From assembly GCA_017303575.1 (NCBI GenBank), contig JAFLCL010000002.1:54758-118757 (forward strand): 64,000 nucleotides of DNA, in the 5' to 3' direction. The notes below the pieces were generated by a model. The model did not search any database and had not been told where the DNA came from. It saw only the letters and a list, made by a program, of their open reading frames with translations. The DNA is from Deltaproteobacteria bacterium (GTDB taxonomy: Bacteria > Myxococcota_A > Polyangia > Polyangiales > Sandaracinaceae). Shown piece by piece: positions 1 through 64,000 of this stretch. Numbering within the stretch: the first letter of the stretch is position 1; every line of letters begins with the position of its first letter. The position numbers and the translations under genes are program-made.

Positions 1-2
1 CG

Positions 3-437
3 GCCCTCGCCTCGCTGCTAGACGATCCGGGAGGTCGCGAGCTCCGCTGGGTCCTCGTCCGCCCCGGAAGCGTGCGGCTCACCTCTCGCTGGATTGACCC
101 GAACGAAGCAGGCGCGCAGCTCGCGTCACAGGCTGCTTCGCTCGGAACGCTCGCGACGGCGTGCGCGCGGCTCGGCCCACCGGCCTCTCCGATCGAGGAG
201 AACGCGATGGAGCGTCGCGCGCGAGAGAGCCCGATGGCGCTCGCGTTCGCGGTGGTCGGCTGTCTCCTGCTCGCGCTCGCGGGCCTCGGTGTCCTCGTGG
301 GCGCGATCGTGTTCACCACCTCGCGCGCCACCCCGAGCGTGACGCCCGCGCCTTCCGACCCGACGACGATCGATCCCGCACCGAGCGACCCAGGCCCGCG
401 CGACCACGAGGGCCGTGGTCGCCGTCGCCGACGCTGA
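3..437 (+). CDS. Partial hypothetical protein with C-terminal membrane anchor
   Basis: The frame is open from the left window edge to a TGA at 435-437, so the N-terminus probably lies outside the window. The visible part has an ordinary mixed-composition region, then one strong hydrophobic segment (residues starting ALAFAVVGCLLLALAGLGVL) and a Pro/Asp-rich, Arg-rich tail. This predicts a single-pass membrane protein. An alternative is a short 76-residue protein starting at the ATG at 207, which has a GAGGAG ribosome-binding site just upstream. The gene is convergent with and directly abuts the VOC gene. I do not recognise a family. Confidence 0.45.
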   Translation, partial: ALASLLDDPGGRELRWVLVRPGSVRLTSRWIDPNEAGAQLASQAASLGTLATACARLGPPASPIEENAMERRARESPMALAFAVVGCLLLALAGLGVLVGAIVFTTSRATPSVTPAPSDPTTIDPAPSDPGPRDHEGRGRRRRR

Positions 438-839
438 CTACTCGCCCTTCGACTCCTCGAACGGCAGCGGCTGCCAGAGCTCCACCTTGTTGCCCTCGAG
501 ATCGAGGATCCACGCGAAGTGTCCGTTCTCGTGGCTCTCGAGGGGCTTCACGATCGTCACGCCGTCCTTCTCCAGCTGCGTGAGCAGCGCGGCGAGATCG
601 TCGACGCGGTAGTTGATCATGAAGCTCGCGTCGCTCGGACTGAACCACTGGCTGTCGGCTGCTGCGACGTGCCACGCGGTCGCGCCGCCGTCGGGCGCCG
701 CGCTGTCGGACCACTTCAGCGCAGCGCCGCCCCACGGCGCGAGCTCGAGCCCGAGGTGCTTCGCGTACCAAGCCGCGAGCGCCTTGTGATCGCCCTTGGA
801 CTTGAAGAAGACGCCACCAATTCCCGTGATCTTCGCCAT
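438..839 (-). CDS. VOC family (glyoxalase/bleomycin-resistance fold) protein
   Basis: This 133-residue protein has the vicinal oxygen chelate layout: it opens with ITGIGGVFFKSKGDHKALAAW (conserved first strand and helix) and ends with the typical GNKVELWQP strand. A GHFAWILDLEGNKVELWQP-like C-terminal half is the usual VOC signature and supplies the metal-binding Glu. The start is the ATG at 837-839, because upstream in-frame sequence is Arg-rich and noncoding in character. The substrate is unknown; such proteins are often small dioxygenases, lyases or binding proteins. It is a host gene flanking the tRNA, outside the prophage. Confidence 0.85.
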   Translation of the reverse strand: MAKITGIGGVFFKSKGDHKALAAWYAKHLGLELAPWGGAALKWSDSAAPDGGATAWHVAAADSQWFSPSDASFMINYRVDDLAALLTQLEKDGVTIVKPLESHENGHFAWILDLEGNKVELWQPLPFEESKGE

Positions 840-1000
840 GCCCCGACGGTACTCGAAGCGCGTGGCATCGCGGTCGGCAACGTCGCCCTGCGTCCTCTGC
901 CGACGCGGCCGGACCACGGGGGCACGGTCGTTCGTCGACGGCTCAGCGATCCCAGCCTTGACGTTTCGACGCGGTTCGCTAGAACGCGGCCCTCACTTAT

Positions 1001-1073
1001 TCCGGGATAGCTCAGTTGGTAGAGCGATCGGCTGTTAACCGGTTGGTCCCTGGTTCGAGTCCAGGTCCCGGAG
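1001..1073 (+). tRNA. tRNA-Asn (anticodon GTT)
   Basis: A full cloverleaf can be drawn by eye: acceptor TCCGGGA pairs with TCCCGGA, the D arm is GCTC/GAGC, the anticodon stem ATCGG/CCGGT encloses loop CTGTTAA with GTT at 1034-1036, and the T arm is CCTGG-TTCGAGT-CCAGG. CCA is not encoded. The gene is the integration target of the prophage to its right; its 3' end from 1032 is duplicated exactly at 41012-41054, so the left copy stays functional after integration. Confidence 0.97.
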
Positions 1074-2367
1074 CTAAAGAAAAACGGCCACTTACAGAGT
1101 CGGCCGAAAAAGCGTGAGTGGACCGGGGTGGACCCAGTGGCGAGAAGCCGGGTCCACCCCGCGTCTCTTTCATCGCCGCCGAGAGCGTGTCCATCGCGCG
1201 CCTCACGTAGCGCTCGGTGACGCGCTGATCCGAGTGCGCGAGCATCGACTGGATCTCGTGCATCGACCACTTGCGGCCCCACGTGCCGAGCGCGAGATGC
1301 GTCGCTGTCGTGCCGCGCAGGTCGTGGAAGCGAACCTTCCGCTTCACTCCCGCGCGAGTCAGCGCTGACGGTCGCTCGTGCAGCTCGCGTGTGCCGTCCT
1401 CACGGAGCGCACCGGTGCGCCCGAGGTGTCGAGCCCATCCGAAGTCGTACGCCTTCGCGTAGCGCGACCGACCACCGTCGGCCGTGTTCGTGAACAGGTA
1501 CTTCGCGCCCTTCGGCAGCGTCGCGAGGTGCGCGTCGAGCCACGGGACGAGCCACGCCGGCACGGGGACGCGATGCCACTTCTCGGACTTCTGGATCCAG
1601 ACGCGCACGTGCGGGCCGGGCTCGACGGCATCGAGCTGGATGTGCGCGACCTCGATCGCCTTGATGTCGTCGAGGCGCAACGCGAGGCCGATCGCGACCG
1701 CGAAGACCGTGCGGTCGAAGATGTCGATCGCCTCGCACGAGAGCAGCTTCTCGATCTCGTCCTCGCGGAGCCAGTCCTCGGAGAGATCCTTCGGACGCGG
1801 CCCACCAGGCGCGACGCACACGTCGTCGGCGGGGTTTGCTTCGATCAGCTCCATCCGCATCGCCTCTTGGAGCGACCCGCGGACCAGCCTGAGCGCCTCG
1901 CGCTGCATCGCGGTCGAGAGAGGCTCGTTCGTCGGGCGCAGGACCGTCTTCTTCGCCGAGCCTGAGCCCACGGTGATCGGCCGCACCTTCTTCCGGGCGC
2001 GAAGCCACAGCGCGAACTTCTCCACGTCGCGGATCCGGATCGTCGCGGGGTGCATCGAGGCAAGGCCCGAGGACGACACGTGCGTGCGCCACACGCTCCG
2101 CTCGCTCGACACGGACTTCACCACGGCGCGCTTCTTCGAGCCGTTGATCTCGCGCCCCGCGAGCCACGTCTTACCGAGGCGGTCGAGCGTGAGGCCCTCG
2201 GGGCTCGCGATGACGCCGGTCTCCAGATCGGCGTTCCACGCGTCCCGGTAGACGTCCGCGAGCGCTTCGGTCGCGTGCGTCGTGCCGATGGTCTTCTTCT
2301 TCCCGTCGACCTTCGCGCGCACCCGCCATCCGCCGTCGCACGGCTCTGTCCACGCCTGGCCCTTCAT
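1012..2367 (-). CDS. int: Tyrosine-recombinase integrase of the prophage
   Basis: The protein catalyses site-specific integration and excision at the tRNA-Asn att sites. The catalytic set is visible: Arg in GLALRLDDIKAIE, Lys in WIQKSEKWHRVPVP, FHDLRGTTATHL (HxxR), LAHSDQRVTERY (H and nucleophile Tyr). An N-terminal arm-type DNA-binding region (WRVRAKVDGKKKTIGTTHA) precedes a SAM-like core-binding domain. The start is the ATG at 2367, overlapping the TGA of the upstream small gene (ATGA), so the set is an operon. Oddly, the frame runs through the att core and stops inside the tRNA, antisense to it, so its last residues are host-encoded in the integrated state. Confidence 0.95.
   Translation of the reverse strand: MKGQAWTEPCDGGWRVRAKVDGKKKTIGTTHATEALADVYRDAWNADLETGVIASPEGLTLDRLGKTWLAGREINGSKKRAVVKSVSSERSVWRTHVSSSGLASMHPATIRIRDVEKFALWLRARKKVRPITVGSGSAKKTVLRPTNEPLSTAMQREALRLVRGSLQEAMRMELIEANPADDVCVAPGGPRPKDLSEDWLREDEIEKLLSCEAIDIFDRTVFAVAIGLALRLDDIKAIEVAHIQLDAVEPGPHVRVWIQKSEKWHRVPVPAWLVPWLDAHLATLPKGAKYLFTNTADGGRSRYAKAYDFGWARHLGRTGALREDGTRELHERPSALTRAGVKRKVRFHDLRGTTATHLALGTWGRKWSMHEIQSMLAHSDQRVTERYVRRAMDTLSAAMKETRGGPGFSPLGPPRSTHAFSADSVSGRFSLAPGPGLEPGTNRLTADRSTN
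1032..1074 (+). repeat. attL core (43-bp direct repeat with attR)
   Basis: Bases 1032-1074 match 41012-41054 base for base; the flanking bases differ (g versus c on the left, t versus c on the right). The repeat runs from the anticodon loop through the T arm and acceptor 3' strand to one base past the discriminator. This is the classic attachment core of tRNA-integrating tyrosine recombinases. It lies inside the 3' end of the integrase reading frame. Confidence 0.95.
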
Positions 2368-2615
2368 CACGCGCCCTCCCGAACGATCATGCCGAGCCTG
2401 CGAGCGCTCTCGCGGACGACCTTCTGCGCGCGAGCGCGGTCCAGCTCGCTCACGTGGTGATCTCCGGGCGGTGCGGCAGGTGTTGCCTTCGCACGACGCG
2501 GAGTTCCGTGACTGCGCAGCGCGCTCGCGTGCTCGCGAAGCGCAGCGATCATCTCGCGTTCGTGAGTGACGAACGGGTCCGTCGATAGGTCGACGATGGA
2601 CGGGAACCACTTCAT
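2367..2615 (-). CDS. Small hypothetical protein upstream of integrase
   Basis: This is an 82-residue, basic, mostly helical protein of unknown function (starts MKWFPSIVDLSTDPFVTHE). Its ATG overlaps the stop of the upstream ribbon-helix-helix-like gene and its TGA overlaps the integrase ATG, both as 4-nt ATGA junctions. Translational coupling therefore links all three. The position suggests a recombination-directionality or accessory factor, but no winged-helix excisionase signature is apparent, so that is inference only. Confidence 0.65.
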   Translation of the reverse strand: MKWFPSIVDLSTDPFVTHEREMIAALREHASALRSHGTPRRAKATPAAPPGDHHVSELDRARAQKVVRESARRLGMIVREGA

Positions 2616-2821
2616 GCCGACCTCCCCGCACGTTCCGCACGGCGCGCCATCCGTTCGAGACCGTCACGCGCGGCCTCCGCCATCGACTCCCCGAGCAGCT
2701 CCGCGGCTGCGAGGTACCGCGCGTGGTCGGCCTGCCTCATCCGCACGAGTACGGTCGCGCTACGCACCTCGTCTGGCGGAAGGGGCGGACGTCCGCCGAG
2801 GTTGATCGTCTTCTTTCCCAT
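2612..2821 (-). CDS. Small ribbon-helix-helix-like DNA-binding protein
   Basis: This 69-residue protein has a basic N-terminus (MGKKTINLGGRPPLPPDEVR), then SATVLVRMRQADHARYLAAA and a second helix rich in Ala/Glu/Arg. A short beta strand followed by two helices is the ribbon-helix-helix (CopG/Arc) arrangement used by small repressors and antitoxins. It is the first gene of the three-gene int operon, and divergent from the plus-strand gene at 3033, so it may autoregulate the shared intergenic region 2822-3032. Family assignment is by pattern only. Confidence 0.6.
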   Translation of the reverse strand: MGKKTINLGGRPPLPPDEVRSATVLVRMRQADHARYLAAAELLGESMAEAARDGLERMARRAERAGRSA

Positions 2822-3032
2822 CGTCGTTGAAGTATATCGGTAAACATCCGCTCCACAACCGTGCGATGACGCGGGCTCGCCGAACGGGCGGGGTCGACCC
2901 GCACGCATGCCCACCGTTCGCGCGCACGCACGCCACGCCTTGCTGAACGGCCGTCTGGGGGTGGAACGATGGACGCCTCCATGGGGTTCACTCCGCGTCC
3001 GGCCGGCCGCTTGCAGGAGAACCGCCACCATC

Positions 3033-3878
3033 ATGCTACGGTCCCTTCCCATGCTCAGCATCCCCTGGGGGAGCATCTTCTCTCGCATCGGAATCGGCCG
3101 CAGCACAGCCGACGACCGCGCGCGTCCAGTCGCACTGGAGCCGCCACCGCTGGCGAACGCTGATCGCGCGCAGCTTGAGGCGATGACCGAGAGGCTGAGC
3201 GGCATGCTGGCCGCGCGTGTTCTCGATGCGGACAGCGAGGAGAGCGCCCTCGCGGAGATCGATGCGGTGCTGCGCGCGGGCGGCATCGCGCAGTACATGC
3301 GCCCGGTGCTCGCGATTGCTTCACGCAGCGAGGGGTTCGCCGCGCTCGTCGAGCAGGCTCAGACACCCCCGGACATGTCTCACATCTCCCCTGAGGCGGC
3401 GCGCCTCGCGCTCGAAGCGTGGGAACTGCAGCGCCACAGCGCCGGACTCTTCTTCGAGGACCTCCGCGAGATGGCGAAGGACGCTGAGTTCGACGCGTTC
3501 TTGATGGAGCATCGACGCGACCCGATGGCTTTCCTGCATGAGCTTCCGGTTGAGATTGCGGAACTTGCCCTCGCCAGTGAGCGCGGGCGCGCAGCCGGCT
3601 TCACGCTCTACGCGCGGGGGCTCGCGTGGTTCGAGGTCCCGCTGTCGCGCGACCTGATGCTGGCACGCCTCTACTGGCAAGGCGCCTGGGCCGAAGCGCG
3701 GCTCTTCGCATCGCTGCTTCCTGACGAGTTTCCGACGTCGATGGTCCCGACTGCGGATCGCCTCGACCTGGTCGCGATTCGCGACGCGCATCGCGCGGCC
3801 GAGGCGCGCGCCGAAGCGCTGTTCGCCGAGGCGGAGGCTAGTGGGCTGGACGTCTACGAGCCGACCACCGATGCGTGA
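3033..3878 (+). CDS. Hypothetical protein, helical, prophage left arm
   Basis: This is a 281-residue mostly helical protein, with no signal peptide or membrane segment, and not assigned to a family. Notable stretches are LARVLDADSEESALAEIDAVL-like acidic helices and a region with several Trp/Tyr residues (YARGLAWFEVPL). I chose the ATG at 3033 because AGGAG lies upstream and the longer frame is Arg-rich noncoding; the ATG at 3051 is an alternative. The stop overlaps the start of the next gene by 8 nt, so the two are probably co-translated. It is a prophage accessory gene of unknown role. Confidence 0.7.
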   Translation: MLRSLPMLSIPWGSIFSRIGIGRSTADDRARPVALEPPPLANADRAQLEAMTERLSGMLAARVLDADSEESALAEIDAVLRAGGIAQYMRPVLAIASRSEGFAALVEQAQTPPDMSHISPEAARLALEAWELQRHSAGLFFEDLREMAKDAEFDAFLMEHRRDPMAFLHELPVEIAELALASERGRAAGFTLYARGLAWFEVPLSRDLMLARLYWQGAWAEARLFASLLPDEFPTSMVPTADRLDLVAIRDAHRAAEARAEALFAEAEASGLDVYEPTTDA

Positions 3879-4182
3879 GCAGGACGCCGGCTGGGTCACG
3901 CATCGTTCGGACGGCGACCCCTCCGAGGTGCTTGAGCATCCCGGAGTCGTCGTGCGCGTGATAAGCGACGGGCGAGGCATCGTCGCTCAGGGCACCGGCA
4001 CAGAGCGTGACGAGCGCCACGTTCGGGTGGACCCTGCATCACCGGACGGACGGGCGCTGCGCCTCTCAAAGCCGACGTTCTTCTACACCAAGCCGCTCGT
4101 CGTCCGCCCGGAGTCGTTTCGAGCCACCGTCGTCTGCCCGCCCGACTTGTTCATCGCGCTCCGCAGGCTGGTGGGCTTCTAG
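3871..4182 (+). CDS. Hypothetical small protein overlapping the upstream gene
   Basis: This 103-residue protein is beta-strand rich (VVVRVISDGRGIVAQGTGTE, RLSKPTFFYTKPLVVRPESF) and looks like a small single-domain barrel. It starts inside the last codons of the preceding gene (ATG at 3871, preceding TGA at 3876), implying translational coupling. I considered a PemK/MazF-type toxin because of the size and beta-rich look, but no conserved toxin motif is visible, so the function stays unknown. It is followed within 5 nt by a 12-bp palindrome. Confidence 0.6.
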   Translation: MREQDAGWVTHRSDGDPSEVLEHPGVVVRVISDGRGIVAQGTGTERDERHVRVDPASPDGRALRLSKPTFFYTKPLVVRPESFRATVVCPPDLFIALRRLVGF

Positions 4183-4186
4183 TCCG

Positions 4187-4198
4187 GCAATCGATTGC
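4187..4198. promoter_or_regulatory. Palindrome GCAATCGATTGC, copy 1
   Basis: A perfect 12-bp palindrome lies in the 22-bp gap between two convergent genes. Identical copies occur at 25626 and 32402 and a two-base variant at 37383, all inside the prophage. Half AT in a GC-rich sequence, it should be very rare by chance, so it is a candidate binding site for a prophage regulator. Its position between gene ends is unusual for a promoter operator. Confidence 0.5.
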
Positions 4199-4204
4199 AA
4201 GAAC

Positions 4205-5014
4205 CTACCGAGCTCGACCACGCACGAGCCCGGCGCCAGCGAACGCTCCGCGGGCATCGAGCACGACGTCGAGCGGCTCCGTCGTCGACTCGCGCGGGAG
4301 CTGGAAGATCACCTCTCGCCGCACCCAGACGCCCGGCATCATCTGATCGCCGCCTCGCTCGATCCGCATGCCGCTCAAGAGCGCGTGCCGCATCGCTTCC
4401 TCGTCCGGCGTGAAGCGTCGTCCCTGAGCATCGCGCAGCGCGACGACGACGCTCCCCATCGAGCTCTCGACGTTGTCGGAGTCGTTGCGCTCGCGGAACT
4501 CGACGACGACGTACGTGGCGCCCTCCGACGCGGTCACGCTGATGAAGCTGTTGCCGATGCGTCGCCGGAGCCGAAGCCGATCGAAGCTGTACGAGTAGTC
4601 CGACCCCATGACGAACTCGTCGCCCAGGTCATGAGCCGTCTCCGCGGCCTCGGCCACCGGCGTCGTCTCCGGCGGCTCGGGTGGAGCCGTCGGTGGAGGT
4701 GCCGCTGCCTGAGCAGCAGTCGCCGCTGCAGCTCGCGCCTCGGCCTCTGCGACGCGTGCGCGATCTTCCGCCGCGATGACCTCGGGCGAGACGCACTCGT
4801 GGTCGGACGCGAGCGACGGCAGCCCTCCCTCGCGCAGTCGGAAGACACGCGGCGGGAGACACGCAGCACGATCTGCATCGAGCCTCGCCCGTTCCTGCGC
4901 CCGGTACTCGTCTCCGCTCGGCGCGGTCAGCATCGTCATGCAGCAGCACGAGCACGGCGCGAGGACGACAAGGGCAGCGAAGCTGGCGAGGAGGAGCTTG
5001 TTCCGCGTGGTCAC
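4205..5014 (-). CDS. Putative secreted/lipoprotein with DUF4352-like domain
   Basis: The 269-residue protein begins with a charged start and hydrophobic stretch (KLLLASFAALVVLAPCSCCC), which looks like a signal or lipoprotein signal peptide with a Cys cluster at the cleavage zone. An Ala/Pro-rich linker (about residues 80-120) follows, then a beta-rich C-terminal domain (SFISVTASEGATYVVVEFRE) resembling DUF4352 immunoglobulin-like domains. It would be exported and anchored at the envelope. This is a typical lysogenic-conversion cargo gene, divergent from the XRE regulator at 5086. Function beyond envelope localisation is unknown. Confidence 0.65.
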   Translation of the reverse strand: MTTRNKLLLASFAALVVLAPCSCCCMTMLTAPSGDEYRAQERARLDADRAACLPPRVFRLREGGLPSLASDHECVSPEVIAAEDRARVAEAEARAAAATAAQAAAPPPTAPPEPPETTPVAEAAETAHDLGDEFVMGSDYSYSFDRLRLRRRIGNSFISVTASEGATYVVVEFRERNDSDNVESSMGSVVVALRDAQGRRFTPDEEAMRHALLSGMRIERGGDQMMPGVWVRREVIFQLPRESTTEPLDVVLDARGAFAGAGLVRGRAR

Positions 5015-5085
5015 GACGCAAGGATAGGAGAGGTTCGGGATCCCGAACCAGCCCCCCTAGCTCGACCGATAGCGTCGCCGCCCTC

Positions 5086-5436
5086 ATGGCGCGGCCCCGG
5101 TCACCGAGCCCGAAGCACCGCACGACGCCCGATCCCCTCGCGGCGAAGATCGGCGCTCGCATCCGTGAGCTGCGGCAGGAGTCGAAGGTCTCGTTCGACG
5201 CCTTCGTCGAGGAGCTGGGAGCCGGACGCGGCTACGTGTCGGAGCTCGAACGCGGCCTCGTCATCCCGAGCGTGACGATCCTCGCGCGCGTCGCCGACAT
5301 CCTCGACGTGACGATGGGCGACCTCGTGCTGCTTGGCGACTCGCCGCGCGAACAAGTGTTCGAAGCGACGCGTGCGATGCCGGTCGCCGTCGTGCGTCGG
5401 CTGGCTCGCGATCTCGGCAAGGCCGACGCGACCTGA
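5086..5436 (+). CDS. XRE-family helix-turn-helix regulator
   Basis: This 116-residue protein has a cro/cI-type HTH: IGARIRELRQESKVSFDAFVEELGAGRGYVSELERG at about residues 22-57, followed by the fourth and fifth helices (VTILARVADILDVTMGDL). The short C-terminal part has no peptidase or sensor domain. It lies 71 bp from the divergent lipoprotein gene, so the shared region likely contains its operator. It is a possible prophage repressor, but other regulators exist in the element (2612, 27094) so its rank is uncertain. Confidence 0.88.
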   Translation: MARPRSPSPKHRTTPDPLAAKIGARIRELRQESKVSFDAFVEELGAGRGYVSELERGLVIPSVTILARVADILDVTMGDLVLLGDSPREQVFEATRAMPVAVVRRLARDLGKADAT

Positions 5437-5553
5437 CCTCCTCGTTGGCGGTCCTCCTGCACGTGTACATGTCCTTGCCTCGGAGCGCACGGGGCTCTCC
5501 GGCTAAGCAAGCAACGGATGCTGGCTCCGGGGACACCACGCTACCCTTCTGAG

Positions 5554-6057
5554 ATGGGTCGGCACACACGCCTCGACGCAGACGCTCCAGAGCCGAACGT
5601 CGTCGGTCACTTCACGCCTTGGTTCCGATGGTCAGATCGGCTGACGATGCCGGACGGCCACGGCGGGCTGGTTCACGAGTACGGTGGGGTCTACATCCTC
5701 GCGCACTTCGCAAGCACCGCGCCCTCGGGCTCAGCCGACTTCCTGGACGACGCCGTGGTGTATGTCGGCGAGGGCGCTTCCCTGAAGCGCAGGTGGTACG
5801 ACTTCGAGCGCTCGGCCAACCTCGGTTTGCCCGGGCACTCCGGGGGACACTCCCATCGAGCGTGGGCTGCGGAGTCCGGCGCGACCTGGCAAACCCTGCA
5901 CGTCGCTTCCTATCCGATCTGGTTCGAGAGCGAGGGCGCGACGGACGCACCTGCGTCACTGGCTCGGCGCTTCCGGCTTCACGTCGAGCAGCTACTTCTC
6001 TGGAAGCTCGCCGCACACCGGCGGGGCAAGACCCTGCACCTGTTAAACGTGAAGTAG
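5554..6057 (+). CDS. GIY-YIG-like domain protein
   Basis: The 167-residue protein contains GGVYILAHFA and, about 20 residues later, DAVVYVGEGASLKRRWYDFE. That matches the GIY...YIG-x(8-10)-R pattern of GIY-YIG nucleases, with VYIL as GIY, VYVGEG as YIG and the following Arg pair as the catalytic Arg. A downstream Glu typical of active enzymes is not clearly placeable. The start is taken at the ATG at 5554; an ATG at 5518 is also possible. It sits alone with about 80-120 bp on each side. A nuclease role (homing or exclusion of other phages) is inference. Confidence 0.55.
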   Translation: MGRHTRLDADAPEPNVVGHFTPWFRWSDRLTMPDGHGGLVHEYGGVYILAHFASTAPSGSADFLDDAVVYVGEGASLKRRWYDFERSANLGLPGHSGGHSHRAWAAESGATWQTLHVASYPIWFESEGATDAPASLARRFRLHVEQLLLWKLAAHRRGKTLHLLNVK

Positions 6058-6186
6058 TGCTTCGGGGCTTTAGTGCAGGTGTGTCGTCTCCCCCAAGTCG
6101 TCCGTCGGATTCATAGTTCCCTCCATCTTTCGCCGTGACTGTGGTCACCGTTGACGTCGGAGTGCACCTGCGCGACAAGGCGCCCG

Positions 6187-6618
6187 ATGAACATCACTCC
6201 CGAGATCGAACGCCGCATCGCTTCCTTCGTCGCTGACCTCGACGGCCTCGTCCGCACCGCTGCCCTCGAAGCAGTGCGGGCCGCGCTTGGCGGCAAGGCT
6301 CCCGTCGCGAAGGCGCCCGCGGCAGCCACCACGAAGGCTCCGAAGGCGGCGCCGGCCGTGAAGTCCGCAAGCACCAAGGCGTCGGCGCCGAAGGCTCAGC
6401 GTAAGGGCGGGAAGCGCGATCCCCAGGACCTCGCTAAGCTCGTCGACGCGGTCGCCGCACACATCGCGAAGAACTCGGGTCAGGGCGTCGAGACGATCGC
6501 CAAGTACCTGGGCGTGTCGACGAAGGAGCTGGCGCTTCCGATCATCAAGCTCCTCGACGCCAAGAAGATCACCCGCAAGGGTCAACGTCGCGGCACGCGC
6601 TACTTCCTCGCGAAATAG
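6187..6618 (+). CDS. Histone H1-like / winged-helix DNA-binding protein
   Basis: The 143-residue protein has three parts: an N-terminal helical segment (NITPEIERRIASFVADLDGLVR), a low-complexity Ala/Lys/Pro linker (about residues 40-80, with KAPAAATTKAPKAAP) like eukaryotic H1 tails, and a C-terminal winged-helix-like domain (LVDAVAAHIAKNSGQGVETI to KKITRKGQRRGTRYFLAK). Similar short AK-rich proteins occur repeatedly in myxobacteria and related genomes. It probably binds DNA non-specifically. The gene abuts the end of the DUF4238 gene with no spacer. The start at 6187 is preferred over an upstream ATG at 6151. Confidence 0.75.
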   Translation: MNITPEIERRIASFVADLDGLVRTAALEAVRAALGGKAPVAKAPAAATTKAPKAAPAVKSASTKASAPKAQRKGGKRDPQDLAKLVDAVAAHIAKNSGQGVETIAKYLGVSTKELALPIIKLLDAKKITRKGQRRGTRYFLAK

Positions 6619-7662
6619 TCAGCCGCGCGGCGGCGTGCGACCCGGCAGGGGGCTGGTTGCGAACGGCGCGTCGTCCGGATGGTGGAAGACCCAGCGATCC
6701 GCGGAGTGGGCGATGCTCTTGTTCAGAGCCGCCACCTGCTCGGCCGAGACATCCACGACGCCTTCCTTGTGGTCCTGCGCCGGATGCCGCATCGCCAACG
6801 CGCAGTAGCGATCTACTGGATACAGGATGACGTCCGCTGTCGCCAACCCCACTCCGACGCCCGTCCGGCGGGTCTCAGGCGCCTGGTACAAGACGATGGG
6901 ACGATCGCAGGTCACGAAGGGACTCCGCGACCGAAGGATGGTCCAACGGCGCATGAAGAAGTAGCGAACGAACTCCTCTGCGGACTGGAACATGTTCCTG
7001 ACGACCGACCCACGGTCGGGAACCACCCGCATGTTGTGATCGACGCGAGCGAGAGCCTGACGCGCCTCCGCCACCGCCTCCGCAGTCGGTTCGTCTCCCA
7101 TGTCCTTGACGAGCGCGCTGAGCGCCTCGTCATTGGCGGCGTACACGTGAGCCGCCATCAGCGTGATCCGTGTGAGGATCTGCTCGCTGAAGCGCACCGA
7201 GTCGGGTCCGCGAACAAACTGGAGCGCCATGAACGCCGAAAGATGGAAGCGGTCGATCTCATCTAGCAGCGACCGCTTTTGGCGATCAAGCGCTCGAAAC
7301 GCAGGGCCGGCGGCCGTCTCGAAGACCCCCATCAGGTGCTCGCCGTCGTAGTCGTGCGCCGGGTCGGCGGCCTTCATCCTGTAGAAGTCCACCTCGGCCG
7401 CGACGTCTCGAACTCCCGCAGTCCGGCCGGTCGACTCAGAAGAAGTCCGGTCGATGACGTGTACGCGCGGCGTGGCTTTCGACGAAGACCGCTTGCCGAA
7501 GCGCTCCAAGTACATGACCGGCACGTAGTGATGGCGCCTGGCTGGGTTCTTGTGCGTGGGAGGCGGTCGCTTCGCTAGCTTCCGCTCCAGCTCCCGGAGC
7601 CACACGTCGAGGCGAGGATCCCAGTCGGGGGTCTCTGGCCTACTGTCCGGATCCGGCTGCAC
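6619..7662 (-). CDS. DUF4238 domain protein
   Basis: The 347-residue protein carries the diagnostic N-terminal HHYVPVMYLERF motif (about residues 44-55) of DUF4238, followed by a long helical region with FMALQFVRGPDSVRF and a C-terminal part with FVTCDRPIVLY. The likely start is GTG at 7660-7662, which leaves a 17-bp gap to the holin-like gene and avoids Arg-rich upstream sequence. It is the last gene of the minus-strand late region but is not a known virion component. DUF4238 proteins are common in defence islands and prophage cargo positions; biochemical function is unknown. Confidence 0.8.
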   Translation of the reverse strand: MQPDPDSRPETPDWDPRLDVWLRELERKLAKRPPPTHKNPARRHHYVPVMYLERFGKRSSSKATPRVHVIDRTSSESTGRTAGVRDVAAEVDFYRMKAADPAHDYDGEHLMGVFETAAGPAFRALDRQKRSLLDEIDRFHLSAFMALQFVRGPDSVRFSEQILTRITLMAAHVYAANDEALSALVKDMGDEPTAEAVAEARQALARVDHNMRVVPDRGSVVRNMFQSAEEFVRYFFMRRWTILRSRSPFVTCDRPIVLYQAPETRRTGVGVGLATADVILYPVDRYCALAMRHPAQDHKEGVVDVSAEQVAALNKSIAHSADRWVFHHPDDAPFATSPLPGRTPPRG

Positions 7663-7679
7663 GCGTCCACGATACCAGA

Positions 7680-8066
7680 TCAACCGCCGTCCACCCCGAA
7701 GCGGCGCCCGTACCGCTCGATGACGCCCTTGATCGTCCCCACCAGCGACGCGTAGGCGACCATCGCGAGAGCGCCGTTCCCCGAGTACTGGAGCACCGCC
7801 CCTGCGACGCCGTCCGACTGCAACGCGGTGATCACGGGCACGCCTGGCACGAAGCCGAGCAGCGCGCCGACGGCGAGCGCATGAACCTTGTAAGTCGCCG
7901 CGTAGGCACCGCGCCACCCGCGGAACGCGAAGTGACCGTCAGCGTCCCTCGGCCAGCTCTTCTTCGGCCCGAGGATCAGCACCTTTGCGACCTCACCCAT
8001 CGTCCCGATGATCAGCACCGTGATCCACGTGCTCGGGTGGCCCAGCCACGACATCAGCTCGTCCAT
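7680..8066 (-). CDS. Putative phage holin / small membrane protein
   Basis: This is a 128-residue protein with about three hydrophobic stretches: WITVLIIGTMGEVAKVLIL, VHALAVGALLGFVPGVPVI and AVLQYSGNGALAMVAYASLV. Its position at the end of the tail-fibre cluster, next to a second small membrane protein, is the usual place for a holin that opens the inner membrane at lysis. There is no sequence motif that proves holin function, so the assignment is by topology and context. The ATG start is 12 nt from the preceding gene's stop. Confidence 0.6.
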   Translation of the reverse strand: MDELMSWLGHPSTWITVLIIGTMGEVAKVLILGPKKSWPRDADGHFAFRGWRGAYAATYKVHALAVGALLGFVPGVPVITALQSDGVAGAVLQYSGNGALAMVAYASLVGTIKGVIERYGRRFGVDGG

Positions 8067-8078
8067 CGTCGTCTCCTC

Positions 8079-8426
8079 TCAGCGTGCGTCGCCCATCGCC
8101 TTCACTTCGAGGTCGCGCATGCGGTCATCGAGGCGGCGGAGCTCGTCCTCGTGGTGTTCGACCCGCGCCCGCTCGGACCCGACCGTGACCGCGGCACCGA
8201 CAACGGTGACGGCTACCGTCGCCGAGCCTGTGAGCACAGCGATCACGAGGCGGACCATCCACGCCTTGGCGGTGTTGATCTCCGCTCGCACAGCTGCGAC
8301 GTCGCGACGGATCGCGCGGATGGCGAACTGGTTCGAGAGGACCGCGAGCGGCAGCTCCTCCGGCGTCGGCGGAGTGAGCTTCGAGCTGTCGGGCACGTCG
8401 TCGAAGTCGAGAGCGGCGTTGCTCAT
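8079..8426 (-). CDS. Small membrane protein of the lysis region (holin/spanin-like)
   Basis: The 115-residue protein has a cytoplasmic N-terminal part (about 65 residues), one long hydrophobic segment (MVRLVIAVLTGSATVAVTVV) and a C-terminal heptad-like coiled coil (ARVEHHEDELRRLDDRMRDL). A single transmembrane helix plus coiled coil recalls haemolysin XhlA-type or spanin-like lysis accessories. Its ATG at 8426 overlaps the last base of the upstream fibre gene stop. It is co-located with the holin-like gene. No endolysin is recognisable nearby. Confidence 0.55.
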   Translation of the reverse strand: MSNAALDFDDVPDSSKLTPPTPEELPLAVLSNQFAIRAIRRDVAAVRAEINTAKAWMVRLVIAVLTGSATVAVTVVGAAVTVGSERARVEHHEDELRRLDDRMRDLEVKAMGDAR

Positions 8427-9193
8427 CAGAACCCCCACCTGTTCTTCGCGTAGTTCGTGAAGGCCGTGATCTGCGCGCCGGAAACGCTGCCGCCCGTCAC
8501 GATCACGACCTCGCCGATGTACAGCGGGGAGCCCGAGACGGCGTTGTAGTACCAACTGCCGATCTCGTAGCCGGGCTGCACGACGTACGACGAGCCCGGT
8601 GCGTAGGTGCCATCCAGTGTGCCGTCGATGTAGCGACGCACGTTGGTGCCGTCGTAGGTCTTCGCGAGCACGTGAGGCGAGTTGTCCGACGACCCCGCGG
8701 AGAGGCTGTTCGCACTCGCGTCGCCAGCACCGCCACTCCAGTACTTCGCGGAGTACACGCCGACGCAGCTCGTGTAGTAGCCGACCTGGTCCCAGCCGAT
8801 GGCCGCCCAGCCGGTGTTGCTCGACCCGCTCACCATCTGACCGACGGCGATCACACAGTGCGGGTTGTTGCCCGTGACCGTCGGGTGCGTCGTGTTCCCG
8901 AGAAGGCGGTAGAAGCTCGAATGGTGGAAGTGCATCGCGCCGCGACCACCGAAGGCAGCCGCTGCGTAGGTCGGTCGCGTCTGGAGCCCTTGGCCCACGG
9001 CGTTCCGTGAGCCCGGCCCGCGGTCGTACGCGTACTCGATGGCCTCGCCGTCGCTGATGGAGCCCGCCGCGTTGTCGCGAAGATGCACTCCGCCGAGCGC
9101 GTCGATCCAGATGACGCTGAGCCCCGCGAAGATGCTCAGCGGGTTCTGATTGCGGCGCTTCCTCGCGCCGTACACCGCGGACGCGACCGTCAC
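8426..9193 (-). CDS. Tail fibre / LamG-like (concanavalin fold) protein
   Basis: The 255-residue protein is rich in Gly, Ser, Tyr and Asn. It contains HVLAKTYDGTNVRRYIDGTL and YIGEVVIVTGGSVSGAQI, the typical strand pattern of LamG/concanavalin A-like lectin domains in phage receptor-binding proteins and their decorations. The start is GTG at 9191-9193, which overlaps the upstream fibre gene's TGA (GTGA). It is probably part of or attached to the tail tip and contacts host glycans. The fold call is by pattern; the ligand is unknown. Confidence 0.65.
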   Translation of the reverse strand: MTVASAVYGARKRRNQNPLSIFAGLSVIWIDALGGVHLRDNAAGSISDGEAIEYAYDRGPGSRNAVGQGLQTRPTYAAAAFGGRGAMHFHHSSFYRLLGNTTHPTVTGNNPHCVIAVGQMVSGSSNTGWAAIGWDQVGYYTSCVGVYSAKYWSGGAGDASANSLSAGSSDNSPHVLAKTYDGTNVRRYIDGTLDGTYAPGSSYVVQPGYEIGSWYYNAVSGSPLYIGEVVIVTGGSVSGAQITAFTNYAKNRWGF

Positions 9194-10476
9194 AGCAGCC
9201 ACCAGTTGCCGTCGAGGTCGCGGTACCACGTCCACGAGGGGCGGTCAGTCGCCGCCGAGCCCGGCAGAAGGAACGACGAGTTCGACCCCTCGATCAGCTC
9301 CGCTCCCGACGGCGTGAACGTCGTGGTGTAGGTGTCCGTGCTCGTCTTCTTGAGGAGCATGAGATGCGGCACTCCCACGACGACGGCTGGCATCGGATAG
9401 GAGACGTTGCCGCCGCCCGAGTTCAGCAGGCACACGTCGCAGTCCGGGACCATCGGCACTGCGTAGCCGTTGGGGATCGCGCCCTGCGTCGGGACGGCAG
9501 GAGCTACGAGCACCCACGTCGAGCCGTTGTGGATCAGCAGGTAGCTGATCGTCGGCTGCGTCGCCGTCGGACCCGGCGTGTAGACGCGCACGTTGGGAAG
9601 CCGGTAGTCCGCCGTGCCGTACTGCACCGTCGTGCCGGAGAACGGGTGGAGCGTGACCGTAGAGTGCCCCGAGTTGCTCACGGTGATGAGCAGCACCTCG
9701 CCGCCGTTGCCGTACGGGAGGTTGACGGTCGTGTTGCCCGTGAGCCCCAGTCGGAGGATCAGTCCGCCCATGGGAAACGGCGTGACGACGTTGACTGTCG
9801 TGGCCGTGGACGTCTGCATGCTCCAGCCGTCGGTCGTTCCGTCTCCGGTGCCGAGGCGGTGCCACACGGCCTCGTCCTCGGTGTTGTCGAGGCAGATCCA
9901 CGTGCCGGTCGTGACGTCGTCGACGACCTGTCTCCAGACCGTTCCGACGCCGAACCCCTGGGTCGAGTCGTTCGAGCCGGCTGGCGCTTCATCGCTCGTC
10001 ACCGAGCGCCCCGGAACAGTCGACGTCATCCACCCCGGACCGTCCTCGGTCGTACCCGTCACGATCCACACGGGCGGATCCTCGCTGACGTCCGTGACCC
10101 CGATGGAGTTGGAGATCCCGCCCGGCAGTACCCGGTTGCCCTCTACGAAGTCGATGGGCTCTCCCGACTGCGGGATCAGGGTGATCTTTCGAGGCGTGGA
10201 GAGGAGACGAAGGATGTAGATGCGGCCCGCCGACGCGGCGGGAAGAGTGAGCGACGCCGTGTCCCCGACGTCTACGATCGTGTTCGCGTCCGGGAGAGTG
10301 ATCGAGCCCTCCGTCCAGACGTGACCGAAGGCCTGAAAGCCCGCCTGCATCGCAGTCCGGAGGTTCGCGGCCGTGATCTTCTTCGTCTCGACCTCGGAGG
10401 TGTCGTCGACGACGAAGAGGTCGTTGTCGGCGAGCGTGGTCAGCTCACCCGGCAGGCCAGTGATGGGCGTCGGCAT
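9190..10476 (-). CDS. Phage tail fibre protein
   Basis: The 428-residue protein starts with a conserved fibre-like N-terminus (PITGLPGELTTLADNDLFVVDDTSEVETKKITAANL), seen in phage fibres that begin with an attachment repeat. The rest is beta-rich and low in charge, with repeated Thr/Val/Gly strands, as expected for a trimeric beta-helical shaft. It lies between the baseplate-proximal genes and the LamG-like gene, so it likely forms the host-contact fibre. Its ATG lies 3 nt after the upstream gene's stop. Confidence 0.75.
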   Translation of the reverse strand: MPTPITGLPGELTTLADNDLFVVDDTSEVETKKITAANLRTAMQAGFQAFGHVWTEGSITLPDANTIVDVGDTASLTLPAASAGRIYILRLLSTPRKITLIPQSGEPIDFVEGNRVLPGGISNSIGVTDVSEDPPVWIVTGTTEDGPGWMTSTVPGRSVTSDEAPAGSNDSTQGFGVGTVWRQVVDDVTTGTWICLDNTEDEAVWHRLGTGDGTTDGWSMQTSTATTVNVVTPFPMGGLILRLGLTGNTTVNLPYGNGGEVLLITVSNSGHSTVTLHPFSGTTVQYGTADYRLPNVRVYTPGPTATQPTISYLLIHNGSTWVLVAPAVPTQGAIPNGYAVPMVPDCDVCLLNSGGGNVSYPMPAVVVGVPHLMLLKKTSTDTYTTTFTPSGAELIEGSNSSFLLPGSAATDRPSWTWYRDLDGNWWLL

Positions 10477-10479
10477 GTG

Positions 10480-11142
10480 TCACCTGTCGTTGCGGGGTCC
10501 GACATCGCTGAACGCGACGTAGACGCCGAGCAGTTGGTCCGTGGACGCGAGCGACCCCGTCGGACCGAGCACGGTCACGTAGAAGGAGTCGTTGCCCGTC
10601 ACCGTGTAGGCGAGAGACGAGAGGCTGATCAGCTTGTAGCCAGTGCCGCTCTCCGCGTACGTCGTGGAGCCTCGCTGGGTCGCCGTCGGCGCCTCCGCGA
10701 GCGCGAAGTTCAGGGCGCGGGTGAAGGCTCGGACGCCCCACCGGTTCGTCTCGGTGCGAGATGCGCTCGCACGCGTGAGCACCCGAACCTGGTTGATCAC
10801 TGAGCCCGGCGGCAAGGGCACGCGGAACGTCACGAAGCCCGCGTCAACGCGCGGCACGAGAACAGGAACGCTCGCGTCGAGGTTGGGATAGAAGTCGAGG
10901 ACACCCGACGAGGCGGCCGACGGGAATCCCTCTTCGGGGCCGAACTTGATTGAACGGCTACGGACGCCCTCGTGATAGGTGAACTCGCCGACCGCGTTGT
11001 TGAGGCGCTCGTGGAGGAAGCGAGTGCGGTTCGCCAGCACTTGGAGCGGCGCACGCGCGCTGTCACCGTCCGCGGGATCGGCGTCGGCCATCAGCTCGAA
11101 GGGACCAGTGAACTCGTCCTCAGGTTCGTACTCGTAAGGCAT
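10480..11142 (-). CDS. Phage tail protein, fibre or baseplate-associated
   Basis: The 220-residue protein begins MPYEYEPEDEFTGPFELMAD, continues with a helical segment (LQVLANRTRFLHERL) and then becomes beta-rich (FVTFRVPLPPGSVINQVRVL). It overlaps the preceding gene by one base and precedes the fibre gene by 3 nt, so it belongs to the tail-tip operon. It may connect baseplate and fibre. I do not recognise a named family. Confidence 0.6.
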   Translation of the reverse strand: MPYEYEPEDEFTGPFELMADADPADGDSARAPLQVLANRTRFLHERLNNAVGEFTYHEGVRSRSIKFGPEEGFPSAASSGVLDFYPNLDASVPVLVPRVDAGFVTFRVPLPPGSVINQVRVLTRASASRTETNRWGVRAFTRALNFALAEAPTATQRGSTTYAESGTGYKLISLSSLAYTVTGNDSFYVTVLGPTGSLASTDQLLGVYVAFSDVGPRNDR

Positions 11143-11924
11143 CAGGCAACCTCGCTGACGGTGATGACCTTCGCGCCCTGATCGCCCCAGGTCGTCGTGA
11201 TGTCGCCCCACTGCGGCACGGGCTGCGGGTAGCTCCAGAGACGATGCTCATCCCAGAGCAGCACGACGAAGATCCGCTTCACGTGAGCAGCACTCCACTC
11301 ACGTGGGATCGCCGTGAAGATGTTCTCCTCGGCTGGCGTGATGTCGCTCGGGACGATCGACGCAGTCAGCGCCAACGGGTCGCCGTCGAGCGTTGTGAGG
11401 ATGTCGTCTGCGAGCGTCGCGAGCGTGTCTCCCGGCAGGGCGATCGTGTCGGGGACGTAGAAGAAGACCCAGAACTGCGCCCACTCCTCCGAGCCGTCGG
11501 CCTCCCACGTGATCGCGTCGCGCGTGATGACGCCGTCCTCGTCGATCCACCGCCTCGTGCCCGAGTGGTAGACGACGTCCTTCCGCCCCGGAAGCCACGA
11601 GTAGAAGAAGTGGTGCAGGTTCCAGAGGAGCGCGTACGGGCCACCGCGGATGCGGTGCATGTCCCACCAGATGCGCAGGCGAGTCGCGTAGGTCTCGGCG
11701 CTCTCGCCAGGTCCACGGCGGATGCGTCGCTCTCGACCGATGCGAGCCAGCGAGGAGCTGTCGATGTTGTTGGGGAAGCGATGACGAACGGCCTGCGCGA
11801 CGCGCGTGACGAGGCTGTCGATCGCCTCGCCGAGCGATCGCATGAACTTCTCGCCGACGATGCGCGTGAGCCACGGCGGCACCGAGTCGAGGAGCTGCTT
11901 CGTGTAGATGGTCGGCAGCGCCAT
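11142..11924 (-). CDS. Phage baseplate/tail protein following gpJ
   Basis: The 260-residue protein is encoded directly after the baseplate J gene, the usual location of the gpI/DUF2313-type baseplate-to-fibre connector in contractile-tailed phages. N-terminal helices (SVPPWLTRIVGEKFMRSLGE, AIDSLVTRVAQAVRHRF) and a Trp-rich middle (YALLWNLHHFFYSWLPG) fit such a role. The start is the ATG at 11922-11924, which shares a base with the upstream TGA; a GTG one codon earlier is possible. Family assignment is positional. Confidence 0.65.
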   Translation of the reverse strand: MALPTIYTKQLLDSVPPWLTRIVGEKFMRSLGEAIDSLVTRVAQAVRHRFPNNIDSSSLARIGRERRIRRGPGESAETYATRLRIWWDMHRIRGGPYALLWNLHHFFYSWLPGRKDVVYHSGTRRWIDEDGVITRDAITWEADGSEEWAQFWVFFYVPDTIALPGDTLATLADDILTTLDGDPLALTASIVPSDITPAEENIFTAIPREWSAAHVKRIFVVLLWDEHRLWSYPQPVPQWGDITTTWGDQGAKVITVSEVA

Positions 11925-13114
11925 CACACCACCCCAAGCGACGAAACGAGATGGATGGTCGCGGAGACGGACCCGAGGAGCGGCGCCTGCGTCGCGGAGA
12001 TCGACGTGTTGCCGGCGGGCGCGGTGAGGTCGAGGCGCAGCAAGCGCTCCAGGCCCACGACGCTCGTGATCGCAGCAGCGATCGCCGAGCGATACACGTA
12101 GCCGCCGGTGACAGCGGGCAGCAGCTCACCGCCGATGGGCACGCTGCCGAGGTACTTCGCGAGCGCGGCGTTGATCGCCGTCTCCAGCTCGGCCTCGGTG
12201 AAGCCGATCGCTGAGTCGACCCACAGCTCGTAGCTGACGCCGATCGTCGTCGCGGTCGCGCTGTGAAGACGCGCGGTGATGCAGAGCGGCGTCGACTGCT
12301 CCTGGATGTCGCGATCGATGATCCCGAGGTCGGTGTCTTCGTCGCCGACGGTGCCGGTCACCACGCCGTCCGCGTCGGCCACGTAGACGTCGATCCCGCC
12401 GACTCCATCGGGGATGCAGCGCACGCGGGTCGCGCCGATCGCAGTGCCGTCCGCACGCTTCGCGCTCTTGGCGAGGTACGAGTACGCGTCGCGGGGGCCG
12501 TTGGGCGAGAGGACGCCTGTCTTGGCCCGAGCGCGTGCTCGCAGGGCTTCGTTCTTCTCGGCGTCCGAGCCCACGAGCGCGACGGCGTTGGTCACCGAGC
12601 AGCCCACGAACGTCGTGACGAACGAGGTGATCGTGTTCGCACCAGTCGAGCTCGCGGAGCCTGCTTCATCCGCTCGAACAGGAACGTCGGCGTACACGCC
12701 GGGCGTCGCAGCGAGCGAGAACACCGCCGTCGAGCGGTACGTCTTTCCTCCTGCGTTCCGCACCACGAGGTCACCGGGCTGAACCGAGATGAACGAGCCC
12801 GCGCCGGTCGTGTTCGTGACGCGCACGATGCCCGTCGCGAACGCCTCCTGGATGCGGTCGGTGCCGTAGACGTGCGTCGCGACGAGGTCGAGCCACTCGT
12901 CGTTCGCGAACTCCAAGAAGCCGCTCTTCGCGATGAACGCGATGAGCACCGTCAGCGCAGCGAGGACGATCGCCAGCGCGGTCACGATGGTCCGCACCAC
13001 CGCGCCCGGCTTCCAGTCGCTGGTCGTGAGGCCGCGACCCGACATCGCCGAGTAGATGGCCGTCTCGACCTGCGCTGCGGTGAGCGGCTGGACGAGTTCG
13101 TCGATTGAACTCAC
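11924..13114 (-). CDS. Baseplate J-like protein
   Basis: The 396-residue protein matches the gpJ/gp47 baseplate wedge family: an N-terminal helical region with a long hydrophobic stretch (VVRTIVTALAIVLAALTVLI), then FVTTFVGCSVTNAVALVGSDAEKNEALRARARA, which is the characteristic VTNP/ALxGGxDxExxexlRxR core, followed by a helical and beta C-terminal part. It forms the wedge around the contractile-tail hub. The preceding W-like gene overlaps its start by 4 nt. This gene is the main evidence for a contractile tail apart from the sheath. Confidence 0.9.
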   Translation of the reverse strand: MSSIDELVQPLTAAQVETAIYSAMSGRGLTTSDWKPGAVVRTIVTALAIVLAALTVLIAFIAKSGFLEFANDEWLDLVATHVYGTDRIQEAFATGIVRVTNTTGAGSFISVQPGDLVVRNAGGKTYRSTAVFSLAATPGVYADVPVRADEAGSASSTGANTITSFVTTFVGCSVTNAVALVGSDAEKNEALRARARAKTGVLSPNGPRDAYSYLAKSAKRADGTAIGATRVRCIPDGVGGIDVYVADADGVVTGTVGDEDTDLGIIDRDIQEQSTPLCITARLHSATATTIGVSYELWVDSAIGFTEAELETAINAALAKYLGSVPIGGELLPAVTGGYVYRSAIAAAITSVVGLERLLRLDLTAPAGNTSISATQAPLLGSVSATIHLVSSLGVV

Positions 13115-13611
13115 CGCGCACCTCGAAGCTCTTCGAGGAGGACGCCGGCCGACGTCACCGCAAGCACGAGGGTGAACGGACCGAGACGCGAGTCACGGGG
13201 TGTCACGCGGAGCTCGACCGCGAGACTCGACCCCGTAGGGCTCGGCGTGACGGTGACGGACACGCTCGCCAGCCTGTCGTCCTTGGCGACCTCGCTTCTT
13301 ACGTTCGAGGCCAGCGCACGAACATCCAGCGCGGTGACGCCTCGGTTCAAGTACGACGCGAGGTCGAGTCCGTAGTTCCGATCGCGCAGGTCGACGCTGC
13401 GCAAGTCGGGCAGCGACCCACGCGGGGTGGTGAGGCGACGGACGATCGACTCCGCGAGCAGTCGTTGCCCCGTGACCTCGTCCATCCCCTCCGTGAGATC
13501 CTCGCCGCACGACAGGTCGGAACCCCAACCGATCGGATCCGTCGGTGGCTCCGCGACGCGCGTGAGCTTCGCGACGTCGGACGCGATCGCGTCCAAGACG
13601 ATGGTGCTCAT
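13111..13611 (-). CDS. Baseplate wedge protein, gp25/W-like
   Basis: The 166-residue protein sits between the spike and baseplate J genes, where gp25/gpW (or DUF2634) proteins are expected. It has GWGSDLSCGEDLTEGMDEVTGQ, then LLAESIVRRLTTPRGSLPD (the conserved region in which a helix and an RxxxPPGS-like turn end in a short strand), then DVRALASNVRSEVAKDDRLASVSV. This is the wedge organisation of contractile phages. The start is the ATG at 13611, overlapping the spike gene stop. Confidence 0.8.
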   Translation of the reverse strand: MSTIVLDAIASDVAKLTRVAEPPTDPIGWGSDLSCGEDLTEGMDEVTGQRLLAESIVRRLTTPRGSLPDLRSVDLRDRNYGLDLASYLNRGVTALDVRALASNVRSEVAKDDRLASVSVTVTPSPTGSSLAVELRVTPRDSRLGPFTLVLAVTSAGVLLEELRGAR

Positions 13612-14816
13612 GATCCGACCACCTTGCTCGTGCCGATCGCGGTCGCGCTGGGGGCGACGAAAGGCGTCGGGAACGACGCTCCGCCCGAGCCCGGAACGAA
13701 CGCGTTGATCGTCGCCTGCACCTGCGAGAACGCCTGCGCCACGTCCTCTGCGTAGGCGAGCTTCTTCGTCGCTCCCGCACCGAGCACGAGAGACGCATTC
13801 GCCCCAGATGCATCGAGCGTCAGCGTGGTCGGGACGTGTCCGCTGCCACCCTTGGGCGCGAAGCCGCGCACGATGGGCTTGCGACGATCGCCGTCGATGA
13901 ACTCGACGAGGAGCTGTGCGCCAGCTGCGACCTCGCACGACGTTCCAGCAATGCCGGGCCACACGCTCACCGGTCCGATGTCGGGCAGACCAGCTGAGCG
14001 CTCGACCGGCTGCACCTCCAGCCGGCCGTCCACGTTCTGCCGCACGACCTGGTACGTCCAGACACCGAGCAGTCGATCAGCACGAACCCGATCGACGAAC
14101 CTCGTGAGCGCACGAGCGAGTCGCGACGTGGAAGTGGATGGAGCTCCGCACCACGCGCGAGCCGTCCACGAGCCGCCCTCGATCTCGATCTCGTACGAGC
14201 GAATCGTGAGCGGCGAGTCGAGACGCTCCGTGAGGATCGAGCCGATGCCGATCTGGGTGAGGTCGTCGACAGCCAGCGTGACGAGACGCTCCGCCGGGTC
14301 GACATCGGTCACCTCGTACGCGTCGACGTCGGCCTGCTCCTCTTCACGCGCCATGACGTGCGTGACGCCGTCGAAGTCCACGAACCACGGGACGCCCGCA
14401 GCGATGTCCGCGATCGTCACGCTCGAAGGGCCACGCGATCGCACGTAGTCGGAGCCCAGCATCTCGGCGCCAGCTCGAACGGTGCCGAGCGTCTCTCCCG
14501 CCTCTCGCGCTGCATCCTGCGCGACCGTCGATGCACGCACGCCGGCATCCGAGTGGTAGGAGCGCGCCGGCAGCACCTTCGACCAGCCACCGCCACCGCC
14601 CACCAGCACGACGCGTCGGACCATCGCGTTCGAGCCCGAGCGCGAGTCGTCGATCGTGCCCGTGAGACGAAGGTCCCCGAGAGCGAGGGTTGCGCTGCCC
14701 GAGATCGATGGAGCGCCCTCCATCTCGATCTCCGCCGACCACACGCCGATGCCAGGCACCGACACGCGACCGCGCGTGATGCGCTCACCCGAGAGCAGGG
14801 CCCACGGCAGCGTCAT
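13608..14816 (-). CDS. Baseplate hub/spike protein with gp5/gpV-like OB domain
   Basis: The 402-residue protein has an N-terminal beta-rich hub-like region and, near residues 255-320, GRLEVQPVERSAGLPDIGPV followed by GTSCEVAAGAQLLVEFIDGD and RRKPIVRGF. These are the hallmarks of the OB-fold of baseplate assembly protein V and gp5. The C-terminal part is Ala/Ser/Gly-rich (TLDASGANASLVLGAGATKK) as in a small spike. It would form the puncturing tip at the tail end. The gene overlaps both neighbours by 4 nt. Confidence 0.8.
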   Translation of the reverse strand: MTLPWALLSGERITRGRVSVPGIGVWSAEIEMEGAPSISGSATLALGDLRLTGTIDDSRSGSNAMVRRVVLVGGGGGWSKVLPARSYHSDAGVRASTVAQDAAREAGETLGTVRAGAEMLGSDYVRSRGPSSVTIADIAAGVPWFVDFDGVTHVMAREEEQADVDAYEVTDVDPAERLVTLAVDDLTQIGIGSILTERLDSPLTIRSYEIEIEGGSWTARAWCGAPSTSTSRLARALTRFVDRVRADRLLGVWTYQVVRQNVDGRLEVQPVERSAGLPDIGPVSVWPGIAGTSCEVAAGAQLLVEFIDGDRRKPIVRGFAPKGGSGHVPTTLTLDASGANASLVLGAGATKKLAYAEDVAQAFSQVQATINAFVPGSGGASFPTPFVAPSATAIGTSKVVGS

Positions 14817-15370
14817 ACGTCAGCTCCTGCTGCGAGCGCTGCGATCGTCCGCGTGTTCTCTTCGATCTCGCGCTGGACGGGAGTCAGCTCCTCACCCGTG
14901 TCTGCACCACGTGGAGTGCTCACCGCGGGGAGCGGCTCCAGGTACTCGATCAGCTCGATCTCGACGGCCCACGTGCCCTTGTCGTCGACGGGAGCGGGCT
15001 GGCTGACGCTCGCGACCGCGACAGCGCGGATGTCCATCGACGCGAGGATCGGATGTTCGATCTCCAAGTGCGTCGCGCGCTCACCGAGTGGCGCACGGCG
15101 AACGATTGGAGCGAACGCAGTCCAGTCCGACCAGTGCTGCGGCTCGGTGAAGGTGAGGATCAGCTTGCCCTGCGCGGGCTCGAACCCTCGGTACCGAAGG
15201 CGCGCACCCGAGAGCGCGGGGCCCTGACGGATGTCCCAGCGCGATCGGTTCTTGAACCCTTCCACGCGGCAGATCCCAGGCGTCCGTTGGCCCGCGATCG
15301 TCGCGTAGTCCTGCGGCGCCGAGAGCGGACTCCACGAGCCGCTCGTGACCGGTGCGATGGGATCAGGCAT
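14813..15370 (-). CDS. Phage tail/baseplate protein of unknown type
   Basis: The 185-residue protein is encoded between the tape measure and the spike. In contractile phages this position holds small hub proteins, often LysM-containing or DNA-circularisation-like. Here I see GFKNRSRWDIRQGPALSGAR and a strand-rich middle (KLILTFTEPQHWSDWTAF), without a clear LysM motif. The C-terminal part is a short helix (PVQREIEENTRTIAALAAG). It probably joins tube and hub. It overlaps the tape-measure gene by 8 nt. Confidence 0.6.
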   Translation of the reverse strand: MPDPIAPVTSGSWSPLSAPQDYATIAGQRTPGICRVEGFKNRSRWDIRQGPALSGARLRYRGFEPAQGKLILTFTEPQHWSDWTAFAPIVRRAPLGERATHLEIEHPILASMDIRAVAVASVSQPAPVDDKGTWAVEIELIEYLEPLPAVSTPRGADTGEELTPVQREIEENTRTIAALAAGADV

Positions 15371-17204
15371 CGGCGCCTCCCGTCTCCGCGAGCACCCCGA
15401 TGAACACGCGCTCGATCTCCTCGCGCAGTCGTTCGCCGATGTTGGTCGGGAGTTGATCCGCGCTGCTCACGGTCAGGTTGATCCCGTCGATCGAGACGTA
15501 GACCGCACCGACACCGCCGCGTCCGCTGGTCGCTCCGACCGCACCGCCCTGCGGCACGTTGGCCAGGCCATCGATCGCGCTCGTCGAAACGCTTGCCTCC
15601 GCCTCGACACCGACAGCGAGACCACGAGGGATCTGTCGACCGAGCTCCGCGAACACACGCGAAGGCGAGCGGATGTCGAGCGCCGTTCGGAGCGCTTCCG
15701 TCATCCCCGTGCCGATTGTGGTGACAGCCTTCCACGCTTCGGACGCGCGACCCATGAGGCCGCCGACGAGACCGTCGATCAGGCTCCGTCCAAGCGTGCG
15801 CCAGTCGGTCCCCGAGAGACGCTCGTACATCTGCGTCACGCCCATGCCGAAGCGGACGAACGCGTAGCCGACAGCACCTACGACGAGAACGATCGAACCA
15901 AGTGCTGCTGCGAGCAGTCCAACGACCGCGACGGCGCCGAGCAGCGAGATCGCGAGCGTCCCCACTGCGACCTGTCCGAGCGTCGTCCAGCTCACGAAGT
16001 CAGAGAGGCCGCTCGCGGAGCCACCAAACGTGCGGACCATCGCGTTCCGGGCACGGAGGATCGCGATCACGATCCTCTGCGTCTGGAGGATCACGCCTTC
16101 GAAGAACTCTCGGATGGGCGAGCCCACGTCCGACACGCCGTCGAGCAACGGCTGGAAGAGCGCGGACAGCATCGTGCGGAGCGCGCGGCCCGTGACCGTC
16201 GTCTGCGAGAAGATGCGCAGCACCTCGTCGAGCGCACCGAGCGCGCCGTCGAGCTCGATGCCTGAGAAGAGACCCGCCCAGCTCTCGTGCATGCGTTCGA
16301 TCTGCCGGTCCCACGACAAGCCCATGCGTCGCGCGGTTCCGCCGAGTCGGTGTTCGACGTCGTCAGCGAGCCCACGCACCGAACGACCCGTGCGAGCTGC
16401 ACCGATGGCCATCGCGCGGAAGCGGTCGGCCATGCCCTCGCCCTGCACCGCTGCGACAGTCGAGACGCCGCGGAGAGCATCTTCGAGCGTCTGTCCTCGA
16501 AGACCAGCGCGGTAGAGCTGCTCCGCGTAGCCCGCGACACGCGAACGCGAGATCGCAGCCGAGCCCGACACGGCATCGATCGACTGTTGAAGCTCGGTCG
16601 CGCTGCCCGCTGCCCGCGTGTACCAGGAGCGGATGGAGACGAGCCCCTCCAGATGCAGCAGCTCGTTCCTTCGCGCGTCGGCTGCTGCGAGTCCGTACTG
16701 GGCGAGCGCGAGTGCAGCCTGTCCGACCGCCGACACGAGCGTCGCCAACACGGCAACGACTGCGACGACGCCAGCTGCGAGACCCGCGAGGCCGAGCATC
16801 GCCATCGACGAGCCAGAGAAGAGGGCGCCGAGCTTCGACGCGCCCTGACCCAGAGGTCCTGGCAGCTTCGTGAGCGAACCGAGCAGATCTTCGAGGCCGC
16901 CCGCTGCCTTGTCGGGCTTGAGGCTTGCGAGGCTGCCTCCGAGCTGGAGGAACTCCTGCTGCGATGCGCCGATCGACTTCTTCAGCGCGTCGGCCTTGTC
17001 GCGGAGGTCCTTGAACGCTTGCGAGCCGGTGAGACCCCCAGCCTTGAGGCGACTCATCGCCGTCTGGATCCCCCGGAGCTCGTTCGTGCCCCCGAGGATC
17101 GATTGCTTGAGCGCGGCGAGCGATTCGGCAGCCGTCCGCGACGGCGACGAGACCCCATCACGGAGTTCGACTGCGAATGTCGCTGTGGTCTCGTTCGCCG
17201 ACAT
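15363..17204 (-). CDS. Tail tape measure protein
   Basis: The 613-residue protein has the expected build: N-terminal coiled-coil-like helices (SRTAAESLAALKQSILGGTN to ADALKKSIGASQQEFLQLGG), then two long hydrophobic regions (AMLGLAGLAAGVVAVVAVLA; VGTLAISLLGAVAVVGLLAA) and an Ala-rich tail. It sets tail length and is ejected with the DNA. The start overlaps the upstream frameshift extension's TGA (TGATG); a GTG one codon earlier is possible. It follows the tail chaperone pair, as is standard. Confidence 0.9.
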   Translation of the reverse strand: MSANETTATFAVELRDGVSSPSRTAAESLAALKQSILGGTNELRGIQTAMSRLKAGGLTGSQAFKDLRDKADALKKSIGASQQEFLQLGGSLASLKPDKAAGGLEDLLGSLTKLPGPLGQGASKLGALFSGSSMAMLGLAGLAAGVVAVVAVLATLVSAVGQAALALAQYGLAAADARRNELLHLEGLVSIRSWYTRAAGSATELQQSIDAVSGSAAISRSRVAGYAEQLYRAGLRGQTLEDALRGVSTVAAVQGEGMADRFRAMAIGAARTGRSVRGLADDVEHRLGGTARRMGLSWDRQIERMHESWAGLFSGIELDGALGALDEVLRIFSQTTVTGRALRTMLSALFQPLLDGVSDVGSPIREFFEGVILQTQRIVIAILRARNAMVRTFGGSASGLSDFVSWTTLGQVAVGTLAISLLGAVAVVGLLAAALGSIVLVVGAVGYAFVRFGMGVTQMYERLSGTDWRTLGRSLIDGLVGGLMGRASEAWKAVTTIGTGMTEALRTALDIRSPSRVFAELGRQIPRGLAVGVEAEASVSTSAIDGLANVPQGGAVGATSGRGGVGAVYVSIDGINLTVSSADQLPTNIGERLREEIERVFIGVLAETGGADA

Positions 17205-17844
17205 CACTTCTTCTTCGGTGGCGGGGTCAGCAGCGTTTGGATGTTCTCCAGTCGCTTCATCGCTTCGGCCATCAGCAGGAAGCCCACGAAGGACTCGACC
17301 TCTTGCTCGTCATCGAGAGCGCTCGGATCGGTCGTCAGGGCTACGCGCAGACACTGCGCCGCACGTCCGAGCTCAGTGCGGGTCTCGCGAAGTAGCCCCT
17401 CTACTTTCCCGCTCTCTCCTTCGCGCCTCCGCGAGCGAGCCGGCCGAGCGCGTCGATGATCGCTCCGCCAACACCCGGCGAGTCCTCCAGCATCCGCTCC
17501 ACCTCGGGCCACGTCGGATAGACGAGGCACGATCGAATGAACGCCGAGACGTCGGCTTCGCTGGTCTTGTCGCCCGTCGCCGCGAGCTTCTTCGCGTTCA
17601 AGTGGTGCGGCTTCTTCACCACGATCGCGCCGTGATCCGTGTCGATCACCGCCGTGCGCTCGACGCCGTGCTCGTCACGACCCTTCGCGATGTGCGGCGC
17701 ATCCTTGAGTGCCTGCTCTTCGAGCCGGGCGAGCTTCTCCAGTCGAGCGATCTCGACCGCACGCTCAGCAGCCTCGTCGAGCGCGGCACGTTCCGCTCTC
17801 GCCTTCGCGATGCGGTCCTGAAGCGCTGTGATCTCATCCGACAT
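17204..17844 (-). CDS. Tail assembly chaperone, -1 frameshifted form (gpGT-like)
   Basis: The second frame has no good start of its own and overlaps the first by about 130 nt. Shifting -1 at GGGAAAG (complement of 17404-17410) bypasses the TAG and adds about 66 residues: VEGLLRETRTELGRAAQCLR, a helical stretch, and a basic end PPPKKK before the TGA at 17204. This reproduces the classic tail-chaperone frameshift of phage lambda, which uses the same heptamer. The shifted protein probably joins tape measure and tube subunits. A minor independent start for the second frame cannot be excluded. Confidence 0.75.
17401..17844 (-). CDS. Tail assembly chaperone, unshifted form (gpG-like)
   Basis: This 147-residue highly charged helical protein (starts MSDEITALQDRIAKARAERA) is encoded immediately before the tape measure. 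It ends in AKERAGK with the slippery heptamer GGGAAAG overlapping its last two sense codons, directly followed by the TAG stop. In lambda-like and many contractile phages the equivalent short chaperone binds the tape measure and is made in large excess over the shifted form. Acidic and basic helices and position support this role. No family motif was checked beyond this. Confidence 0.75.
   Translation of the reverse strand: MSDEITALQDRIAKARAERAALDEAAERAVEIARLEKLARLEEQALKDAPHIAKGRDEHGVERTAVIDTDHGAIVVKKPHHLNAKKLAATGDKTSEADVSAFIRSCLVYPTWPEVERMLEDSPGVGGAIIDALGRLARGGAKERAGK
17404..17410 (-). other. Programmed -1 ribosomal frameshift site GGGAAAG
   Basis: On the minus strand the frame-0 codons GGA AAG TAG are preceded by a G, giving G GGA AAG, the canonical X XXY YYZ pattern. 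Sliding back one base reads GGG AAA GTA and continues into the next open frame up to the tape-measure start. The stop codon directly behind the site would promote pausing. I did not fold the downstream sequence for a pseudoknot. Confidence 0.78.
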
Positions 17845-17860
17845 GGTTCATCCCTCCCGG

Positions 17861-18334
17861 TCAGCCGACGACGATGTCGCTGAAGAGCTTCTTGCCGTTC
17901 TCGACCACTTCGAGACACGACAGCTCGATGTCCTCGGCGGTCGGGTCGGCGCTCTGCTCGTTCGCCGCGGTCGACTTGAGGAACCGACAGCGGTTCAGCT
18001 CGACCGTGATCGGCGTGTCGTCCGGCTCCAGGTACTGCACCACGATCGGGAACTCGGTCTCCCCGTACGTCTTGCCGTCGCTCGACTTCTTCGCGAGGTT
18101 GTCCTTCAACACCATCGCGCTCGACTTCCGCATCGTCAGCGTCACGGCGCCGGGCATGTACTGACCTCGCGTGCGACCGAGGGGCTTGCCTCCTTGGCCA
18201 CGCACGAGTCCCTCTTCGATCGCGTGGTCCCACGAGATTTTGCTGATGCCGACGTACTGCTCACCGTCGAGCGTGGTCTTCGTGCTGGCCCACGAGTGCG
18301 TGAAGCCGTTGATCCTGATGTCGTCTGCGGCCAT
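17861..18334 (-). CDS. Major tail tube protein
   Basis: The 157-residue protein follows the sheath gene, as in contractile phages. It starts MAADDIRINGFTHSWASTKT and has strand-rich segments (GAVTLTMRKSSAMVLKDNLA, FPIVVQYLEPDDTPITVELN) and an acidic end, consistent with the single-domain tube subunit that stacks in hexameric rings under the sheath. There is a 50-bp gap on the sheath side. Identification is by size, position and fold-like pattern. Confidence 0.8.
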   Translation of the reverse strand: MAADDIRINGFTHSWASTKTTLDGEQYVGISKISWDHAIEEGLVRGQGGKPLGRTRGQYMPGAVTLTMRKSSAMVLKDNLAKKSSDGKTYGETEFPIVVQYLEPDDTPITVELNRCRFLKSTAANEQSADPTAEDIELSCLEVVENGKKLFSDIVVG

Positions 18335-18384
18335 GGCGGAAGTGCTCCTCGGTCAGAGGTGAGAGGGATGCGCGCGAGGTCTGC

Positions 18385-19836
18385 TCAGACCGCGACGACG
18401 TTGAGCGCAGGGTTCGAGAACCCGACGGTGAGAGCGACGCTCTCCGCGTAGGCGAGAGGCACCACGCGAGCGTCCGCGCTGAGGTTCTTGGTGCTGAGCA
18501 GGTTCTCGTTGCGGGCCACGACGCAGTACGCATCGCTCGCCTTCGGCTTGCTGAGCAGTGCCGCCGAGAGACGCGCGTTCGCGCCCGCCTCGATCGCGAG
18601 GGCCTCGGATTCGAGGATGAAGCCCGTCGTGCGATTCACCTGGATCGGGCTGTTGAGCCGCTCCTCGAAGTAGCTGCGCAGGATCTGCAGCGCGATGTTC
18701 ATCACGCGCCGATGCGGCAGGAGCTGGAAGTCCGAGCCCGTCGGGCAGAAGAGCCGCGGACGGTTCACGAAGACGCCCGCGCGACGCTCCCAGGTGCGGA
18801 GCACGTAGAAGCGTGCGTCGTCGAGGCCGGGGCTCTTCGCTTCGTCGTGGTGCTTCGGATTGCCGAGCGTGTCGACGATCGAGACGCCGCCGATCGGTCC
18901 GAGCTTGATGTCGGCGCTGTTCTGCTCCTCGCTGAGCGAGTTCTCGCGAGGCGCCGCGATCATCGACACCGGGCGTAGGTAGCGACGCGCCGAGACCGAC
19001 GACGTCATCTCGACCGCGCCCGCGGTCAGCACGCCGTAGGTGCTCGTCTTGCTGGCGAACACGCCGCCGACCGATGCCTGGTAGGTCGCGTCCGACTCGG
19101 CGATGCCGGGGATGCGCGCGGAGCCGATCCACGCGACGTCCTTGCCCGAGGCGTAGATGGCCGCGATCTTCGTCTCGATCGTGTCGAACGCAGTCGCGTC
19201 GATCGCGCCCACGATCTCGACCATGCCCCAGTCGGTCGCAGTGACCTTGAGCGCGTCGAGTGCAGCACCGAGCTCCGCCGCGTTCCACTGCGGCGCGGTC
19301 GTGCGGAACGTCGCGACGTCGCCCGTCACCAGCGTGCCGGCGGCGAAGTCGATCGTCACGCCCGAGTCGGGGATCGTGTACGTGTTCGCGGTGCCGAGCG
19401 ACTTGGTCGCCGACATCGTTCGTCCGCCGTCGAGGCTGTACTTGAACGAGATCGGACCCGTGCCGATCGTGCCGCCCAGCGTGACGAGGAGCTTCACCTC
19501 GTAGTCGTCGAGCGGCTCCGTCGTCACCACGTCAGCGGTGACCACGCTCGTACCCGAACCAACGAACGTGACCGCGCTCGCTGCGCCGTCGGTCGTCTGA
19601 CCGGTTCGCACGCACAGCACCGGGCGACCGTACTTCTCGATCGCGTGCGCTGCGCCCTCGACCATCGGGCCACTTCCGAACGCAGCAACCACGTCGCGAA
19701 CACGACCGAACGCGGCGGGGACGTTGAGCGTGCCCGTGGACGAGGCACCTGCGATCGCGAGGATGCGTCCCGCAGTCGGAGGCAGCACCCCGAGGGCGTT
19801 GTCGAGCTGGGTGATCGTGAGAGACGGAACGGTCAT
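18385..19836 (-). CDS. Contractile tail sheath protein
   Basis: The 483-residue protein has the sheath architecture: an N-terminal domain with GRILAIAGASSTGTLNVPAA, a variable strand-rich middle (TTEPLDDYEVKLLVTLGGTI), and a conserved C-terminal part (FVNRPRLFCPTGSDFQLLPH; RRVMNIALQILRSYFEERLN; NPIQV-like turn). Sheath subunits polymerise round the tube and contract on adsorption. I took the ATG at 19836, which overlaps the preceding gene by 4 nt; the longer frame is Arg/His-rich noncoding. This makes the phage a myovirus type. Confidence 0.9.
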   Translation of the reverse strand: MTVPSLTITQLDNALGVLPPTAGRILAIAGASSTGTLNVPAAFGRVRDVVAAFGSGPMVEGAAHAIEKYGRPVLCVRTGQTTDGAASAVTFVGSGTSVVTADVVTTEPLDDYEVKLLVTLGGTIGTGPISFKYSLDGGRTMSATKSLGTANTYTIPDSGVTIDFAAGTLVTGDVATFRTTAPQWNAAELGAALDALKVTATDWGMVEIVGAIDATAFDTIETKIAAIYASGKDVAWIGSARIPGIAESDATYQASVGGVFASKTSTYGVLTAGAVEMTSSVSARRYLRPVSMIAAPRENSLSEEQNSADIKLGPIGGVSIVDTLGNPKHHDEAKSPGLDDARFYVLRTWERRAGVFVNRPRLFCPTGSDFQLLPHRRVMNIALQILRSYFEERLNSPIQVNRTTGFILESEALAIEAGANARLSAALLSKPKASDAYCVVARNENLLSTKNLSADARVVPLAYAESVALTVGFSNPALNVVAV

Positions 19837-20414
19837 GGCGAGACCTCGGGTGCGGGCACGGTGATGGTCTGGGTGAGGCCGAGCTTCTGGGTCGCGACGG
19901 TCGCGCTCGTGTCGCTCGGGGCGATGGCTGCGGGCCTGTCGAGGACACGCGCGCCGACAGTGCCGGTGATGCGGATCGCCGCGCCCGCGTACCGGACGGT
20001 GCGGTCTGCGATCCAACGCTGGGAGGTGATCGTGTGCGGGATGCGCGCCAGGTAGACGGCTCGATAGAACGCGTCGTAGAGCGCGCGACACGCGGCGTAC
20101 TGCGCCTCTTCGTTGTCCGGTGCGGTGACGTCCTCCGCCTCGATGTAGGCGGTGAAGATCTCGTCCAGGCTCGCGAGCGGACGCGCCAGACCGACGTTGG
20201 GCGACTCGGGCGCACGCAGCGTCCCGAGAGCTCCCGCTGCGTCGTCACCGGGGACGAACACGATGCGGTGCGACGTCTGCCGTTGCAGCGCAGGCTCACG
20301 CCACCCGAAGGTCACGGGGACGGGCTGCGTCGGAGGATCCGTCTCGGGCGTCTCGTCGATGAAGCGCTGACGCACGAGACGCACGAGCTCGGGGAGCGCG
20401 AAGGTGACGCTCAC
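19833..20414 (-). CDS. Phage tail terminator/completion-like protein
   Basis: The 193-residue protein begins with a GTG at 20412-20414 (overlapping the upstream TGA) and reads VSVTFALPELVRLVRQRFID. Position between the morphogenesis protein and the sheath is the one normally held by the tail terminator or connector (gp37/DUF1834-type in Mu-like phages). The C-terminal part is strand-rich with Thr/Val (TVATQKLGLTQTITVPAPEV). Function is by context. Confidence 0.6.
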   Translation of the reverse strand: MSVTFALPELVRLVRQRFIDETPETDPPTQPVPVTFGWREPALQRQTSHRIVFVPGDDAAGALGTLRAPESPNVGLARPLASLDEIFTAYIEAEDVTAPDNEEAQYAACRALYDAFYRAVYLARIPHTITSQRWIADRTVRYAGAAIRITGTVGARVLDRPAAIAPSDTSATVATQKLGLTQTITVPAPEVSP

Positions 20415-20824
20415 GGCGCACCTCCCGTCGTCTCCTCGAACTCCTCGGTGAGGATGGTCTTGATCGCCTTCGCGACCGGCGCGGGGATCTTGTTCGACGG
20501 GAGGATCGGCCTCGCGAGCCAGTTCTCCTTCGACGAGCCTCGAATCGCTCCGAGGTGATGACGAGCCTCGACTCCATCGAGCCGTGCGAGCACGACGGTG
20601 CCAACCGCGCGTGTGCTCAGTGCCTTGCCCGCATTCGCGAGCGGCGCGGTGCCGTCCTTCGTCGGCTTCCACGGCGTGCCGTCGGGACCGACACCGCGAG
20701 CGATGTTCGCGCGGAGCTCGTCGTCGAGCGCACGAGCGATGTCCGGCGCAGCGCGCTCCACCATGCCCGGCAGAGCGCGCAGCTGCGCGACCATCGCGTC
20801 CATCTCCGAAGCGCCGTCACGCAT
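20411..20824 (-). CDS. Phage virion morphogenesis protein (gpS/HK97 gp10-like)
   Basis: The 137-residue protein has GVGPDGTPWKPTKDGTAPLANAGKAL and LGAIRGSSKENWLARPILPS, matching the pattern of phage virion morphogenesis proteins: a G-x-P-W-x-P segment, then a conserved Arg-Pro-x-L region. It probably completes head-tail joining. The ATG at 20824 lies inside the 3' end of the gp36-like gene (8-nt overlap), showing a compact operon. Confidence 0.75.
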   Translation of the reverse strand: MRDGASEMDAMVAQLRALPGMVERAAPDIARALDDELRANIARGVGPDGTPWKPTKDGTAPLANAGKALSTRAVGTVVLARLDGVEARHHLGAIRGSSKENWLARPILPSNKIPAPVAKAIKTILTEEFEETTGGAP

Positions 20825-21308
20825 CGGTGCCTCGTCCGCGTGCGCGTTCCTCGCGACCACGACGCGCCTGGATCTTCGTCCACAGCGTCGGCGAGCGCTC
20901 CGAGTACACGTATGGCGCGCCCTTCGAGATCGCCGAGCCCGAGGCATCGGCGCGAAGCGGCAGGTCGAAGAGACCGTTGGTCGCCTCCGCGGCCTCCTTG
21001 ATCTCGTCCTCCGCCTTGGTCGCGTCGGCCTTCAGCTCCTGGAACTGCTCGTCGAGCTGGTCGACGCCGTGTCGGATGTACGCGTGCAGCGTGACGATGC
21101 GCGTGAGCCAGTCCTCGACAGCCTCCGGCACCGGCGTCCCGAACGGAGTCGCGTACCGCTTCGCCAGTCGCGAATCGATCCAACGACTGCGCGCCGTGAG
21201 CTTCGCCGCGAGCCACCCCGGAGCCATCGCCTCAAGACGATCGACCATCACGGACGGCATTGCCGTCAGCGTGCGGAAGCGATCGTTCGTGATGTACGGC
21301 GTGGACAT
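20817..21308 (-). CDS. Mu gp36-like protein (DUF1320)
   Basis: The 163-residue protein has the hallmark start of DUF1320 phage proteins: MSTPYITNDRFRTLTAMPSV, followed by helices containing ARSRWIDSRLAKRYATPFGT and a central acidic helix. In Mu-like phages gp36 lies directly after the major head protein and helps build the connector. Here the gene lies 103 bp downstream of the capsid gene in the same direction. The C-terminus is Arg-rich. Confidence 0.8.
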   Translation of the reverse strand: MSTPYITNDRFRTLTAMPSVMVDRLEAMAPGWLAAKLTARSRWIDSRLAKRYATPFGTPVPEAVEDWLTRIVTLHAYIRHGVDQLDEQFQELKADATKAEDEIKEAAEATNGLFDLPLRADASGSAISKGAPYVYSERSPTLWTKIQARRGREERARGRGTDA

Positions 21309-21383
21309 GGCTGCTCGCAGCGACCCGGACGCGTGGGCTCACGCTCTCGACGCCGGGCGCGCCGAACGAGGAAGTCGTCAGCG

Positions 21384-21401
21384 GAGCTGCGAGCGCAGCT
21401 C
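21384..21401 (-). other. Hairpin after the major capsid gene
   Basis: A 7-bp perfect stem (GAGCTGC/GCAGCTC) with a 4-base loop lies 10 bp downstream of the capsid stop codon in the only gap of about 100 bp in this gene row. No T-run follows. It could stabilise the capsid mRNA or attenuate downstream expression. Short stems of this GC content also arise by chance. Confidence 0.3.
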
Positions 21402-21411
21402 ACGCGAGTTC

Positions 21412-22386
21412 TCAGCCGGTGACGCGCACGAGGGCGAACGGATGTCCGGGCACGATCGCGTGGCGACCGCGCGCGACCCACTTCAGGAGGTTCTGCTCCT
21501 GGTACGTGCTGTCGCTGAGCGACGGGTAGCGGATCGCGAAGTCCTTTCGCGTCGACCACACGAAGCCGCCGAAGTCGTCCGTCGCCGGATCCGACATCAC
21601 CAGGTAGTAAGTCGTGTCACTGCCGCCGAAGGCTGCGCCGAGCTCGTTCGCGATCAGCGGCGCGCCGAGGTTCCAGGCCCCCGCGGTCGGCGTGTGATCA
21701 CCTGCGTTGAGGAACTTCGCGCCGGTGAGGTCGAGCGCGCGAGTCGAGAGTGCGCCGGGCACGAGCAGCGCCACCGGCTGGAGGTTGCGCGGCGAACCGT
21801 CGGGACCCTTGATCGCCGATGCCGCCGCGATGGCAGCGCCGAGGTTCGTGCGTGCGACGTCGATCGACACGCTCACGTCGATGGGCTTGCTCGCGATGAT
21901 GTTGCCGTACGTCCCCATGCTCGTGTCGCCCGCACGACCGGAGACCGGGTGCGCCGACGCATGGAAGAACGTCTGGCCGTCGTAGCAGACGGGGTTCGCG
22001 AGCATCGCCTTCGCGAGTCGACGCTGAGGCTCGTACGCGAACTGCGCTGCGAGGTCGGTGACGAACTTCGTCGCCGCGTCGATGCCGACACCGTCGAGGT
22101 CCTCGAAGTCGGACTCGAAGAGCGACAGGCCCTTTGACTCGAAGTCGTGCGTGAACTCCAGAGAGTTCATCACGGCATCCTCGAACTCCGTCGAACCGTC
22201 GCTCGTGTCGATCGACAGAGCGCCGTTGCTGACCAGCCAGCCGAGGATCTCTCGCTTGGTCTGGCTCTGGGTCTGGCTTGCGACCTTCGTCCACCAGAGG
22301 TTCTTGAGCCGTGCGTCGTACGACCTCACCGCCTTCGCGCGGAGGTTCGTCGTGAAGTCGGCAAGGAATGCAGCGTTGAGTAGCAT
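21412..22386 (-). CDS. Mu gpT-like major head subunit
   Basis: The 324-residue protein resembles the Mu-like major capsid protein (gpT): a helical N-terminus (LNAAFLADFTTNLRAKAVRS), the segment ERREILG-like KREILGWLVSNGALSIDTSD, the stretch CYDGQTFFHASAHPVSGRAG and a C-terminal end KDFAIRYPSLSDSTYQEQNL. It assembles with the S49-type protease upstream and the decoration protein. It starts at the ATG at 22386, with the decoration gene 46 bp upstream. Confidence 0.85.
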   Translation of the reverse strand: MLLNAAFLADFTTNLRAKAVRSYDARLKNLWWTKVASQTQSQTKREILGWLVSNGALSIDTSDGSTEFEDAVMNSLEFTHDFESKGLSLFESDFEDLDGVGIDAATKFVTDLAAQFAYEPQRRLAKAMLANPVCYDGQTFFHASAHPVSGRAGDTSMGTYGNIIASKPIDVSVSIDVARTNLGAAIAAASAIKGPDGSPRNLQPVALLVPGALSTRALDLTGAKFLNAGDHTPTAGAWNLGAPLIANELGAAFGGSDTTYYLVMSDPATDDFGGFVWSTRKDFAIRYPSLSDSTYQEQNLLKWVARGRHAIVPGHPFALVRVTG

Positions 22387-22432
22387 TTTGTCTCTCTCGT
22401 TGGTGAGGAGTGGAGGTCAGTTCAGGCCGCGC

Positions 22433-22876
22433 TCAGGCGTCCTCGCCCGGCGGTCCCTGGAGACCGATCGCGTCCGCGGTCTCGATGCCGATGCGAGCGC
22501 CCGCTGCGCCCTCGACGATCCACACGCGTCCCGCCATCGACGAGCCCGACACGTCGGCGGGAACCGCAACGACACCAGCGGCCGACCAGTAGCAGGGGCC
22601 TCCGATGTCGGTCGCATCGACTGTGTTCGAACCTGCGTTGGTGAAGAAGTGGATGCGCTTCGGGTTGAAGAGCTCGATCTCCACCGTCTTCGTGCCGTCA
22701 CCCGTGAGTCCCTCGGTGAAACGGCCCACCGGGAGCAGGTTGGTGTCGACGGCGCTCGGCACCGCTTGGCCCTGCGTCGAGCCGGCCGTTCGATCGATGC
22801 ATGCGGGTGCGCCGGGGATCGCGACCGCGCTGTTGGCCAGCGCGACGCGGAGCTTGCTGATGACCTTGTGTCCCAT
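22433..22876 (-). CDS. Capsid decoration-like protein
   Basis: The 147-residue, strand-rich protein (starts MGHKVISKLRVALANSAVAI, later FNPKRIHFFTNAGSNTVDAT) is encoded between the protease-scaffold gene and the capsid gene, the place of head decoration or stabilisation proteins. It has no membrane segment and few charged residues. Role by context only. Confidence 0.6.
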   Translation of the reverse strand: MGHKVISKLRVALANSAVAIPGAPACIDRTAGSTQGQAVPSAVDTNLLPVGRFTEGLTGDGTKTVEIELFNPKRIHFFTNAGSNTVDATDIGGPCYWSAAGVVAVPADVSGSSMAGRVWIVEGAAGARIGIETADAIGLQGPPGEDA

Positions 22877-22917
22877 GTGCGTGTTCCTCTCGAAGTGAGT
22901 GAGTCAGTGAGTCGGGC

Positions 22918-24245
22918 TCACGCCTTCGTCGGCACGACAGCCCCGAAGCGCTGCTCGGCACCGACGTTGATCACGCCGTGCGCGAGCGGGTTCATGTTCA
23001 TGCGCGCGTCGAGCTGGGCCTTCGCGCTGGGTGTGAGCTGCGACGCCTGCGCCGAGCCCTGACCCTCGCCGAGCGTTGGTTGCACCGACGCTGCAGCGGC
23101 GAGCGCGGCACCGTGCGGGGCAGCGTCGCGACCATGTCGCGAACCATCGCCATCGGCGCGGTCTGAAGCACCTTCACCAGCTCGGGCGCGAAGTCCGCAC
23201 GCGACGCGAGGAGCGTCTTGCGCTCGTTCTCCTCTTCGCGACGCGTCATCTCCGCACGGAGGCGATGCACCTCGGCGAGTGCCTTCGCCGCCGCCCCGGT
23301 CTCGTCTTCCTCTTCGTCGTCCTTGCTGGGCGTGGATTCGCTCTTGGCACTGAGCGCGGCGAGCGCGGCCTTGGCCTTCTCCTTCGCATCGTCCGAGGAG
23401 TCGGCGTTGTCGATGACGGCCTGGAGGGCCTTGATGATCTCGTCCATGGTCTTCACCTTCGGTTCGTCGGTCGTGGTCGTGTCGGGGGCCGCGCTCTGCG
23501 CCGAGACCGACGCGAGGAGCTGGGCGAGGTCGGAGACCTCGACGTCTGCGAGCTGCTTCGAGATCGCGTCGCGGCCGATCGCCAGCGCGCCGTCGAGCGC
23601 GCGGACCTGAGCCGCAGGCACTCCGCGCATCGTCTCGACGAGCGCGAAGAACAGCTCGCCGAGGTAGCCGGCTGCGGCCTCCGCTGCGGCGACAGCCCCA
23701 TCGCTGATCGCGACGTGAGGGTTGCCGTCCGTCTTCCTCGCGCCGGTGCTCACCACACGGAACGCGAGTCCCATGGCTGCGTCAGCGCGGGTCTGATCGA
23801 CGATGGTCTCGTACACGCCGATCGAACCGACCACCGACGTCGGGCGAACGGCGATGCGCTCCGCTGCGCACGCCAGCGCGTACGCGGCGCTGCAGGCCGA
23901 GCCCTCGACGAACGCGAGGAGCGGGACACCGGCCGCAGTGCATCGCGCACGCAGGGCTGCCGCTGCCTCGAAGCATCCCTGCGCGAACCCGCCGGGCGAG
24001 TCGAGCACGAGAACCACCGCGCCAGGCTTCGATGCGAGTGCCGAGTCGACGCGATCGAGGATGGCGTCGTACGAGTCGAACGAACCTCCACGTCGAGCCG
24101 CGAGAGGACCACTCACCGTCACCACGACGGCGCCATCGACCACGCGGTTCTGGATCGGCGATGCGACAGGGAACGTCGCGCCGAACGCACGCGGATCGAG
24201 CGCGAGCGGGCCGGAGGGTGCGAACTGCTGCAGAAGGGGCGGCAT
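22918..24245 (-). CDS. S49-type prohead protease/scaffold with apparent frameshift
   Basis: The N-terminal ~200 residues form an S49/ClpP-like serine protease: VLVLDSPGGFAQGCFEAAAA, AFVEGSACSAAYALACAAER (likely nucleophile Ser119) and SVVGSIGVYETI. The next ~180 residues are a charged, helical scaffold-like segment. In frame 0 the last ~44 residues become an improbable Arg/Ser-rich tail ending at 22998. In the -1 frame the sequence continues sensibly as LTPSAKAQLDARMNMNPLAH to VGAEQRFGAVVPTKA and stops at 22918-22920. The switch lies close to a C4 run at 23117-23120. A one-base indel, a sequencing error or programmed frameshifting would each explain it. Confidence 0.78.
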
Positions 24246-25567
24246 CAGTTCACCGCTCCTGCAGAGAGAGTCGGTGCCTTCGTCGCGCCGGGCTGCAGGG
24301 CACGCAGCGGGATCGAGAAGTCAGACGCGAGCTGCTCGGTGTCGAGACGATCGCCGTACGCGTCGCGGAGCTGCGTGACCGCCTGGGCCACCTGGCCGAG
24401 CGCCGTCGCTTTCTTCGCGATGTCGGCGGGCGGTGTGACGTCCCAACCGACACACGCGGGATTCGCCAGCGCGCCGATGCCCCAGCGATTCACCACCCAG
24501 GCAGGCAGGCCCTGCGAGTTGATGGTGAACGCCACAGCATTCGCGGTGCTCTGGATGAGGTCCGCGCGAATCGACTTGTGGATGTCGGCGTTCGCGAAGC
24601 CCACGCCGCCATCGGTCGTCACCGTCTGACCTGCGACGGCGATCGTCATCTCGGTGTCCGCCGCAGTGATCGTCGCGCGGAAGCTCTCGTGCCCGCGTCC
24701 GTTGGATTCGAGCAGCGTCAGCTTGTACCCAGGGCGGAGGCCAAACAAAGAGTTCAAACCCCAAACGCCTGCGAGGCGACGGAAGAAGCCCTCTGCGGCG
24801 AGGTCCGATGCACCGTTCGGCGCTTCCGCGACGAGAGCCGCATTCGCGAGCGTGGCCTCGTAATTGTCCTTGGCGAGCGACGCGTTCTCCTTTCGGATGT
24901 ACGCGCGTCCGATGGCCTTCCACAGGGCGCCGTTCCAGGGCGCGACGCGACCGCCAGGCGTGTGCAGGATCCACCGACCGTCACCCGGCGTGATGAGCAG
25001 CTCGCCGATGATCGAGCGGTAGAACCACTGCCCTGTCATCCAGTCGTACCGAAGGAACTCCGGATCGAGTCGAACGAAGACTGGGTGTGCTCGACCGGGC
25101 ACGGGGCGCATCTCGCCGACTCCGACCCCGAGAAGGAGTCCGTCGGCGGTGAGCAGTCCGAGCTCAGCAGGCGGGAAAATCTCATAGAACGTCGAGCGGA
25201 CGGCGCCGATCTGCGACATCAGCTCGCGGACGATCTCGTCGGCCCCCGAGAACTTCTTCGGGAGTTGGATGAGGCCGTCGGTGCGCGTCGAGAGCACGCC
25301 CGAGAGGACGCCATCACGACGAGCCGCGCGCATGAGGCGAGCGGCCGGACCAAGGTCTCCGGTGTCCGCAGCCCGCTCGGCCGCTTCGAGGTCGGCGAGG
25401 TACCACTCCGCCTTCGAGGTGGGCGGCGGTGCGAGCTGACCGCCCCACGCGTCGCGTGCCCGCTCAACGGATGCGGAGCCCAGCGACGGCAACGCCGCGA
25501 CGCGGCCCCTCGGGCGTTCATACGCCGAGAGACCGAGCAGCGCGCCGAGGCGATCGAGCCAGCTCAC
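24245..25567 (-). CDS. Mu gp29-like portal protein (DUF935)
   Basis: The 440-residue protein has the DUF935 layout: an N-terminal region with YLADLEAAERAADTGDLGPA and the following ARLMRAARRDGVLSGVLSTR (the conserved segment in which Asp/Arg residues precede the wing), then QWFYRSIIGELLITPGDGRW and NGALWKAIGRAYIRKENASL, and a C-terminal helical crown (AKKATALGQVAQAVTQLRDA). It forms the dodecameric DNA channel at the head vertex. Its start abuts an intergenic region containing a palindromic operator-like site. No MuF/gp30-like gene follows. Confidence 0.85.
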   Translation of the reverse strand: MSWLDRLGALLGLSAYERPRGRVAALPSLGSASVERARDAWGGQLAPPPTSKAEWYLADLEAAERAADTGDLGPAARLMRAARRDGVLSGVLSTRTDGLIQLPKKFSGADEIVRELMSQIGAVRSTFYEIFPPAELGLLTADGLLLGVGVGEMRPVPGRAHPVFVRLDPEFLRYDWMTGQWFYRSIIGELLITPGDGRWILHTPGGRVAPWNGALWKAIGRAYIRKENASLAKDNYEATLANAALVAEAPNGASDLAAEGFFRRLAGVWGLNSLFGLRPGYKLTLLESNGRGHESFRATITAADTEMTIAVAGQTVTTDGGVGFANADIHKSIRADLIQSTANAVAFTINSQGLPAWVVNRWGIGALANPACVGWDVTPPADIAKKATALGQVAQAVTQLRDAYGDRLDTEQLASDFSIPLRALQPGATKAPTLSAGAVN

Positions 25568-25622
25568 GCATGTCGATCTACGGTCGCGACAACCCCCACA
25601 ACTTACGAACGGCCTGTCGGCT

Positions 25623-25640
25623 CCCGCAATCGATTGCGGG
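25623..25640. promoter_or_regulatory. Extended palindrome CCCGCAATCGATTGCGGG, copy 2
   Basis: An 18-bp perfect palindrome containing the shared 12-bp core GCAATCGATTGC lies in the 250-bp divergent region between the portal start (25567, minus) and the cargo gene start (25818, plus). This placement fits a dimeric repressor operator controlling one or both promoters. It is the best-formed copy of the repeated element. Confidence 0.6.
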
Positions 25641-25817
25641 ATGCACTGCCGGGTGACGGGTACGTGTCAGCGGATGGGGCGCCGGCACGCCGCGCCGCAC
25701 TCGCCACGGCAGCGACACATTCCGTCCTGTACGCAAATTTCTACTAGTGACGGTGCTGCCAGTGCGCTGTTGACCAGCGTGGACGACCTCGTTGAAGCTG
25801 CGCGCGAGGAGGGCTCC

Positions 25818-27110
25818 ATGAACAATTCTGAAGGTGTCTCGTCTGCGCAGCCGCAGCTCAGTTGGATGACAGGCTGGGCACCCGTGGTCGATGAGAATCT
25901 CGTCGCTCAGCTCAGCACCCCGACAGGGTTCGCCGCGTATCTCAATGAGATCCGCCAGATGGGTCTCTGGGCCCGAGACCCGGGATTTGGGGATCTCAGC
26001 AAGTGGACCGTGCTGTCACAGTCCGACCAGCAGGTCGTCTACCAGGCGAACTCGCAGCTCGGCACGTTCACGATCACAGGCGTCCCCGACGCCAACCCTC
26101 CGCCAGCTAATGCGGCCGTGCGCTTCTCCGCCGCGCCAGACGGACCCACCGGTCTCCCTTACAGATTCGACGTCACGTTCCTCGGCGCGGCGACGAGCGT
26201 CTCACACCTCGTACGCTTCGGCCTCTACGGCAGCTCCGCGGGATTGTTCGCACTTGCCGGCATCGCGGGGGCACTCTGCAAGCTCTTCCCGTCGCTGATG
26301 GGCGGCATCGGCGCCCGAATCTCGGCAGCGTTAGGCAACGCGGTCGCCGATGCTGGCGAAGAGGCGGCAGAGGGCGAGGCCGAGGCTGCTCTGGTCGAAA
26401 GCGGCATCGCCTTCTTCGGCGTCGCTACTGCCGTCGTGGCCGGCGTTGCCGCTGTCGTGGGCATCGCGGCGTTCGTGATCCAGATGCTGGAGAAGGACTT
26501 CCAGTTGTCTGTCCGAATCGTGAACGCAAGCTCTGTCGACTACCTCGTCGTGCCGAACTACTACAACGATGGCGGCGATATCACAGGTGCCGCGAACTCG
26601 ACGGCACTTCTCAACCAGCAGTACCAATTGCCCCCGTCCATCTGCAAGAATCCCGCACTGTGGCCTCTTGCACCGCGTCGACAGGTCTTCACGGCCGGCG
26701 ACCCGGAACAGGCGAGTGAGTACACGCTCAACTTCCAGATCTCCGGACTGGAAGCCGTGGGAAACCTCCTGATGCTGGTGGAGTGTGCGTTCTCCCCAGG
26801 CGCGTCCGGCGCGCCTGGAACTCTCACCCCGACGTCAGACATGACGGGCTGGACCGGCCTGATGATCAACACGCACTACGAGTACAAGACGAAGCCAGCG
26901 CAAGCCGCCCTCTTCGAGGCGGGCAACGACCTTCCTCGGGCGTCGGCTTGGTGGAGTGAGTACTCAAACGTCCCGGCGGCGATGACCGGCACGCGCACCG
27001 GCAAGAGCACAACGCTCTCGTACTCGTTCGCCGAGGGGGATCCGCAGCCAGATCCCGACACCAACGCGATCACATGGAATCTGATGGTTACGATCACGGA
27101 CAATCCGTGA
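25818..27110 (+). CDS. Prophage cargo protein with hydrophobic hairpin, possible membrane-active protein
   Basis: This 430-residue protein is encoded on the strand opposite the late operon, between the HTH gene after the terminase and the portal: a 'moron' position. An N-terminal beta-rich part (to about residue 130) is followed by a Gly/Ala-rich hydrophobic region with two helices (SAGLFALAGIAGALCKLFPS and ATAVVAGVAAVVGIAAFVIQ) separated by an acidic turn, and a beta-rich C-terminal domain beginning FQLSVRIVNASSVDYLVVPN. Helical hairpins of this kind occur in membrane-inserting effectors. I do not recognise the family. The start is the ATG at 25818 with a strong GAGGAGG site. Confidence 0.7.
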   Translation: MNNSEGVSSAQPQLSWMTGWAPVVDENLVAQLSTPTGFAAYLNEIRQMGLWARDPGFGDLSKWTVLSQSDQQVVYQANSQLGTFTITGVPDANPPPANAAVRFSAAPDGPTGLPYRFDVTFLGAATSVSHLVRFGLYGSSAGLFALAGIAGALCKLFPSLMGGIGARISAALGNAVADAGEEAAEGEAEAALVESGIAFFGVATAVVAGVAAVVGIAAFVIQMLEKDFQLSVRIVNASSVDYLVVPNYYNDGGDITGAANSTALLNQQYQLPPSICKNPALWPLAPRRQVFTAGDPEQASEYTLNFQISGLEAVGNLLMLVECAFSPGASGAPGTLTPTSDMTGWTGLMINTHYEYKTKPAQAALFEAGNDLPRASAWWSEYSNVPAAMTGTRTGKSTTLSYSFAEGDPQPDPDTNAITWNLMVTITDNP

Positions 27111-27435
27111 AGTCCCCAGGGCGCCGCACTGAGGCGCCCAAAGAGGATGCGCTCCCCTGGGCGTCGTCGCCGACCGCCCCGCGGTAGGTGGGGCGTCGCC
27201 GCCACCTTGAGGGGAGCGCGCCCCACCACTCGGCCCGAATGCCGAAGTGCCGCTGTAATGCTGACCTGGCGGCACAGGCAGGTCGCGACCGTCCGGAGCA
27301 CCAGAACGACACGGTCGCGTGGCTGACGCCGAGACGTCGAGCAACTTCGATCTGAGTCGACATCTGCACCACCGCGAGTAGGGCGTTCCGTCCACGCGTG
27401 CGCGCTCGTTCCATCGCTGGTGTCGCTGCGATCAT
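27094..27435 (-). CDS. Helix-turn-helix protein downstream of terminase
   Basis: The 113-residue protein contains QIEVARRLGVSHATVSFWCSGRSRP, a clear HTH with the S-x-x-T-V-S recognition-helix pattern, at about residues 28-52. A basic C-terminal tail follows. It starts with an ATGA overlap of the terminase stop, so it is translated from the late operon. The arrangement recalls the second HTH in the small terminase (29180), so it may be a terminase-associated DNA-binding protein or late regulator rather than a classical repressor. Confidence 0.65.
   Translation of the reverse strand: MIAATPAMERARTRGRNALLAVVQMSTQIEVARRLGVSHATVSFWCSGRSRPACAARSALQRHFGIRAEWWGALPSRWRRRPTYRGAVGDDAQGSASSLGASVRRPGDFTDCP
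27119..27139 (+). other. Hairpin downstream of the cargo gene
   Basis: GGGCGCC and GGCGCCC form a 7-bp GC-only stem with a 7-base loop, 8 bp after the stop of the plus-strand cargo gene. There is no T-tract, so intrinsic termination is uncertain. The hairpin lies inside the 3' coding part of the convergent HTH gene. Confidence 0.3.
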
Positions 27436-29183
27436 CGGTGCCTGCCTCTCTGCTCGGCCATCGCTCTGTGCGCGTCGCGCGATCGTCCTGACGTACTTTC
27501 CTCGTGGGTCGAAAAGCCCTCCCAGCCGCCAGCGGGAGTGCGTGCTGCGGCGAGAGCTCGACGATCACGCTCGACAACGGCCTGCGCACCGGGTGGCAGC
27601 TGACCGCCGGGCTCGAGCCGCAGCGCCATCGAGTCCCAGCAGGACAGCATCGCGGCGTCCATGCGGTCGGGCGAGCGCTCCAGGATTCGACGCATCTCTT
27701 CCTTCGGCGTCGCCTTCAGTCGCTGATCGACCTGCTCAGTCCATTGGACGGTGTTCAGCTCCTTCGCGAGCTTGTCGTCGTCGGGGATCGACCCGGTGCG
27801 CATCCAGCGCTCGAAGTTTGCGATGACCTCGTCACGCACGCGCGGGTACGCCTGGGGCATGCGCTCAGCGGGCAGAGACGGCTTCACGGGGATGTACTCG
27901 AACGGCTTGCGCTGCCCGAGGCGGAACCGGTCCAGGTACTCGATGATTCGCGAGTGCACGACCGAGCCGATCGACCCTTCGCGATCGACGACGACGACGG
28001 GCACTTCGCGCTCGCGTCGATCGCTCTCCACGATACGGATGATCTCCGCGAGGATTGCGTCCTCATCCATCCCGCGCTGAGTGTCGATCCGGAGGATCTT
28101 CGTGCCGCGACGACGCGCGAACCCCGTCTCGTCACCGAGACCCGACACACCCGCCGGATCGACACCGATGTACAGCCGACCCTCGCCCGGATCATCGTGC
28201 CAGCGAGCGACAGCCTCGGCGATCGCGTGAACCGAGAACGCCGCGCCATCCTCCCCCAGCGCGTACTGACCCTTCACGTGCACGAGGTAGAGCGGTGAGT
28301 CCTCTCCCCACAGCTCCTTGTACTCGTCGATCTTCGCCTGGGTCGCTAGGTGACCGAAGCGCTCACCGTTTCGATCGCGTGCCTGGGCGGCCTCCTCCGA
28401 AGACAGTTGAACGCGGTGGTAGGCCTTGCCGCGCTTCTCGTTGTTGAAGACTTCGAAGAATCGCCCGCGGTTCTTCGTCGGATTGCCGAGGTAGAGCACC
28501 TTCAGCCCGCCGCCGAGGCCGTTGCCCTCGATCGCATCGAAGATCGCGTCGTCCACGCCCGCGCTCTCGTCGACCACCCAGAGCTGCGGACCCGAGTACC
28601 CCGAGACGGCTTCGATCGTCTTGCTCGTGATGGAGACGATGCAGCGACCATCGTCTGTCCCGCGCAGCCCGGTCGTCGCACGTGGCGAGAGTTCTCCATC
28701 GAGCTCGGCGGAGTGAGGACACGGACGGGGTCCGTCGGGATCAGCGAGGCGACAGTCCAGGCACCGCCCGCTCTTCTTGTGCAGGACGCTGATCTCGGGC
28801 CACAGGATCTTTTCGACCTGTGGGCCACGGGGCATGTGTAGGAAGACGCGACCGCCCTCGACTGCCGAGTAGAACCAGAGCGAGGCAGCTGCAGCGATGC
28901 GTGACTTGCCGGTCTTGCGCCCCGACGCCACGGCCACCTGGCCGACGTCACGGAGCGCGTTGAGGATCTCGACCTGGCGCGACCAGGGTTCGAAGCCGAG
29001 CACTTCTTCGGCGAAGCGCACCGGCTCCCGCGCATACCGCTCCGAGGGCCACCGCATGATGCGCGACTCCGCGAGCAGCTCGTCGAGCATCACGGAGAGG
29101 TCGCTCGCCATCGTTCGACGCCGATCGGGTACCGAAGGACGTGCGACGAGCCGCGCGAAACGCTCGGGGCCAGGAAGCGTCAA
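27432..29183 (-). CDS. Terminase large subunit
   Basis: This is the ATP-dependent DNA packaging motor and nuclease. Visible motifs: Walker A-like GRKTGKS (about residues 88-94), Walker B with acidic pair in LWVVDESAG, coupling motif region VLYLGNPTKNRGRF, and nuclease Asp in YIGVDPAGVSG followed by VVVVDREG. The start is taken as a TTG at 29181-29183 with GGAGG upstream and a 4-nt overlap with the small-subunit stop; an ATG at 29111 is the alternative and would leave a 68-bp gap. The C-terminus is Arg/Ala-rich. Confidence 0.93.
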   Translation of the reverse strand: MTLPGPERFARLVARPSVPDRRRTMASDLSVMLDELLAESRIMRWPSERYAREPVRFAEEVLGFEPWSRQVEILNALRDVGQVAVASGRKTGKSRIAAAASLWFYSAVEGGRVFLHMPRGPQVEKILWPEISVLHKKSGRCLDCRLADPDGPRPCPHSAELDGELSPRATTGLRGTDDGRCIVSITSKTIEAVSGYSGPQLWVVDESAGVDDAIFDAIEGNGLGGGLKVLYLGNPTKNRGRFFEVFNNEKRGKAYHRVQLSSEEAAQARDRNGERFGHLATQAKIDEYKELWGEDSPLYLVHVKGQYALGEDGAAFSVHAIAEAVARWHDDPGEGRLYIGVDPAGVSGLGDETGFARRRGTKILRIDTQRGMDEDAILAEIIRIVESDRREREVPVVVVDREGSIGSVVHSRIIEYLDRFRLGQRKPFEYIPVKPSLPAERMPQAYPRVRDEVIANFERWMRTGSIPDDDKLAKELNTVQWTEQVDQRLKATPKEEMRRILERSPDRMDAAMLSCWDSMALRLEPGGQLPPGAQAVVERDRRALAAARTPAGGWEGFSTHEESTSGRSRDAHRAMAEQRGRHR

Positions 29184-29758
29184 GACGCCTCCGCGGCCTC
29201 GGTCGACGCCGATGCGTCGTCCCATGCGGCCAGGGCCGAGAGCGCCGCAGCGACGTCCGCCAGTGCAGCCGGGTGCTTCGCAAGGGTCGTGCGCAACGCC
29301 TCGCGGATCCGTCGCCACGCCGGATGCGCACGAACGATCGCGTCCTCGGTCATCCGCTCGTCGCGTTCGAGTTGCGCCTTGAGTCGAAGGAGGCGGATGC
29401 GCTCGTCTACCCGCTTCGAGCGCTCGCGCTCGATCAGCCCGCCCGAAGCGACTCGGAGGGCCGCGAGCATCACGTCAATCTCCTCGATCGCCGTCTTGGG
29501 TGTTGGTGCGGGTGGCAGCGGCGCGGGCTGTTCGGCTCCGGGCACACGAGTCCACGCGTCGAGCGGGATACCGAGAGCATCCCGCAGCAGACGTGCGGAC
29601 TCGGCCGCGGGTCGGACACGCCCAGAGCGCCAGGTGTCGATTCGCTGCGGAGGCACGCCGACGAGACCAGCGATCGCTGCAGGCGTCTCTTCACGCGCGA
29701 GCAGCAAGCGCTGACCCTCGTTCTGGATCGTGATCTCGTGGATACGCCTACGCGTCAT
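29180..29758 (-). CDS. Putative terminase small subunit (HTH protein)
   Basis: The 192-residue protein has an N-terminal HTH (ETPAAIAGLVGVPPQRIDTW, about residues 24-43), a Pro-rich linker, and a helical C-terminal half with KRVDERIRLLRLKAQLERDE that can form an oligomerisation coiled coil. This build and the position directly before the large terminase fit the DNA-recognising small subunit. It is the first gene of the minus-strand late operon; the divergent gene starts at 29894, leaving about 135 bp for promoters. Confidence 0.75.
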   Translation of the reverse strand: MTRRRIHEITIQNEGQRLLLAREETPAAIAGLVGVPPQRIDTWRSGRVRPAAESARLLRDALGIPLDAWTRVPGAEQPAPLPPAPTPKTAIEEIDVMLAALRVASGGLIERERSKRVDERIRLLRLKAQLERDERMTEDAIVRAHPAWRRIREALRTTLAKHPAALADVAAALSALAAWDDASASTEAAEAS

Positions 29759-29893
29759 GGTGTAATCCGTCGTTCTCGATCATGACGAACTCGCCCGCAC
29801 GCGAATGAGGCGCTCCGCGGCCATCGGGACCTCACAGACTGTTGGAAGGGGTACCATCCCGCGCTGGATGGTTCGTGAACCGAAAGGGTGCCC

Positions 29894-30661
29894 ATGCTGA
29901 CCAACGAGGAACTCGACCGGCTGGCAACGACCTTCGTTCAGCGGGCGCAGGACTATCTTGCGGGTCTTGACGATGTCGGACCGACCATCCGAACGCTGTC
30001 GGAGGATGCGTATGGCCAGCCACTGCAGATCGCCCGCATCGGCGCGCTCTCCGGACTCGTCCATCTGATCTCGGCGCCGCCACCCATCAAGGTCCAGAGA
30101 AGCGCTTCTATCGGCCAGCGCTTGCTGCTCATCGGGGGGTTCGCTCAGGGCGTTGCGGTCACGGAGCGGCTCATCTCCGAAGGGCAGTACCTGAAGGCGA
30201 CGGCAGCCCTCAAGCAGGACTACGAGTTTGTGGCCGCGCTGGGCACAACCGTCCGTGGAACCAGCAAGCGCGGGAAGCCCCCGCACGCGAAGGGTGTCCC
30301 CTCTGGCGCGAGTTGGATCTACGGCAAGCTCAATGAGATCGCGCATCCATCGAAGATGGAAGTCCTGGCAGCGGTTCTCGAAACGTGGGATGCGGGTGGC
30401 GTGCGCGGGCTGAGCCCCGTCCCCGAGTTCAAGCGAGACACTGCGGTCGCACTCTACGAAGTTCATGTCTTCCTTCTGCTCGCCGTTCTCGTCGCGACGA
30501 TCAACCTGTTCCGTGAGACGCACCCCGACGACCACGAGCTGTTGGCCGAGGCACGCCTGGCCAAGTCGTTTGCCGAGAAGCACGCCAAGCTCGCGGGTTT
30601 CGTCACGCCGCCACCGGTGCAGGATTCTCCGCGTCGCGCACCACGGCCCGCTCGTGAATGA
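29894..30661 (+). CDS. Hypothetical helical protein, possibly HEPN-like
   Basis: The 255-residue protein is mostly helical: LTNEELDRLATTFVQRAQDY, RLISEGQYLKATAALKQDYE, ASWIYGKLNEIAHPSKMEVL and a hydrophobic helix EVHVFLLLAVLVATINLF. The combination of a long helical bundle with a conserved-looking N-E-I-A-H-P turn is reminiscent of HEPN/DUF5677-type proteins, but the catalytic R-x4-6-H pattern is not clear. The ATG at 29894 is preferred, with GAAAGG upstream; GTG at 29888 is possible. It is a prophage cargo gene divergent from the terminase operon. Confidence 0.6.
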   Translation: MLTNEELDRLATTFVQRAQDYLAGLDDVGPTIRTLSEDAYGQPLQIARIGALSGLVHLISAPPPIKVQRSASIGQRLLLIGGFAQGVAVTERLISEGQYLKATAALKQDYEFVAALGTTVRGTSKRGKPPHAKGVPSGASWIYGKLNEIAHPSKMEVLAAVLETWDAGGVRGLSPVPEFKRDTAVALYEVHVFLLLAVLVATINLFRETHPDDHELLAEARLAKSFAEKHAKLAGFVTPPPVQDSPRRAPRPARE

Positions 30662-30897
30662 AGAACACCGCGCCTTCCTCGCAGCACCACCAGAGCTCGT
30701 GAGTCTCGACGAGACGCCGCGACGCCAGTGCTGTGAGTCACGCTTTCCAGCTCCGCGCGCCATCGTCTCGTCGGTGTCCCATCCCCAGCGAATCAGATGC
30801 GTGTAGCGAGAGACGCCGGACCGATCAGGGAGACCGGACTGGTACGTCCATCGCCTCTCTGACGACGAACCCGCGAACGGCAATGACCTCTGCGCGT
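30662..30897. other. Intergenic region with no visible gene
   Basis: This stretch lies between two convergent genes. The open frames across it are Arg-rich or begin inside neighbours and I see no coding character, no obvious T-tailed hairpin and no repeat. Confidence 0.5.
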
Positions 30898-31092
30898 TCA
30901 CGACCAGACTCCCGGGACTCGCTCGGCCGCGACCCATCGCGGTTCGGGCTCGCCGTCGATCGCAACGAGCACGAGGACGTACGTGATGATCCCGCTCGGC
31001 CCCGGCTTCACGCGGAGCGAATGCCGGCGGCTACGAATGACCGTGCCGGACACACGCCCGCGGTCGAGCTCGATGTCGACGGCCACCGTCAT
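30898..31092 (-). CDS. Small hypothetical phage protein
   Basis: This 64-residue strand-rich protein (starts MTVAVDIELDRGRVSGTVIR, later GIITYVLVLVAIDGEPEPRW) is probably a small single-domain phage protein. Its ATG overlaps the stop of the upstream gene as ATGA, so the genes from 32461 down to 30898 form one operon. Function unknown. Confidence 0.6.
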   Translation of the reverse strand: MTVAVDIELDRGRVSGTVIRSRRHSLRVKPGPSGIITYVLVLVAIDGEPEPRWVAAERVPGVWS

Positions 31093-31508
31093 GACTCCCC
31101 CAAGAGGTACGGCGCTCGCTCCACGGCGTCGGCCCCGCAGCTGCATCGACAATCGGGCGGAGTCATATGCGAGCAGTCGTCCGTGTGCTCGACCCGCGAC
31201 GAGATCGGCTGACCGAACACGCACGTCTCACGCAGCCTGAACACCGTGCCGCGAAGCCAGCCGATGAAGTCGGCCTCGTCGGCTGGCCCCAGGAACGAGT
31301 CGGGCCTGCCCGCTCGATCTCGCCCCGAGGGGTTGATGCGGAGTCCGCGGAGCTGAGCCCAGTCGCCCCACCGGCGATTCATCCAGACGATGAACCCCGC
31401 CATCTTCCCGCCCGGCCAGGTTTCGGCGTCGACATCGAGCATCGACGCCGGGTGATACCCATGCGCGGCCGAGTAGCAGAGCCAGTGGGGGTTCCAGAGG
31501 TCCGCCAC
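31089..31508 (-). CDS. Hypothetical phage protein with Cys/His-rich C-terminus
   Basis: The 139-residue protein begins MADLWNPHWLCYSAAHGYHP and contains RLRGTVFRLRETCVFG-like and HTDDCSHMTPPDCRCSCGAD segments. The C-terminal four Cys plus His residues suggest a small metal-binding knuckle. A 3-nt gap separates it from the methyltransferase gene. Unknown role in the early/regulatory operon of the right arm. Confidence 0.6.
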   Translation of the reverse strand: MADLWNPHWLCYSAAHGYHPASMLDVDAETWPGGKMAGFIVWMNRRWGDWAQLRGLRINPSGRDRAGRPDSFLGPADEADFIGWLRGTVFRLRETCVFGQPISSRVEHTDDCSHMTPPDCRCSCGADAVERAPYLLGES

Positions 31509-31511
31509 GAG

Positions 31512-32276
31512 CTACTCCCCGACGAGCATCACGAGACACGTGCGCACGCCCGTGCCGGATGCCTTGAACGAGCCATCGGGCAACGACTCGATCGTGCCTC
31601 GCTCCTCGGCCCACTGCCGGAACTCGCGATGCCGGCGGTCCGAGCGGAACTCGATGCTCGACGGCATGATCGCGCCGAGTCGTCCGCCCGGCCGGAGCAT
31701 CGAGTACGCGTGACGGACATGATCGAGGTGGTCGCCGAGCCCTGACTTCAGAAACGGCGGGTTCAGCGCGACGCAGGCGACCGGCTGCGCAAGCTCGACA
31801 CACATGAAGTCGTCAGCGCCGCTCACAGTGAGACGCGGCTCCACGGCCGCGAGATCGATCAGCTGCTGCCGACGCTTCGCGTCGCGCTCGACGGCCACCA
31901 CGACCGCACCGGCAGCGAGTAGCGGCCGAACCAGCGCGCCGTCTCCCGCGCTCGGTTCGAGCACGAGGTCGCCCGGCTCCACGCGAAGCTCGTCCACGAG
32001 GCGCTCCGCGACAGGCGGCGGTGTCGGAAAGAACCCGAGGTCCTTCGATGTCGTGATCACGCCGGTCGTGATCGCGAGATCGATCAGCGTCGCGACGTCG
32101 ATGTCCGGAGAGAAGAGGTGTGCCCGCGCCTTTCGGGACCACGTCCCACCAAGAGCCTCCAACACGTCGTTCGTGCGCGTGTAGAGCTTCCGGTCGAGTG
32201 ATCCCTGGAGAACGACGCGGTCACCGAGCACCTCAGCGCGACCAAGAACGTCGAGCACATCGCGTCCGAGTTGCAT
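31512..32276 (-). CDS. DNA adenine-type methyltransferase
   Basis: The 254-residue protein has SAM-binding motif I LEPSAGDGAL (about residues 106-115) and catalytic motif IV NPPF (residues 172-175), with FFPTPPPVAERL as motif X, in the order typical of gamma-class N6-adenine methyltransferases. No restriction partner is adjacent, so it is an orphan methyltransferase that could protect phage DNA from host restriction. The N-terminal ~80 residues resemble phage-type extensions. Its start overlaps the upstream small gene stop by one base. Confidence 0.88.
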   Translation of the reverse strand: MQLGRDVLDVLGRAEVLGDRVVLQGSLDRKLYTRTNDVLEALGGTWSRKARAHLFSPDIDVATLIDLAITTGVITTSKDLGFFPTPPPVAERLVDELRVEPGDLVLEPSAGDGALVRPLLAAGAVVVAVERDAKRRQQLIDLAAVEPRLTVSGADDFMCVELAQPVACVALNPPFLKSGLGDHLDHVRHAYSMLRPGGRLGAIMPSSIEFRSDRRHREFRQWAEERGTIESLPDGSFKASGTGVRTCLVMLVGE

Positions 32277-32461
32277 CAGCGGCCCCCCCAGATCGCGCGA
32301 AGGTCCCGGCGGAACTGACCGAGGCCCTCAACGACGACGCGACGATAGGAGTCGAGAGCCGCATGGAGTCGACGGGCCGCCTCCTCGCTCTCAACTCTCA
32401 CGCAATCGATTGCACGCGATTCCGTAGTGGTCGATTTGATCGCACTCTTTCCGCTGCCCAT
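32276..32461 (-). CDS. Small hypothetical protein upstream of methyltransferase
   Basis: This 61-residue protein (starts MGSGKSAIKSTTTESRAIDC) is basic and helical in its second half (EEAARRLHAALDSYRRVVVE). It contains the third copy of the GCAATCGATTGC palindrome in its coding sequence. Its end touches the methyltransferase start. The start could also be the upstream ATG at 32497. Function unknown; likely first gene of this minus-strand operon. Confidence 0.5.
   Translation of the reverse strand: MGSGKSAIKSTTTESRAIDCVRVESEEAARRLHAALDSYRRVVVEGLGQFRRDLRAIWGGR
32402..32413. promoter_or_regulatory. Palindrome GCAATCGATTGC, copy 3
   Basis: This is an exact copy of the 12-bp palindrome also seen at 4187 and 25626. 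It lies about 60 bp inside the short gene 32276-32461 and about 150 bp before the plus-strand HNH gene. If that gene start is wrong, the site would lie in a divergent promoter region. Confidence 0.5.
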
Positions 32462-32563
32462 CAGTCGTGTAGTGAAGAAGTGCTCGGTGCGCGTCAACGG
32501 TTTTCGCGTCGCTCACGCGATCGAGTGCGTCCGTTGCCCTCCTTGGCGTGTCATAGATTGCGA

Positions 32564-33079
32564 ATGACGACCCGCATGCCTCAGGCCACCGTCCTCGAAC
32601 GCGTCCGAGCCCGTCTTTCCACCGTCCAGCCGTCCGCCGAAGGTTGTCTCGATTGGCCGGGGGCGAAGACACGGAAGGGCTACGGCACCGTCGGATGGAC
32701 CGACGCCAGCGGTGCGAAGCACCAAGTCTACGTTCATAGACTCATCGTCGAAGTGCATCATGGTGCTGTGCCGTCCGACGTGGACGTCCGCCACGCATGC
32801 GATCGGCCATCTTGTTGCGCGATCGAACACTTGAGCGTCGGATCGCGCCACGAAAACATGCGCGACGCTGTCGTGCGTGGGCGCACGCAACGAGGTGCGC
32901 GCCATCACGGAGCCAAGCTCGATGAGGCACAGGTCCGCGAGATCGTCCGCCGCGTCCGCACCGGAGAGAAGCGAGCGGACCTTGCCCGCGAGTTCAGCGT
33001 CGCTTCTTCGCAGATCACGGCCATTCTTTCCGGTCGCACATGGGCGCATGTGACCGGCATCCTCCGGCGCGACCTGTGA
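32564..33079 (+). CDS. HNH endonuclease with C-terminal HTH
   Basis: The 171-residue protein has an HNH core: YVHRLIVEVHHGAVP, then VRHACDRPSCCAIEHLSVGS followed by RHEN, with the conserved His, a Cys pair for zinc and a final Asn at about residues 57-98. The C-terminal segment KLDEAQVREIVRRVRTGEKR plus ADLAREFSVASSQITAIL is a recombinase-type HTH. This domain pair is common in free-standing phage homing endonucleases. The start is the ATG at 32564; ATG at 32576 is possible. It is divergent from the methyltransferase operon. Confidence 0.88.
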   Translation: MTTRMPQATVLERVRARLSTVQPSAEGCLDWPGAKTRKGYGTVGWTDASGAKHQVYVHRLIVEVHHGAVPSDVDVRHACDRPSCCAIEHLSVGSRHENMRDAVVRGRTQRGARHHGAKLDEAQVREIVRRVRTGEKRADLAREFSVASSQITAILSGRTWAHVTGILRRDL

Positions 33080-33119
33080 CCCTTGCGCGGGCGGGTGGAG
33101 TTGCGCGACGGTCACCCCC

Positions 33120-33983
33120 ATGCCCGAACGTCGAGACGCTCCAGCCCCCAGCACGTCGACCATCAGCGTTGCCAAGGCTCGTGAACTGCTCGCTCGTCAG
33201 CTCGAAAGAGGAGAGGTGCTCGCGCAGCAGCTGCTTTACGAAGACGTCGACGAGTGGATACAGACGACGAGGTCGGTGATCTGCGCGGTATTCGGCGACC
33301 CGTCGGACGCGACATCGCGTTTTGACGCCGCAAGGGCGGGGTTCGCGATGTTCAATCCAACCCAGCGCCAACGGGAGCTTGCGCAACAGAACAGGCACCG
33401 GTTCCGCCTCACCGTCGTGAAGAGCTGTCTCGATCAGCTCGAAATGGGTCTTGTCGGTGAATCTCCAGCTGTCCCGGACGCGAACGTCGCGCGCCAGCTC
33501 GACGAGGTCGTGCACCGGCTTGGGTTTCTCGACGACGAGGCGTTGCACCGCATTGTTGTCCGCGACCTTGCCGAGCTGGCAGGGGCCACGGCGAGCGGTC
33601 TGCACAAGTCGGCGCTTCTTCTGTGCGGTTCCGTTCTGGAGGCAGTCCTTGTCGACGTCCTCGATCGCAACCGTGCTGTGGCCACTACCTACATGGGCCG
33701 GAAGAAGTTTCCAGATGATGCGAGCCTGCCGAAGCTCATCGAGATCGCGGGGGACGCGAGCCTCCTTCCCGACGGTCGGCACCTCCTGTCCGAGACGGCG
33801 ATCGGCCTCGCGAGGACCATCACCGATCATCGGGACCTCATTCATCCCAACGCTGAGACTCGGGCCCGGATCCGAATCGATGCACAGACGACGCAAGCGA
33901 TGATCACCTTGCTCGGCCTCGTCGTTCGTGACCTCTCAGAGGCCGACGGCAGGGGCGACATCAAGGCTTACGCGGACAAGTGA
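33120..33983 (+). CDS. Helical protein with HEPN/DUF4145-like C-terminal motif
   Basis: The 287-residue protein is helical throughout. Near the end it has TDHRDLIHPNAETRARI, similar to the RNxxHP-type motif at the C-terminus of many HEPN and DUF4145-like proteins from defence and toxin loci, following KSALLLCGSVLEAVLVDVLD (the helix that carries ERxxx in such families). N-terminal half: AKARELLARQLERGEVLAQQ and a region with RFDAARAGFAMF. A ribonuclease or abortive-infection role is possible but unproven. It follows the HNH gene at 40 bp on the same strand. Confidence 0.6.
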   Translation: MPERRDAPAPSTSTISVAKARELLARQLERGEVLAQQLLYEDVDEWIQTTRSVICAVFGDPSDATSRFDAARAGFAMFNPTQRQRELAQQNRHRFRLTVVKSCLDQLEMGLVGESPAVPDANVARQLDEVVHRLGFLDDEALHRIVVRDLAELAGATASGLHKSALLLCGSVLEAVLVDVLDRNRAVATTYMGRKKFPDDASLPKLIEIAGDASLLPDGRHLLSETAIGLARTITDHRDLIHPNAETRARIRIDAQTTQAMITLLGLVVRDLSEADGRGDIKAYADK

Positions 33984-34169
33984 TGCGATCGTCGCCAGTC
34001 GCACCGGACTCTTGACGAACTAGGTCATTGCATATTGACTGCCGCCCTCCGCTGGGCGCCATCCTGCACGAGCGCACACCGCTCCGTCGCGATCGGACTC
34101 CACTCCGGTCGTTTCGGATGCCCTTGTCGGGGCTGCGGGGTGCCGCGTTGGCGTTCGAGGCGCCGCGGC

Positions 34170-35024
34170 ATGTCTACTCTATCCTGTTCCTCTACCCCTG
34201 ACCATCAGCCATCTCACGTCGCCTCAGTGGTTCGCGGCCCGTGGCCACCTCCTGGCTTCGGCGTGCTGCTCTATGCCCGCCGCGACGGGGTTCAGCGACC
34301 GGTGTGCCGCTACCTGCCTCTCCCGGCGCAGTCGCTCGCGTTCCGTGGTGTCCGTGCACCGGCAAAGATTCTCGTCGCGTTGCTGACCCGCCTCGCTGAT
34401 CACGACGGCACCGTCTCGGATCTGCCGGCCAGGCTGCTGGGCGCGCAGATCGGCATGTCGCCGGACGCCGTAGAGCGGGCGCGCACTCACCTCGCTCGGG
34501 CGGGTCTCATCGGTCTCCTGCCCGGGGACCCGCGGAGGCAACGAGGCGTCCCGGCGTGTCGCCTCTCGCGTGAGTATCGCCTCCCTCTCGCGGCGGGTCC
34601 GATCGTTCCCCTGCCGGCCGCCCTCATCCTCTGCCACCCGCCAGAGGTCGCTTTGCTCGTCAGCTTCGTCGCGTGGAAGAACGGCGACCTCGGCCCGCGT
34701 CCACTTGCGCTGCCCGAGCTCGCGGTAGCGCTTGGCGTTGCTCGTTCGTCGGTGACCGACACGGTCGCACGTGCGGTGCAGGCCGGCTTGCTCGGCCGCC
34801 ACGACGGTCCCGGCGGAAGAACGGCGTACGCGGTGCTCGATGCACCGTGGTTGCACACGGTCGGCGCACTCCGCGAATGCATGCGTCCTCTGGCTGCTCC
34901 GATCCCGCCGTGGCTGGTGGACGACGGCGACATCGCCGATGACCTCGACGACGCGACGCGCGGTCTTTCCCAAGATCTACCGCCCGCGCCCCCTCTCTCC
35001 CCCTCTCTCTCCCGTGCTGGTTGA
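34170..35024 (+). CDS. Phage replication initiator-like helix-turn-helix protein
   Basis: The 284-residue protein contains two winged-helix segments: APAKILVALLTRLADHDGTV to LLGAQIGMSPDAVERARTHL (about residues 65-105), and LALPELAVALGVARSSVTDT followed by LLGRHDGPGGRTAYAVLD. Two linked winged helices plus an acidic, Pro-rich end are typical of phage and plasmid replication initiators. Just downstream lie three 23-bp tandem repeats that look like iterons. The ATG at 34170 is chosen because the upstream frame is Arg/Cys-rich. A transcriptional regulator is the alternative. Confidence 0.6.
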   Translation: MSTLSCSSTPDHQPSHVASVVRGPWPPPGFGVLLYARRDGVQRPVCRYLPLPAQSLAFRGVRAPAKILVALLTRLADHDGTVSDLPARLLGAQIGMSPDAVERARTHLARAGLIGLLPGDPRRQRGVPACRLSREYRLPLAAGPIVPLPAALILCHPPEVALLVSFVAWKNGDLGPRPLALPELAVALGVARSSVTDTVARAVQAGLLGRHDGPGGRTAYAVLDAPWLHTVGALRECMRPLAAPIPPWLVDDGDIADDLDDATRGLSQDLPPAPPLSPSLSRAG

Positions 35025-35117
35025 TCGGGACGATCTGCCGCCCGAGGATCGTTCGCGCGTCGAGCGCGGACGCCACGGGATTCCTCACCGGGACTCTCTG
35101 CAGAGGGAGTAAGAAAG

Positions 35118-35182
35118 GATCCGCGGAAACCGGTCGGCCAGATCCGCGGAAACCGGTCGGCCAGATCCGCGGAAACCGGTCG
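35118..35182. repeat. Three tandem 23-bp repeats (iteron-like)
   Basis: The unit GATCCGCGGAAACCGGTCGG plus CCA occurs at 35118-35140 and 35141-35163, with a third, 19-base partial copy from 35164. Each unit holds two small palindromes (CCGCGG and ACCGGT) and an AAA between them. The repeats lie in the ~280-bp gap after the replication-initiator-like gene, so they may be its binding sites at an origin, or operators. They are contiguous, with no spacers, so this is not a CRISPR array. Confidence 0.8.
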
Positions 35183-35302
35183 CCCTTCCTACCCCTGATG
35201 GTCAGGGCTATCTGGTCCCCGGACCCCCTCGACACTGGTTGTGGGCCGATGAGACACTCATGGGGTCGCCGCCGATGTGTGCGGCGCGAGGAGAGTCGAG
35301 CC

Positions 35303-35671
35303 ATGAGCTACACGACGACACAGAGCGAGCTGACCTTCGTGCAGGCACGGTACTTCACGCCCGAGGAGGAAGCACGAGCCATGCGGCCTGACCGACAGCC
35401 GTATCTGCGCTCCGTCCCAATCGCCACGGTGGGCTATCGCCGCAAGGTGTGGGTCTCGCACGAGCCGGTCCCGGAGCTGTCTCGCGTGCTCGCGCGCGAT
35501 ACCGAGCTGCACTTCTACGCGGGGGGCGCGCGCCGCGCGTCGAACGAGATGATCGCTGGCACCGTCGCGCAGTTCCTGCTGGAGCACGTGGAACGTCCCT
35601 ATCGGGTCGACCTGCCAGGCCTCGTGCGCGCGATCCGGACGGAGGTGAGGTGCTCCGTTGGCTGGCGATGA
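35303..35671 (+). CDS. Hypothetical phage protein
   Basis: The 122-residue protein starts at an ATG with GCGAGGAGAG upstream: MSYTTTQSELTFVQARYFTP. It contains RKVWVSHEPVPELSRVLARD and a C-terminal helical end. No family recognised. Its last codons overlap the next gene by 14 nt, so the two are probably made together. It follows the iteron-like region on the same strand. Confidence 0.65.
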   Translation: MSYTTTQSELTFVQARYFTPEEEARAMRPDRQPYLRSVPIATVGYRRKVWVSHEPVPELSRVLARDTELHFYAGGARRASNEMIAGTVAQFLLEHVERPYRVDLPGLVRAIRTEVRCSVGWR

Positions 35672-37103
35672 GAAGATGGGCACGGAGGCCGACACGTGTC
35701 TGTTCACGGGCGAGCGACTAGGCGTCCACACGGCGGTCGAGCACGCCATTCCCCGCGATCTCGGCGGACGCATCCGTTCGAAGCGGATCACGAGCAGCAG
35801 GTTCAACAACGCGACCTCGCGGAACTTCGACGAGTTGCTCACGGCGCCCTACAAGACGGCGTTCAACTACCTCGCGCCGCTCCTCGCCGCGGAGCACCAG
35901 CAAGCTCCGCTTGATATCGAAGTCGGCGGGTCCGAGCAGCTCCTGTTGTACCCCGGTGGAGAGGTTGGTCTTCGCGGCCACCGGGTCACAGGGCGCGGTT
36001 CGGATGGGCGCCCCACGTCGATCATCGGCGAAGACGTGTCCGCGCTCGCGCACCTCGCGGCTCGTGCCGGACGCCCCGGCGACCGTTGGTCGTACTCCGA
36101 TGAAGTCGCCGCGTGTGAGCCGGATCTGGTTCGGAAGAGAGTCCCCGTCCTTGCACCGGCCATGGAGGTGGCGGCGCTGAAGTGCGCGCTCCTCGCGTTC
36201 GATGCGGTCCTCGCAGACCATCCGACGGCCCGTTTCACGCGATCAGGATGGCTAGCCCCCGTGCGGGATGCGATTCGGGACATCGTGTTGCACGACGCTG
36301 ACGCTGGGCCTCTGCTTGAGCGGGTTTGCTGGGGCCTTGCCCCTGGGGAGGCGGACGGCATCCTGCAACTGCGGCGCGAGCTGGTCAAAGAGCCGGAAGG
36401 ACCCTTTGAACACGTCCTGATCGCGTCCGGTGACCCTCGCTCGGGATCGCTCGATCTGGCATGGCTGCTGGCCGGTATCGACGTGTGGACGTTCCGCCTC
36501 ACTCGCTTGTGGCACGGTCCGCCTTTCACCGCGCTCGCGGGGTGTGGGGCCCTCCGAGACACTCGCTGCTGGGAGCCTGCTGTCGTCGATGCGCGCCGGT
36601 GGCAGCTTCGGGGGCGGACAGCTGAGCGCTCCACGCAGAGCGAGGCCACGAGTCTCGAACTCGAACGCATCGCCGACGAGATCGAGGAGAACCGTCGCAG
36701 GGGCTATCGTCGCGCGGTCGACCTGGTCGAGCGTCGGTCCGACGAAGTGGTCATGCGCGGGATCCTGCACCTTGCGCGCTTCCCCGAATCGAAGCCCATC
36801 CTATATCCTTCATCGACGTTGGTGGAGCACGGCCTTGAACGACGACTGCGTCGCATGTTCGCCTCGCAATGCGCCGCGGCGGACGCGGTCGAGTTCCTCT
36901 CGAAGTGCATCGCAGCCGAGGTCGGCGCGCTCTCTCCCGACATTCGCGCCCAGCAGGTCGCCCGTGACGATGACGTGGGCGTCGGGGTCGCCTGGGACGC
37001 GTGGATCGCGTGCCATCGGCGCATCCTCGACGTGGTCGCGCCGCGATTCGGGCTTCCGGGCTGCGTGTACACGATCTCGACCACGATCGAGCTCGCGGAG
37101 TAG
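35658..37103 (+). CDS. HNH-type endonuclease domain protein
   Basis: The 481-residue protein has an N-terminal CLFTGERLGVHTAVEHAIPR followed by DLGGRIRSKRITSSRFNNAT. This matches the group of HNH-like proteins with C-x2-T/G-x-E...EHxIPxxLGG...N (about residues 14-60), where the His and Asn are catalytic and metal-binding. The remaining 400 residues are a large helical region without recognised motifs. Related proteins often lie in prophages and defence islands. It starts at the ATG at 35658, overlapping the previous gene. Confidence 0.65.
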   Translation: MAGDEKMGTEADTCLFTGERLGVHTAVEHAIPRDLGGRIRSKRITSSRFNNATSRNFDELLTAPYKTAFNYLAPLLAAEHQQAPLDIEVGGSEQLLLYPGGEVGLRGHRVTGRGSDGRPTSIIGEDVSALAHLAARAGRPGDRWSYSDEVAACEPDLVRKRVPVLAPAMEVAALKCALLAFDAVLADHPTARFTRSGWLAPVRDAIRDIVLHDADAGPLLERVCWGLAPGEADGILQLRRELVKEPEGPFEHVLIASGDPRSGSLDLAWLLAGIDVWTFRLTRLWHGPPFTALAGCGALRDTRCWEPAVVDARRWQLRGRTAERSTQSEATSLELERIADEIEENRRRGYRRAVDLVERRSDEVVMRGILHLARFPESKPILYPSSTLVEHGLERRLRRMFASQCAAADAVEFLSKCIAAEVGALSPDIRAQQVARDDDVGVGVAWDAWIACHRRILDVVAPRFGLPGCVYTISTTIELAE

Positions 37104-37159
37104 TTCGCGGACGCACCGGTCGCGAACGCGTCGGTCGACGCGTAGCTCGCGAACAGTCG

Positions 37160-37342
37160 TCAGCGGGTCGGCCCCACGGCTTCCTCGATCAGCGTCCGCA
37201 TCTCGTCGATCAGATCGATCGCTGGGTGGTCCCGCCACCCGAGCAGCAGCACGCGCGCCGCATGCCCGTCGGTCGCGTCGTCTCGCATCGCGGCGACCTG
37301 CGCCTCGACGTCCGCCGTGCTTGGAGTCCGTAGCCTCTGCAT
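37160..37342 (-). CDS. Small hypothetical protein
   Basis: The 60-residue acidic helical protein (starts MQRLRTPSTADVEAQVAAMR, later HPAIDLIDEMRTLIEEAVGP) has an AAGGTGG site at the right distance before its ATG. It is divergent from the gene pair at 37537. A variant of the prophage palindrome lies 41 bp upstream of its start. Function unknown; the size allows an antitoxin or regulator, but no motif supports it. Confidence 0.45.
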   Translation of the reverse strand: MQRLRTPSTADVEAQVAAMRDDATDGHAARVLLLGWRDHPAIDLIDEMRTLIEEAVGPTR

Positions 37343-37382
37343 CGCGTCCACCTTTCGCGCGTGACACGTAGGCGCACCGCAC

Positions 37383-37394
37383 GCAACCGGTTGC
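37383..37394. promoter_or_regulatory. Palindrome variant GCAACCGGTTGC
   Basis: This perfect palindrome differs from the other three copies only at the central TCGA-to-CCGG bases (two changes) and extends to 14 bp (CGCAACCGGTTGCG). It lies in the divergent region between 37342 (minus) and 37537 (plus), a natural operator position. Resemblance to the tRNA-Asn sequence TAACCGGTTGG is probably coincidental. Confidence 0.45.
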
Positions 37395-37536
37395 GCCGAG
37401 CGAAGCGCCGAAGCTGCACCGCGGCGGGACTTTTCTCGTGGCGACGGTCGAACCGACCGGGGCGCGTCAGAACGAGCCCGCGGTCCGCGACACTACATCG
37501 ACAACTCACCGAGCCGTGACTACCCTGAGCACCGTC

Positions 37537-37806
37537 ATGCGACTGATCGTTCCTGACCGAGAGCTGCGAGCCGCTTCGCCCGAGGTTCGGGAGAAGAAGC
37601 TGCGGGAGTTGTCGCGCGTGGCGCACAGCGCGCCGAACGGCGAGGTCCGTGACATGGATCAGCTGATCGGTCAGCACGAAGTTCGCGCGGGGATGTCGTC
37701 GGACGAGATGCGGCGTCGCGTCGGGGCCGGCCAACTCCAGGAGAGCCCGGACGTGCTGGACTGGCTGCTGCTTCTCCGGCGTCGAGCGCTCTTCAAGTCG
37801 CGGTGA
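37537..37806 (+). CDS. Small protein upstream of DUF6516 gene (antitoxin candidate)
   Basis: The 89-residue helical, charged protein (starts MRLIVPDRELRAASPEVREK) is translated just before the DUF6516 protein, whose GTG overlaps its TGA as GTGA. It ends with ESPDVLDWLLLLRRRALFKS. Tight coupling of a small basic/acidic protein with a DUF6516 partner fits a two-gene toxin-antitoxin arrangement. There is no DNA-binding motif I can name. The start could also be the GTG at 37438. Confidence 0.55.
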   Translation: MRLIVPDRELRAASPEVREKKLRELSRVAHSAPNGEVRDMDQLIGQHEVRAGMSSDEMRRRVGAGQLQESPDVLDWLLLLRRRALFKSR

Positions 37807-38333
37807 GTCTGCGGACGCAAGGGCCGCACGCGGCGACTCGTCTCTGGACCTATCAGCAGGTTCACACTCGCCGGATGGACTCCTTCCGAGAGAGAGGGTT
37901 CGTCGGCGACGATACGTTGGAGTGGGTTGCGGAGCCGGGACTCCTCCACCTCTGCGGCTACATCTCATGCCTCGGCGGCATCGTCATCGACGTGCGCAAG
38001 ACGCTCTCGGTTCAGTCACTCGACGACGATCCGCAGGTACAGACCGAGTACTACGCGTACCAGGCGTGGGTGCGCGGGCATCACGGCATCCTCCGCTATG
38101 ACAGCACCCATCCCCACGATGGGCACCTCGACGAACATCACGTGCATTACTTCGACTGGCGGACGGACGAACAGACAGCACTCCGCTGGGTTGGTGCAGC
38201 CGAGTGGCCCACTCTTGGACAGGTCATCGAAGAAGTTGAGCGCTGGTACTGGGAGTCCCGTGACACTCTTCCCGCTCCCGACAGCTACGGTTCGCTCGTC
38301 GATCTGCGAAGAAGAGCGTCCTCCGGCGAGTGA
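37803..38333 (+). CDS. DUF6516 family protein (TumE-like toxin candidate)
   Basis: The 176-residue protein has the DUF6516 signature: LLHLCGYISCLGGIVIDVRK, then VQTEYYAYQAWVRGHHGILR, YDSTHP and HHVHYFDW. Related proteins include the TumE toxins of TumE/TumA-type systems and are usually paired with a small partner. Here the partner is upstream with a 4-nt overlap. Toxicity is inferred from the family only; catalytic residues are not established to my knowledge. A prophage position fits plasmid/prophage maintenance or exclusion. Confidence 0.7.
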   Translation: MSLRTQGPHAATRLWTYQQVHTRRMDSFRERGFVGDDTLEWVAEPGLLHLCGYISCLGGIVIDVRKTLSVQSLDDDPQVQTEYYAYQAWVRGHHGILRYDSTHPHDGHLDEHHVHYFDWRTDEQTALRWVGAAEWPTLGQVIEEVERWYWESRDTLPAPDSYGSLVDLRRRASSGE

Positions 38334-38394
38334 ACTCCTGCACTCAGCGGCGTCTCTTTGCTCCGCGGTTTGTTTCCGATCCAGAGTGGTCGCT

Positions 38395-39168
38395 GTGCGG
38401 CTCGCGGTTCAGCTCGGTTCTCGGGTCGAGGCCACGCCCGGTGGTCGCGCCGCGTGTCCTGGCTGTGCGGAACCGGTCGTCGCGAAGTGCGGGGAGCTAG
38501 TCACCTGGCACTGGGCGCACGCGAGCGGGCGTACGGATTGCGATCCGTGGTGGGAGCCGGAGACGCCCTGGCATCGCGAGTGGAAGTCCCATGCCCCGCT
38601 CGAACGGCAGGAGGTCGTTCGCGGTTCTCATCGCGCCGACGTCGTTCTGCCCGACGGGTACGTGATCGAGCTGCAGCACTCCCCCATCTCGCCAGAGGAG
38701 ATCCGCGAGCGCGAAGCGTTCTACGGGCGCATGGCGTGGCTGTTCGACGCGCGGGACGCGTGGAGCGCGCGGCGCCTGATGTTCCCGGCGTGTGGCTCCT
38801 GCCTCGGCAGCGGGATGTACCGACACTATGACGGTCACGAATCGAACGAGTACCCCTGCAGCGCCTGCCTCCGCGGGTCGCCCCCCGTCCCGAACGGGGC
38901 CAACGACCTGTCCGTGTGGCGCTGGGCCAAGCGTGGATGGCTCACTGCGACGAAGCCGATACTCATCGACTGCGGACCTCACTTGCTTCGAGTTGTGACC
39001 ATGCGCGGCGGTTCGCCGACGCTGTTCATCGCGCGCCGTTGTGCGACAGCCGAGATCGCCCGATGGTTCGCGACCGGTGATGCGCCCGGTGCGCATCGAG
39101 AGCACCCGAGACAGAGGGAACATGCGCGAGCGGCTACCGGTACGGGACGACAGGCACGTCATCGGTGA
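38395..39168 (+). CDS. CoiA-like nuclease-fold protein
   Basis: The 257-residue protein has CPGCAEPVVAKCGELVTWHW at residues 21-40 followed by AH, and ETPWHREWKSHAPLERQEVV, HRADVVLPDGYVIELQHSPI and YGRMAWLFDA. This is the Zn-knuckle plus HFAH-like, E...H...K, AD and E-x-Q pattern of the competence CoiA family, a PD-(D/E)xK nuclease-like fold. A second Cys cluster (CGSCLGSG... and CSACLRG) resembles a zinc finger of DnaJ type. Prophage relatives are thought to act on DNA recombination or defence. Start codon (GTG at 38395 or 38386) is uncertain. Confidence 0.72.
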   Translation: MRLAVQLGSRVEATPGGRAACPGCAEPVVAKCGELVTWHWAHASGRTDCDPWWEPETPWHREWKSHAPLERQEVVRGSHRADVVLPDGYVIELQHSPISPEEIREREAFYGRMAWLFDARDAWSARRLMFPACGSCLGSGMYRHYDGHESNEYPCSACLRGSPPVPNGANDLSVWRWAKRGWLTATKPILIDCGPHLLRVVTMRGGSPTLFIARRCATAEIARWFATGDAPGAHREHPRQREHARAATGTGRQARHR

Positions 39169-40111
39169 GGAGGCCGTGCTCGCAGTGCGTGGATCGCTCC
39201 CGAGTCGTTGGCTGACGCGCGAGATGAGCGGGGACTACGGCATCGACCTGGAGATTGAGTTCGCAACCGCGACAGTCTCCGGACGATTCTGTAAGGCGCA
39301 GGTGAAGGGACACACCGAGGTGTCTTGGACGCAGGCCGACACGTTCTTGCAGCCCGTGCCGAGCTCGACGCTGAACTACTGGGCCGCGATGCCAGTGCCC
39401 GTTCTGCTTCTCCTCGCAGAGACGCAGAGCGGGACGGTCTGGTGGGCGCGAACGGATAGGTCGCGCGAGCCGAGCGGCGTTCGCATCCGGCGCGAGGACA
39501 GCTTGCCGTCGACCGCCGCTGGGCTTGAACGAGACGTGATCGATTGGCTCGACGCGCGCAGTGGCAACGCCGCGATCTGCGCCGTGCCCGTGTTCGTCGA
39601 TCAGTGGGACACGCTCAACGAGCGCCTCGATCGCGACTGCTTCCTCGCTCTGCCGCATCGTGACTACGTGCGCGTGCAGACCTTCTACGAGCAACTCCTG
39701 CATCTTCGACGTCTGCTCGGACTCGCGTGGGACAACGTCATCCCCTGGGAAGCGTGGGTCGCACGTTCGCGGGTCACCTTCAGCGAGCGGGAGGTCTTCC
39801 ACTGGGGAACGCACGACGAGGTCGTCGAGTACGCGAGACCGTTGGTTGCCGAAACGGTCGCCGCGGCGCGTCGGATCCTGGTGGCCCAGGACGCCAACGT
39901 GGCGAACGCAGCTGCGAAGTCCTGGGCCGAGAGCGACCCCGCAGACAACTGCTTCACGACGTACCGTGTCGACACCTCCTTCGAGAATCAGTCCGAGGAG
40001 TTCTGGAGCGCATTCGACGAGGGACTTCGACGTCGCGGAGCCCTGCGCGGGTCCGCAGCGCACGGCTGGAGATCGCGACGCGATCGGTCGAGGACCACCC
40101 GGACAGATTAG
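39122..40111 (+). CDS. DUF4365 domain protein (PD-(D/E)xK nuclease-like)
   Basis: The 329-residue protein has an N-terminal DUF4365 domain: RWLTREMSGDYGIDLEIEFA, then CKAQVKGHTEVSW, and STLNYWAAMPVPVLLLLAET. The D-x-G-x-D...E...Q-x-K order is the nuclease-like core of the family, which is frequent in defence islands and prophages. Its C-terminal 150 residues are helical, without a named domain. It starts inside the CoiA-like gene (47-nt overlap; ATG at 39122 with GAGGGAAC). Confidence 0.75.
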   Translation: MRERLPVRDDRHVIGEEAVLAVRGSLPSRWLTREMSGDYGIDLEIEFATATVSGRFCKAQVKGHTEVSWTQADTFLQPVPSSTLNYWAAMPVPVLLLLAETQSGTVWWARTDRSREPSGVRIRREDSLPSTAAGLERDVIDWLDARSGNAAICAVPVFVDQWDTLNERLDRDCFLALPHRDYVRVQTFYEQLLHLRRLLGLAWDNVIPWEAWVARSRVTFSEREVFHWGTHDEVVEYARPLVAETVAAARRILVAQDANVANAAAKSWAESDPADNCFTTYRVDTSFENQSEEFWSAFDEGLRRRGALRGSAAHGWRSRRDRSRTTRTD

Positions 40112-40114
40112 CTC

Positions 40115-40729
40115 GTGCAGCGTCCGTGCGATGCTCCTGGAGTGCCGTTGCCACCGCCGACGATTCTTGTCTGCTGCATCGGAAACACCTGCAGGAGCCC
40201 AGCGTTCGCCGCGATCTACAACGCGGAGGCCACGGCGCGCGGCGTCTCGTCGCGAGCGATCTCGGCGGGCCTCCGGGCGTCCCGAACGATCGCCGAGTGG
40301 GAGGCCTCGGATCACGCGGCAGAACTGCGCGCATACATGGTGCGGGCGCTCGAAGAGCACCCCGCGACGCGCTCCTTCCCCGTGGCAGCGCGTGAGGCGG
40401 CTGCCCATCGAGCAAGGTCCGTGTTGGACCTCGGAGAGGTCAACGCCTCGTGCGTGGTGCTGCTCCCCAGGGCCGACGAAGTCGCAAGCGCTCGTGCAGC
40501 CAACGGGGCGATCGACGACTGGTGCGCGCGACAGGTTCGAACCCAGGTCGCGGAGGTCGACGACATCGGCTGGTACGCGTGGCGCGACTCGGCGACGAGG
40601 GACGGCAGCGACCCCGTCGTGCGCGCGAGCTACCTGGAGCAGACCGGGCATCTTCACGCGCAGGTGTTGATGGTGCTCGGAGCGGCTACTTCGCGCGCCT
40701 CGTCGCGAGGTCGACGACGGGTGCGATGA
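40115..40729 (+). CDS. Low-molecular-weight protein tyrosine phosphatase-like protein
   Basis: The 204-residue protein has the LMW-PTP P-loop ILVCCIGNTCRSPAFAAIYN, i.e. C-x5-R-S/T (nucleophile Cys21, Arg27), and near the end SDPVVRASYLEQTGHLHAQV, which matches the D-P motif providing the general acid. The family hydrolyses phosphotyrosine or reduces arsenate. The protein lies at the far right end of the prophage, 3 nt after the DUF4365 gene. It would be an unusual cargo enzyme. Start GTG at 40115 is uncertain; GTG at 40142 is a shorter option. Its end overlaps a convergent gene. Confidence 0.8.
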   Translation: MQRPCDAPGVPLPPPTILVCCIGNTCRSPAFAAIYNAEATARGVSSRAISAGLRASRTIAEWEASDHAAELRAYMVRALEEHPATRSFPVAAREAAAHRARSVLDLGEVNASCVVLLPRADEVASARAANGAIDDWCARQVRTQVAEVDDIGWYAWRDSATRDGSDPVVRASYLEQTGHLHAQVLMVLGAATSRASSRGRRRVR

Positions 40730-40910
40730 CCTCGGTTTCGGGCGGGCTGACGATCACGCCGGCCAGCTCGATCGCTCGACGTACGACCGACCCACCGTCG
40801 TCTCGGAGAGCGAGCGCGAGTCGCACGGACTCGTCGTCGAGGACGGCGTTCACGAGCGCGCGAACGAGGTCGTCGGGGAGGGGGCCACCGGTCGCTGCGG
40901 CAGCGAGCAC
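40686..40910 (-). CDS. Small hypothetical protein that becomes the integrase tail in attP
   Basis: The frame encodes LPDDLVRALVNAVLDDESVR and RRAIELAGVIVSPPETEVIA, a plausible compact helical domain, ending at 40686. A GTG at 40910 gives a 74-residue protein. However, the same open frame continues without stop to attR. In the excised circular phage it is contiguous and in frame with the integrase reading frame through the att core. It may therefore be the C-terminal part of the phage-form integrase, disconnected by integration. It overlaps the phosphatase gene by 44 nt, convergently. Confidence 0.55.
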   Translation of the reverse strand: MLAAAATGGPLPDDLVRALVNAVLDDESVRLALALRDDGGSVVRRAIELAGVIVSPPETEVIAPVVDLATRRAK

Positions 40911-41011
40911 CTGTCGCGCGACGACGGTGCGTCGGTCGTCCGTCGTTCCTGGTCCACGGTCTGGTCCCAGAGAGGGGTTAAGTGCCCGAGAACGCTCGCG
41001 ATCCGCCGACC

Positions 41012-41054
41012 CTGTTAACCGGTTGGTCCCTGGTTCGAGTCCAGGTCCCGGAGC
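41012..41054 (+). repeat. attR core (3' tRNA-Asn remnant)
   Basis: This is the exact second copy of the 43-bp sequence at 1032-1074. It contains only the anticodon-loop-to-discriminator part of tRNA-Asn; the preceding sequence does not complete an anticodon stem or D arm, so it is not a functional tRNA. It marks the right end of the prophage; the hairpin terminator next to it is presumably host DNA. Confidence 0.95.
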
Positions 41055-41061
41055 CATTCAC

Positions 41062-41094
41062 GCGGGGTCGCGGAAACGCGACCCCGCACTTTTT
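41062..41094 (+). terminator. Intrinsic terminator, originally of tRNA-Asn
   Basis: An 11-bp perfect GC-rich stem (GCGGGGTCGCG/CGCGACCCCGC) with a GAAA loop is followed by ACTTTTT on the plus strand. It begins 8 bp after the att core. Since the tRNA lies 40 kb to the left, this is most simply the tRNA's native terminator, separated from it by prophage insertion. Confidence 0.88.
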
Positions 41095-41096
41095 AA

Positions 41097-41130
41097 CAGC
41101 GGCCTCGGAGAGCGATCTCCGGGGCCGTTG
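41097..41130 (+). other. Second hairpin downstream of the terminator
   Basis: A 12-bp stem (one G-T pair) with a GCGA loop, extendable by three more pairs, follows the T-run of the first hairpin. The trailing sequence TTGCGTTTCTCCC is only weakly T-rich. It could be a backup terminator for the tRNA. Confidence 0.5.
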
Positions 41131-41342
41131 CGTTTCTCCCCCACGTTTCCGCGACCTTCGACGCTCGGCGCGCACCGAGAGCGCGTGGACAGCGTTCGCG
41201 CAGAGAGCGCCGCGGACGTGAAGGAGCGCGTGTCGACGGCGATCTGGACGGCGTTCGCGCTCTCTCTTCTGGCCCGCGGGGAGAGAGGAACCGAGAGCGT
41301 TTAACAGCGGAGCCTGTTTTCGCGGGACGGAGCCGCTGACGT
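41131..41342. other. Intergenic region between attR side and hsdS
   Basis: There is no coding frame of normal composition here. It contains repeated short words (GTTTAAC at three places, GCGTTCGCGC) and a weak inverted repeat around 41299-41334 behind the hsdS stop, which might terminate the hsd operon. Nothing else is visible. Confidence 0.4.
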
Positions 41343-42548
41343 TTAACTGGCCACCGCTACGGTCGACGTGGCCCTGTCGGACGCGGGCGCGAATGCCCGA
41401 GCGAGTGCGACGCGGGCGAGCAGGTCGAGTTCCTCCCGCGCGGTGCCTGCGCGCGCGAGCGCTGTAGCGAGAGTGTCCCTCAGCTTCTTGAGGTAGGCCA
41501 CGACCGCGATCTGCTCCTCCCGTGACGGGACAGGGACCGGGAACGCCAGAAGCTTGTCGGTCTCGAGCTTCCGCGTGTCGTGCGTCGACTTCGCAACCAG
41601 CGCCAGCAGGCCCCGGTTCCGAGCGCGCAAGGCGAACAGAAGGTACTCGGCGTCGATCTCCGTCGCGTGCAGCGCCTTCATGTCCTGGTTGATGGCTGCG
41701 TCGACCGTGAGCCGACCAACCGGCACCGTCCGCACAAGGATCATGCCGCGCGTAACGATCAGGATCGCGCCTGCCCTCACGACCTTTGCAGCAGACTCCT
41801 GCGTGGCTGTCGCCGAGATGTGGTCCTCGGAGTCATCGATCTCCCAGCGCTTCATGTCTTTCGGCGAGACCCACGGAACGTTCCCTGCCCAGTACGTCGG
41901 GTTCGCCTTCGATGGCGTGCCACCCCCCTGCACTCGGACCAGCTCGCCGAGCGGACGAGTAACGGCAATCCGAGCCAGTCGGTCCTCAGCCGCGCGTTCC
42001 CACGCAGCCGCAAGCGCGACGTCGGACAGGTTCCGAAGTCGCGAGGCCTCTCGGACCTTGCTCTCGAGCGCTTCAAGCCGAGCCACGACCCGGCGCTGTT
42101 CGTGCAGCGGCGGCAGCGGCACTTCGATATCCAGGAACGCCTTCTTCGAGAGAGTGCGGTTCCTGCCAGCCCCTCCGGGCGACACGCGTAGTAGCGCGTC
42201 GAGCCCCTCTTTCGTGCGGAAGTAGTGGAGCAAGAACCGGCTGTCGAGTCGCGCGGAGTCCGCTCGAAATGTCGGGAAGCGATGCGAGCCGATCATGCCT
42301 TTCTCGGCGTCGCTGACGATTCCGACGGCTCCCTCCCACGCGAACACGATGTTCAGGACGAAGTCGCCAGGCTCCACCCAGAAGACCTTCTTGTCACCGA
42401 GGGCGGCGCCGGACACGGGCTCCTTGTGGAAGAGCCCACGCCCGTGGGAGCGGATGCCGATCTCCCGATACTCAGCAGCACCGTCCACATCAATCGGTCG
42501 AGGGAGGTGCTTCAACACGTCGCCAATGCGCGCACGGGACCAGCTCAT
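41343..42548 (-). CDS. hsdS: Type I restriction-modification specificity subunit HsdS
   Basis: The 401-residue protein has two target-recognition halves, each ending in a conserved helix: PLPPLHEQRRVVARLEALES (first spacer) and VPVPSREEQIAVVAYLKKLR (second), with GGGTPSKANPTYWAGNVPWV at the start of the second target-recognition domain. It gives DNA sequence specificity to the HsdR2M2S complex. Its ATG overlaps the hsdM stop (ATGA). The chromosomal side of attR carries this operon, so it belongs to the host or an older island, not to the prophage. Confidence 0.93.
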   Translation of the reverse strand: MSWSRARIGDVLKHLPRPIDVDGAAEYREIGIRSHGRGLFHKEPVSGAALGDKKVFWVEPGDFVLNIVFAWEGAVGIVSDAEKGMIGSHRFPTFRADSARLDSRFLLHYFRTKEGLDALLRVSPGGAGRNRTLSKKAFLDIEVPLPPLHEQRRVVARLEALESKVREASRLRNLSDVALAAAWERAAEDRLARIAVTRPLGELVRVQGGGTPSKANPTYWAGNVPWVSPKDMKRWEIDDSEDHISATATQESAAKVVRAGAILIVTRGMILVRTVPVGRLTVDAAINQDMKALHATEIDAEYLLFALRARNRGLLALVAKSTHDTRKLETDKLLAFPVPVPSREEQIAVVAYLKKLRDTLATALARAGTAREELDLLARVALARAFAPASDRATSTVAVAS

Positions 42549-44113
42549 CTCACGCCCTCGGCGGCAAGCTGCTTCTGTACGTCCTCGAGAATCGCGATCA
42601 GAGCGCGTTCTGCGCTGAGTGCGCGCTGCACGAGTTCGGCCGCGGGCAGACGCTCGAGGTCGTCTGCGGCGTTCGGGTTTGCCAAGTCGAGATTCGAGCC
42701 CTTCGCGAGCACGCCCTCTGCCGATACCCTCCACGCTTGCGGCCCTTCGACGCGCTTGCTCCACCAGTCTTTGAGCGGAGTGAACTCCTCGAACTGGATC
42801 GGTGCTGTCTTCGTGTACTTCTTCCGGCCCTCCGGCAGCGGGTGCTCGTAGAACCAGATGTCACCGGTTGGGCCGGTGCGATCGAAGAAGAGGAGGTTCG
42901 TAGGGATCGGCGTATACGGCTCGAAGACGCCGTTCGGCAGGCGCACGACGGTGTGGAGGTTGAACTCCCGGAGCAGCTCCTCCTTGATGCGAGCCGCAAT
43001 GCCGTCGCCGAAGAGGACGCCGTTCGGCACGACGACCGCCGCGCGTCCCGGCTTCGGCGCGCGCCGAAGCTTGCGCATGATGAGCTGGAGGAAGAGCAGC
43101 GCGGTCTCGGCGGTCTGCTTGTCCTCGGGGAAGTTCGAGAGAATGCCTCGCTCCTCCTCGCCGCCGAACGGCGGGTTCGTGAGGATGACGTCGACGCGGT
43201 CCTTGTCGCCGATCTCGCGCAGAGCCACGGCGAGGCTGTTACCCGGCTCGATCCGTGGCGTCTCGAGGCCATGGAGCAGGAGGTTCATCTGCGCGAGCAA
43301 GTACGGCAGCGGCTTGGCTTCGCCCCCGAGGATCGTTCCTTCCTGGAGCTTGCGGCGCTGCTGCACCGTCTTGCACTGCTTCTCCATGTGCGAGTACGTC
43401 TCGACGAGGAAGCCGCCGGTGCCGCACGCCGGGTCGAGCACCGTCTCGCCGATCTTCGGGTCGACGACGTCGACCATGAGGCGAACCACTGCGCGAGGCG
43501 TATAGAACTCACCGGAGTCGCCCGCTGCGTCACGCATCTCCTTGAGCATCGACTCGTAGAATGTGCCCAGCGTGTGAATCTCGTCGGACGAGGTGAAGTG
43601 GATGCCGTTCACCTTGTTGATGACGTCGCGCAGCAGGTAGCCGTTGATCATCCGGTTGACCGTGCCCTTGAACACGGTTGCGATGACGTCACGCCGGTCG
43701 CCGCCCTCTGCGCCTCGCAGGGCTCGCAGGTAGGCGAAGAGTCCGGCCCCCTTGGATCCGTCAGGCCTCCGGCACTCCTCCTGGTTGATGAACGCGATCA
43801 GCTCGTCGCCGGTGATGCCGTCGTCCTTCGCTGCCCAGTCACGCCAGCGGTAGGGAGGCTCGATCGCCGGCTTGAACTTCTTGCCGGAGAGCTTCGCTTC
43901 CTCCTCGCGCATGGATTCCATGTCGTCGAGGAACTTCAAGAACATGATCCACGTGAGAACGGGGATGCGATCGACGTCGCCGCTCAGTCCCTTGTCCTTC
44001 CGCATGATGTCGCGTGAGGATTTGAGGATCGTGCCGAGTCGCTGAGCAGTGGTGGCTGCGGCGCTTCCGTTGGCGCCGTTGCCGTTCGTCGTCTTCGCTT
44101 TGTTCTTGGCCAT
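42545..44113 (-). CDS. hsdM: Type I DNA methyltransferase subunit HsdM
   Basis: The 522-residue protein has the HsdM N-terminal helical domain (LKSSRDIMRKDKGLSGDVDR, LTWIMFLKFLDDMESMREEE), the GEFYTPRAVVRLMV segment, SAM motif DPACGTGGFLVETYSH and the N6-adenine catalytic motif LTNPPFGG. It methylates host DNA with HsdS. Its start lies 24 bp after the hsdR stop. Sequence and length are typical. Confidence 0.95.
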   Translation of the reverse strand: MAKNKAKTTNGNGANGSAAATTAQRLGTILKSSRDIMRKDKGLSGDVDRIPVLTWIMFLKFLDDMESMREEEAKLSGKKFKPAIEPPYRWRDWAAKDDGITGDELIAFINQEECRRPDGSKGAGLFAYLRALRGAEGGDRRDVIATVFKGTVNRMINGYLLRDVINKVNGIHFTSSDEIHTLGTFYESMLKEMRDAAGDSGEFYTPRAVVRLMVDVVDPKIGETVLDPACGTGGFLVETYSHMEKQCKTVQQRRKLQEGTILGGEAKPLPYLLAQMNLLLHGLETPRIEPGNSLAVALREIGDKDRVDVILTNPPFGGEEERGILSNFPEDKQTAETALLFLQLIMRKLRRAPKPGRAAVVVPNGVLFGDGIAARIKEELLREFNLHTVVRLPNGVFEPYTPIPTNLLFFDRTGPTGDIWFYEHPLPEGRKKYTKTAPIQFEEFTPLKDWWSKRVEGPQAWRVSAEGVLAKGSNLDLANPNAADDLERLPAAELVQRALSAERALIAILEDVQKQLAAEGVR

Positions 44114-44137
44114 CAGGTCGTTTCTCGCGCGAGGCCA

Positions 44138-46510
44138 TTAGGCCGCATAAAGGATGGTCTGCAACTCATGGATCGCCTCGCGGAGCTTCTCTGCACCGCC
44201 GAAGTGCTTGGCGATCTCGATGACGTTGCCGTGATCGGAGATCGGCGGCACCTGCAGCACGTCCGGAAGAACGAACTGCGCGGTGCCATGCTCGGCATAC
44301 TTCTCGAGCAGCTCTTCGAGGATCTGGCGAGCCAGCCCCGAGTGCTTCTCGAGAAACTCGCTTCGGTCCTTCCGAACGCGGTCGGCTCGCTCACGCCGCG
44401 TCCGTAGCGGAGCGCTGTACGCGACATGACAGAGCAGGTCGAACGGATCGGCGTCAGGCTGCGACGTCACCTTCGTGAGTTCGTCGAAGTCGATGCCGCG
44501 CTCCGCGAGGCGTTCGATGATGTCCGCTCGCTTCTCCGGGTCGGCCCACGCTTCGCGCAGCTCGGCGGCCGTCGGGAACAGCGTCCTCACGCGCTCGGCC
44601 GTGTAGTCAGTGAACTGCACGACGCGGAGCTGACGCCCCTCGGGATCGAGCTCGTAGACGAGGTGCGCGGCGACCTGTACCTGTCCGCCGTCGAAGTAGA
44701 ACTTCCGAGGCTCGCCGCCCTCTTCGTCGTCGGGGGTGACCACGCCGTAGGGCGGACCAGGCGGCTCCGACACCTTCAGAGGCTCTGGCTCTTTGACCTT
44801 GTAGGTCTCCGGCTTGCGCTTGCCCTCGTCGTCGATCTGCTCCTCGCTCACGCGGGCTGGATCGCCATCGAAGTCGGGGTCGGCGAACAGCGTCGTGGCC
44901 GAACCCGTGTAGTCGAGGATGTTGAAGAAGAGCTTTCCGTAGTCGTCGCGCACCCGCGTTCCGCGCCCGATGATCTGCTTGAACTCGCTCATCGAGCCGA
45001 CCACGCGAACAAGAACCACGTTCTTCACGGTGGGGGCGTCGACGCCTGTCGTCAGTAACTGCGACGTCGTCAGAATCACCGGGGTGCGCGTTTCCAGCTC
45101 CTGGAAGCGGCTGAGATGGCCGCGTCCGACATCGCCTTCGTCAGCGGTGACGCGGCAGACGTAGTCCGGGTGCTGCTGGACGATGTCGGCGTTCAGATTC
45201 GAGAGCATCCGCCGCATCTCGTCGGCGTGCTCCTGATCGACGCAGAAGACGATGGTCTTGCCGAAGCGATCGGTGTTCTTCAGGAACTCAGTCAAGTGGC
45301 TCGCGATGGCGGCGGTTCTCGCGCGGAGGGCGACGACGCGCTCGAAGTCCTTCGTTGTGTACTCGCGGTCCGGGATCTCTCGTCCCATGCGGTCGGTATC
45401 GCCGGCGTTCGGCCGCCACCCCGCCGCATCAAACGTCGTGATGACGCGATGCACGCGATAGGGAGCGAGGAAGCCGTCTTCGATGCCCTGCTTGAGGCTG
45501 TACTGGTAGATGGGGTCGCCGAAGTACGAGTACGTGTCGCGGTTGTCCTCGCGGAGCGGCGTCGCGGTCATGCCGAGCTGGTACGCCGGCTCGAAGTATT
45601 CGAGGATCTCGCGCCAGCTGCTCTCATCGCGCGAGCTGCCACGATGGCACTCGTCGACGACGATCAAGTCGAAGAAGTCCTTCGCGTACTCCTTGTAGAG
45701 TCCGGGGCGTCGTTCATCTGCGGCGAGCGCTTGGTAGATCGAGAAGTACATCTCGCGGCTCTTCACCGCGTTGCCACCCTCGATCTTCGCGCGTGCGTCA
45801 CCGAACGGCGCGAACATCTTGGCGTAGGGGTCATCGACCAGGATGTTTCGGTCGGCGAGGAACAGGATGCGCGGCTTGCGATGGTCCCCCGTGCGGTTCC
45901 AGCGCGCCGACCACAGCTTCCAGCAGATCTGGAACGCGACGAACGTCTTGCCCGTCCCCGTCGCCATCGTGAGAAGCAGCCGACGCTGTCCCTGCACGAT
46001 CGCCTGCACGGCCCGGTTGATCGCGATCTCTTGGTAGTACCTCGGCGCCTTGCCGAGGACGTTGAAACCCGGGGTGAGGAGGCGCTCGGCCGCTTCGTCG
46101 CTGAGGTGCGCGTCGCCGCGCAGGCGAGCCCAGAGGTCGCTCGGCGCGGGGAACTCCTGCAGCTCGCGCTCGAGCCCGGTCAGGAAGTCGAACTCGACGA
46201 CGCCGTGTCCGTTGGTCGCGTACGCGAACTTCAGCCCGAGCACCGTCGCGTAGTCCTTCGCCTGCTGAAGGCCATCGCCGGGCGACTTGTACGCCGCCTT
46301 CGCCTCGACGACGCCGATCGGGAAGTCGCGCGTGTAGCGGAGCAGGTAGTCGGCGCGCTTCTGCGGCTGACGACGCGCCTTGCTTCCGACGACGATGATG
46401 CGGCCGTCGGTGAAGGACTTCTGCTCGGTGAGCGAGTGCGGCTCGTTCTCCCAGCCAGCCGCCTGCAGCTTCGGCACGACGTACTTGCGACAGGTGTCCG
46501 CTTCGTTCAT
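44138..46510 (-). CDS. hsdR: Type I restriction endonuclease subunit HsdR
   Basis: The 790-residue protein has an N-terminal PD-(D/E)xK nuclease domain (PIGVVEAKAAYKSPGDGLQQ, E-x-K at about 69-71), and a superfamily 2 translocase: Walker A MATGTGKTFVAF (about 181-192), DECH box LIVVDECHRGSS, QLGMTATP and the QIIGRGTRVRDDYGK motif VI. A C-terminal domain of the EcoEI/R124 type contacts HsdM. The start is the ATG at 46510, overlapping the HTH gene's stop, so all four genes are one operon. Confidence 0.95.
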   Translation of the reverse strand: MNEADTCRKYVVPKLQAAGWENEPHSLTEQKSFTDGRIIVVGSKARRQPQKRADYLLRYTRDFPIGVVEAKAAYKSPGDGLQQAKDYATVLGLKFAYATNGHGVVEFDFLTGLERELQEFPAPSDLWARLRGDAHLSDEAAERLLTPGFNVLGKAPRYYQEIAINRAVQAIVQGQRRLLLTMATGTGKTFVAFQICWKLWSARWNRTGDHRKPRILFLADRNILVDDPYAKMFAPFGDARAKIEGGNAVKSREMYFSIYQALAADERRPGLYKEYAKDFFDLIVVDECHRGSSRDESSWREILEYFEPAYQLGMTATPLREDNRDTYSYFGDPIYQYSLKQGIEDGFLAPYRVHRVITTFDAAGWRPNAGDTDRMGREIPDREYTTKDFERVVALRARTAAIASHLTEFLKNTDRFGKTIVFCVDQEHADEMRRMLSNLNADIVQQHPDYVCRVTADEGDVGRGHLSRFQELETRTPVILTTSQLLTTGVDAPTVKNVVLVRVVGSMSEFKQIIGRGTRVRDDYGKLFFNILDYTGSATTLFADPDFDGDPARVSEEQIDDEGKRKPETYKVKEPEPLKVSEPPGPPYGVVTPDDEEGGEPRKFYFDGGQVQVAAHLVYELDPEGRQLRVVQFTDYTAERVRTLFPTAAELREAWADPEKRADIIERLAERGIDFDELTKVTSQPDADPFDLLCHVAYSAPLRTRRERADRVRKDRSEFLEKHSGLARQILEELLEKYAEHGTAQFVLPDVLQVPPISDHGNVIEIAKHFGGAEKLREAIHELQTILYAA

Positions 46511-46743
46511 CGGCGCCCCCCCTTCTTCGCCGGGCTCGTCGCCTTCGACGCGGCCTCCTCTGGTCCCGCTGCTCCGGCGACCTGCGCGGCCATCCACGTG
46601 TCGAGGTCCTGCCGGCGGAAACGCCACTGCCCCCGCACCTTGAAGCAGGGCAGCTCGGCCTTCTGGGCCATCGTGTAGACGGTCTTCTCGGCCACCTTGA
46701 GAAGCAGAGCGACCTCGGCGACTGTCAGAATTTCGTCGGCCAT
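46507..46743 (-). CDS. Excisionase-type helix-turn-helix protein at head of hsd operon
   Basis: The 78-residue protein has ILTVAEVALLLKVAEKTVYT followed by CFKVRGQWRFRRQDLDTWMA: the MerR/Xis-type HTH_17 fold with a wing that ends in W-R-F-R. A basic Ala/Lys tail follows. Such small HTH proteins commonly lead type I restriction operons and probably control expression so that methylation precedes restriction. GAAGGA lies 9 bp before the ATG at 46743. Divergent promoters with the SIS-HAD operon would share the 120-bp gap. Confidence 0.85.
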   Translation of the reverse strand: MADEILTVAEVALLLKVAEKTVYTMAQKAELPCFKVRGQWRFRRQDLDTWMAAQVAGAAGPEEAASKATSPAKKGGRR

Positions 46744-46864
46744 CGCGGCGGGTTCCTTCGGCAAGGCGAGGTAACGCATTCCAACCGTTGCCAGTGTATG
46801 GTAAGAGGTGCCCGCGCCACAAGAGAGCCGCGCGGTGCGGCACGAGAAAGGGCGAAGGACCACC
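46744..46864. promoter_or_regulatory. Divergent promoter region between hsd and SIS-HAD operons
   Basis: This 121-bp gap separates the hsd operon (minus) from the five-gene operon (plus) and must contain both promoters. It is locally more AT-rich around 46775-46810, with TTGCCA at 46790 as a possible -35 for the plus strand; a matching -10 is not clear. The HTH protein 46507 is the obvious candidate regulator of both. Confidence 0.4.
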
Positions 46865-46984
46865 GTGCACGCGACTTCGAAGGCGAGCCTCAAGCCCATG
46901 CACCGACCGCTCGCGGAGCGCGTCCGCGGGTTCGCGTTCGGGCTGACCAGCGCGCAGCAAAGCGCCGGAGGCCGTCGTGGGTAA
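46865..46984 (+). CDS. Possible 39-codon leader ORF before SIS-HAD gene
   Basis: A GTG at 46865, with GAAGGA 5 bp upstream, opens a 39-codon frame (HATSKASLKPMHRPLAERVR) ending in TAA at 46982-46984. The stop overlaps the start region of the SIS-HAD gene (GTG at 46977), so translation could be coupled. The peptide is basic and unlike known families. It may be a leader peptide, or the true start of the operon may differ. Confidence 0.35.
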   Translation: MHATSKASLKPMHRPLAERVRGFAFGLTSAQQSAGGRRG

Positions 46985-48839
46985 GGCGTTCGCGAGCGAG
47001 CTGGCTGCCCTGGGGGACACGCTCACCTGGGCGCTGTCCCGCGACGTGACGGCGCTCGAGCGGTTTGTCGCGGACGTCGCGGATTTGCCGCTGGTTGCGA
47101 TCGGGTCCGGTGGTTCGTCGACGGCCTGCCACCTGACGACGCTTCTTCACCGTACCCGCCATCGACGACCGGCTCTCTTCACGACGCCGCTCGACGTGTT
47201 GTCGGTGCCGGCGGGTCTTCACCGCGCCGCCGTGTTCCTCGCTTCGGCGTCCGGCAAGAACAAGGACGTCCTCGCGGCGCTCCAAACGTCCATCGCCGAC
47301 GAGGCGCCCGCCGTCGCGGTGGTAACCCTGCGCGCCGAGAACCCGTTGAGCGAGGCGGCCGCATCGTATCCGCGAGCCCGCGTGTTCGCCGCCGACGCCC
47401 CCGCTGGCAAGGACGGCTACCTCGCGACCAACAGCCTCGTCGCCACCTGTGCGCTCGTCGCGCGGGCCTACGGCTTCGGCGTCTCGCTCTCGAAGGCTCC
47501 GCGCAAGGCGGTCGATGGAGCCATCTTCGAGGATCGTCACATGGTGCAGGTCCTCCATGGTGGCTGGGGCTCACCGGTCGCCACCGACCTCGAGTCGAAG
47601 ATCAACGAGTCGGCCCTCGCTGCCGCGCAGCTCGCGGACTACCGGAACTTCGGGCACGGGAGGCATCTGTGGCTCGCGAAGCGAGCCGCCGAAACCGTAG
47701 TCGTCGCACTCGTTACGCCGGGGACCGCGGCCATCGCGGATTCGACCTTGAAGCTCTTTCCGAAGAGCATCCGGGTCGTTCGCCTCGAGACCTCTCTTGA
47801 TGGGCCTGATGGTACGATCGACCTCCTCATCCAGGCGTTTCATCTCGTCGACCGCATCGGCGTGACACGCAAGCAGGATCCCGGTCGGCCGCATGTGCCG
47901 GAGTTCGGCCGCAAGCTGTACCGACTCACGCCGCCGCGCGTTCGGCCGACCCTCGATGCACCAATCCAGCGAAAGCTCTGGGCGTCGCCCGGGGCCACGG
48001 ACGAGGGCAAGGCCTTCCAGCAGGGCCTCAAGCGGTTCCTCGCCCGCGCGCGCACCGCCAAGGTCAGCGCGGTGGCCCTCGACTACGACGGCACGCTTTG
48101 CACGAAAGACGATCGGTTCGGCGGACTTCGGGACGACGTCGTCGCCGAGTGCTCGCGCCTGCTCAAGGCCGGACTCCACCTCGGAATCGCAACCGGCCGA
48201 GGGAAGTCCGTGCGCGAGGAACTTCAGAAGGTGCTCGATCGCAAGCTCTGGGCCCGCGTCCACATCGGCTACTACAACGGAACGGCCATCGGCGCTCTCG
48301 GCGACGACGCTTTGCCGAAGACGGACGAACCGAGCGACCCCGCGTTGAAGCGCGCGCAGTCGCTCTTGTCGGACGACGCCTGGTTGGCGGCAACAGCCAA
48401 GATCACGCCGCGGCCGCAGCAACTTACCGTCGAGCCCAAGGGCGCCACGAGGACCGACGCGCTCGCGGCCCACGTGATGTCGCGCCTCGCACCGCTCGAT
48501 GGGGCGGGCGTGCGCATCGTTGTCTCATCGCACTCGCTCGACGTGCTGGGCGCTCGACCTGGCAAGGGCTCGCTGGTTTCCTGGTTGCGTGAGCAGGTCG
48601 GCGAAGCTCGCGAGGTGCTGTGCATCGGTGACCGAGGCGCATGGCCCGGCAACGACTACGCGCTGCTCGCCGAGCCCATGTCGCTGAGCGTTGACGAGGT
48701 CTCGAGCTTGGACGACACGTGCTGGAATCTCGCGCCGCGCGGCGTCTCCGGTCCAGATGCAACGTTGCTCTACCTCCGCGCGATCAAGGCTCGCGGGGGT
48801 GTTGGAACCTTCACGTGGAAGGAGGGCTCGGCGCGATGA
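46977..48839 (+). CDS. SIS-domain and HAD-phosphatase fusion protein
   Basis: The 620-residue two-domain protein has an N-terminal sugar-isomerase (SIS) domain: VAIGSGGSSTACHLTTLLHR (about 40-59), VFLASASGKNKDVLAAL (about 86-102) and a second half around residues 190-320. The SIS fold binds phosphosugars. The C-terminal domain (from about 360) is a HAD phosphatase: DYDGT with nucleophile Asp at about 369, LHLGIATGRGKSVREEL (motif II Thr/Ser), and LCIGDRGAWPGNDYALLAEP (motif IV), of the Cof/trehalose-phosphatase-like class. The fusion would isomerise and dephosphorylate a sugar phosphate. GTG start with GGAGG. First gene of the five-gene operon. Confidence 0.85.
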   Translation: MGKAFASELAALGDTLTWALSRDVTALERFVADVADLPLVAIGSGGSSTACHLTTLLHRTRHRRPALFTTPLDVLSVPAGLHRAAVFLASASGKNKDVLAALQTSIADEAPAVAVVTLRAENPLSEAAASYPRARVFAADAPAGKDGYLATNSLVATCALVARAYGFGVSLSKAPRKAVDGAIFEDRHMVQVLHGGWGSPVATDLESKINESALAAAQLADYRNFGHGRHLWLAKRAAETVVVALVTPGTAAIADSTLKLFPKSIRVVRLETSLDGPDGTIDLLIQAFHLVDRIGVTRKQDPGRPHVPEFGRKLYRLTPPRVRPTLDAPIQRKLWASPGATDEGKAFQQGLKRFLARARTAKVSAVALDYDGTLCTKDDRFGGLRDDVVAECSRLLKAGLHLGIATGRGKSVREELQKVLDRKLWARVHIGYYNGTAIGALGDDALPKTDEPSDPALKRAQSLLSDDAWLAATAKITPRPQQLTVEPKGATRTDALAAHVMSRLAPLDGAGVRIVVSSHSLDVLGARPGKGSLVSWLREQVGEAREVLCIGDRGAWPGNDYALLAEPMSLSVDEVSSLDDTCWNLAPRGVSGPDATLLYLRAIKARGGVGTFTWKEGSAR

Positions 48840-49915
48840 GAGACGCACTCGCCGAACGCCTGCTCGCCAACGTCATGGCGTGGACGCCCGAGGACGTCGC
48901 TCGAGAGAGGCCCGTGCTCCAGGCACTCGCCGCCCTCAAGTACGACGAGTACCAACAGTTCAGCCCCGGCATGCGCTTCGTGGAGAGCCTCGCGCTGTGG
49001 CTCGAGCAGTTCGCGTCGATGGATGAGCGCAATGCCGCGTATGCGTTCGTCCTGAGTCGGCTCGTCTTCTTGTCGCACGCCGAGATGGCTCACTTTTCGG
49101 CTATCGCGTACCCAGATGTGATCCGACCTCTGTTCATCGAGCAAGCTGCGAAGGATGCGAAGCTTCCTCCGTTCCGCGTCAGCCAGGTCCTTGGCACCGA
49201 GGCTTTCAAACGGCTCGAGGGATCGAGTCTGTTCTTCGGGCTCAGCGACGGTGCACGGGTCGACCTCTTCCGGCGCAGCAACAAGGAACTGAGCCACGAG
49301 CAGATCTTCACCGGCTATGAGGTCTCCGACGAGAAGGTGAACGAGATCCGCGCGTGGCTCGAGAAGCGCGGCCACAACGAGGCCGCGCCGGCGCTCATCC
49401 TGCTGGATGACTTCTCCGCGAGTGGCACGAGCTGCCTGATGGCAGACGGCGACAAGGCGAAGGGAAAGGTCTCCAAGTTCATCGAGAGGATCCAATCCAG
49501 CGATGCATGGAAGTCCGTGGTCTCCTTCCCTAAGACCCGGCTCGTCATCGTCCTGTACGTCGCCACGGAGCAAGCGCTGGCCAACATCCACGCGGGCGCC
49601 GAGATCGTCAGGAATAAGCACGGCATCGAAGCCACCGTGCTGTGCGTGCAGCGGATCGCCGGGGACCTCTCGCTCAAGGCGTCCGACGACGGCTCGATGA
49701 TCGACGTGATCAAGAAGTACTACGACGCTTCTGTCGAAGACGAACACACCAAGAAGGGTGGCTCCGACTTGAGGTTCGGCTTCGCCGCCGGAGGTCTGCC
49801 TCTCGTCCTTCACCACAACACGCCCAACAACTCGATCTTCCTGCTCTGGGTCGAAGACAGCGAATCCGTCAGGCCCTTGTTCCCCCGAGTGAGTCGCCAC
49901 CGGAGGGAAGCATGA
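48836..49915 (+). CDS. Phosphoribosyltransferase-like protein (PRTase-CE type)
   Basis: The 359-residue protein carries a PRPP-binding-like signature LILLDDFSASGTSCLMADGD at about residues 187-206 (DD-x-x-x-S/T-G-x-T/S), as in type I phosphoribosyltransferases, embedded in a long helical protein. I recall a family called PRTase-CE, placed in computationally predicted conflict systems, that matches this build; I could not check it here. It would transfer phosphoribose, or sense PRPP/nucleotides. Its ATG overlaps the SIS-HAD stop as ATGA; its TGA overlaps the next start. Confidence 0.72.
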   Translation: MRDALAERLLANVMAWTPEDVARERPVLQALAALKYDEYQQFSPGMRFVESLALWLEQFASMDERNAAYAFVLSRLVFLSHAEMAHFSAIAYPDVIRPLFIEQAAKDAKLPPFRVSQVLGTEAFKRLEGSSLFFGLSDGARVDLFRRSNKELSHEQIFTGYEVSDEKVNEIRAWLEKRGHNEAAPALILLDDFSASGTSCLMADGDKAKGKVSKFIERIQSSDAWKSVVSFPKTRLVIVLYVATEQALANIHAGAEIVRNKHGIEATVLCVQRIAGDLSLKASDDGSMIDVIKKYYDASVEDEHTKKGGSDLRFGFAAGGLPLVLHHNTPNNSIFLLWVEDSESVRPLFPRVSRHRREA

Positions 49916-51831
49916 AGGACGTGCGCAACCCCTTCCGGCTGCAGACTGCCGAGAGCATCGACTCAGACGCCGACTTCCTGCGCCTGTTCGGATATGGCGT
50001 GCTTGACCTACTCCCCGAGGACGCACTGACGGGACGCCCTCTGTTCATTCGAAGCGCGCCCGGTGGCGGCAAGACGTCGCTCCTCAAGCTCTTCACGCCC
50101 TCGGTCTTGCAACACCTCGTGGCGATGAAGGGCAACGACGCGGTCAAGGAACTCTTCGGCAAGCTGAAGGGGTTGGGCGCCGTGTCGGACCACGACGTCA
50201 ACGTGCTCTCGGTGATGCTGCCCTGCGGACGGACGTTTCCCGCCCTGGCCGATGTGGAACTGAAGCCCGCGCGCGCCAAGCGCCTCCTCCTCGCGCTGAT
50301 CGATGCCCGCGTCATCCTCGGTGCGCTTCGCGCGATCCTTATCGCCCGAGGTCTTCGCTTCCCCGACGACCTCTCGCGTCTGACACTCGTCGCGCCACCC
50401 GAGGATCACGTTCCGGGCCTGTCGTTTCCCTGCGACGGTGTTGCCGTCCAGCGGTGGGCCGAGACCATCGAGCAAGGCGTCGCCGACCTCATCGACACCC
50501 TCATGTCACCAGAAGGAGCCGGCCCCCCGGGGCACGACGCGCTGCTCTCACTACGGCTGCTCGATGCCAACTGCATCCAGCTCGACGGAAAGCCGTTCGA
50601 GACGCGATGGCTTATCACCTTCGACGACATGCAGAAGCTCGCGCCGACGCAGCGAGCGGCGTTGCTCGAAGTCGTCGTCGACCAACGCGCGCGATCGACG
50701 GTCTGGTTGGCCGAACGGTTCGAGGCGCTCTCCACCGACGAGTTGCTGGCATCCGGCGCACTGAGCGGTCGTGACCACCTCGTGATCAACCTCGAGCGCG
50801 AGTGGAAGAAGGGACGCTTCGAACCTGCGGTCAAGCTCATCGCGGAACGGCGTGCCCGCATGGCGGCCGAGTCGGCGGGCGCCAACGCGCCGGATGCATT
50901 CGCCCCCACCATCGAGGCCGATCTTGATGCGCCGGCGTGGCAGGAGAAGACGCAGGCTGCGCTTGATGTCGTTCGGAAGCGCGTCGAGATCCTTGCAGCC
51001 AGCAAGGCTCAGTACGCCGACTGGGTGAAGTCGCGCGCGGACGTTGAGGGCACGCTTCGCCACCAGCTCATCAAGTGGCGCACGCTTGAGATCTTGATCG
51101 CGCGGCAACAGGGCAAGAAGCAGATGAACCTCCTGCTCGAGCCGCTGAGCACGGAGGAACTTGACGACAAGGACGAGTCCGACGTTCGCGCTGCGGCCGA
51201 ACTGTTCCTGAGCAAAGAGTTCGGCTTCCCCTACTACTTCGGCCTGAGCAAGCTCGCGAGCCTCGGCTCCTTCAACGTGGAGCAGTTCATTCGGCTCGCT
51301 GGCGACCTCTTCGAGGAATCCCTGGCGGCGGCCGTGATGAGGCGCAGTCCGCGACTCGCTCCCGAGCGGCAGCAGCGCATTCTCGAAGGCGCATATGACA
51401 CGCGCGTCAAGGATCTGCCGCGCCGCGCGAAGAATGGTCGAGACGTGCTGCGCTTCCTGGACGCCGTTGGTCAGTTCTGTCGCGACGTGACGCACCAACC
51501 CAACGCTCCGTACTCACCCGGCGTCACGGGCATCGCGATCCTCATGCAGGAGCGAGAGACGCTTCTCGACGCGGCGCACCTCGCGAAGAGCCCACCGACT
51601 GCCGCGTTCGCGTCGATGCTCGGAACGGCAATCGCTCACAACCTCCTGCACGCGGAGGTGGACTACAAGGTCAAGGGCAACCGCTACATGGTGCTCTACC
51701 TCAATCGTCTCCTCTGTCCGAAGTATGAGCTGCCGCTGCAGTTCGGCGGCTTCCGCGAGAAGCCGCTCCGCGAGTTCATCACGTGGGCGGAAAAGGGCTA
51801 CCGGCCCTCGAAGTCGGAGACCCTGCTATGA
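49912..51831 (+). CDS. P-loop ATPase of the five-gene operon
   Basis: The 639-residue protein has Walker A FIRSAPGGGKTSLLKLF (about residues 45-61) and a Walker B-like hhhhDD in RWLITFDDMQKL (about 232-243), a layout like ORC/STAND-type or other AAA+ NTPases. It has a long helical C-terminal region rich in charged residues, with no helicase or nuclease motifs visible. In conflict systems such ATPases act as sensors or switches that license an enzymatic partner. Overlaps of 4 nt with both neighbours imply equimolar synthesis. Confidence 0.8.
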   Translation: MKDVRNPFRLQTAESIDSDADFLRLFGYGVLDLLPEDALTGRPLFIRSAPGGGKTSLLKLFTPSVLQHLVAMKGNDAVKELFGKLKGLGAVSDHDVNVLSVMLPCGRTFPALADVELKPARAKRLLLALIDARVILGALRAILIARGLRFPDDLSRLTLVAPPEDHVPGLSFPCDGVAVQRWAETIEQGVADLIDTLMSPEGAGPPGHDALLSLRLLDANCIQLDGKPFETRWLITFDDMQKLAPTQRAALLEVVVDQRARSTVWLAERFEALSTDELLASGALSGRDHLVINLEREWKKGRFEPAVKLIAERRARMAAESAGANAPDAFAPTIEADLDAPAWQEKTQAALDVVRKRVEILAASKAQYADWVKSRADVEGTLRHQLIKWRTLEILIARQQGKKQMNLLLEPLSTEELDDKDESDVRAAAELFLSKEFGFPYYFGLSKLASLGSFNVEQFIRLAGDLFEESLAAAVMRRSPRLAPERQQRILEGAYDTRVKDLPRRAKNGRDVLRFLDAVGQFCRDVTHQPNAPYSPGVTGIAILMQERETLLDAAHLAKSPPTAAFASMLGTAIAHNLLHAEVDYKVKGNRYMVLYLNRLLCPKYELPLQFGGFREKPLREFITWAEKGYRPSKSETLL

Positions 51832-52961
51832 CCCCTGATTCGCTTCGCTGGCGCGACTACTTTCTTCGCGATGGCGACGGGTTCGACGAGTTCTGGAAGG
51901 CCTTCTTGGCCGAGCGGAAGCGGAACGTGCTCTTCGTGCTCGGACATGGATTCGATGCGCGCATGTGCGACGGCATCGAACGGGTGCTCAGCCTCGGTGG
52001 AGAGGGCACGCGCGACGTCGCGCTGATTGCGTTCGATGAGGGCGCGGAGTCGCCGTCGCAGATCTACGTGGCCCAGCGCACGGCGAATGGCGAGCGACTC
52101 GAGAAGCTGGTTCAGGGACGCGGCACGATCGGGCACAGGGACATCAAGATGTTCTCCGATGACAATCGCAGAATCGGCGCTCGTAGCATCGCCCAGGAGT
52201 TCGCGTCGTCGGCCGAGTTTCGCTCCTATACGGACGTCGTCGTGGACATCAGCGCGTTGCCTCGGAGCCTCTACATGCCGCTCTTGGCGAAGCTCCTTGC
52301 GCTGTTCGACGGTGAAGCGAAGGACGGCGAGAAGCGCAATCTGCACGTCATCGTCTCGCACTCTCCCGCGATCGATGGTGCCATCGTCGAGGAGGGGCTT
52401 GAGGAGAGCGCGAGTTACCTCTTCGGGTTTGCGGCAGCCGCCCTGGAGAGCGAGTCGACCAGCGGCCAGCCGAAGATCTGGATCCCCGTCTTGGGGAAGC
52501 GCCAGCCGGCGCAGTTGGAGCGGATCAACCAGTTCGTCATGCCAGACGAGATCTGTCCGCTGCTCCCCTCGCCAGCGCGAGACCCCCGCGAGGGAGACTC
52601 CATCATGATTGAGTACCGTGAGTTGCTCTTCGACCAGCTCCGTGTGGAGCCGCGCAACATAATCTACGCCGCCGAGTCCAACCCCTTCGAGGTGTACCGC
52701 CAGCTCATGCGGTCCATCCTGCACTACGACCGCGCGCTCAAGCCACTGGGTGGCTGCAAGGTCGCGCTGTCTGCAATGTCGTCGAAGCTGGCATCGATGG
52801 GCGTGCTGCTCGCGGCGTACGAGCTAGGTCGACGAGATCCGAAGGTGACCGTGGGCGTTGCCCACGTCGAGTCGCAAGGGTACCGCGTCGAGTCGAATGG
52901 CACCGCCCCGTCGACGACGCTGTTCACGATGTGGCTCTCTGGAGAATGCTATGCCGCGTGA
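51828..52961 (+). CDS. Unrecognised protein, possible Rossmannoid sensor, of the operon
   Basis: The 377-residue protein shows alternating strands and helices: RNVLFVLGHGFDARMCDGIE (about 32-51), DVALIAFDEGAESPS, DVVVDISALPRSLYMPLLAK (about 142-161), NLHVIVSHSPAIDGAIVEEG, then a second set ending SKLASMGVLLAAYELGRRDP and VTVGVAHVESQGYRVES. The strand-D-I-S/T-x-x-P/K-x turn recalls CARF/SAVED-like or other ligand-binding Rossmannoid folds, but this is my inference; I do not recognise the family. ATGA overlap with the ATPase gene; 11-nt overlap with the kinase gene. Confidence 0.65.
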   Translation: MTPDSLRWRDYFLRDGDGFDEFWKAFLAERKRNVLFVLGHGFDARMCDGIERVLSLGGEGTRDVALIAFDEGAESPSQIYVAQRTANGERLEKLVQGRGTIGHRDIKMFSDDNRRIGARSIAQEFASSAEFRSYTDVVVDISALPRSLYMPLLAKLLALFDGEAKDGEKRNLHVIVSHSPAIDGAIVEEGLEESASYLFGFAAAALESESTSGQPKIWIPVLGKRQPAQLERINQFVMPDEICPLLPSPARDPREGDSIMIEYRELLFDQLRVEPRNIIYAAESNPFEVYRQLMRSILHYDRALKPLGGCKVALSAMSSKLASMGVLLAAYELGRRDPKVTVGVAHVESQGYRVESNGTAPSTTLFTMWLSGECYAA

Positions 52962-54024
52962 GGCCCATCAGCACAGTTGTGTAGGAACCGGATTCATCGT
53001 CCTCGACGTGATTCGAAATTCGGTGGGGACCAGCGCGACCGAGAAGCGCTTTGCAGGCGGATCCTGCGGGAACGTCCTGACCATCCTGGCGTACTTCGGG
53101 TGGGACGCGAACGCGGTCGGTCGTATTGGCGACGATCACGCCGGCCGCGAGCTTGTGGCCGATCTCGGTAAGTGGGGCGTCGAGACCAAGCTTCTGCAGG
53201 TGGAGGCTGGTCGAGGAACGCCCATCATCGTCCAGGAGAACTACTTGGATGCCAGGGGACGCCCTCGCCACCGCTTCTCGCGAGCGTGTCCCGTTTGCGG
53301 CGCGACGCTCCCGGCTTACCGACCGCTGCTGACCACCGAGGCGGCGACGATCGCCGCGAAGCTGCCCGCTCACTCGGTGTTCTACTTCGATCGCGTGGCG
53401 CCCGGTACACTCGAGATCGCACAGAAGAGCCGCGCGAACGGTGCGCTCGTCGTGTTCGAGCCGTCGGGAATCAAGGACGAACGGCTCTTCGCAGGATGCC
53501 TGAGCGCCGCTCACGTCGTGAAGTACGCGAACGACCGGATCGAAGGTGTTCACGACGTGGTGGCGAAGGCGAAGGTCCCGATCGAGATCGAGACGCTGGG
53601 TGCCAAGGGACTCCGGCTCCGTGTCCGCACCAATGGGCGCGTGGGTGCATGGAAAGACCTTCCCGCCTTCTCTGCGCCGGAGCTGCGCGACGCGGCCGGA
53701 AGCGGCGACTGGACCACCGCCGGACTGATCCACGGCTTGATGACCAACGGCGGCTCTGTCGAGAAGGTGGTGGCCGATGCGAACGCCGTGGTTCTCGCGA
53801 CTCGTAAAGGGCAGGCCTTGGCGGCTCTCAACTGCGGCTTCGAGGGCGCGCGGGGCCTGATGTACGCGACCGACGCGAAGCGTGTTCTCGACCTCGTAGG
53901 GGCGATCGTCGAGGGAACGAAGGAGCCGAGTGTAGCCGCCCTTCAGTCAAACAAGCGCTCCAAAGGACGCGCCGACGACAAGACGTGCCTCACCTGCTCG
54001 GGCGCTCGAGCACTTCACCCGTAG
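52951..54024 (+). CDS. PfkB-family sugar/nucleoside kinase with two CxxC pairs
   Basis: The 357-residue protein has the ribokinase-family signatures: an N-terminal substrate-binding GG turn (EKRFAGGSCGNVLTILAYFG, about 31-50), VGRIGDDHAGRELVADL, and the anion-hole/catalytic motif DAAGSGDWTTAGLIHGL with the base Asp at about 253 (GAGD appears as GSGD). Unusually, it carries CPVCG at about 113-117 in the lid region and CLTC near residue 346, which could form a zinc site. It would phosphorylate a sugar or nucleoside supplied to or by its operon partners. Its 3' end overlaps the convergent gene 53990. Confidence 0.82.
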   Translation: MPREAHQHSCVGTGFIVLDVIRNSVGTSATEKRFAGGSCGNVLTILAYFGWDANAVGRIGDDHAGRELVADLGKWGVETKLLQVEAGRGTPIIVQENYLDARGRPRHRFSRACPVCGATLPAYRPLLTTEAATIAAKLPAHSVFYFDRVAPGTLEIAQKSRANGALVVFEPSGIKDERLFAGCLSAAHVVKYANDRIEGVHDVVAKAKVPIEIETLGAKGLRLRVRTNGRVGAWKDLPAFSAPELRDAAGSGDWTTAGLIHGLMTNGGSVEKVVADANAVVLATRKGQALAALNCGFEGARGLMYATDAKRVLDLVGAIVEGTKEPSVAALQSNKRSKGRADDKTCLTCSGARALHP

Positions 54025-54456
54025 CTCTCGGATCCAGAGCGGCCCACGCCGTCCGCTGCTCCACCCAGCTCCCGGCGTGTGCCACGGCGCGCAGTGCCCG
54101 CTCGCTCATGGGCTCGGCGCTGTCGACCGCTTCGAGGGCCAGGACCGCCTGCTGAAGATCGGGCGCCAGCATCAGGAGGTCGAGCAGCTGCGTCACCCGC
54201 GCACGCGTGAGCCCGAGCTTGCGGGCCACGGCGGCCCGGTCGGCCACGAGGCCGCGGTCGATGGCGCCCTGCAGGTGGTGAGCGAGGGCGAGCATGCGGG
54301 CCACCTTGGCGGGCCGGCGCACGGGCTCGGGCTTCGGGGGCGGCGGCGTCTCGCTCAGCGTGACGCGCGAGCTGCGCCTGCGGAACAGCGTGCCAGTCAG
54401 GATGTGGCGGTCCTTGGGCGCGTCCTCGGTCGGAGCCGGCGGCTGCTGGTCGAGGG

Positions 54457-54460
<4 letters not shown>
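53990..54460 (-). CDS. ParB/KorB-type HTH protein downstream of serine recombinase
   Basis: The 156-residue protein has a Pro-rich N-terminus and an HTH region: KVARMLALAHHLQGAIDRGL and DRAAVARKLGLTRARVTQLLDLLMLAPDLQ, as in ParB/RepB-like DNA-binding proteins. Genes of this type frequently follow large serine recombinases in this kind of cassette. Its ATG overlaps the recombinase stop (ATGA). The last 35 bp overlap, tail to tail, with the PfkB kinase gene, placing the edge of the recombinase element at or near here. Confidence 0.72.
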
Positions 54461-55997
<1,537 letters not shown>

Positions 55998-56001
<4 letters not shown>

Positions 56002-56183
56002 CGCGGCTCCTCCGGCTTCGCGTCGGTCGGCGGCGGCTCGTCTGCCTTCGCGTCGCGCTCGATGACGGCGAGGAGCCGCTCGAGGTTGTCATTGAGGCGA
56101 GCCAGCTCGCGCGCGATGGACGGCGCCGTCGCCTCGTAGAAGCGGTGCCCCATCTGCGTCCGGTAGAACGGGATGTCGCTCAT
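55998..56183 (-). CDS. Small protein between DUF2924 and recombinase genes
   Basis: The 61-residue, charged helical protein (starts MSDIPFYRTQMGHRFYEATA) is flanked by 4-nt overlaps with the DUF2924 gene upstream and the recombinase start downstream. Its helical middle IARELARLNDNLERLLAVIE could be a coiled coil. Such short proteins are standard in this recombinase cassette; function unknown. Confidence 0.7.
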
Positions 56184-56722
56184 GCCGCGCTCTCCTCGCT
56201 CGTCGTCTCGACGCGCTTCTTCAGGCCGAAGAAGAGGAAGCCGTTCCAGGGCGTGCCGGTGATGTGCTTCGCCACCGCCGAGAGCGTCTTGAAGCGCTCG
56301 CCGCCGTGCTCGAAGCCCTCGCTGCAGACCGTGACCTCGTGCGCGACGCCGTTGAAGACGCGGCGCAGGACCGTGCCCACCGGAGGCACGCGCGGATCGC
56401 GCGGCTCGGTGGGTTGCACCGTCCCGAGGTCCTGCACCTGCGCGGCCTGCCGCATGCGCCAGCGCTCGGGCACGTCGTCGCCGAGCTGGGCGATGCGCTC
56501 GAGGGCGCTGGCCGGGAGCCCGCCCTCAGCCAGCTCCTGGATACGCCAGGCGAGGCGCTTGCGCAGGTACTCCTTGTTCCTCGTGCGCGTCGGCTCGCCG
56601 TACAGCTCGCGGTACTTCTCCGCGAGCTGGCCGACGTTCATCTGCTCGAGCGCGGCGAGCTGCGTGGGGACGTCGCCGAGCTCGCGCGCGTTGGCTCGGG
56701 CTCGTGCAGTGGTCTTGGACAT
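56180..56722 (-). CDS. DUF2924 domain protein
   Basis: The 180-residue protein contains LAEKYRELYGEPTRTRNKEY followed by LRKRLAWRIQELAEGGLP, and VGTVLRRVFNGVAHEVTVCS with FEHGGERFKTLSAVAKHITG and TPWNGFLFFGL. The R-x(n)-L-x-R-E-Y-x-G and S-A-x-I-T-G-x-x-W-N-G patterns define DUF2924, a companion of large serine recombinases. Probably a DNA-binding accessory of integration or excision. Start ATG at 56722 with a GGAGG site. Confidence 0.85.
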   Translation of the reverse strand: MSKTTARARANARELGDVPTQLAALEQMNVGQLAEKYRELYGEPTRTRNKEYLRKRLAWRIQELAEGGLPASALERIAQLGDDVPERWRMRQAAQVQDLGTVQPTEPRDPRVPPVGTVLRRVFNGVAHEVTVCSEGFEHGGERFKTLSAVAKHITGTPWNGFLFFGLKKRVETTSEESAA

Positions 56723-56813
56723 CGTGCCTCCTTCGTCGCGGGCGCCATGCCCGCGGGTGGTGGGCATGACGGCTTCTTCCCCGGTGGAAGACAAGGCGAG
56801 AACCAGAGGGAGA

Positions 56814-57017
56814 TCAGGCACTTCGACCTCCTTCGCGCGGCTCGCGCAGCGCTGCCTCGCGACGGGCGCGGCGGTCGCGCAGCCAGATATCGAGGAGGGT
56901 CTCGGCCAGGACGTCGGCGGCCTCGGCCCGTCGACGTCGGAGATCGGCCAGGCGCTCCTCGGCGCTCATGGGCGGCTCCGGCTCCATGACCGGCGACCTC
57001 GTCGTTCCCGTGTTCAT
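56814..57017 (-). CDS. Small hypothetical protein at head of recombinase operon
   Basis: The 67-residue charged protein (starts MNTGTTRSPVMEPEPPMSAE) ends in a helical, Arg-rich stretch (ADLRRRRAEAADVLAETLLD). It probably opens the minus-strand recombinase operon. The 92-bp gap to the DUF2924 gene holds nothing obvious. The gap to the divergent XRE gene at 57149 contains AT-rich promoter-like sequence. Function unknown. Confidence 0.5.
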   Translation of the reverse strand: MNTGTTRSPVMEPEPPMSAEERLADLRRRRAEAADVLAETLLDIWLRDRRARREAALREPREGGRSA

Positions 57018-57148
57018 GGGGGTGAAACGCGGGCGCGGAGTTCGCGGTGGGACGCGGTCGTGCACGTCGCCCCTTGATCTCAACCGCTCCGTTTAGTATT
57101 TAGGGGACACTACATCTCGGCCAGTACTGCCGAACAGCAGAGAAGAGC
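57018..57148. promoter_or_regulatory. Divergent promoter/operator region before XRE gene
   Basis: This region holds CCGTTTAGTATTTAGGGGAC from 57089, conspicuously AT-rich for this DNA, in front of the XRE-ImmA pair. A related word CCGTTTAGT recurs at 58232, upstream of the next operon, followed by a similar AGG-AAACA segment. Both are candidate XRE repressor operators or -35/-10 regions. Confidence 0.5.
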
Positions 57149-57502
57149 GTGAACGTGAAGCGAGAGAAGCTAGGGGAGCGTATCAAGCGCGTGCGGCAAG
57201 AGCGACAGCTCGGGCTGCGTGAGCTTGCCGGCAAGCTCGGCATCTCGGCGACGTACCTCTCCCGCATCGAGACCTGCCAGGAGTCCAGCCCGCCCGCGGA
57301 GAAGGTCATCCGCGGGCTCGCCGACCTGCTGCAGGATGACTTCGACGAGCTCATGCAGCTCGCGGGACGGGTGCCCGAAGACGTCGAGAACATGATCAAG
57401 CGCGACCCGGATATGCCGGCGTTCCTTCGGACGGCGAGCGAGAAGAACGTCTCCGGGGCCGAGCTGATGAAGATGCTGAAGAAGCGGAAGGGGGACCCGT
57501 GA
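57149..57502 (+). CDS. XRE-family repressor-like protein
   Basis: The 117-residue protein has a clear HTH: LGERIKRVRQERQLGLRELA, then GKLGISATYLSRIETCQESS, followed by EKVIRGLADLLQDDFDELMQ. The C-terminal part is acidic/basic and short (MPAFLRTASEKNVSGAELMK). The gene overlaps the ImmA/IrrE-type gene by 4 nt. XRE plus metalloprotease pairs control excision or transfer of ICE-like elements (ImmR/ImmA of ICEBs1), so this is the probable element repressor. Confidence 0.92.
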   Translation: MNVKREKLGERIKRVRQERQLGLRELAGKLGISATYLSRIETCQESSPPAEKVIRGLADLLQDDFDELMQLAGRVPEDVENMIKRDPDMPAFLRTASEKNVSGAELMKMLKKRKGDP

Positions 57503-58200
57503 TCCCGGAGCTGAAGGTTCCCTTCCTGAAGGAGTCGGACATCGAGCACGCGGCCGCGGAGCTGCTGCGCCGCTACGTGAAGTGGAAGGGTGCGGCCGTT
57601 CGCCCGCCCATCAACATCGACAACATCATCGAGGGCTACTTCGGCCTCGACCTGGTCTTCATCGACCTGCCGGACTTCCTCGGCATCCCCGACGTGCTGG
57701 GCGCCACCTTCCTCAAGGAGAAGCGGGTCTTCATCGACGAGTCGCTCGATCTCGAGGGCAAGGAGGGACGGCTCGCCTTCACGCTCGCGCACGAGGGCGG
57801 CCACTGGCAGCTCCACCGCCCGCTCATCGAAGCGGACCAGGTCACCGCCCCGCTCTTCTCCAAGGGCGAGATCAAGGAGCAGCCGGCCATCGTCTGCCGC
57901 ACCAGCCAGAAGAAGGCCCCCGCCGAGTGGCAGGCGGACAAGTTCGCGGCGTGCTTGCTCATGCCGGCCGCCGATGTCCGCGCGACCGTCCGGGCACTCT
58001 GCGGCGATCAGCTCCCGACGTGGGAGCGCATCGAGGAGCGCCGGAAGAACCGCGAGCTTGATGAACGGCTCCGCGACCTCGCCACCGAGGTCATGGAGCG
58101 CGGCGGCTTCTCGAACGTCTCGAACGAGGCGATGCGCTACCGCCTCCTCGATCTGAAGCTCGTCGTGGATGCGTCCAACCCCCAGCGGAGCCTGCTGTAG
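57499..58200 (+). CDS. ImmA/IrrE-type metalloendopeptidase
   Basis: The 233-residue protein has the HExxH zinc motif in TLAHEGGHWQLHRP (His98, Glu99, His102) and, about 60 residues later, AEWQADKFAACLLMPAADVR, the E-x-x-A-x-x-F-A-A-x-L-L-M-P block of the family (third zinc ligand Glu). It would cleave the XRE repressor encoded just before it after a DNA-damage or quorum signal. GTG start overlaps the XRE stop (GTGA). The helical end (ERIEERRKNRELDERLRDLA) is typical. Confidence 0.93.
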   Translation: MIPELKVPFLKESDIEHAAAELLRRYVKWKGAAVRPPINIDNIIEGYFGLDLVFIDLPDFLGIPDVLGATFLKEKRVFIDESLDLEGKEGRLAFTLAHEGGHWQLHRPLIEADQVTAPLFSKGEIKEQPAIVCRTSQKKAPAEWQADKFAACLLMPAADVRATVRALCGDQLPTWERIEERRKNRELDERLRDLATEVMERGGFSNVSNEAMRYRLLDLKLVVDASNPQRSLL

Positions 58201-58231
58201 TTCGCGGGTTTTGTCGTGCCCGGAGTGTCCA

Positions 58232-58240
58232 CCGTTTAGT
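58232..58240 (+). promoter_or_regulatory. CCGTTTAGT motif upstream of next operon
   Basis: This 9-bp word matches the sequence in front of the XRE gene at 57089-57097. Here it stands 27 bp before the start of the short ORF at 58267. Coincidence is possible, but AT-rich conserved words at two starts of the same element are suggestive of shared regulation. Confidence 0.35.
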
Positions 58241-58266
58241 TCACAGGAAACAAGGAGACCTACGTC

Positions 58267-58338
58267 ATGCAGCTCAACCCCACCGCCCCCAACATGACGT
58301 CGCGCAGCGACGTCCTCTTCGCACGCGAGGAGGGCTGA
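58267..58338 (+). CDS. 23-codon ORF upstream of hypothetical gene 58342
   Basis: An ATG at 58267 with AAGGAG 10 bp upstream encodes a 23-residue peptide (QLNPTAPNMTSRSDVLFARE) ending in TGA at 58336-58338, 3 bp before the ATG of the next gene. Its own 3' end carries the GAGGAGG Shine-Dalgarno of that gene. It looks like a coupled leader or a very short protein of the element. Evidence is signal strength and spacing only. Confidence 0.45.
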   Translation: MQLNPTAPNMTSRSDVLFAREEG

Positions 58339-58341
58339 GCC

Positions 58342-59535
58342 ATGGCCACTTTCACGCTCCGGCACTTTTCGAGCGCCGAGTCCCTTCAGGCCGTCCAGGC
58401 CAAGCACCTGATGCAGCTGCTCGAGCGGCACGCGGCCTACTTCGACGCGCGCGGAGTCGACTTCGGGAAGTTGAATGGCCACGGCCCCGACTACGAGGCC
58501 ATCTCGGGCGTGCTCATGTCGCCGGACGAGCAGACCCCGAACGAGCTGATCGACGACCTGTACTACGTCGACGAGATGGCCACTCCGGATGCGATGGACG
58601 GCCTGCTCGAGGCGGCCAAGGCGGCGGGCCTCGACCTCGATGTGGGCGACGAGCCGACGCCCGCCGACGTCGCAGTGCAGGTCCGGCTTCACGCTCCGGC
58701 ACTGCTGGAGCAGAAGCACGCCGAGTACTTCCTCCTGCAGCGCCGACGCACCTTCGAGTACTTCCAGTCGCGCGATGGGGTCGACACGACCTTCCGAGCG
58801 CCGGGAGCCAAGCGTCTGCGCAGCTTCGAGGGGGTCCTCGGCGGTCGGCTCGAGGCGATGAAGCGTGGTCGGACCTGCAAGGTCTTCGTGTTCCCGCGCG
58901 CCGACGGCGTCTGGTTCCTCGTTCGCCGTGGTGACCCCTTCAAGCGCGAGGGCTCCATCGAGAAGACCGGAACGACGTCGGTCTACTACCGCCCCGAGAA
59001 GTACGACGTGCTCAAGTACGACGAGGCGCTCGGCGAGCTGTCGATCAACGCCGAGGGCAACAAGAAGCTCGTCGCCCTCTACCGCGAGCTGATCGGCGAG
59101 CTCCTCTTCAGCGACTCCGGGCGCTTCCCGAACGCGGCGAAGTACACCCTCGAGCCGCTGCAGGACGCCGGCTCGGATGCGCTCATCTGTAGCGACGTCG
59201 ACGGCATCGATCGCATCACGCTCAAGGAGGTGCAGATCTTCTGGGGCGGCGCGCAGGGTGAGGTGGAGATCCGTCGCGCCAAGGATCTGTTCGAGGCGCT
59301 CAAGGGCCGCAAGAAGGAGCTGCCGAAGGGGCGCCTCGTGAAGGCGAGCTTCCTCGTGAAGTTCACGGACGCGAAGACGCCGCGCACCGTGACCATCCGC
59401 CCGCAGAACATCGCGAGCTACACGCGCGACTCCGACGCGGGCGTCGTCGAAGCGTGGCTCACACGGCGCGGCTTCGTGACGACGACCCCGGAGGCGCAGG
59501 ATGCAGACGTTGCTCCGGCTGTGGCGCACGCTTGA
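58342..59535 (+). CDS. Hypothetical protein A of the right-hand element
   Basis: The 397-residue protein starts MATFTLRHFSSAESLQAVQA, with GAGGAGG 9 bp upstream. It has a helical N-terminal third, a mixed alpha-beta middle (KVFVFPRADGVWFLVRRGDP; SVYYRPEKYDVLKYDEALGE) and an acidic C-terminus. There are no membrane segments or recognised catalytic motifs. It overlaps the next gene by 35 nt, so A and B act as a pair, possibly like the two-gene cargo modules of ICE-like elements. I have no family assignment. Confidence 0.75.
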   Translation: MATFTLRHFSSAESLQAVQAKHLMQLLERHAAYFDARGVDFGKLNGHGPDYEAISGVLMSPDEQTPNELIDDLYYVDEMATPDAMDGLLEAAKAAGLDLDVGDEPTPADVAVQVRLHAPALLEQKHAEYFLLQRRRTFEYFQSRDGVDTTFRAPGAKRLRSFEGVLGGRLEAMKRGRTCKVFVFPRADGVWFLVRRGDPFKREGSIEKTGTTSVYYRPEKYDVLKYDEALGELSINAEGNKKLVALYRELIGELLFSDSGRFPNAAKYTLEPLQDAGSDALICSDVDGIDRITLKEVQIFWGGAQGEVEIRRAKDLFEALKGRKKELPKGRLVKASFLVKFTDAKTPRTVTIRPQNIASYTRDSDAGVVEAWLTRRGFVTTTPEAQDADVAPAVAHA

Positions 59536-60710
59536 GGCGTGCCCGTGGGACCGCGCCGTCACCGCCGAGTGGCAGGAGCGATTCACCACGGACTTCGCGC
59601 TCCTCCAGCCGCACCTGAAGCCCACAGGAGAGATGGCCACGACCTACCCGTGTCCGAACGGCGGCGGCGACGGCTGCCCTCGCCAGGTCCATGAGCGTGG
59701 CGGCGGGTTCGAGGCCGTCTGCGGGAACGTCCCCGGAGAGTGCTCTTCGCTCCCCCTCAAGAAGACCGACCTCGCGGTTCACACCGTGGATCGTCGTGCC
59801 GCCCTGGAGCCCGTCGTGGCGCGCGTGCGTGAGCGAGACGCCCTCGCAGCCACGAGCGTTGCGGGGTCCGACGGGCTCCTGCCGCTCGGCATCCTGGAGC
59901 GCCGTGTGGGACGGACACTTGTCGTGCTCGCCACCACCGAGGCAAGCGCCCACCGCGGGGCCATCCTTGAGCTTCGGAGCAGCGCGGCTACGGACGCGGT
60001 CGTCGTGCTCGTCGAGGGGCACCGGGGCGATCGCGTCATCGGCGATGGGCACCTCGAGCTCGCTCTCGGCACGCAGGGCGACCTCGCGCTCTGGCGCGCG
60101 CTTCGACTCCAGTGGCCCGAGTCCTGGGCAGCGCGCGCGACGCGCAAGGAGGCGGTGTTCGAGGACGTGCGCCTCGAGTTCGCCGCCGAGAGCGACAAGC
60201 ACCTCGTCCTGCTCAACGGCCAGCTGCTGAAGGACTTCCGCATCAGCGACACGAAGTTCGCGCGGCTCCTCCGACTGGCGGTCGCGCGCAGCGCCGACCC
60301 GGACGTCGAGGATGGCGGCTGGCTCAAGAAGGCTCCGCACCTCCAGCTCGACGAGCGCGAGGCCGATCTCGTCGACCTGCGAAATGCCTTCATCGCGGAC
60401 CAGCCCGATGGCTTCGCCGGCATGACGGTGGCCGAGCGCAAGGCGCTCGTGCAGTCGTCGACGGACCGGCCCGGGCTCCTTCGGCTCCCGCTCAACCCAC
60501 GCCACATCCGCTTCGACTCGAGCCTCAAGGACGTGCGTCTCCTCGGCGACAAGCAGAACGAGCCGCGCGCGCCGGCAGCCGGCAAGGGCAAGCGGAAGAC
60601 GAGCGGCAGCGACGAGCTCGCGCGCAACAAGACGCAGGCCCGAGCCAAGGGGCTCAAGATGTTCGGCGAGGCGAGGAAGCTCGGCGTCCCACTCCCCGAG
60701 GAGAGCGTGC

Positions 60711-60736
<26 letters not shown>
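59501..60736 (+). CDS. Hypothetical protein B of the right-hand element
   Basis: The 411-residue protein has a small Cys-rich segment near residues 50-82 (YPCPNGGGDGCPRQVHERGG, then VCGN..GECSS) that may bind zinc. A middle part has GILERRVGRTLVVLATTEAS and HRGDRVIGDGHLELALGTQG, and a helical/acidic C-terminal end carries a basic Ala/Lys linker (AAGKGKRKTSGSDELARNKT) like nucleic-acid-binding tails. No family recognised. It starts 35 bp inside the previous gene and ends in a 26-bp convergent overlap with the PrimPol gene. Confidence 0.75.
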
Positions 60737-63862
<3,126 letters not shown>

Positions 63863-63866
<4 letters not shown>

Positions 63867-64000
63867 GCGTGCGCGCCCCCGGCCGCCTTGCGCGTGCCGA
63901 GCTTCGAGGCCGGAACCCCGAGCACCTCGGCGTAGAGCTTCCGGCGCTCGAGATGGTGGCGACGCAGGATGGGCACCTTGCGGTCGACGAAGTCGAACAG
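63863..64000 (-). CDS. Partial CDS upstream of PrimPol gene
   Basis: The last 45 codons of a gene running in from the right edge end with a TGA at 63863-63865 that overlaps the PrimPol ATG (ATGA). The visible end reads FVDRKVPILRRHHLERRKLY and then AEVLGVPASKLGTRKAAG. The overlap shows that this unknown protein is co-translated with the primase. Too little is visible for a family call. Confidence 0.75.

What the first reader, a model, noticed from the sequence alone, without database searches (positions are those of the whole stretch)
46977..54024. Five-gene operon: SIS-HAD, PRTase-like, ATPase, unknown Rossmannoid, PfkB kinase, beside type I restriction genes
Four enzymes of sugar-phosphate/PRPP chemistry and one ATPase are encoded in five genes whose junctions all overlap by 4 to 11 nt (ATGA-type), which indicates one co-translated complex or pathway. 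Seen: SIS and HAD motifs fused in one protein, a PRPP-type DDFSASGTS motif, Walker A/B, PfkB GSGD motif. Known: SIS, HAD and ribokinase-family enzymes together make sugar phosphates such as heptose or ribose derivatives, and PRTases join phosphoribose to bases. Inferred: the operon makes or destroys an unusual nucleotide or sugar-phosphate signal, or modifies a target, with the ATPase as trigger. It is divergent from HsdR/M/S, which supports a defence role. To my recollection PRTase proteins of this type figure in predicted conflict systems, but I know of no experimentally described system with this gene set.
Basis: partly seen in the sequence, partly recalled or inferred. Interest (0 to 1): 0.95.

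Follow-up and report, generated by a model that had tools for sequence, protein, structure and literature searches.

The report
CARF–phosphoribosyltransferase cassette with sugar-phosphate enzymes
The same five genes recur side by side on chromosomes and plasmids of many unrelated bacteria; they encode a predicted signal receptor of the CRISPR-associated CARF type and relatives of an ATPase, a phosphoribosyltransferase and two sugar-phosphate enzymes, and together they likely form an anti-phage system that would shut an infected cell down by destroying its nucleotides.

The parts
46977..48839 (+). SIS-HAD fusion (620 aa): SIS phosphosugar-isomerase-type domain, then HAD-IIB phosphatase-type domain
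   Evidence: E211 and H227 in 77 of 77, HAD D369, D371, K530, D552, N559 and D560 in 77 of 77
48836..49915 (+). Phosphoribosyltransferase-fold protein, PRTase-CE family (359 aa)
49912..51831 (+). ORC-CDC6-like ATPase (639 aa)
   Evidence: PF24389 1.3e-18; Walker A K54 and presumed Walker B D238 in 83 of 83
51828..52961 (+). Stand-alone CARF protein, CARF6 family (377 aa), no effector domain found
52951..54024 (+). PfkB/ribokinase-family sugar kinase (357 aa)
   Evidence: PF00294 4.2e-13; profile best to fructokinase 5ey7 2.2e-19; D19, G36, G37, N41, G250, G252 and D253 in 85 of 85
46507..46743 (-). Neighbour: small helix-turn-helix protein (HTH_17), divergent from the operon; not part of the conserved unit
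   Evidence: PF12728 1.2e-16
41343..46513 (-). Neighbour: type I restriction HsdS, HsdM, HsdR; not part of the conserved unit
   Evidence: HsdR-like match in 4 of 91 loci
54457..56001 (-). Neighbour: large serine recombinase directly downstream, a sign of a mobile element
   Evidence: PF00239 2.3e-41, PF07508, PF13408

Best explanation
This is a conserved five-gene cassette that most likely works as a CARF-gated abortive-infection system: the CARF protein is predicted to bind a nucleotide-like signal of infection, the ORC/CDC6-like ATPase would then switch on the phosphoribosyltransferase, the phosphoribosyltransferase would strip nucleotides or drain PRPP, and the SIS-HAD and PfkB enzymes would consume the freed sugar phosphate so that the reaction cannot run back. 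Shown by calls: the gene set, its co-occurrence, invariant catalytic-type residues, the CARF and PRTase fold matches of predicted models, and two co-evolving modules. Inferred: that the triad is a physical complex; that the CARF ligand is nucleotide-like and not a Cas10 or CD-NTase product in many hosts; that the PRTase is the effector. Untested: every enzymatic activity, the ligand, and anti-phage protection. The sink idea rests on general knowledge (recalled) that PRTase equilibria favour nucleotide formation, so a PRTase that breaks nucleotides needs its sugar product removed.
For: Unit: 81 of 91 loci with all five. In 377 phylum genomes CARF, SIS-HAD and PRTase are each found in the same 3, within about 6 kb on one contig; in 249 genomes of the order of G417 the same three queries give the same 3, within 6-7.3 kb. 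Triad: PRT-ATP, PRT-CARF and ATP-CARF identities correlate at 0.94-0.97, SISHAD-PFKB at 0.935, the two modules with each other at 0.60-0.69 (75 loci); the split holds in the 58 canonical-order loci although SIS-HAD and PfkB are there the first and last gene. A metabolite shared between modules fits two plasmids with two diverged triads (ATPases 24% identical) and one SIS-HAD-PfkB pair. None of the five has a recognised nuclease, protease or membrane effector domain. PRTases as effectors: a DprA-PRTase pair protects against T7 and lambda, and PRTases are called probable retron effectors (PMC9122126, passage). CARF. Ligand: Cas10 over cut-off in 7 of 50 host genomes, SMODS in 13 of the same 50 and not in G000; union 17, so 33 of 50 have neither. 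NADAR genes (an enzyme family that reverses guanine ADP-ribosylation) lie in 12 of 91 loci. Plasmid-borne in 17 of 72,556 records, 3 of 377 genomes; neighbours include integrases, GajB, AbiEii, PD-T7-1 and MADS components.
Confidence: 0.38

Rival explanations
1. The system makes its own second messenger. SIS-HAD and PfkB prepare an unusual phosphosugar, the PRTase turns it into or joins it to a nucleotide-like molecule, and the CARF protein reads it and drives the ATPase, which is then the effector.
For: The CARF protein needs a ligand, and 33 of 50 host genomes have neither Cas10 nor SMODS over cut-off. SIS, PfkB and HAD key residues are invariant. One SIS-HAD-PfkB pair can serve two triads. 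The Ter system is proposed to make a nucleoside-like signal with PRTases and HAD enzymes (PMC7824862 and PMC5512222, passages).
Against: It leaves no obvious killing activity; the PRTase would be synthase rather than effector, against the use of PRTases as effectors elsewhere. The supposed precursor pair SIS-HAD-PfkB does not co-evolve with the CARF receptor as closely as the PRTase does.
Confidence: 0.27
2. The PRTase phosphoribosylates a macromolecule (a base in RNA or DNA, or a protein), and NADAR, SIS-HAD and PfkB undo or recycle the modification.
For: [quoted passage not shown] NADAR lies in 12 of 91 loci, in 11 of the 16 with SIS-HAD next to PfkB ahead of a triad.
Against: No NADAR was found in 79 of 91 loci, the window among them. 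The model matches PRTases of small bases.
Confidence: 0.12
3. A mobile metabolic or tolerance cassette, for instance against a nucleoside or sugar-phosphate toxin, with CARF as a metabolite sensor and no role against phages.
For: Three of five genes are relatives of metabolic enzymes; no phage challenge data exist.
Against: CARF6 and PRTase_III-A are catalogued in a defence library. No flanking family recurs widely: the largest cluster is in 9 of 90 loci, NADAR and a small HTH in 12 and 11 of 91.
Confidence: 0.13
4. A CRISPR type III or CBASS accessory: the CARF protein reads cyclic oligonucleotides made elsewhere.
For: PADLOC names the PRTase family PRTase_III-A; 7 of 50 host genomes have Cas10 over cut-off, 5 of them strong, and 13 of 50 SMODS.
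Against: 43 of 50 have no Cas10 over cut-off and 37 of 50 no SMODS; a CRISPR-like repeat pattern appears in 1 of 91 loci. Draft genomes and other cyclase families could hide some.
Confidence: 0.07

Closest known systems
CARF6 family of stand-alone CARF proteins (PADLOC models PDLC01910 and PDLC01916)
   Same: The 51828 protein matches the family over its whole length, E 1e-111.
   Different: PADLOC labels it three CARF domains; my model looks like two Rossmannoid units, with Can1 as best match and no nuclease part. What was published about CARF6 neighbourhoods could not be checked.
PRTase-CE / ORC-CDC6-like families (Pfam PF24390, PF24389)
   Same: Genes 2 and 3 match these families above Pfam's cut-offs.
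   Different: Those families occur in conflict systems with other partners (recalled); here they are tied to CARF, SIS-HAD and PfkB. SIS-HAD, ATPase and PfkB of the window have no PADLOC match.
DprA-PRTase (shosTA-like) and retron PRTase effectors
   Same: A PRTase in effector position under a sensor (PMC9122126, passage).
   Different: No DprA or reverse transcriptase among the five genes, and no PADLOC match of the PRTase to such a model at E 1.
Ter stress/defence system
   Same: PRTases plus HAD phosphoesterases proposed to make a nucleoside-like signal (PMC7824862, passage).
   Different: No Ter family matched among the five genes; here a CARF receptor and a SIS domain.
ADP-heptose pathway (GmhA SIS, HldE PfkB kinase, GmhB HAD; recalled)
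   Same: The same three enzyme superfamilies work on one phosphosugar.
   Different: HAD is nearest type IIB, PfkB nearest fructokinases, and no nucleotidyltransferase domain was found.

Membership tests
CARF superfamily (CARF6) | Profile match over the whole protein | tested here: met
   PDLC01910 1e-111, residues 7-376
CARF superfamily (CARF6) | CARF Rossmannoid fold | tested here: met
CARF superfamily (CARF6) | Binds a cyclic or linear oligonucleotide | not testable with these tools
   Invariant residues only; their place in the model was not examined
PRTase-CE | Profile match above Pfam cut-off and PRPP-binding DD loop | tested here: met
   68 bits against 27; D191 and D192 in 80 of 80
PRTase-CE | Degrades nucleotides as an effector | not testable with these tools
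   Prediction recalled from a paper not held
ORC-CDC6-like ATPase | Profile match and Walker motifs | tested here: met
   67.5 bits against 27; K54 and D238 in 83 of 83
Type III CRISPR / CBASS signalling | Cas10 or SMODS cyclase in the same genome | tested here: not met
   In G000 Cas10 reaches 23 bits (cut-off 27) and SMODS has no match; draft, 93.7% complete. Across 50 host genomes 7 have Cas10, 13 SMODS, 33 neither
Ter system | TerB/C/D/F or TelA partners | tested here: inconclusive
   No Ter family matched in the five genes; for the 145 flanking proteins only the top 25 of 136 Pfam families are printed
ADP-heptose pathway | Nucleotidyltransferase domain and HAD-IIIA GmhB | tested here: not met
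   HAD matches type IIB best (2.3e-9) and IIIA at 0.12; no nucleotidyltransferase domain in the five proteins
Anti-phage defence system | Reduces phage plaquing | not testable with these tools
   No bench data

The most novel reading that the evidence does not exclude
A self-contained immune signalling system without Cas10 or a CD-NTase: SIS-HAD, PfkB and the PRTase build a new sugar-phosphate-derived nucleotide messenger, and a CARF receptor reads it, the first CARF ligand that is not an oligoadenylate.
Probability: 0.25. Interest if true: 0.92.

Novelty: new variant of a known kind. Interest (0 to 1): 0.74.

Why it matters
CARF proteins are known as readers of signals made by CRISPR type III cyclases. 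Here a CARF protein is found together with a PRTase, an ATPase and a SIS-HAD and PfkB pair, every time in two genome samples as far as the three genes queried go, and often in genomes without such cyclases. If it is a defence system, it joins central sugar-phosphate and PRPP metabolism to immunity and makes the question of what CARF proteins can sense directly testable. Each of the five genes has invariant key residues to mutate.

Tried and rejected
Rejected: (1) adjacency to type I restriction as evidence: HsdR-like in 4 of 91 loci. (2) CRISPR/CBASS accessory as the general case. (3) ADP-heptose pathway as such. (4) Phage-borne origin: no match to the CARF protein in 50,697 phage records at E 1e-5 and 1 locus in IMG/VR. 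(5) An RNA component: at Rfam's gathering scores only a tRNA far away in the window. (6) Promoter/terminator scan: no sigma-70-like site, terminators at chance level. Led nowhere: phmmer of the SIS half alone against PDB (one chance match at 0.059); solved-structure search with the CARF profile (none at E 1), the PRTase profile (one orotate PRTase at 0.35) and the ATPase profile (best 0.033). The VIA lists are a second look at Foldseek's matches; absence there was not used.

Dropped rows: of the 155 flanking proteins listed I gave 145. The 10 left out were two NADAR genes, four rows of the near-duplicates L042 and L083, and one each of L009, L063, L095 and L096. Six longer ones had been left out by a length limit. 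In one search, sequences cut by contig ends or under 85% profile cover were dropped (kept 77 of 80 SISHAD, 80 of 84 PRT, 83 of 86 ATP, 88 of 91 CARF, 85 of 86 PFKB, one per locus). In one search, the genomes of 50 of the 80 genome-contig loci were tested. PfkB and ATPase were not searched at genome level.

Literature: the ten searches found no description of the five-gene set. Of PMC13092281, PMC12839542, PMC4012209, PMC7824862, PMC11125620, PMC9503650, PMC9122126 and PMC5512222 I saw passages only. A figure legend of PMC13092281 names a PRTase in a system whose gene set I could not see. Makarova 2020, Nicastro 2023 and Burroughs 2015 are not held, so absence from print is not claimed.

Full report
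OBSERVATION. Translations are open, in one direction, and overlap by 4, 4, 4 and 11 nt. HAD, PRPP-loop, Walker A and PfkB motifs are present. Pfam gives PRTase-CE (1.5e-18), ORC-CDC6-like (1.3e-18) and PfkB (4.2e-13); in the window protein the HAD half reaches only sub-cut-off scores, while two plasmid relatives pass the Pfam cut-off.

THE UNIT. A CARF alignment found 80 loci in named genomes (the best 80 of 135) and 1 in viral contigs; with nine plasmid loci and the window this makes 91 loci. Profiles built here for the five families find all five genes in 81 of 91. Of the other 10, eight run into a contig end on the side where the missing genes would lie (L024, L025, L033, L068, L073, L076, L084, L095); L081 and L085 are real exceptions that look like remnants. 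Gene order is SISHAD-PRT-ATP-CARF-PFKB in 59 of the 81 and begins SISHAD-PFKB in 15 of the other 22. Median gaps are -4 nt at the four canonical junctions. By record title the loci span Pseudomonadota, Myxococcota, Desulfobacterota, Bacteroidota, Chloroflexota, Armatimonadota, Planctomycetota, Verrucomicrobiota, Acidobacteriota, Nitrospirota, Cyanobacteriota, Bacillota and Actinomycetota; the mapping of titles to phyla is mine, and bins can be contaminated. Two archaeal bins (L033, L085) carry only part of the set.

CO-OCCURRENCE WITHOUT THE CARF BIAS. That set was found through CARF. Separate searches of 377 genomes of the window's phylum with CARF, SIS-HAD and PRTase profiles each returned the same three genomes, with the three genes within about 6 kb on one contig. 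In 249 genomes of the order of G417 the same three queries again returned the same three genomes, within 6-7.3 kb. At the E-values set (1e-15; 1e-40 for SIS-HAD) no solitary copy of any of the three was seen. The centres G000 and G417 are positives by choice, so two further positives per sample are free, and by its coordinates G159 may be the contig of L017. ATPase and PfkB were not queried this way.

KEY RESIDUES. Over complete sequences, HAD D369, D371, K530, D552, N559 and D560 are in 77 of 77; SIS E211 and H227 in 77 of 77; PRPP-loop D191 and D192 in 80 of 80; Walker K54 and D238 in 83 of 83; CARF G41, D43, D140, S142, W218, D257 and E283 in 88 of 88; PfkB D19, G250, G252 and D253 in 85 of 85. 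The SIS E and H line up with the E and H of the structures 8eol and 3hba; that these correspond to catalytic residues of GlmS is recalled. So all five proteins look active; none was tested.

TWO MODULES. Pairwise identity matrices of 75 complete loci correlate at 0.94-0.97 among PRT, ATP and CARF and at 0.935 between SISHAD and PFKB, but at 0.60-0.69 between the two groups; all exceed 999 of 999 permutations. The split persists in the 58 canonical-order loci, where SIS-HAD and PfkB stand at opposite ends (0.92-0.96 within, 0.74-0.79 between; for pairs under 60% identity 0.85-0.93 within and 0.45-0.53 between), but not in the 15 loci of the other order, where all values are 0.95-0.996. Two plasmids carry two diverged triads and one SIS-HAD-PfkB pair. 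I read this as a triad that works as a complex and a sugar-phosphate pair linked to it by a small molecule.

LIGAND AND CONTEXT. Cas10 exceeds its cut-off in 7 of 50 host genomes, SMODS in 13 of the same 50; 33 have neither, nor has G000. The Cas10 model also passes its cut-off in the E. coli control, so it is if anything too generous. The CARF ligand is therefore probably not a CRISPR or CBASS oligonucleotide in many hosts; SMODS is one CD-NTase model and the genomes are mostly drafts. NADAR genes lie in 12 of 91 loci, in 10 of them between the two modules. Among 145 flanking proteins the commonest Pfam family is the phage integrase (7); PADLOC matches include SoFic (7, some weak), GajB (1), HEC-01A (1), AbiEii (2), PD-T7-1 (2), PD-T7-5 (2) and MADS components (2-3). 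There is no control set. The window copy sits next to a serine recombinase and a type I restriction system.

NOVELTY. CARF6, PRTase_III-A, PRTase-CE and ORC-CDC6-like are known families, so parts were already flagged. The SIS-HAD and PfkB proteins have no PADLOC match, and no paper in the ten searches describes them as partners of the triad, but key papers are not held.

Noticed in passing
L007 and L117: Two plasmids (R. tumorigenes pRt1078, S. meliloti pRRI128_5) carry two diverged PRTase-ATPase-CARF triads with one SIS-HAD-PfkB pair.
   Followed up: yes
window 54457-56001: A large serine recombinase directly downstream of the operon, convergent with it; element ends were not sought.
   Followed up: partly
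window 46507-46743: A small HTH_17 protein divergent from the operon, overlapped by the over-long HsdR reading frame of the raw ORF list.
   Followed up: yes
L007:10374-11999, L087, L089, L093: A patatin-like phospholipase (with a weak GAF match in L007) lies next to the cassette in 4 of 91 loci.
   Followed up: partly
L009:4928-5416 and 11 other loci: NADAR gene, in 10 of 12 loci between the SIS-HAD-PfkB pair and the triad; a small HTH gene matches in 11 loci.
   Followed up: partly
L081 and L085: Likely remnants: a CARF fragment alone, and a split CARF with PfkB in a Nitrosopumilus bin.
   Followed up: partly
L018: Armatimonadota copy: ATPase 97% and CARF 91% identical to the window but PRTase 77% and PfkB 58%, which suggests recombination within the cassette.
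   Followed up: no
window 52951-54024: The PfkB protein has two Cys pairs (CPVCG and CLTC); the four cysteines are kept in 61, 48, 47 and 47 of 85 sequences, perhaps a zinc site.
   Followed up: no
L108 (G417): The SIS-HAD match is reported with one TGA inside; not examined.
   Followed up: no
L092: The only locus of 91 with a CRISPR-like repeat pattern in a simple scan.
   Followed up: no
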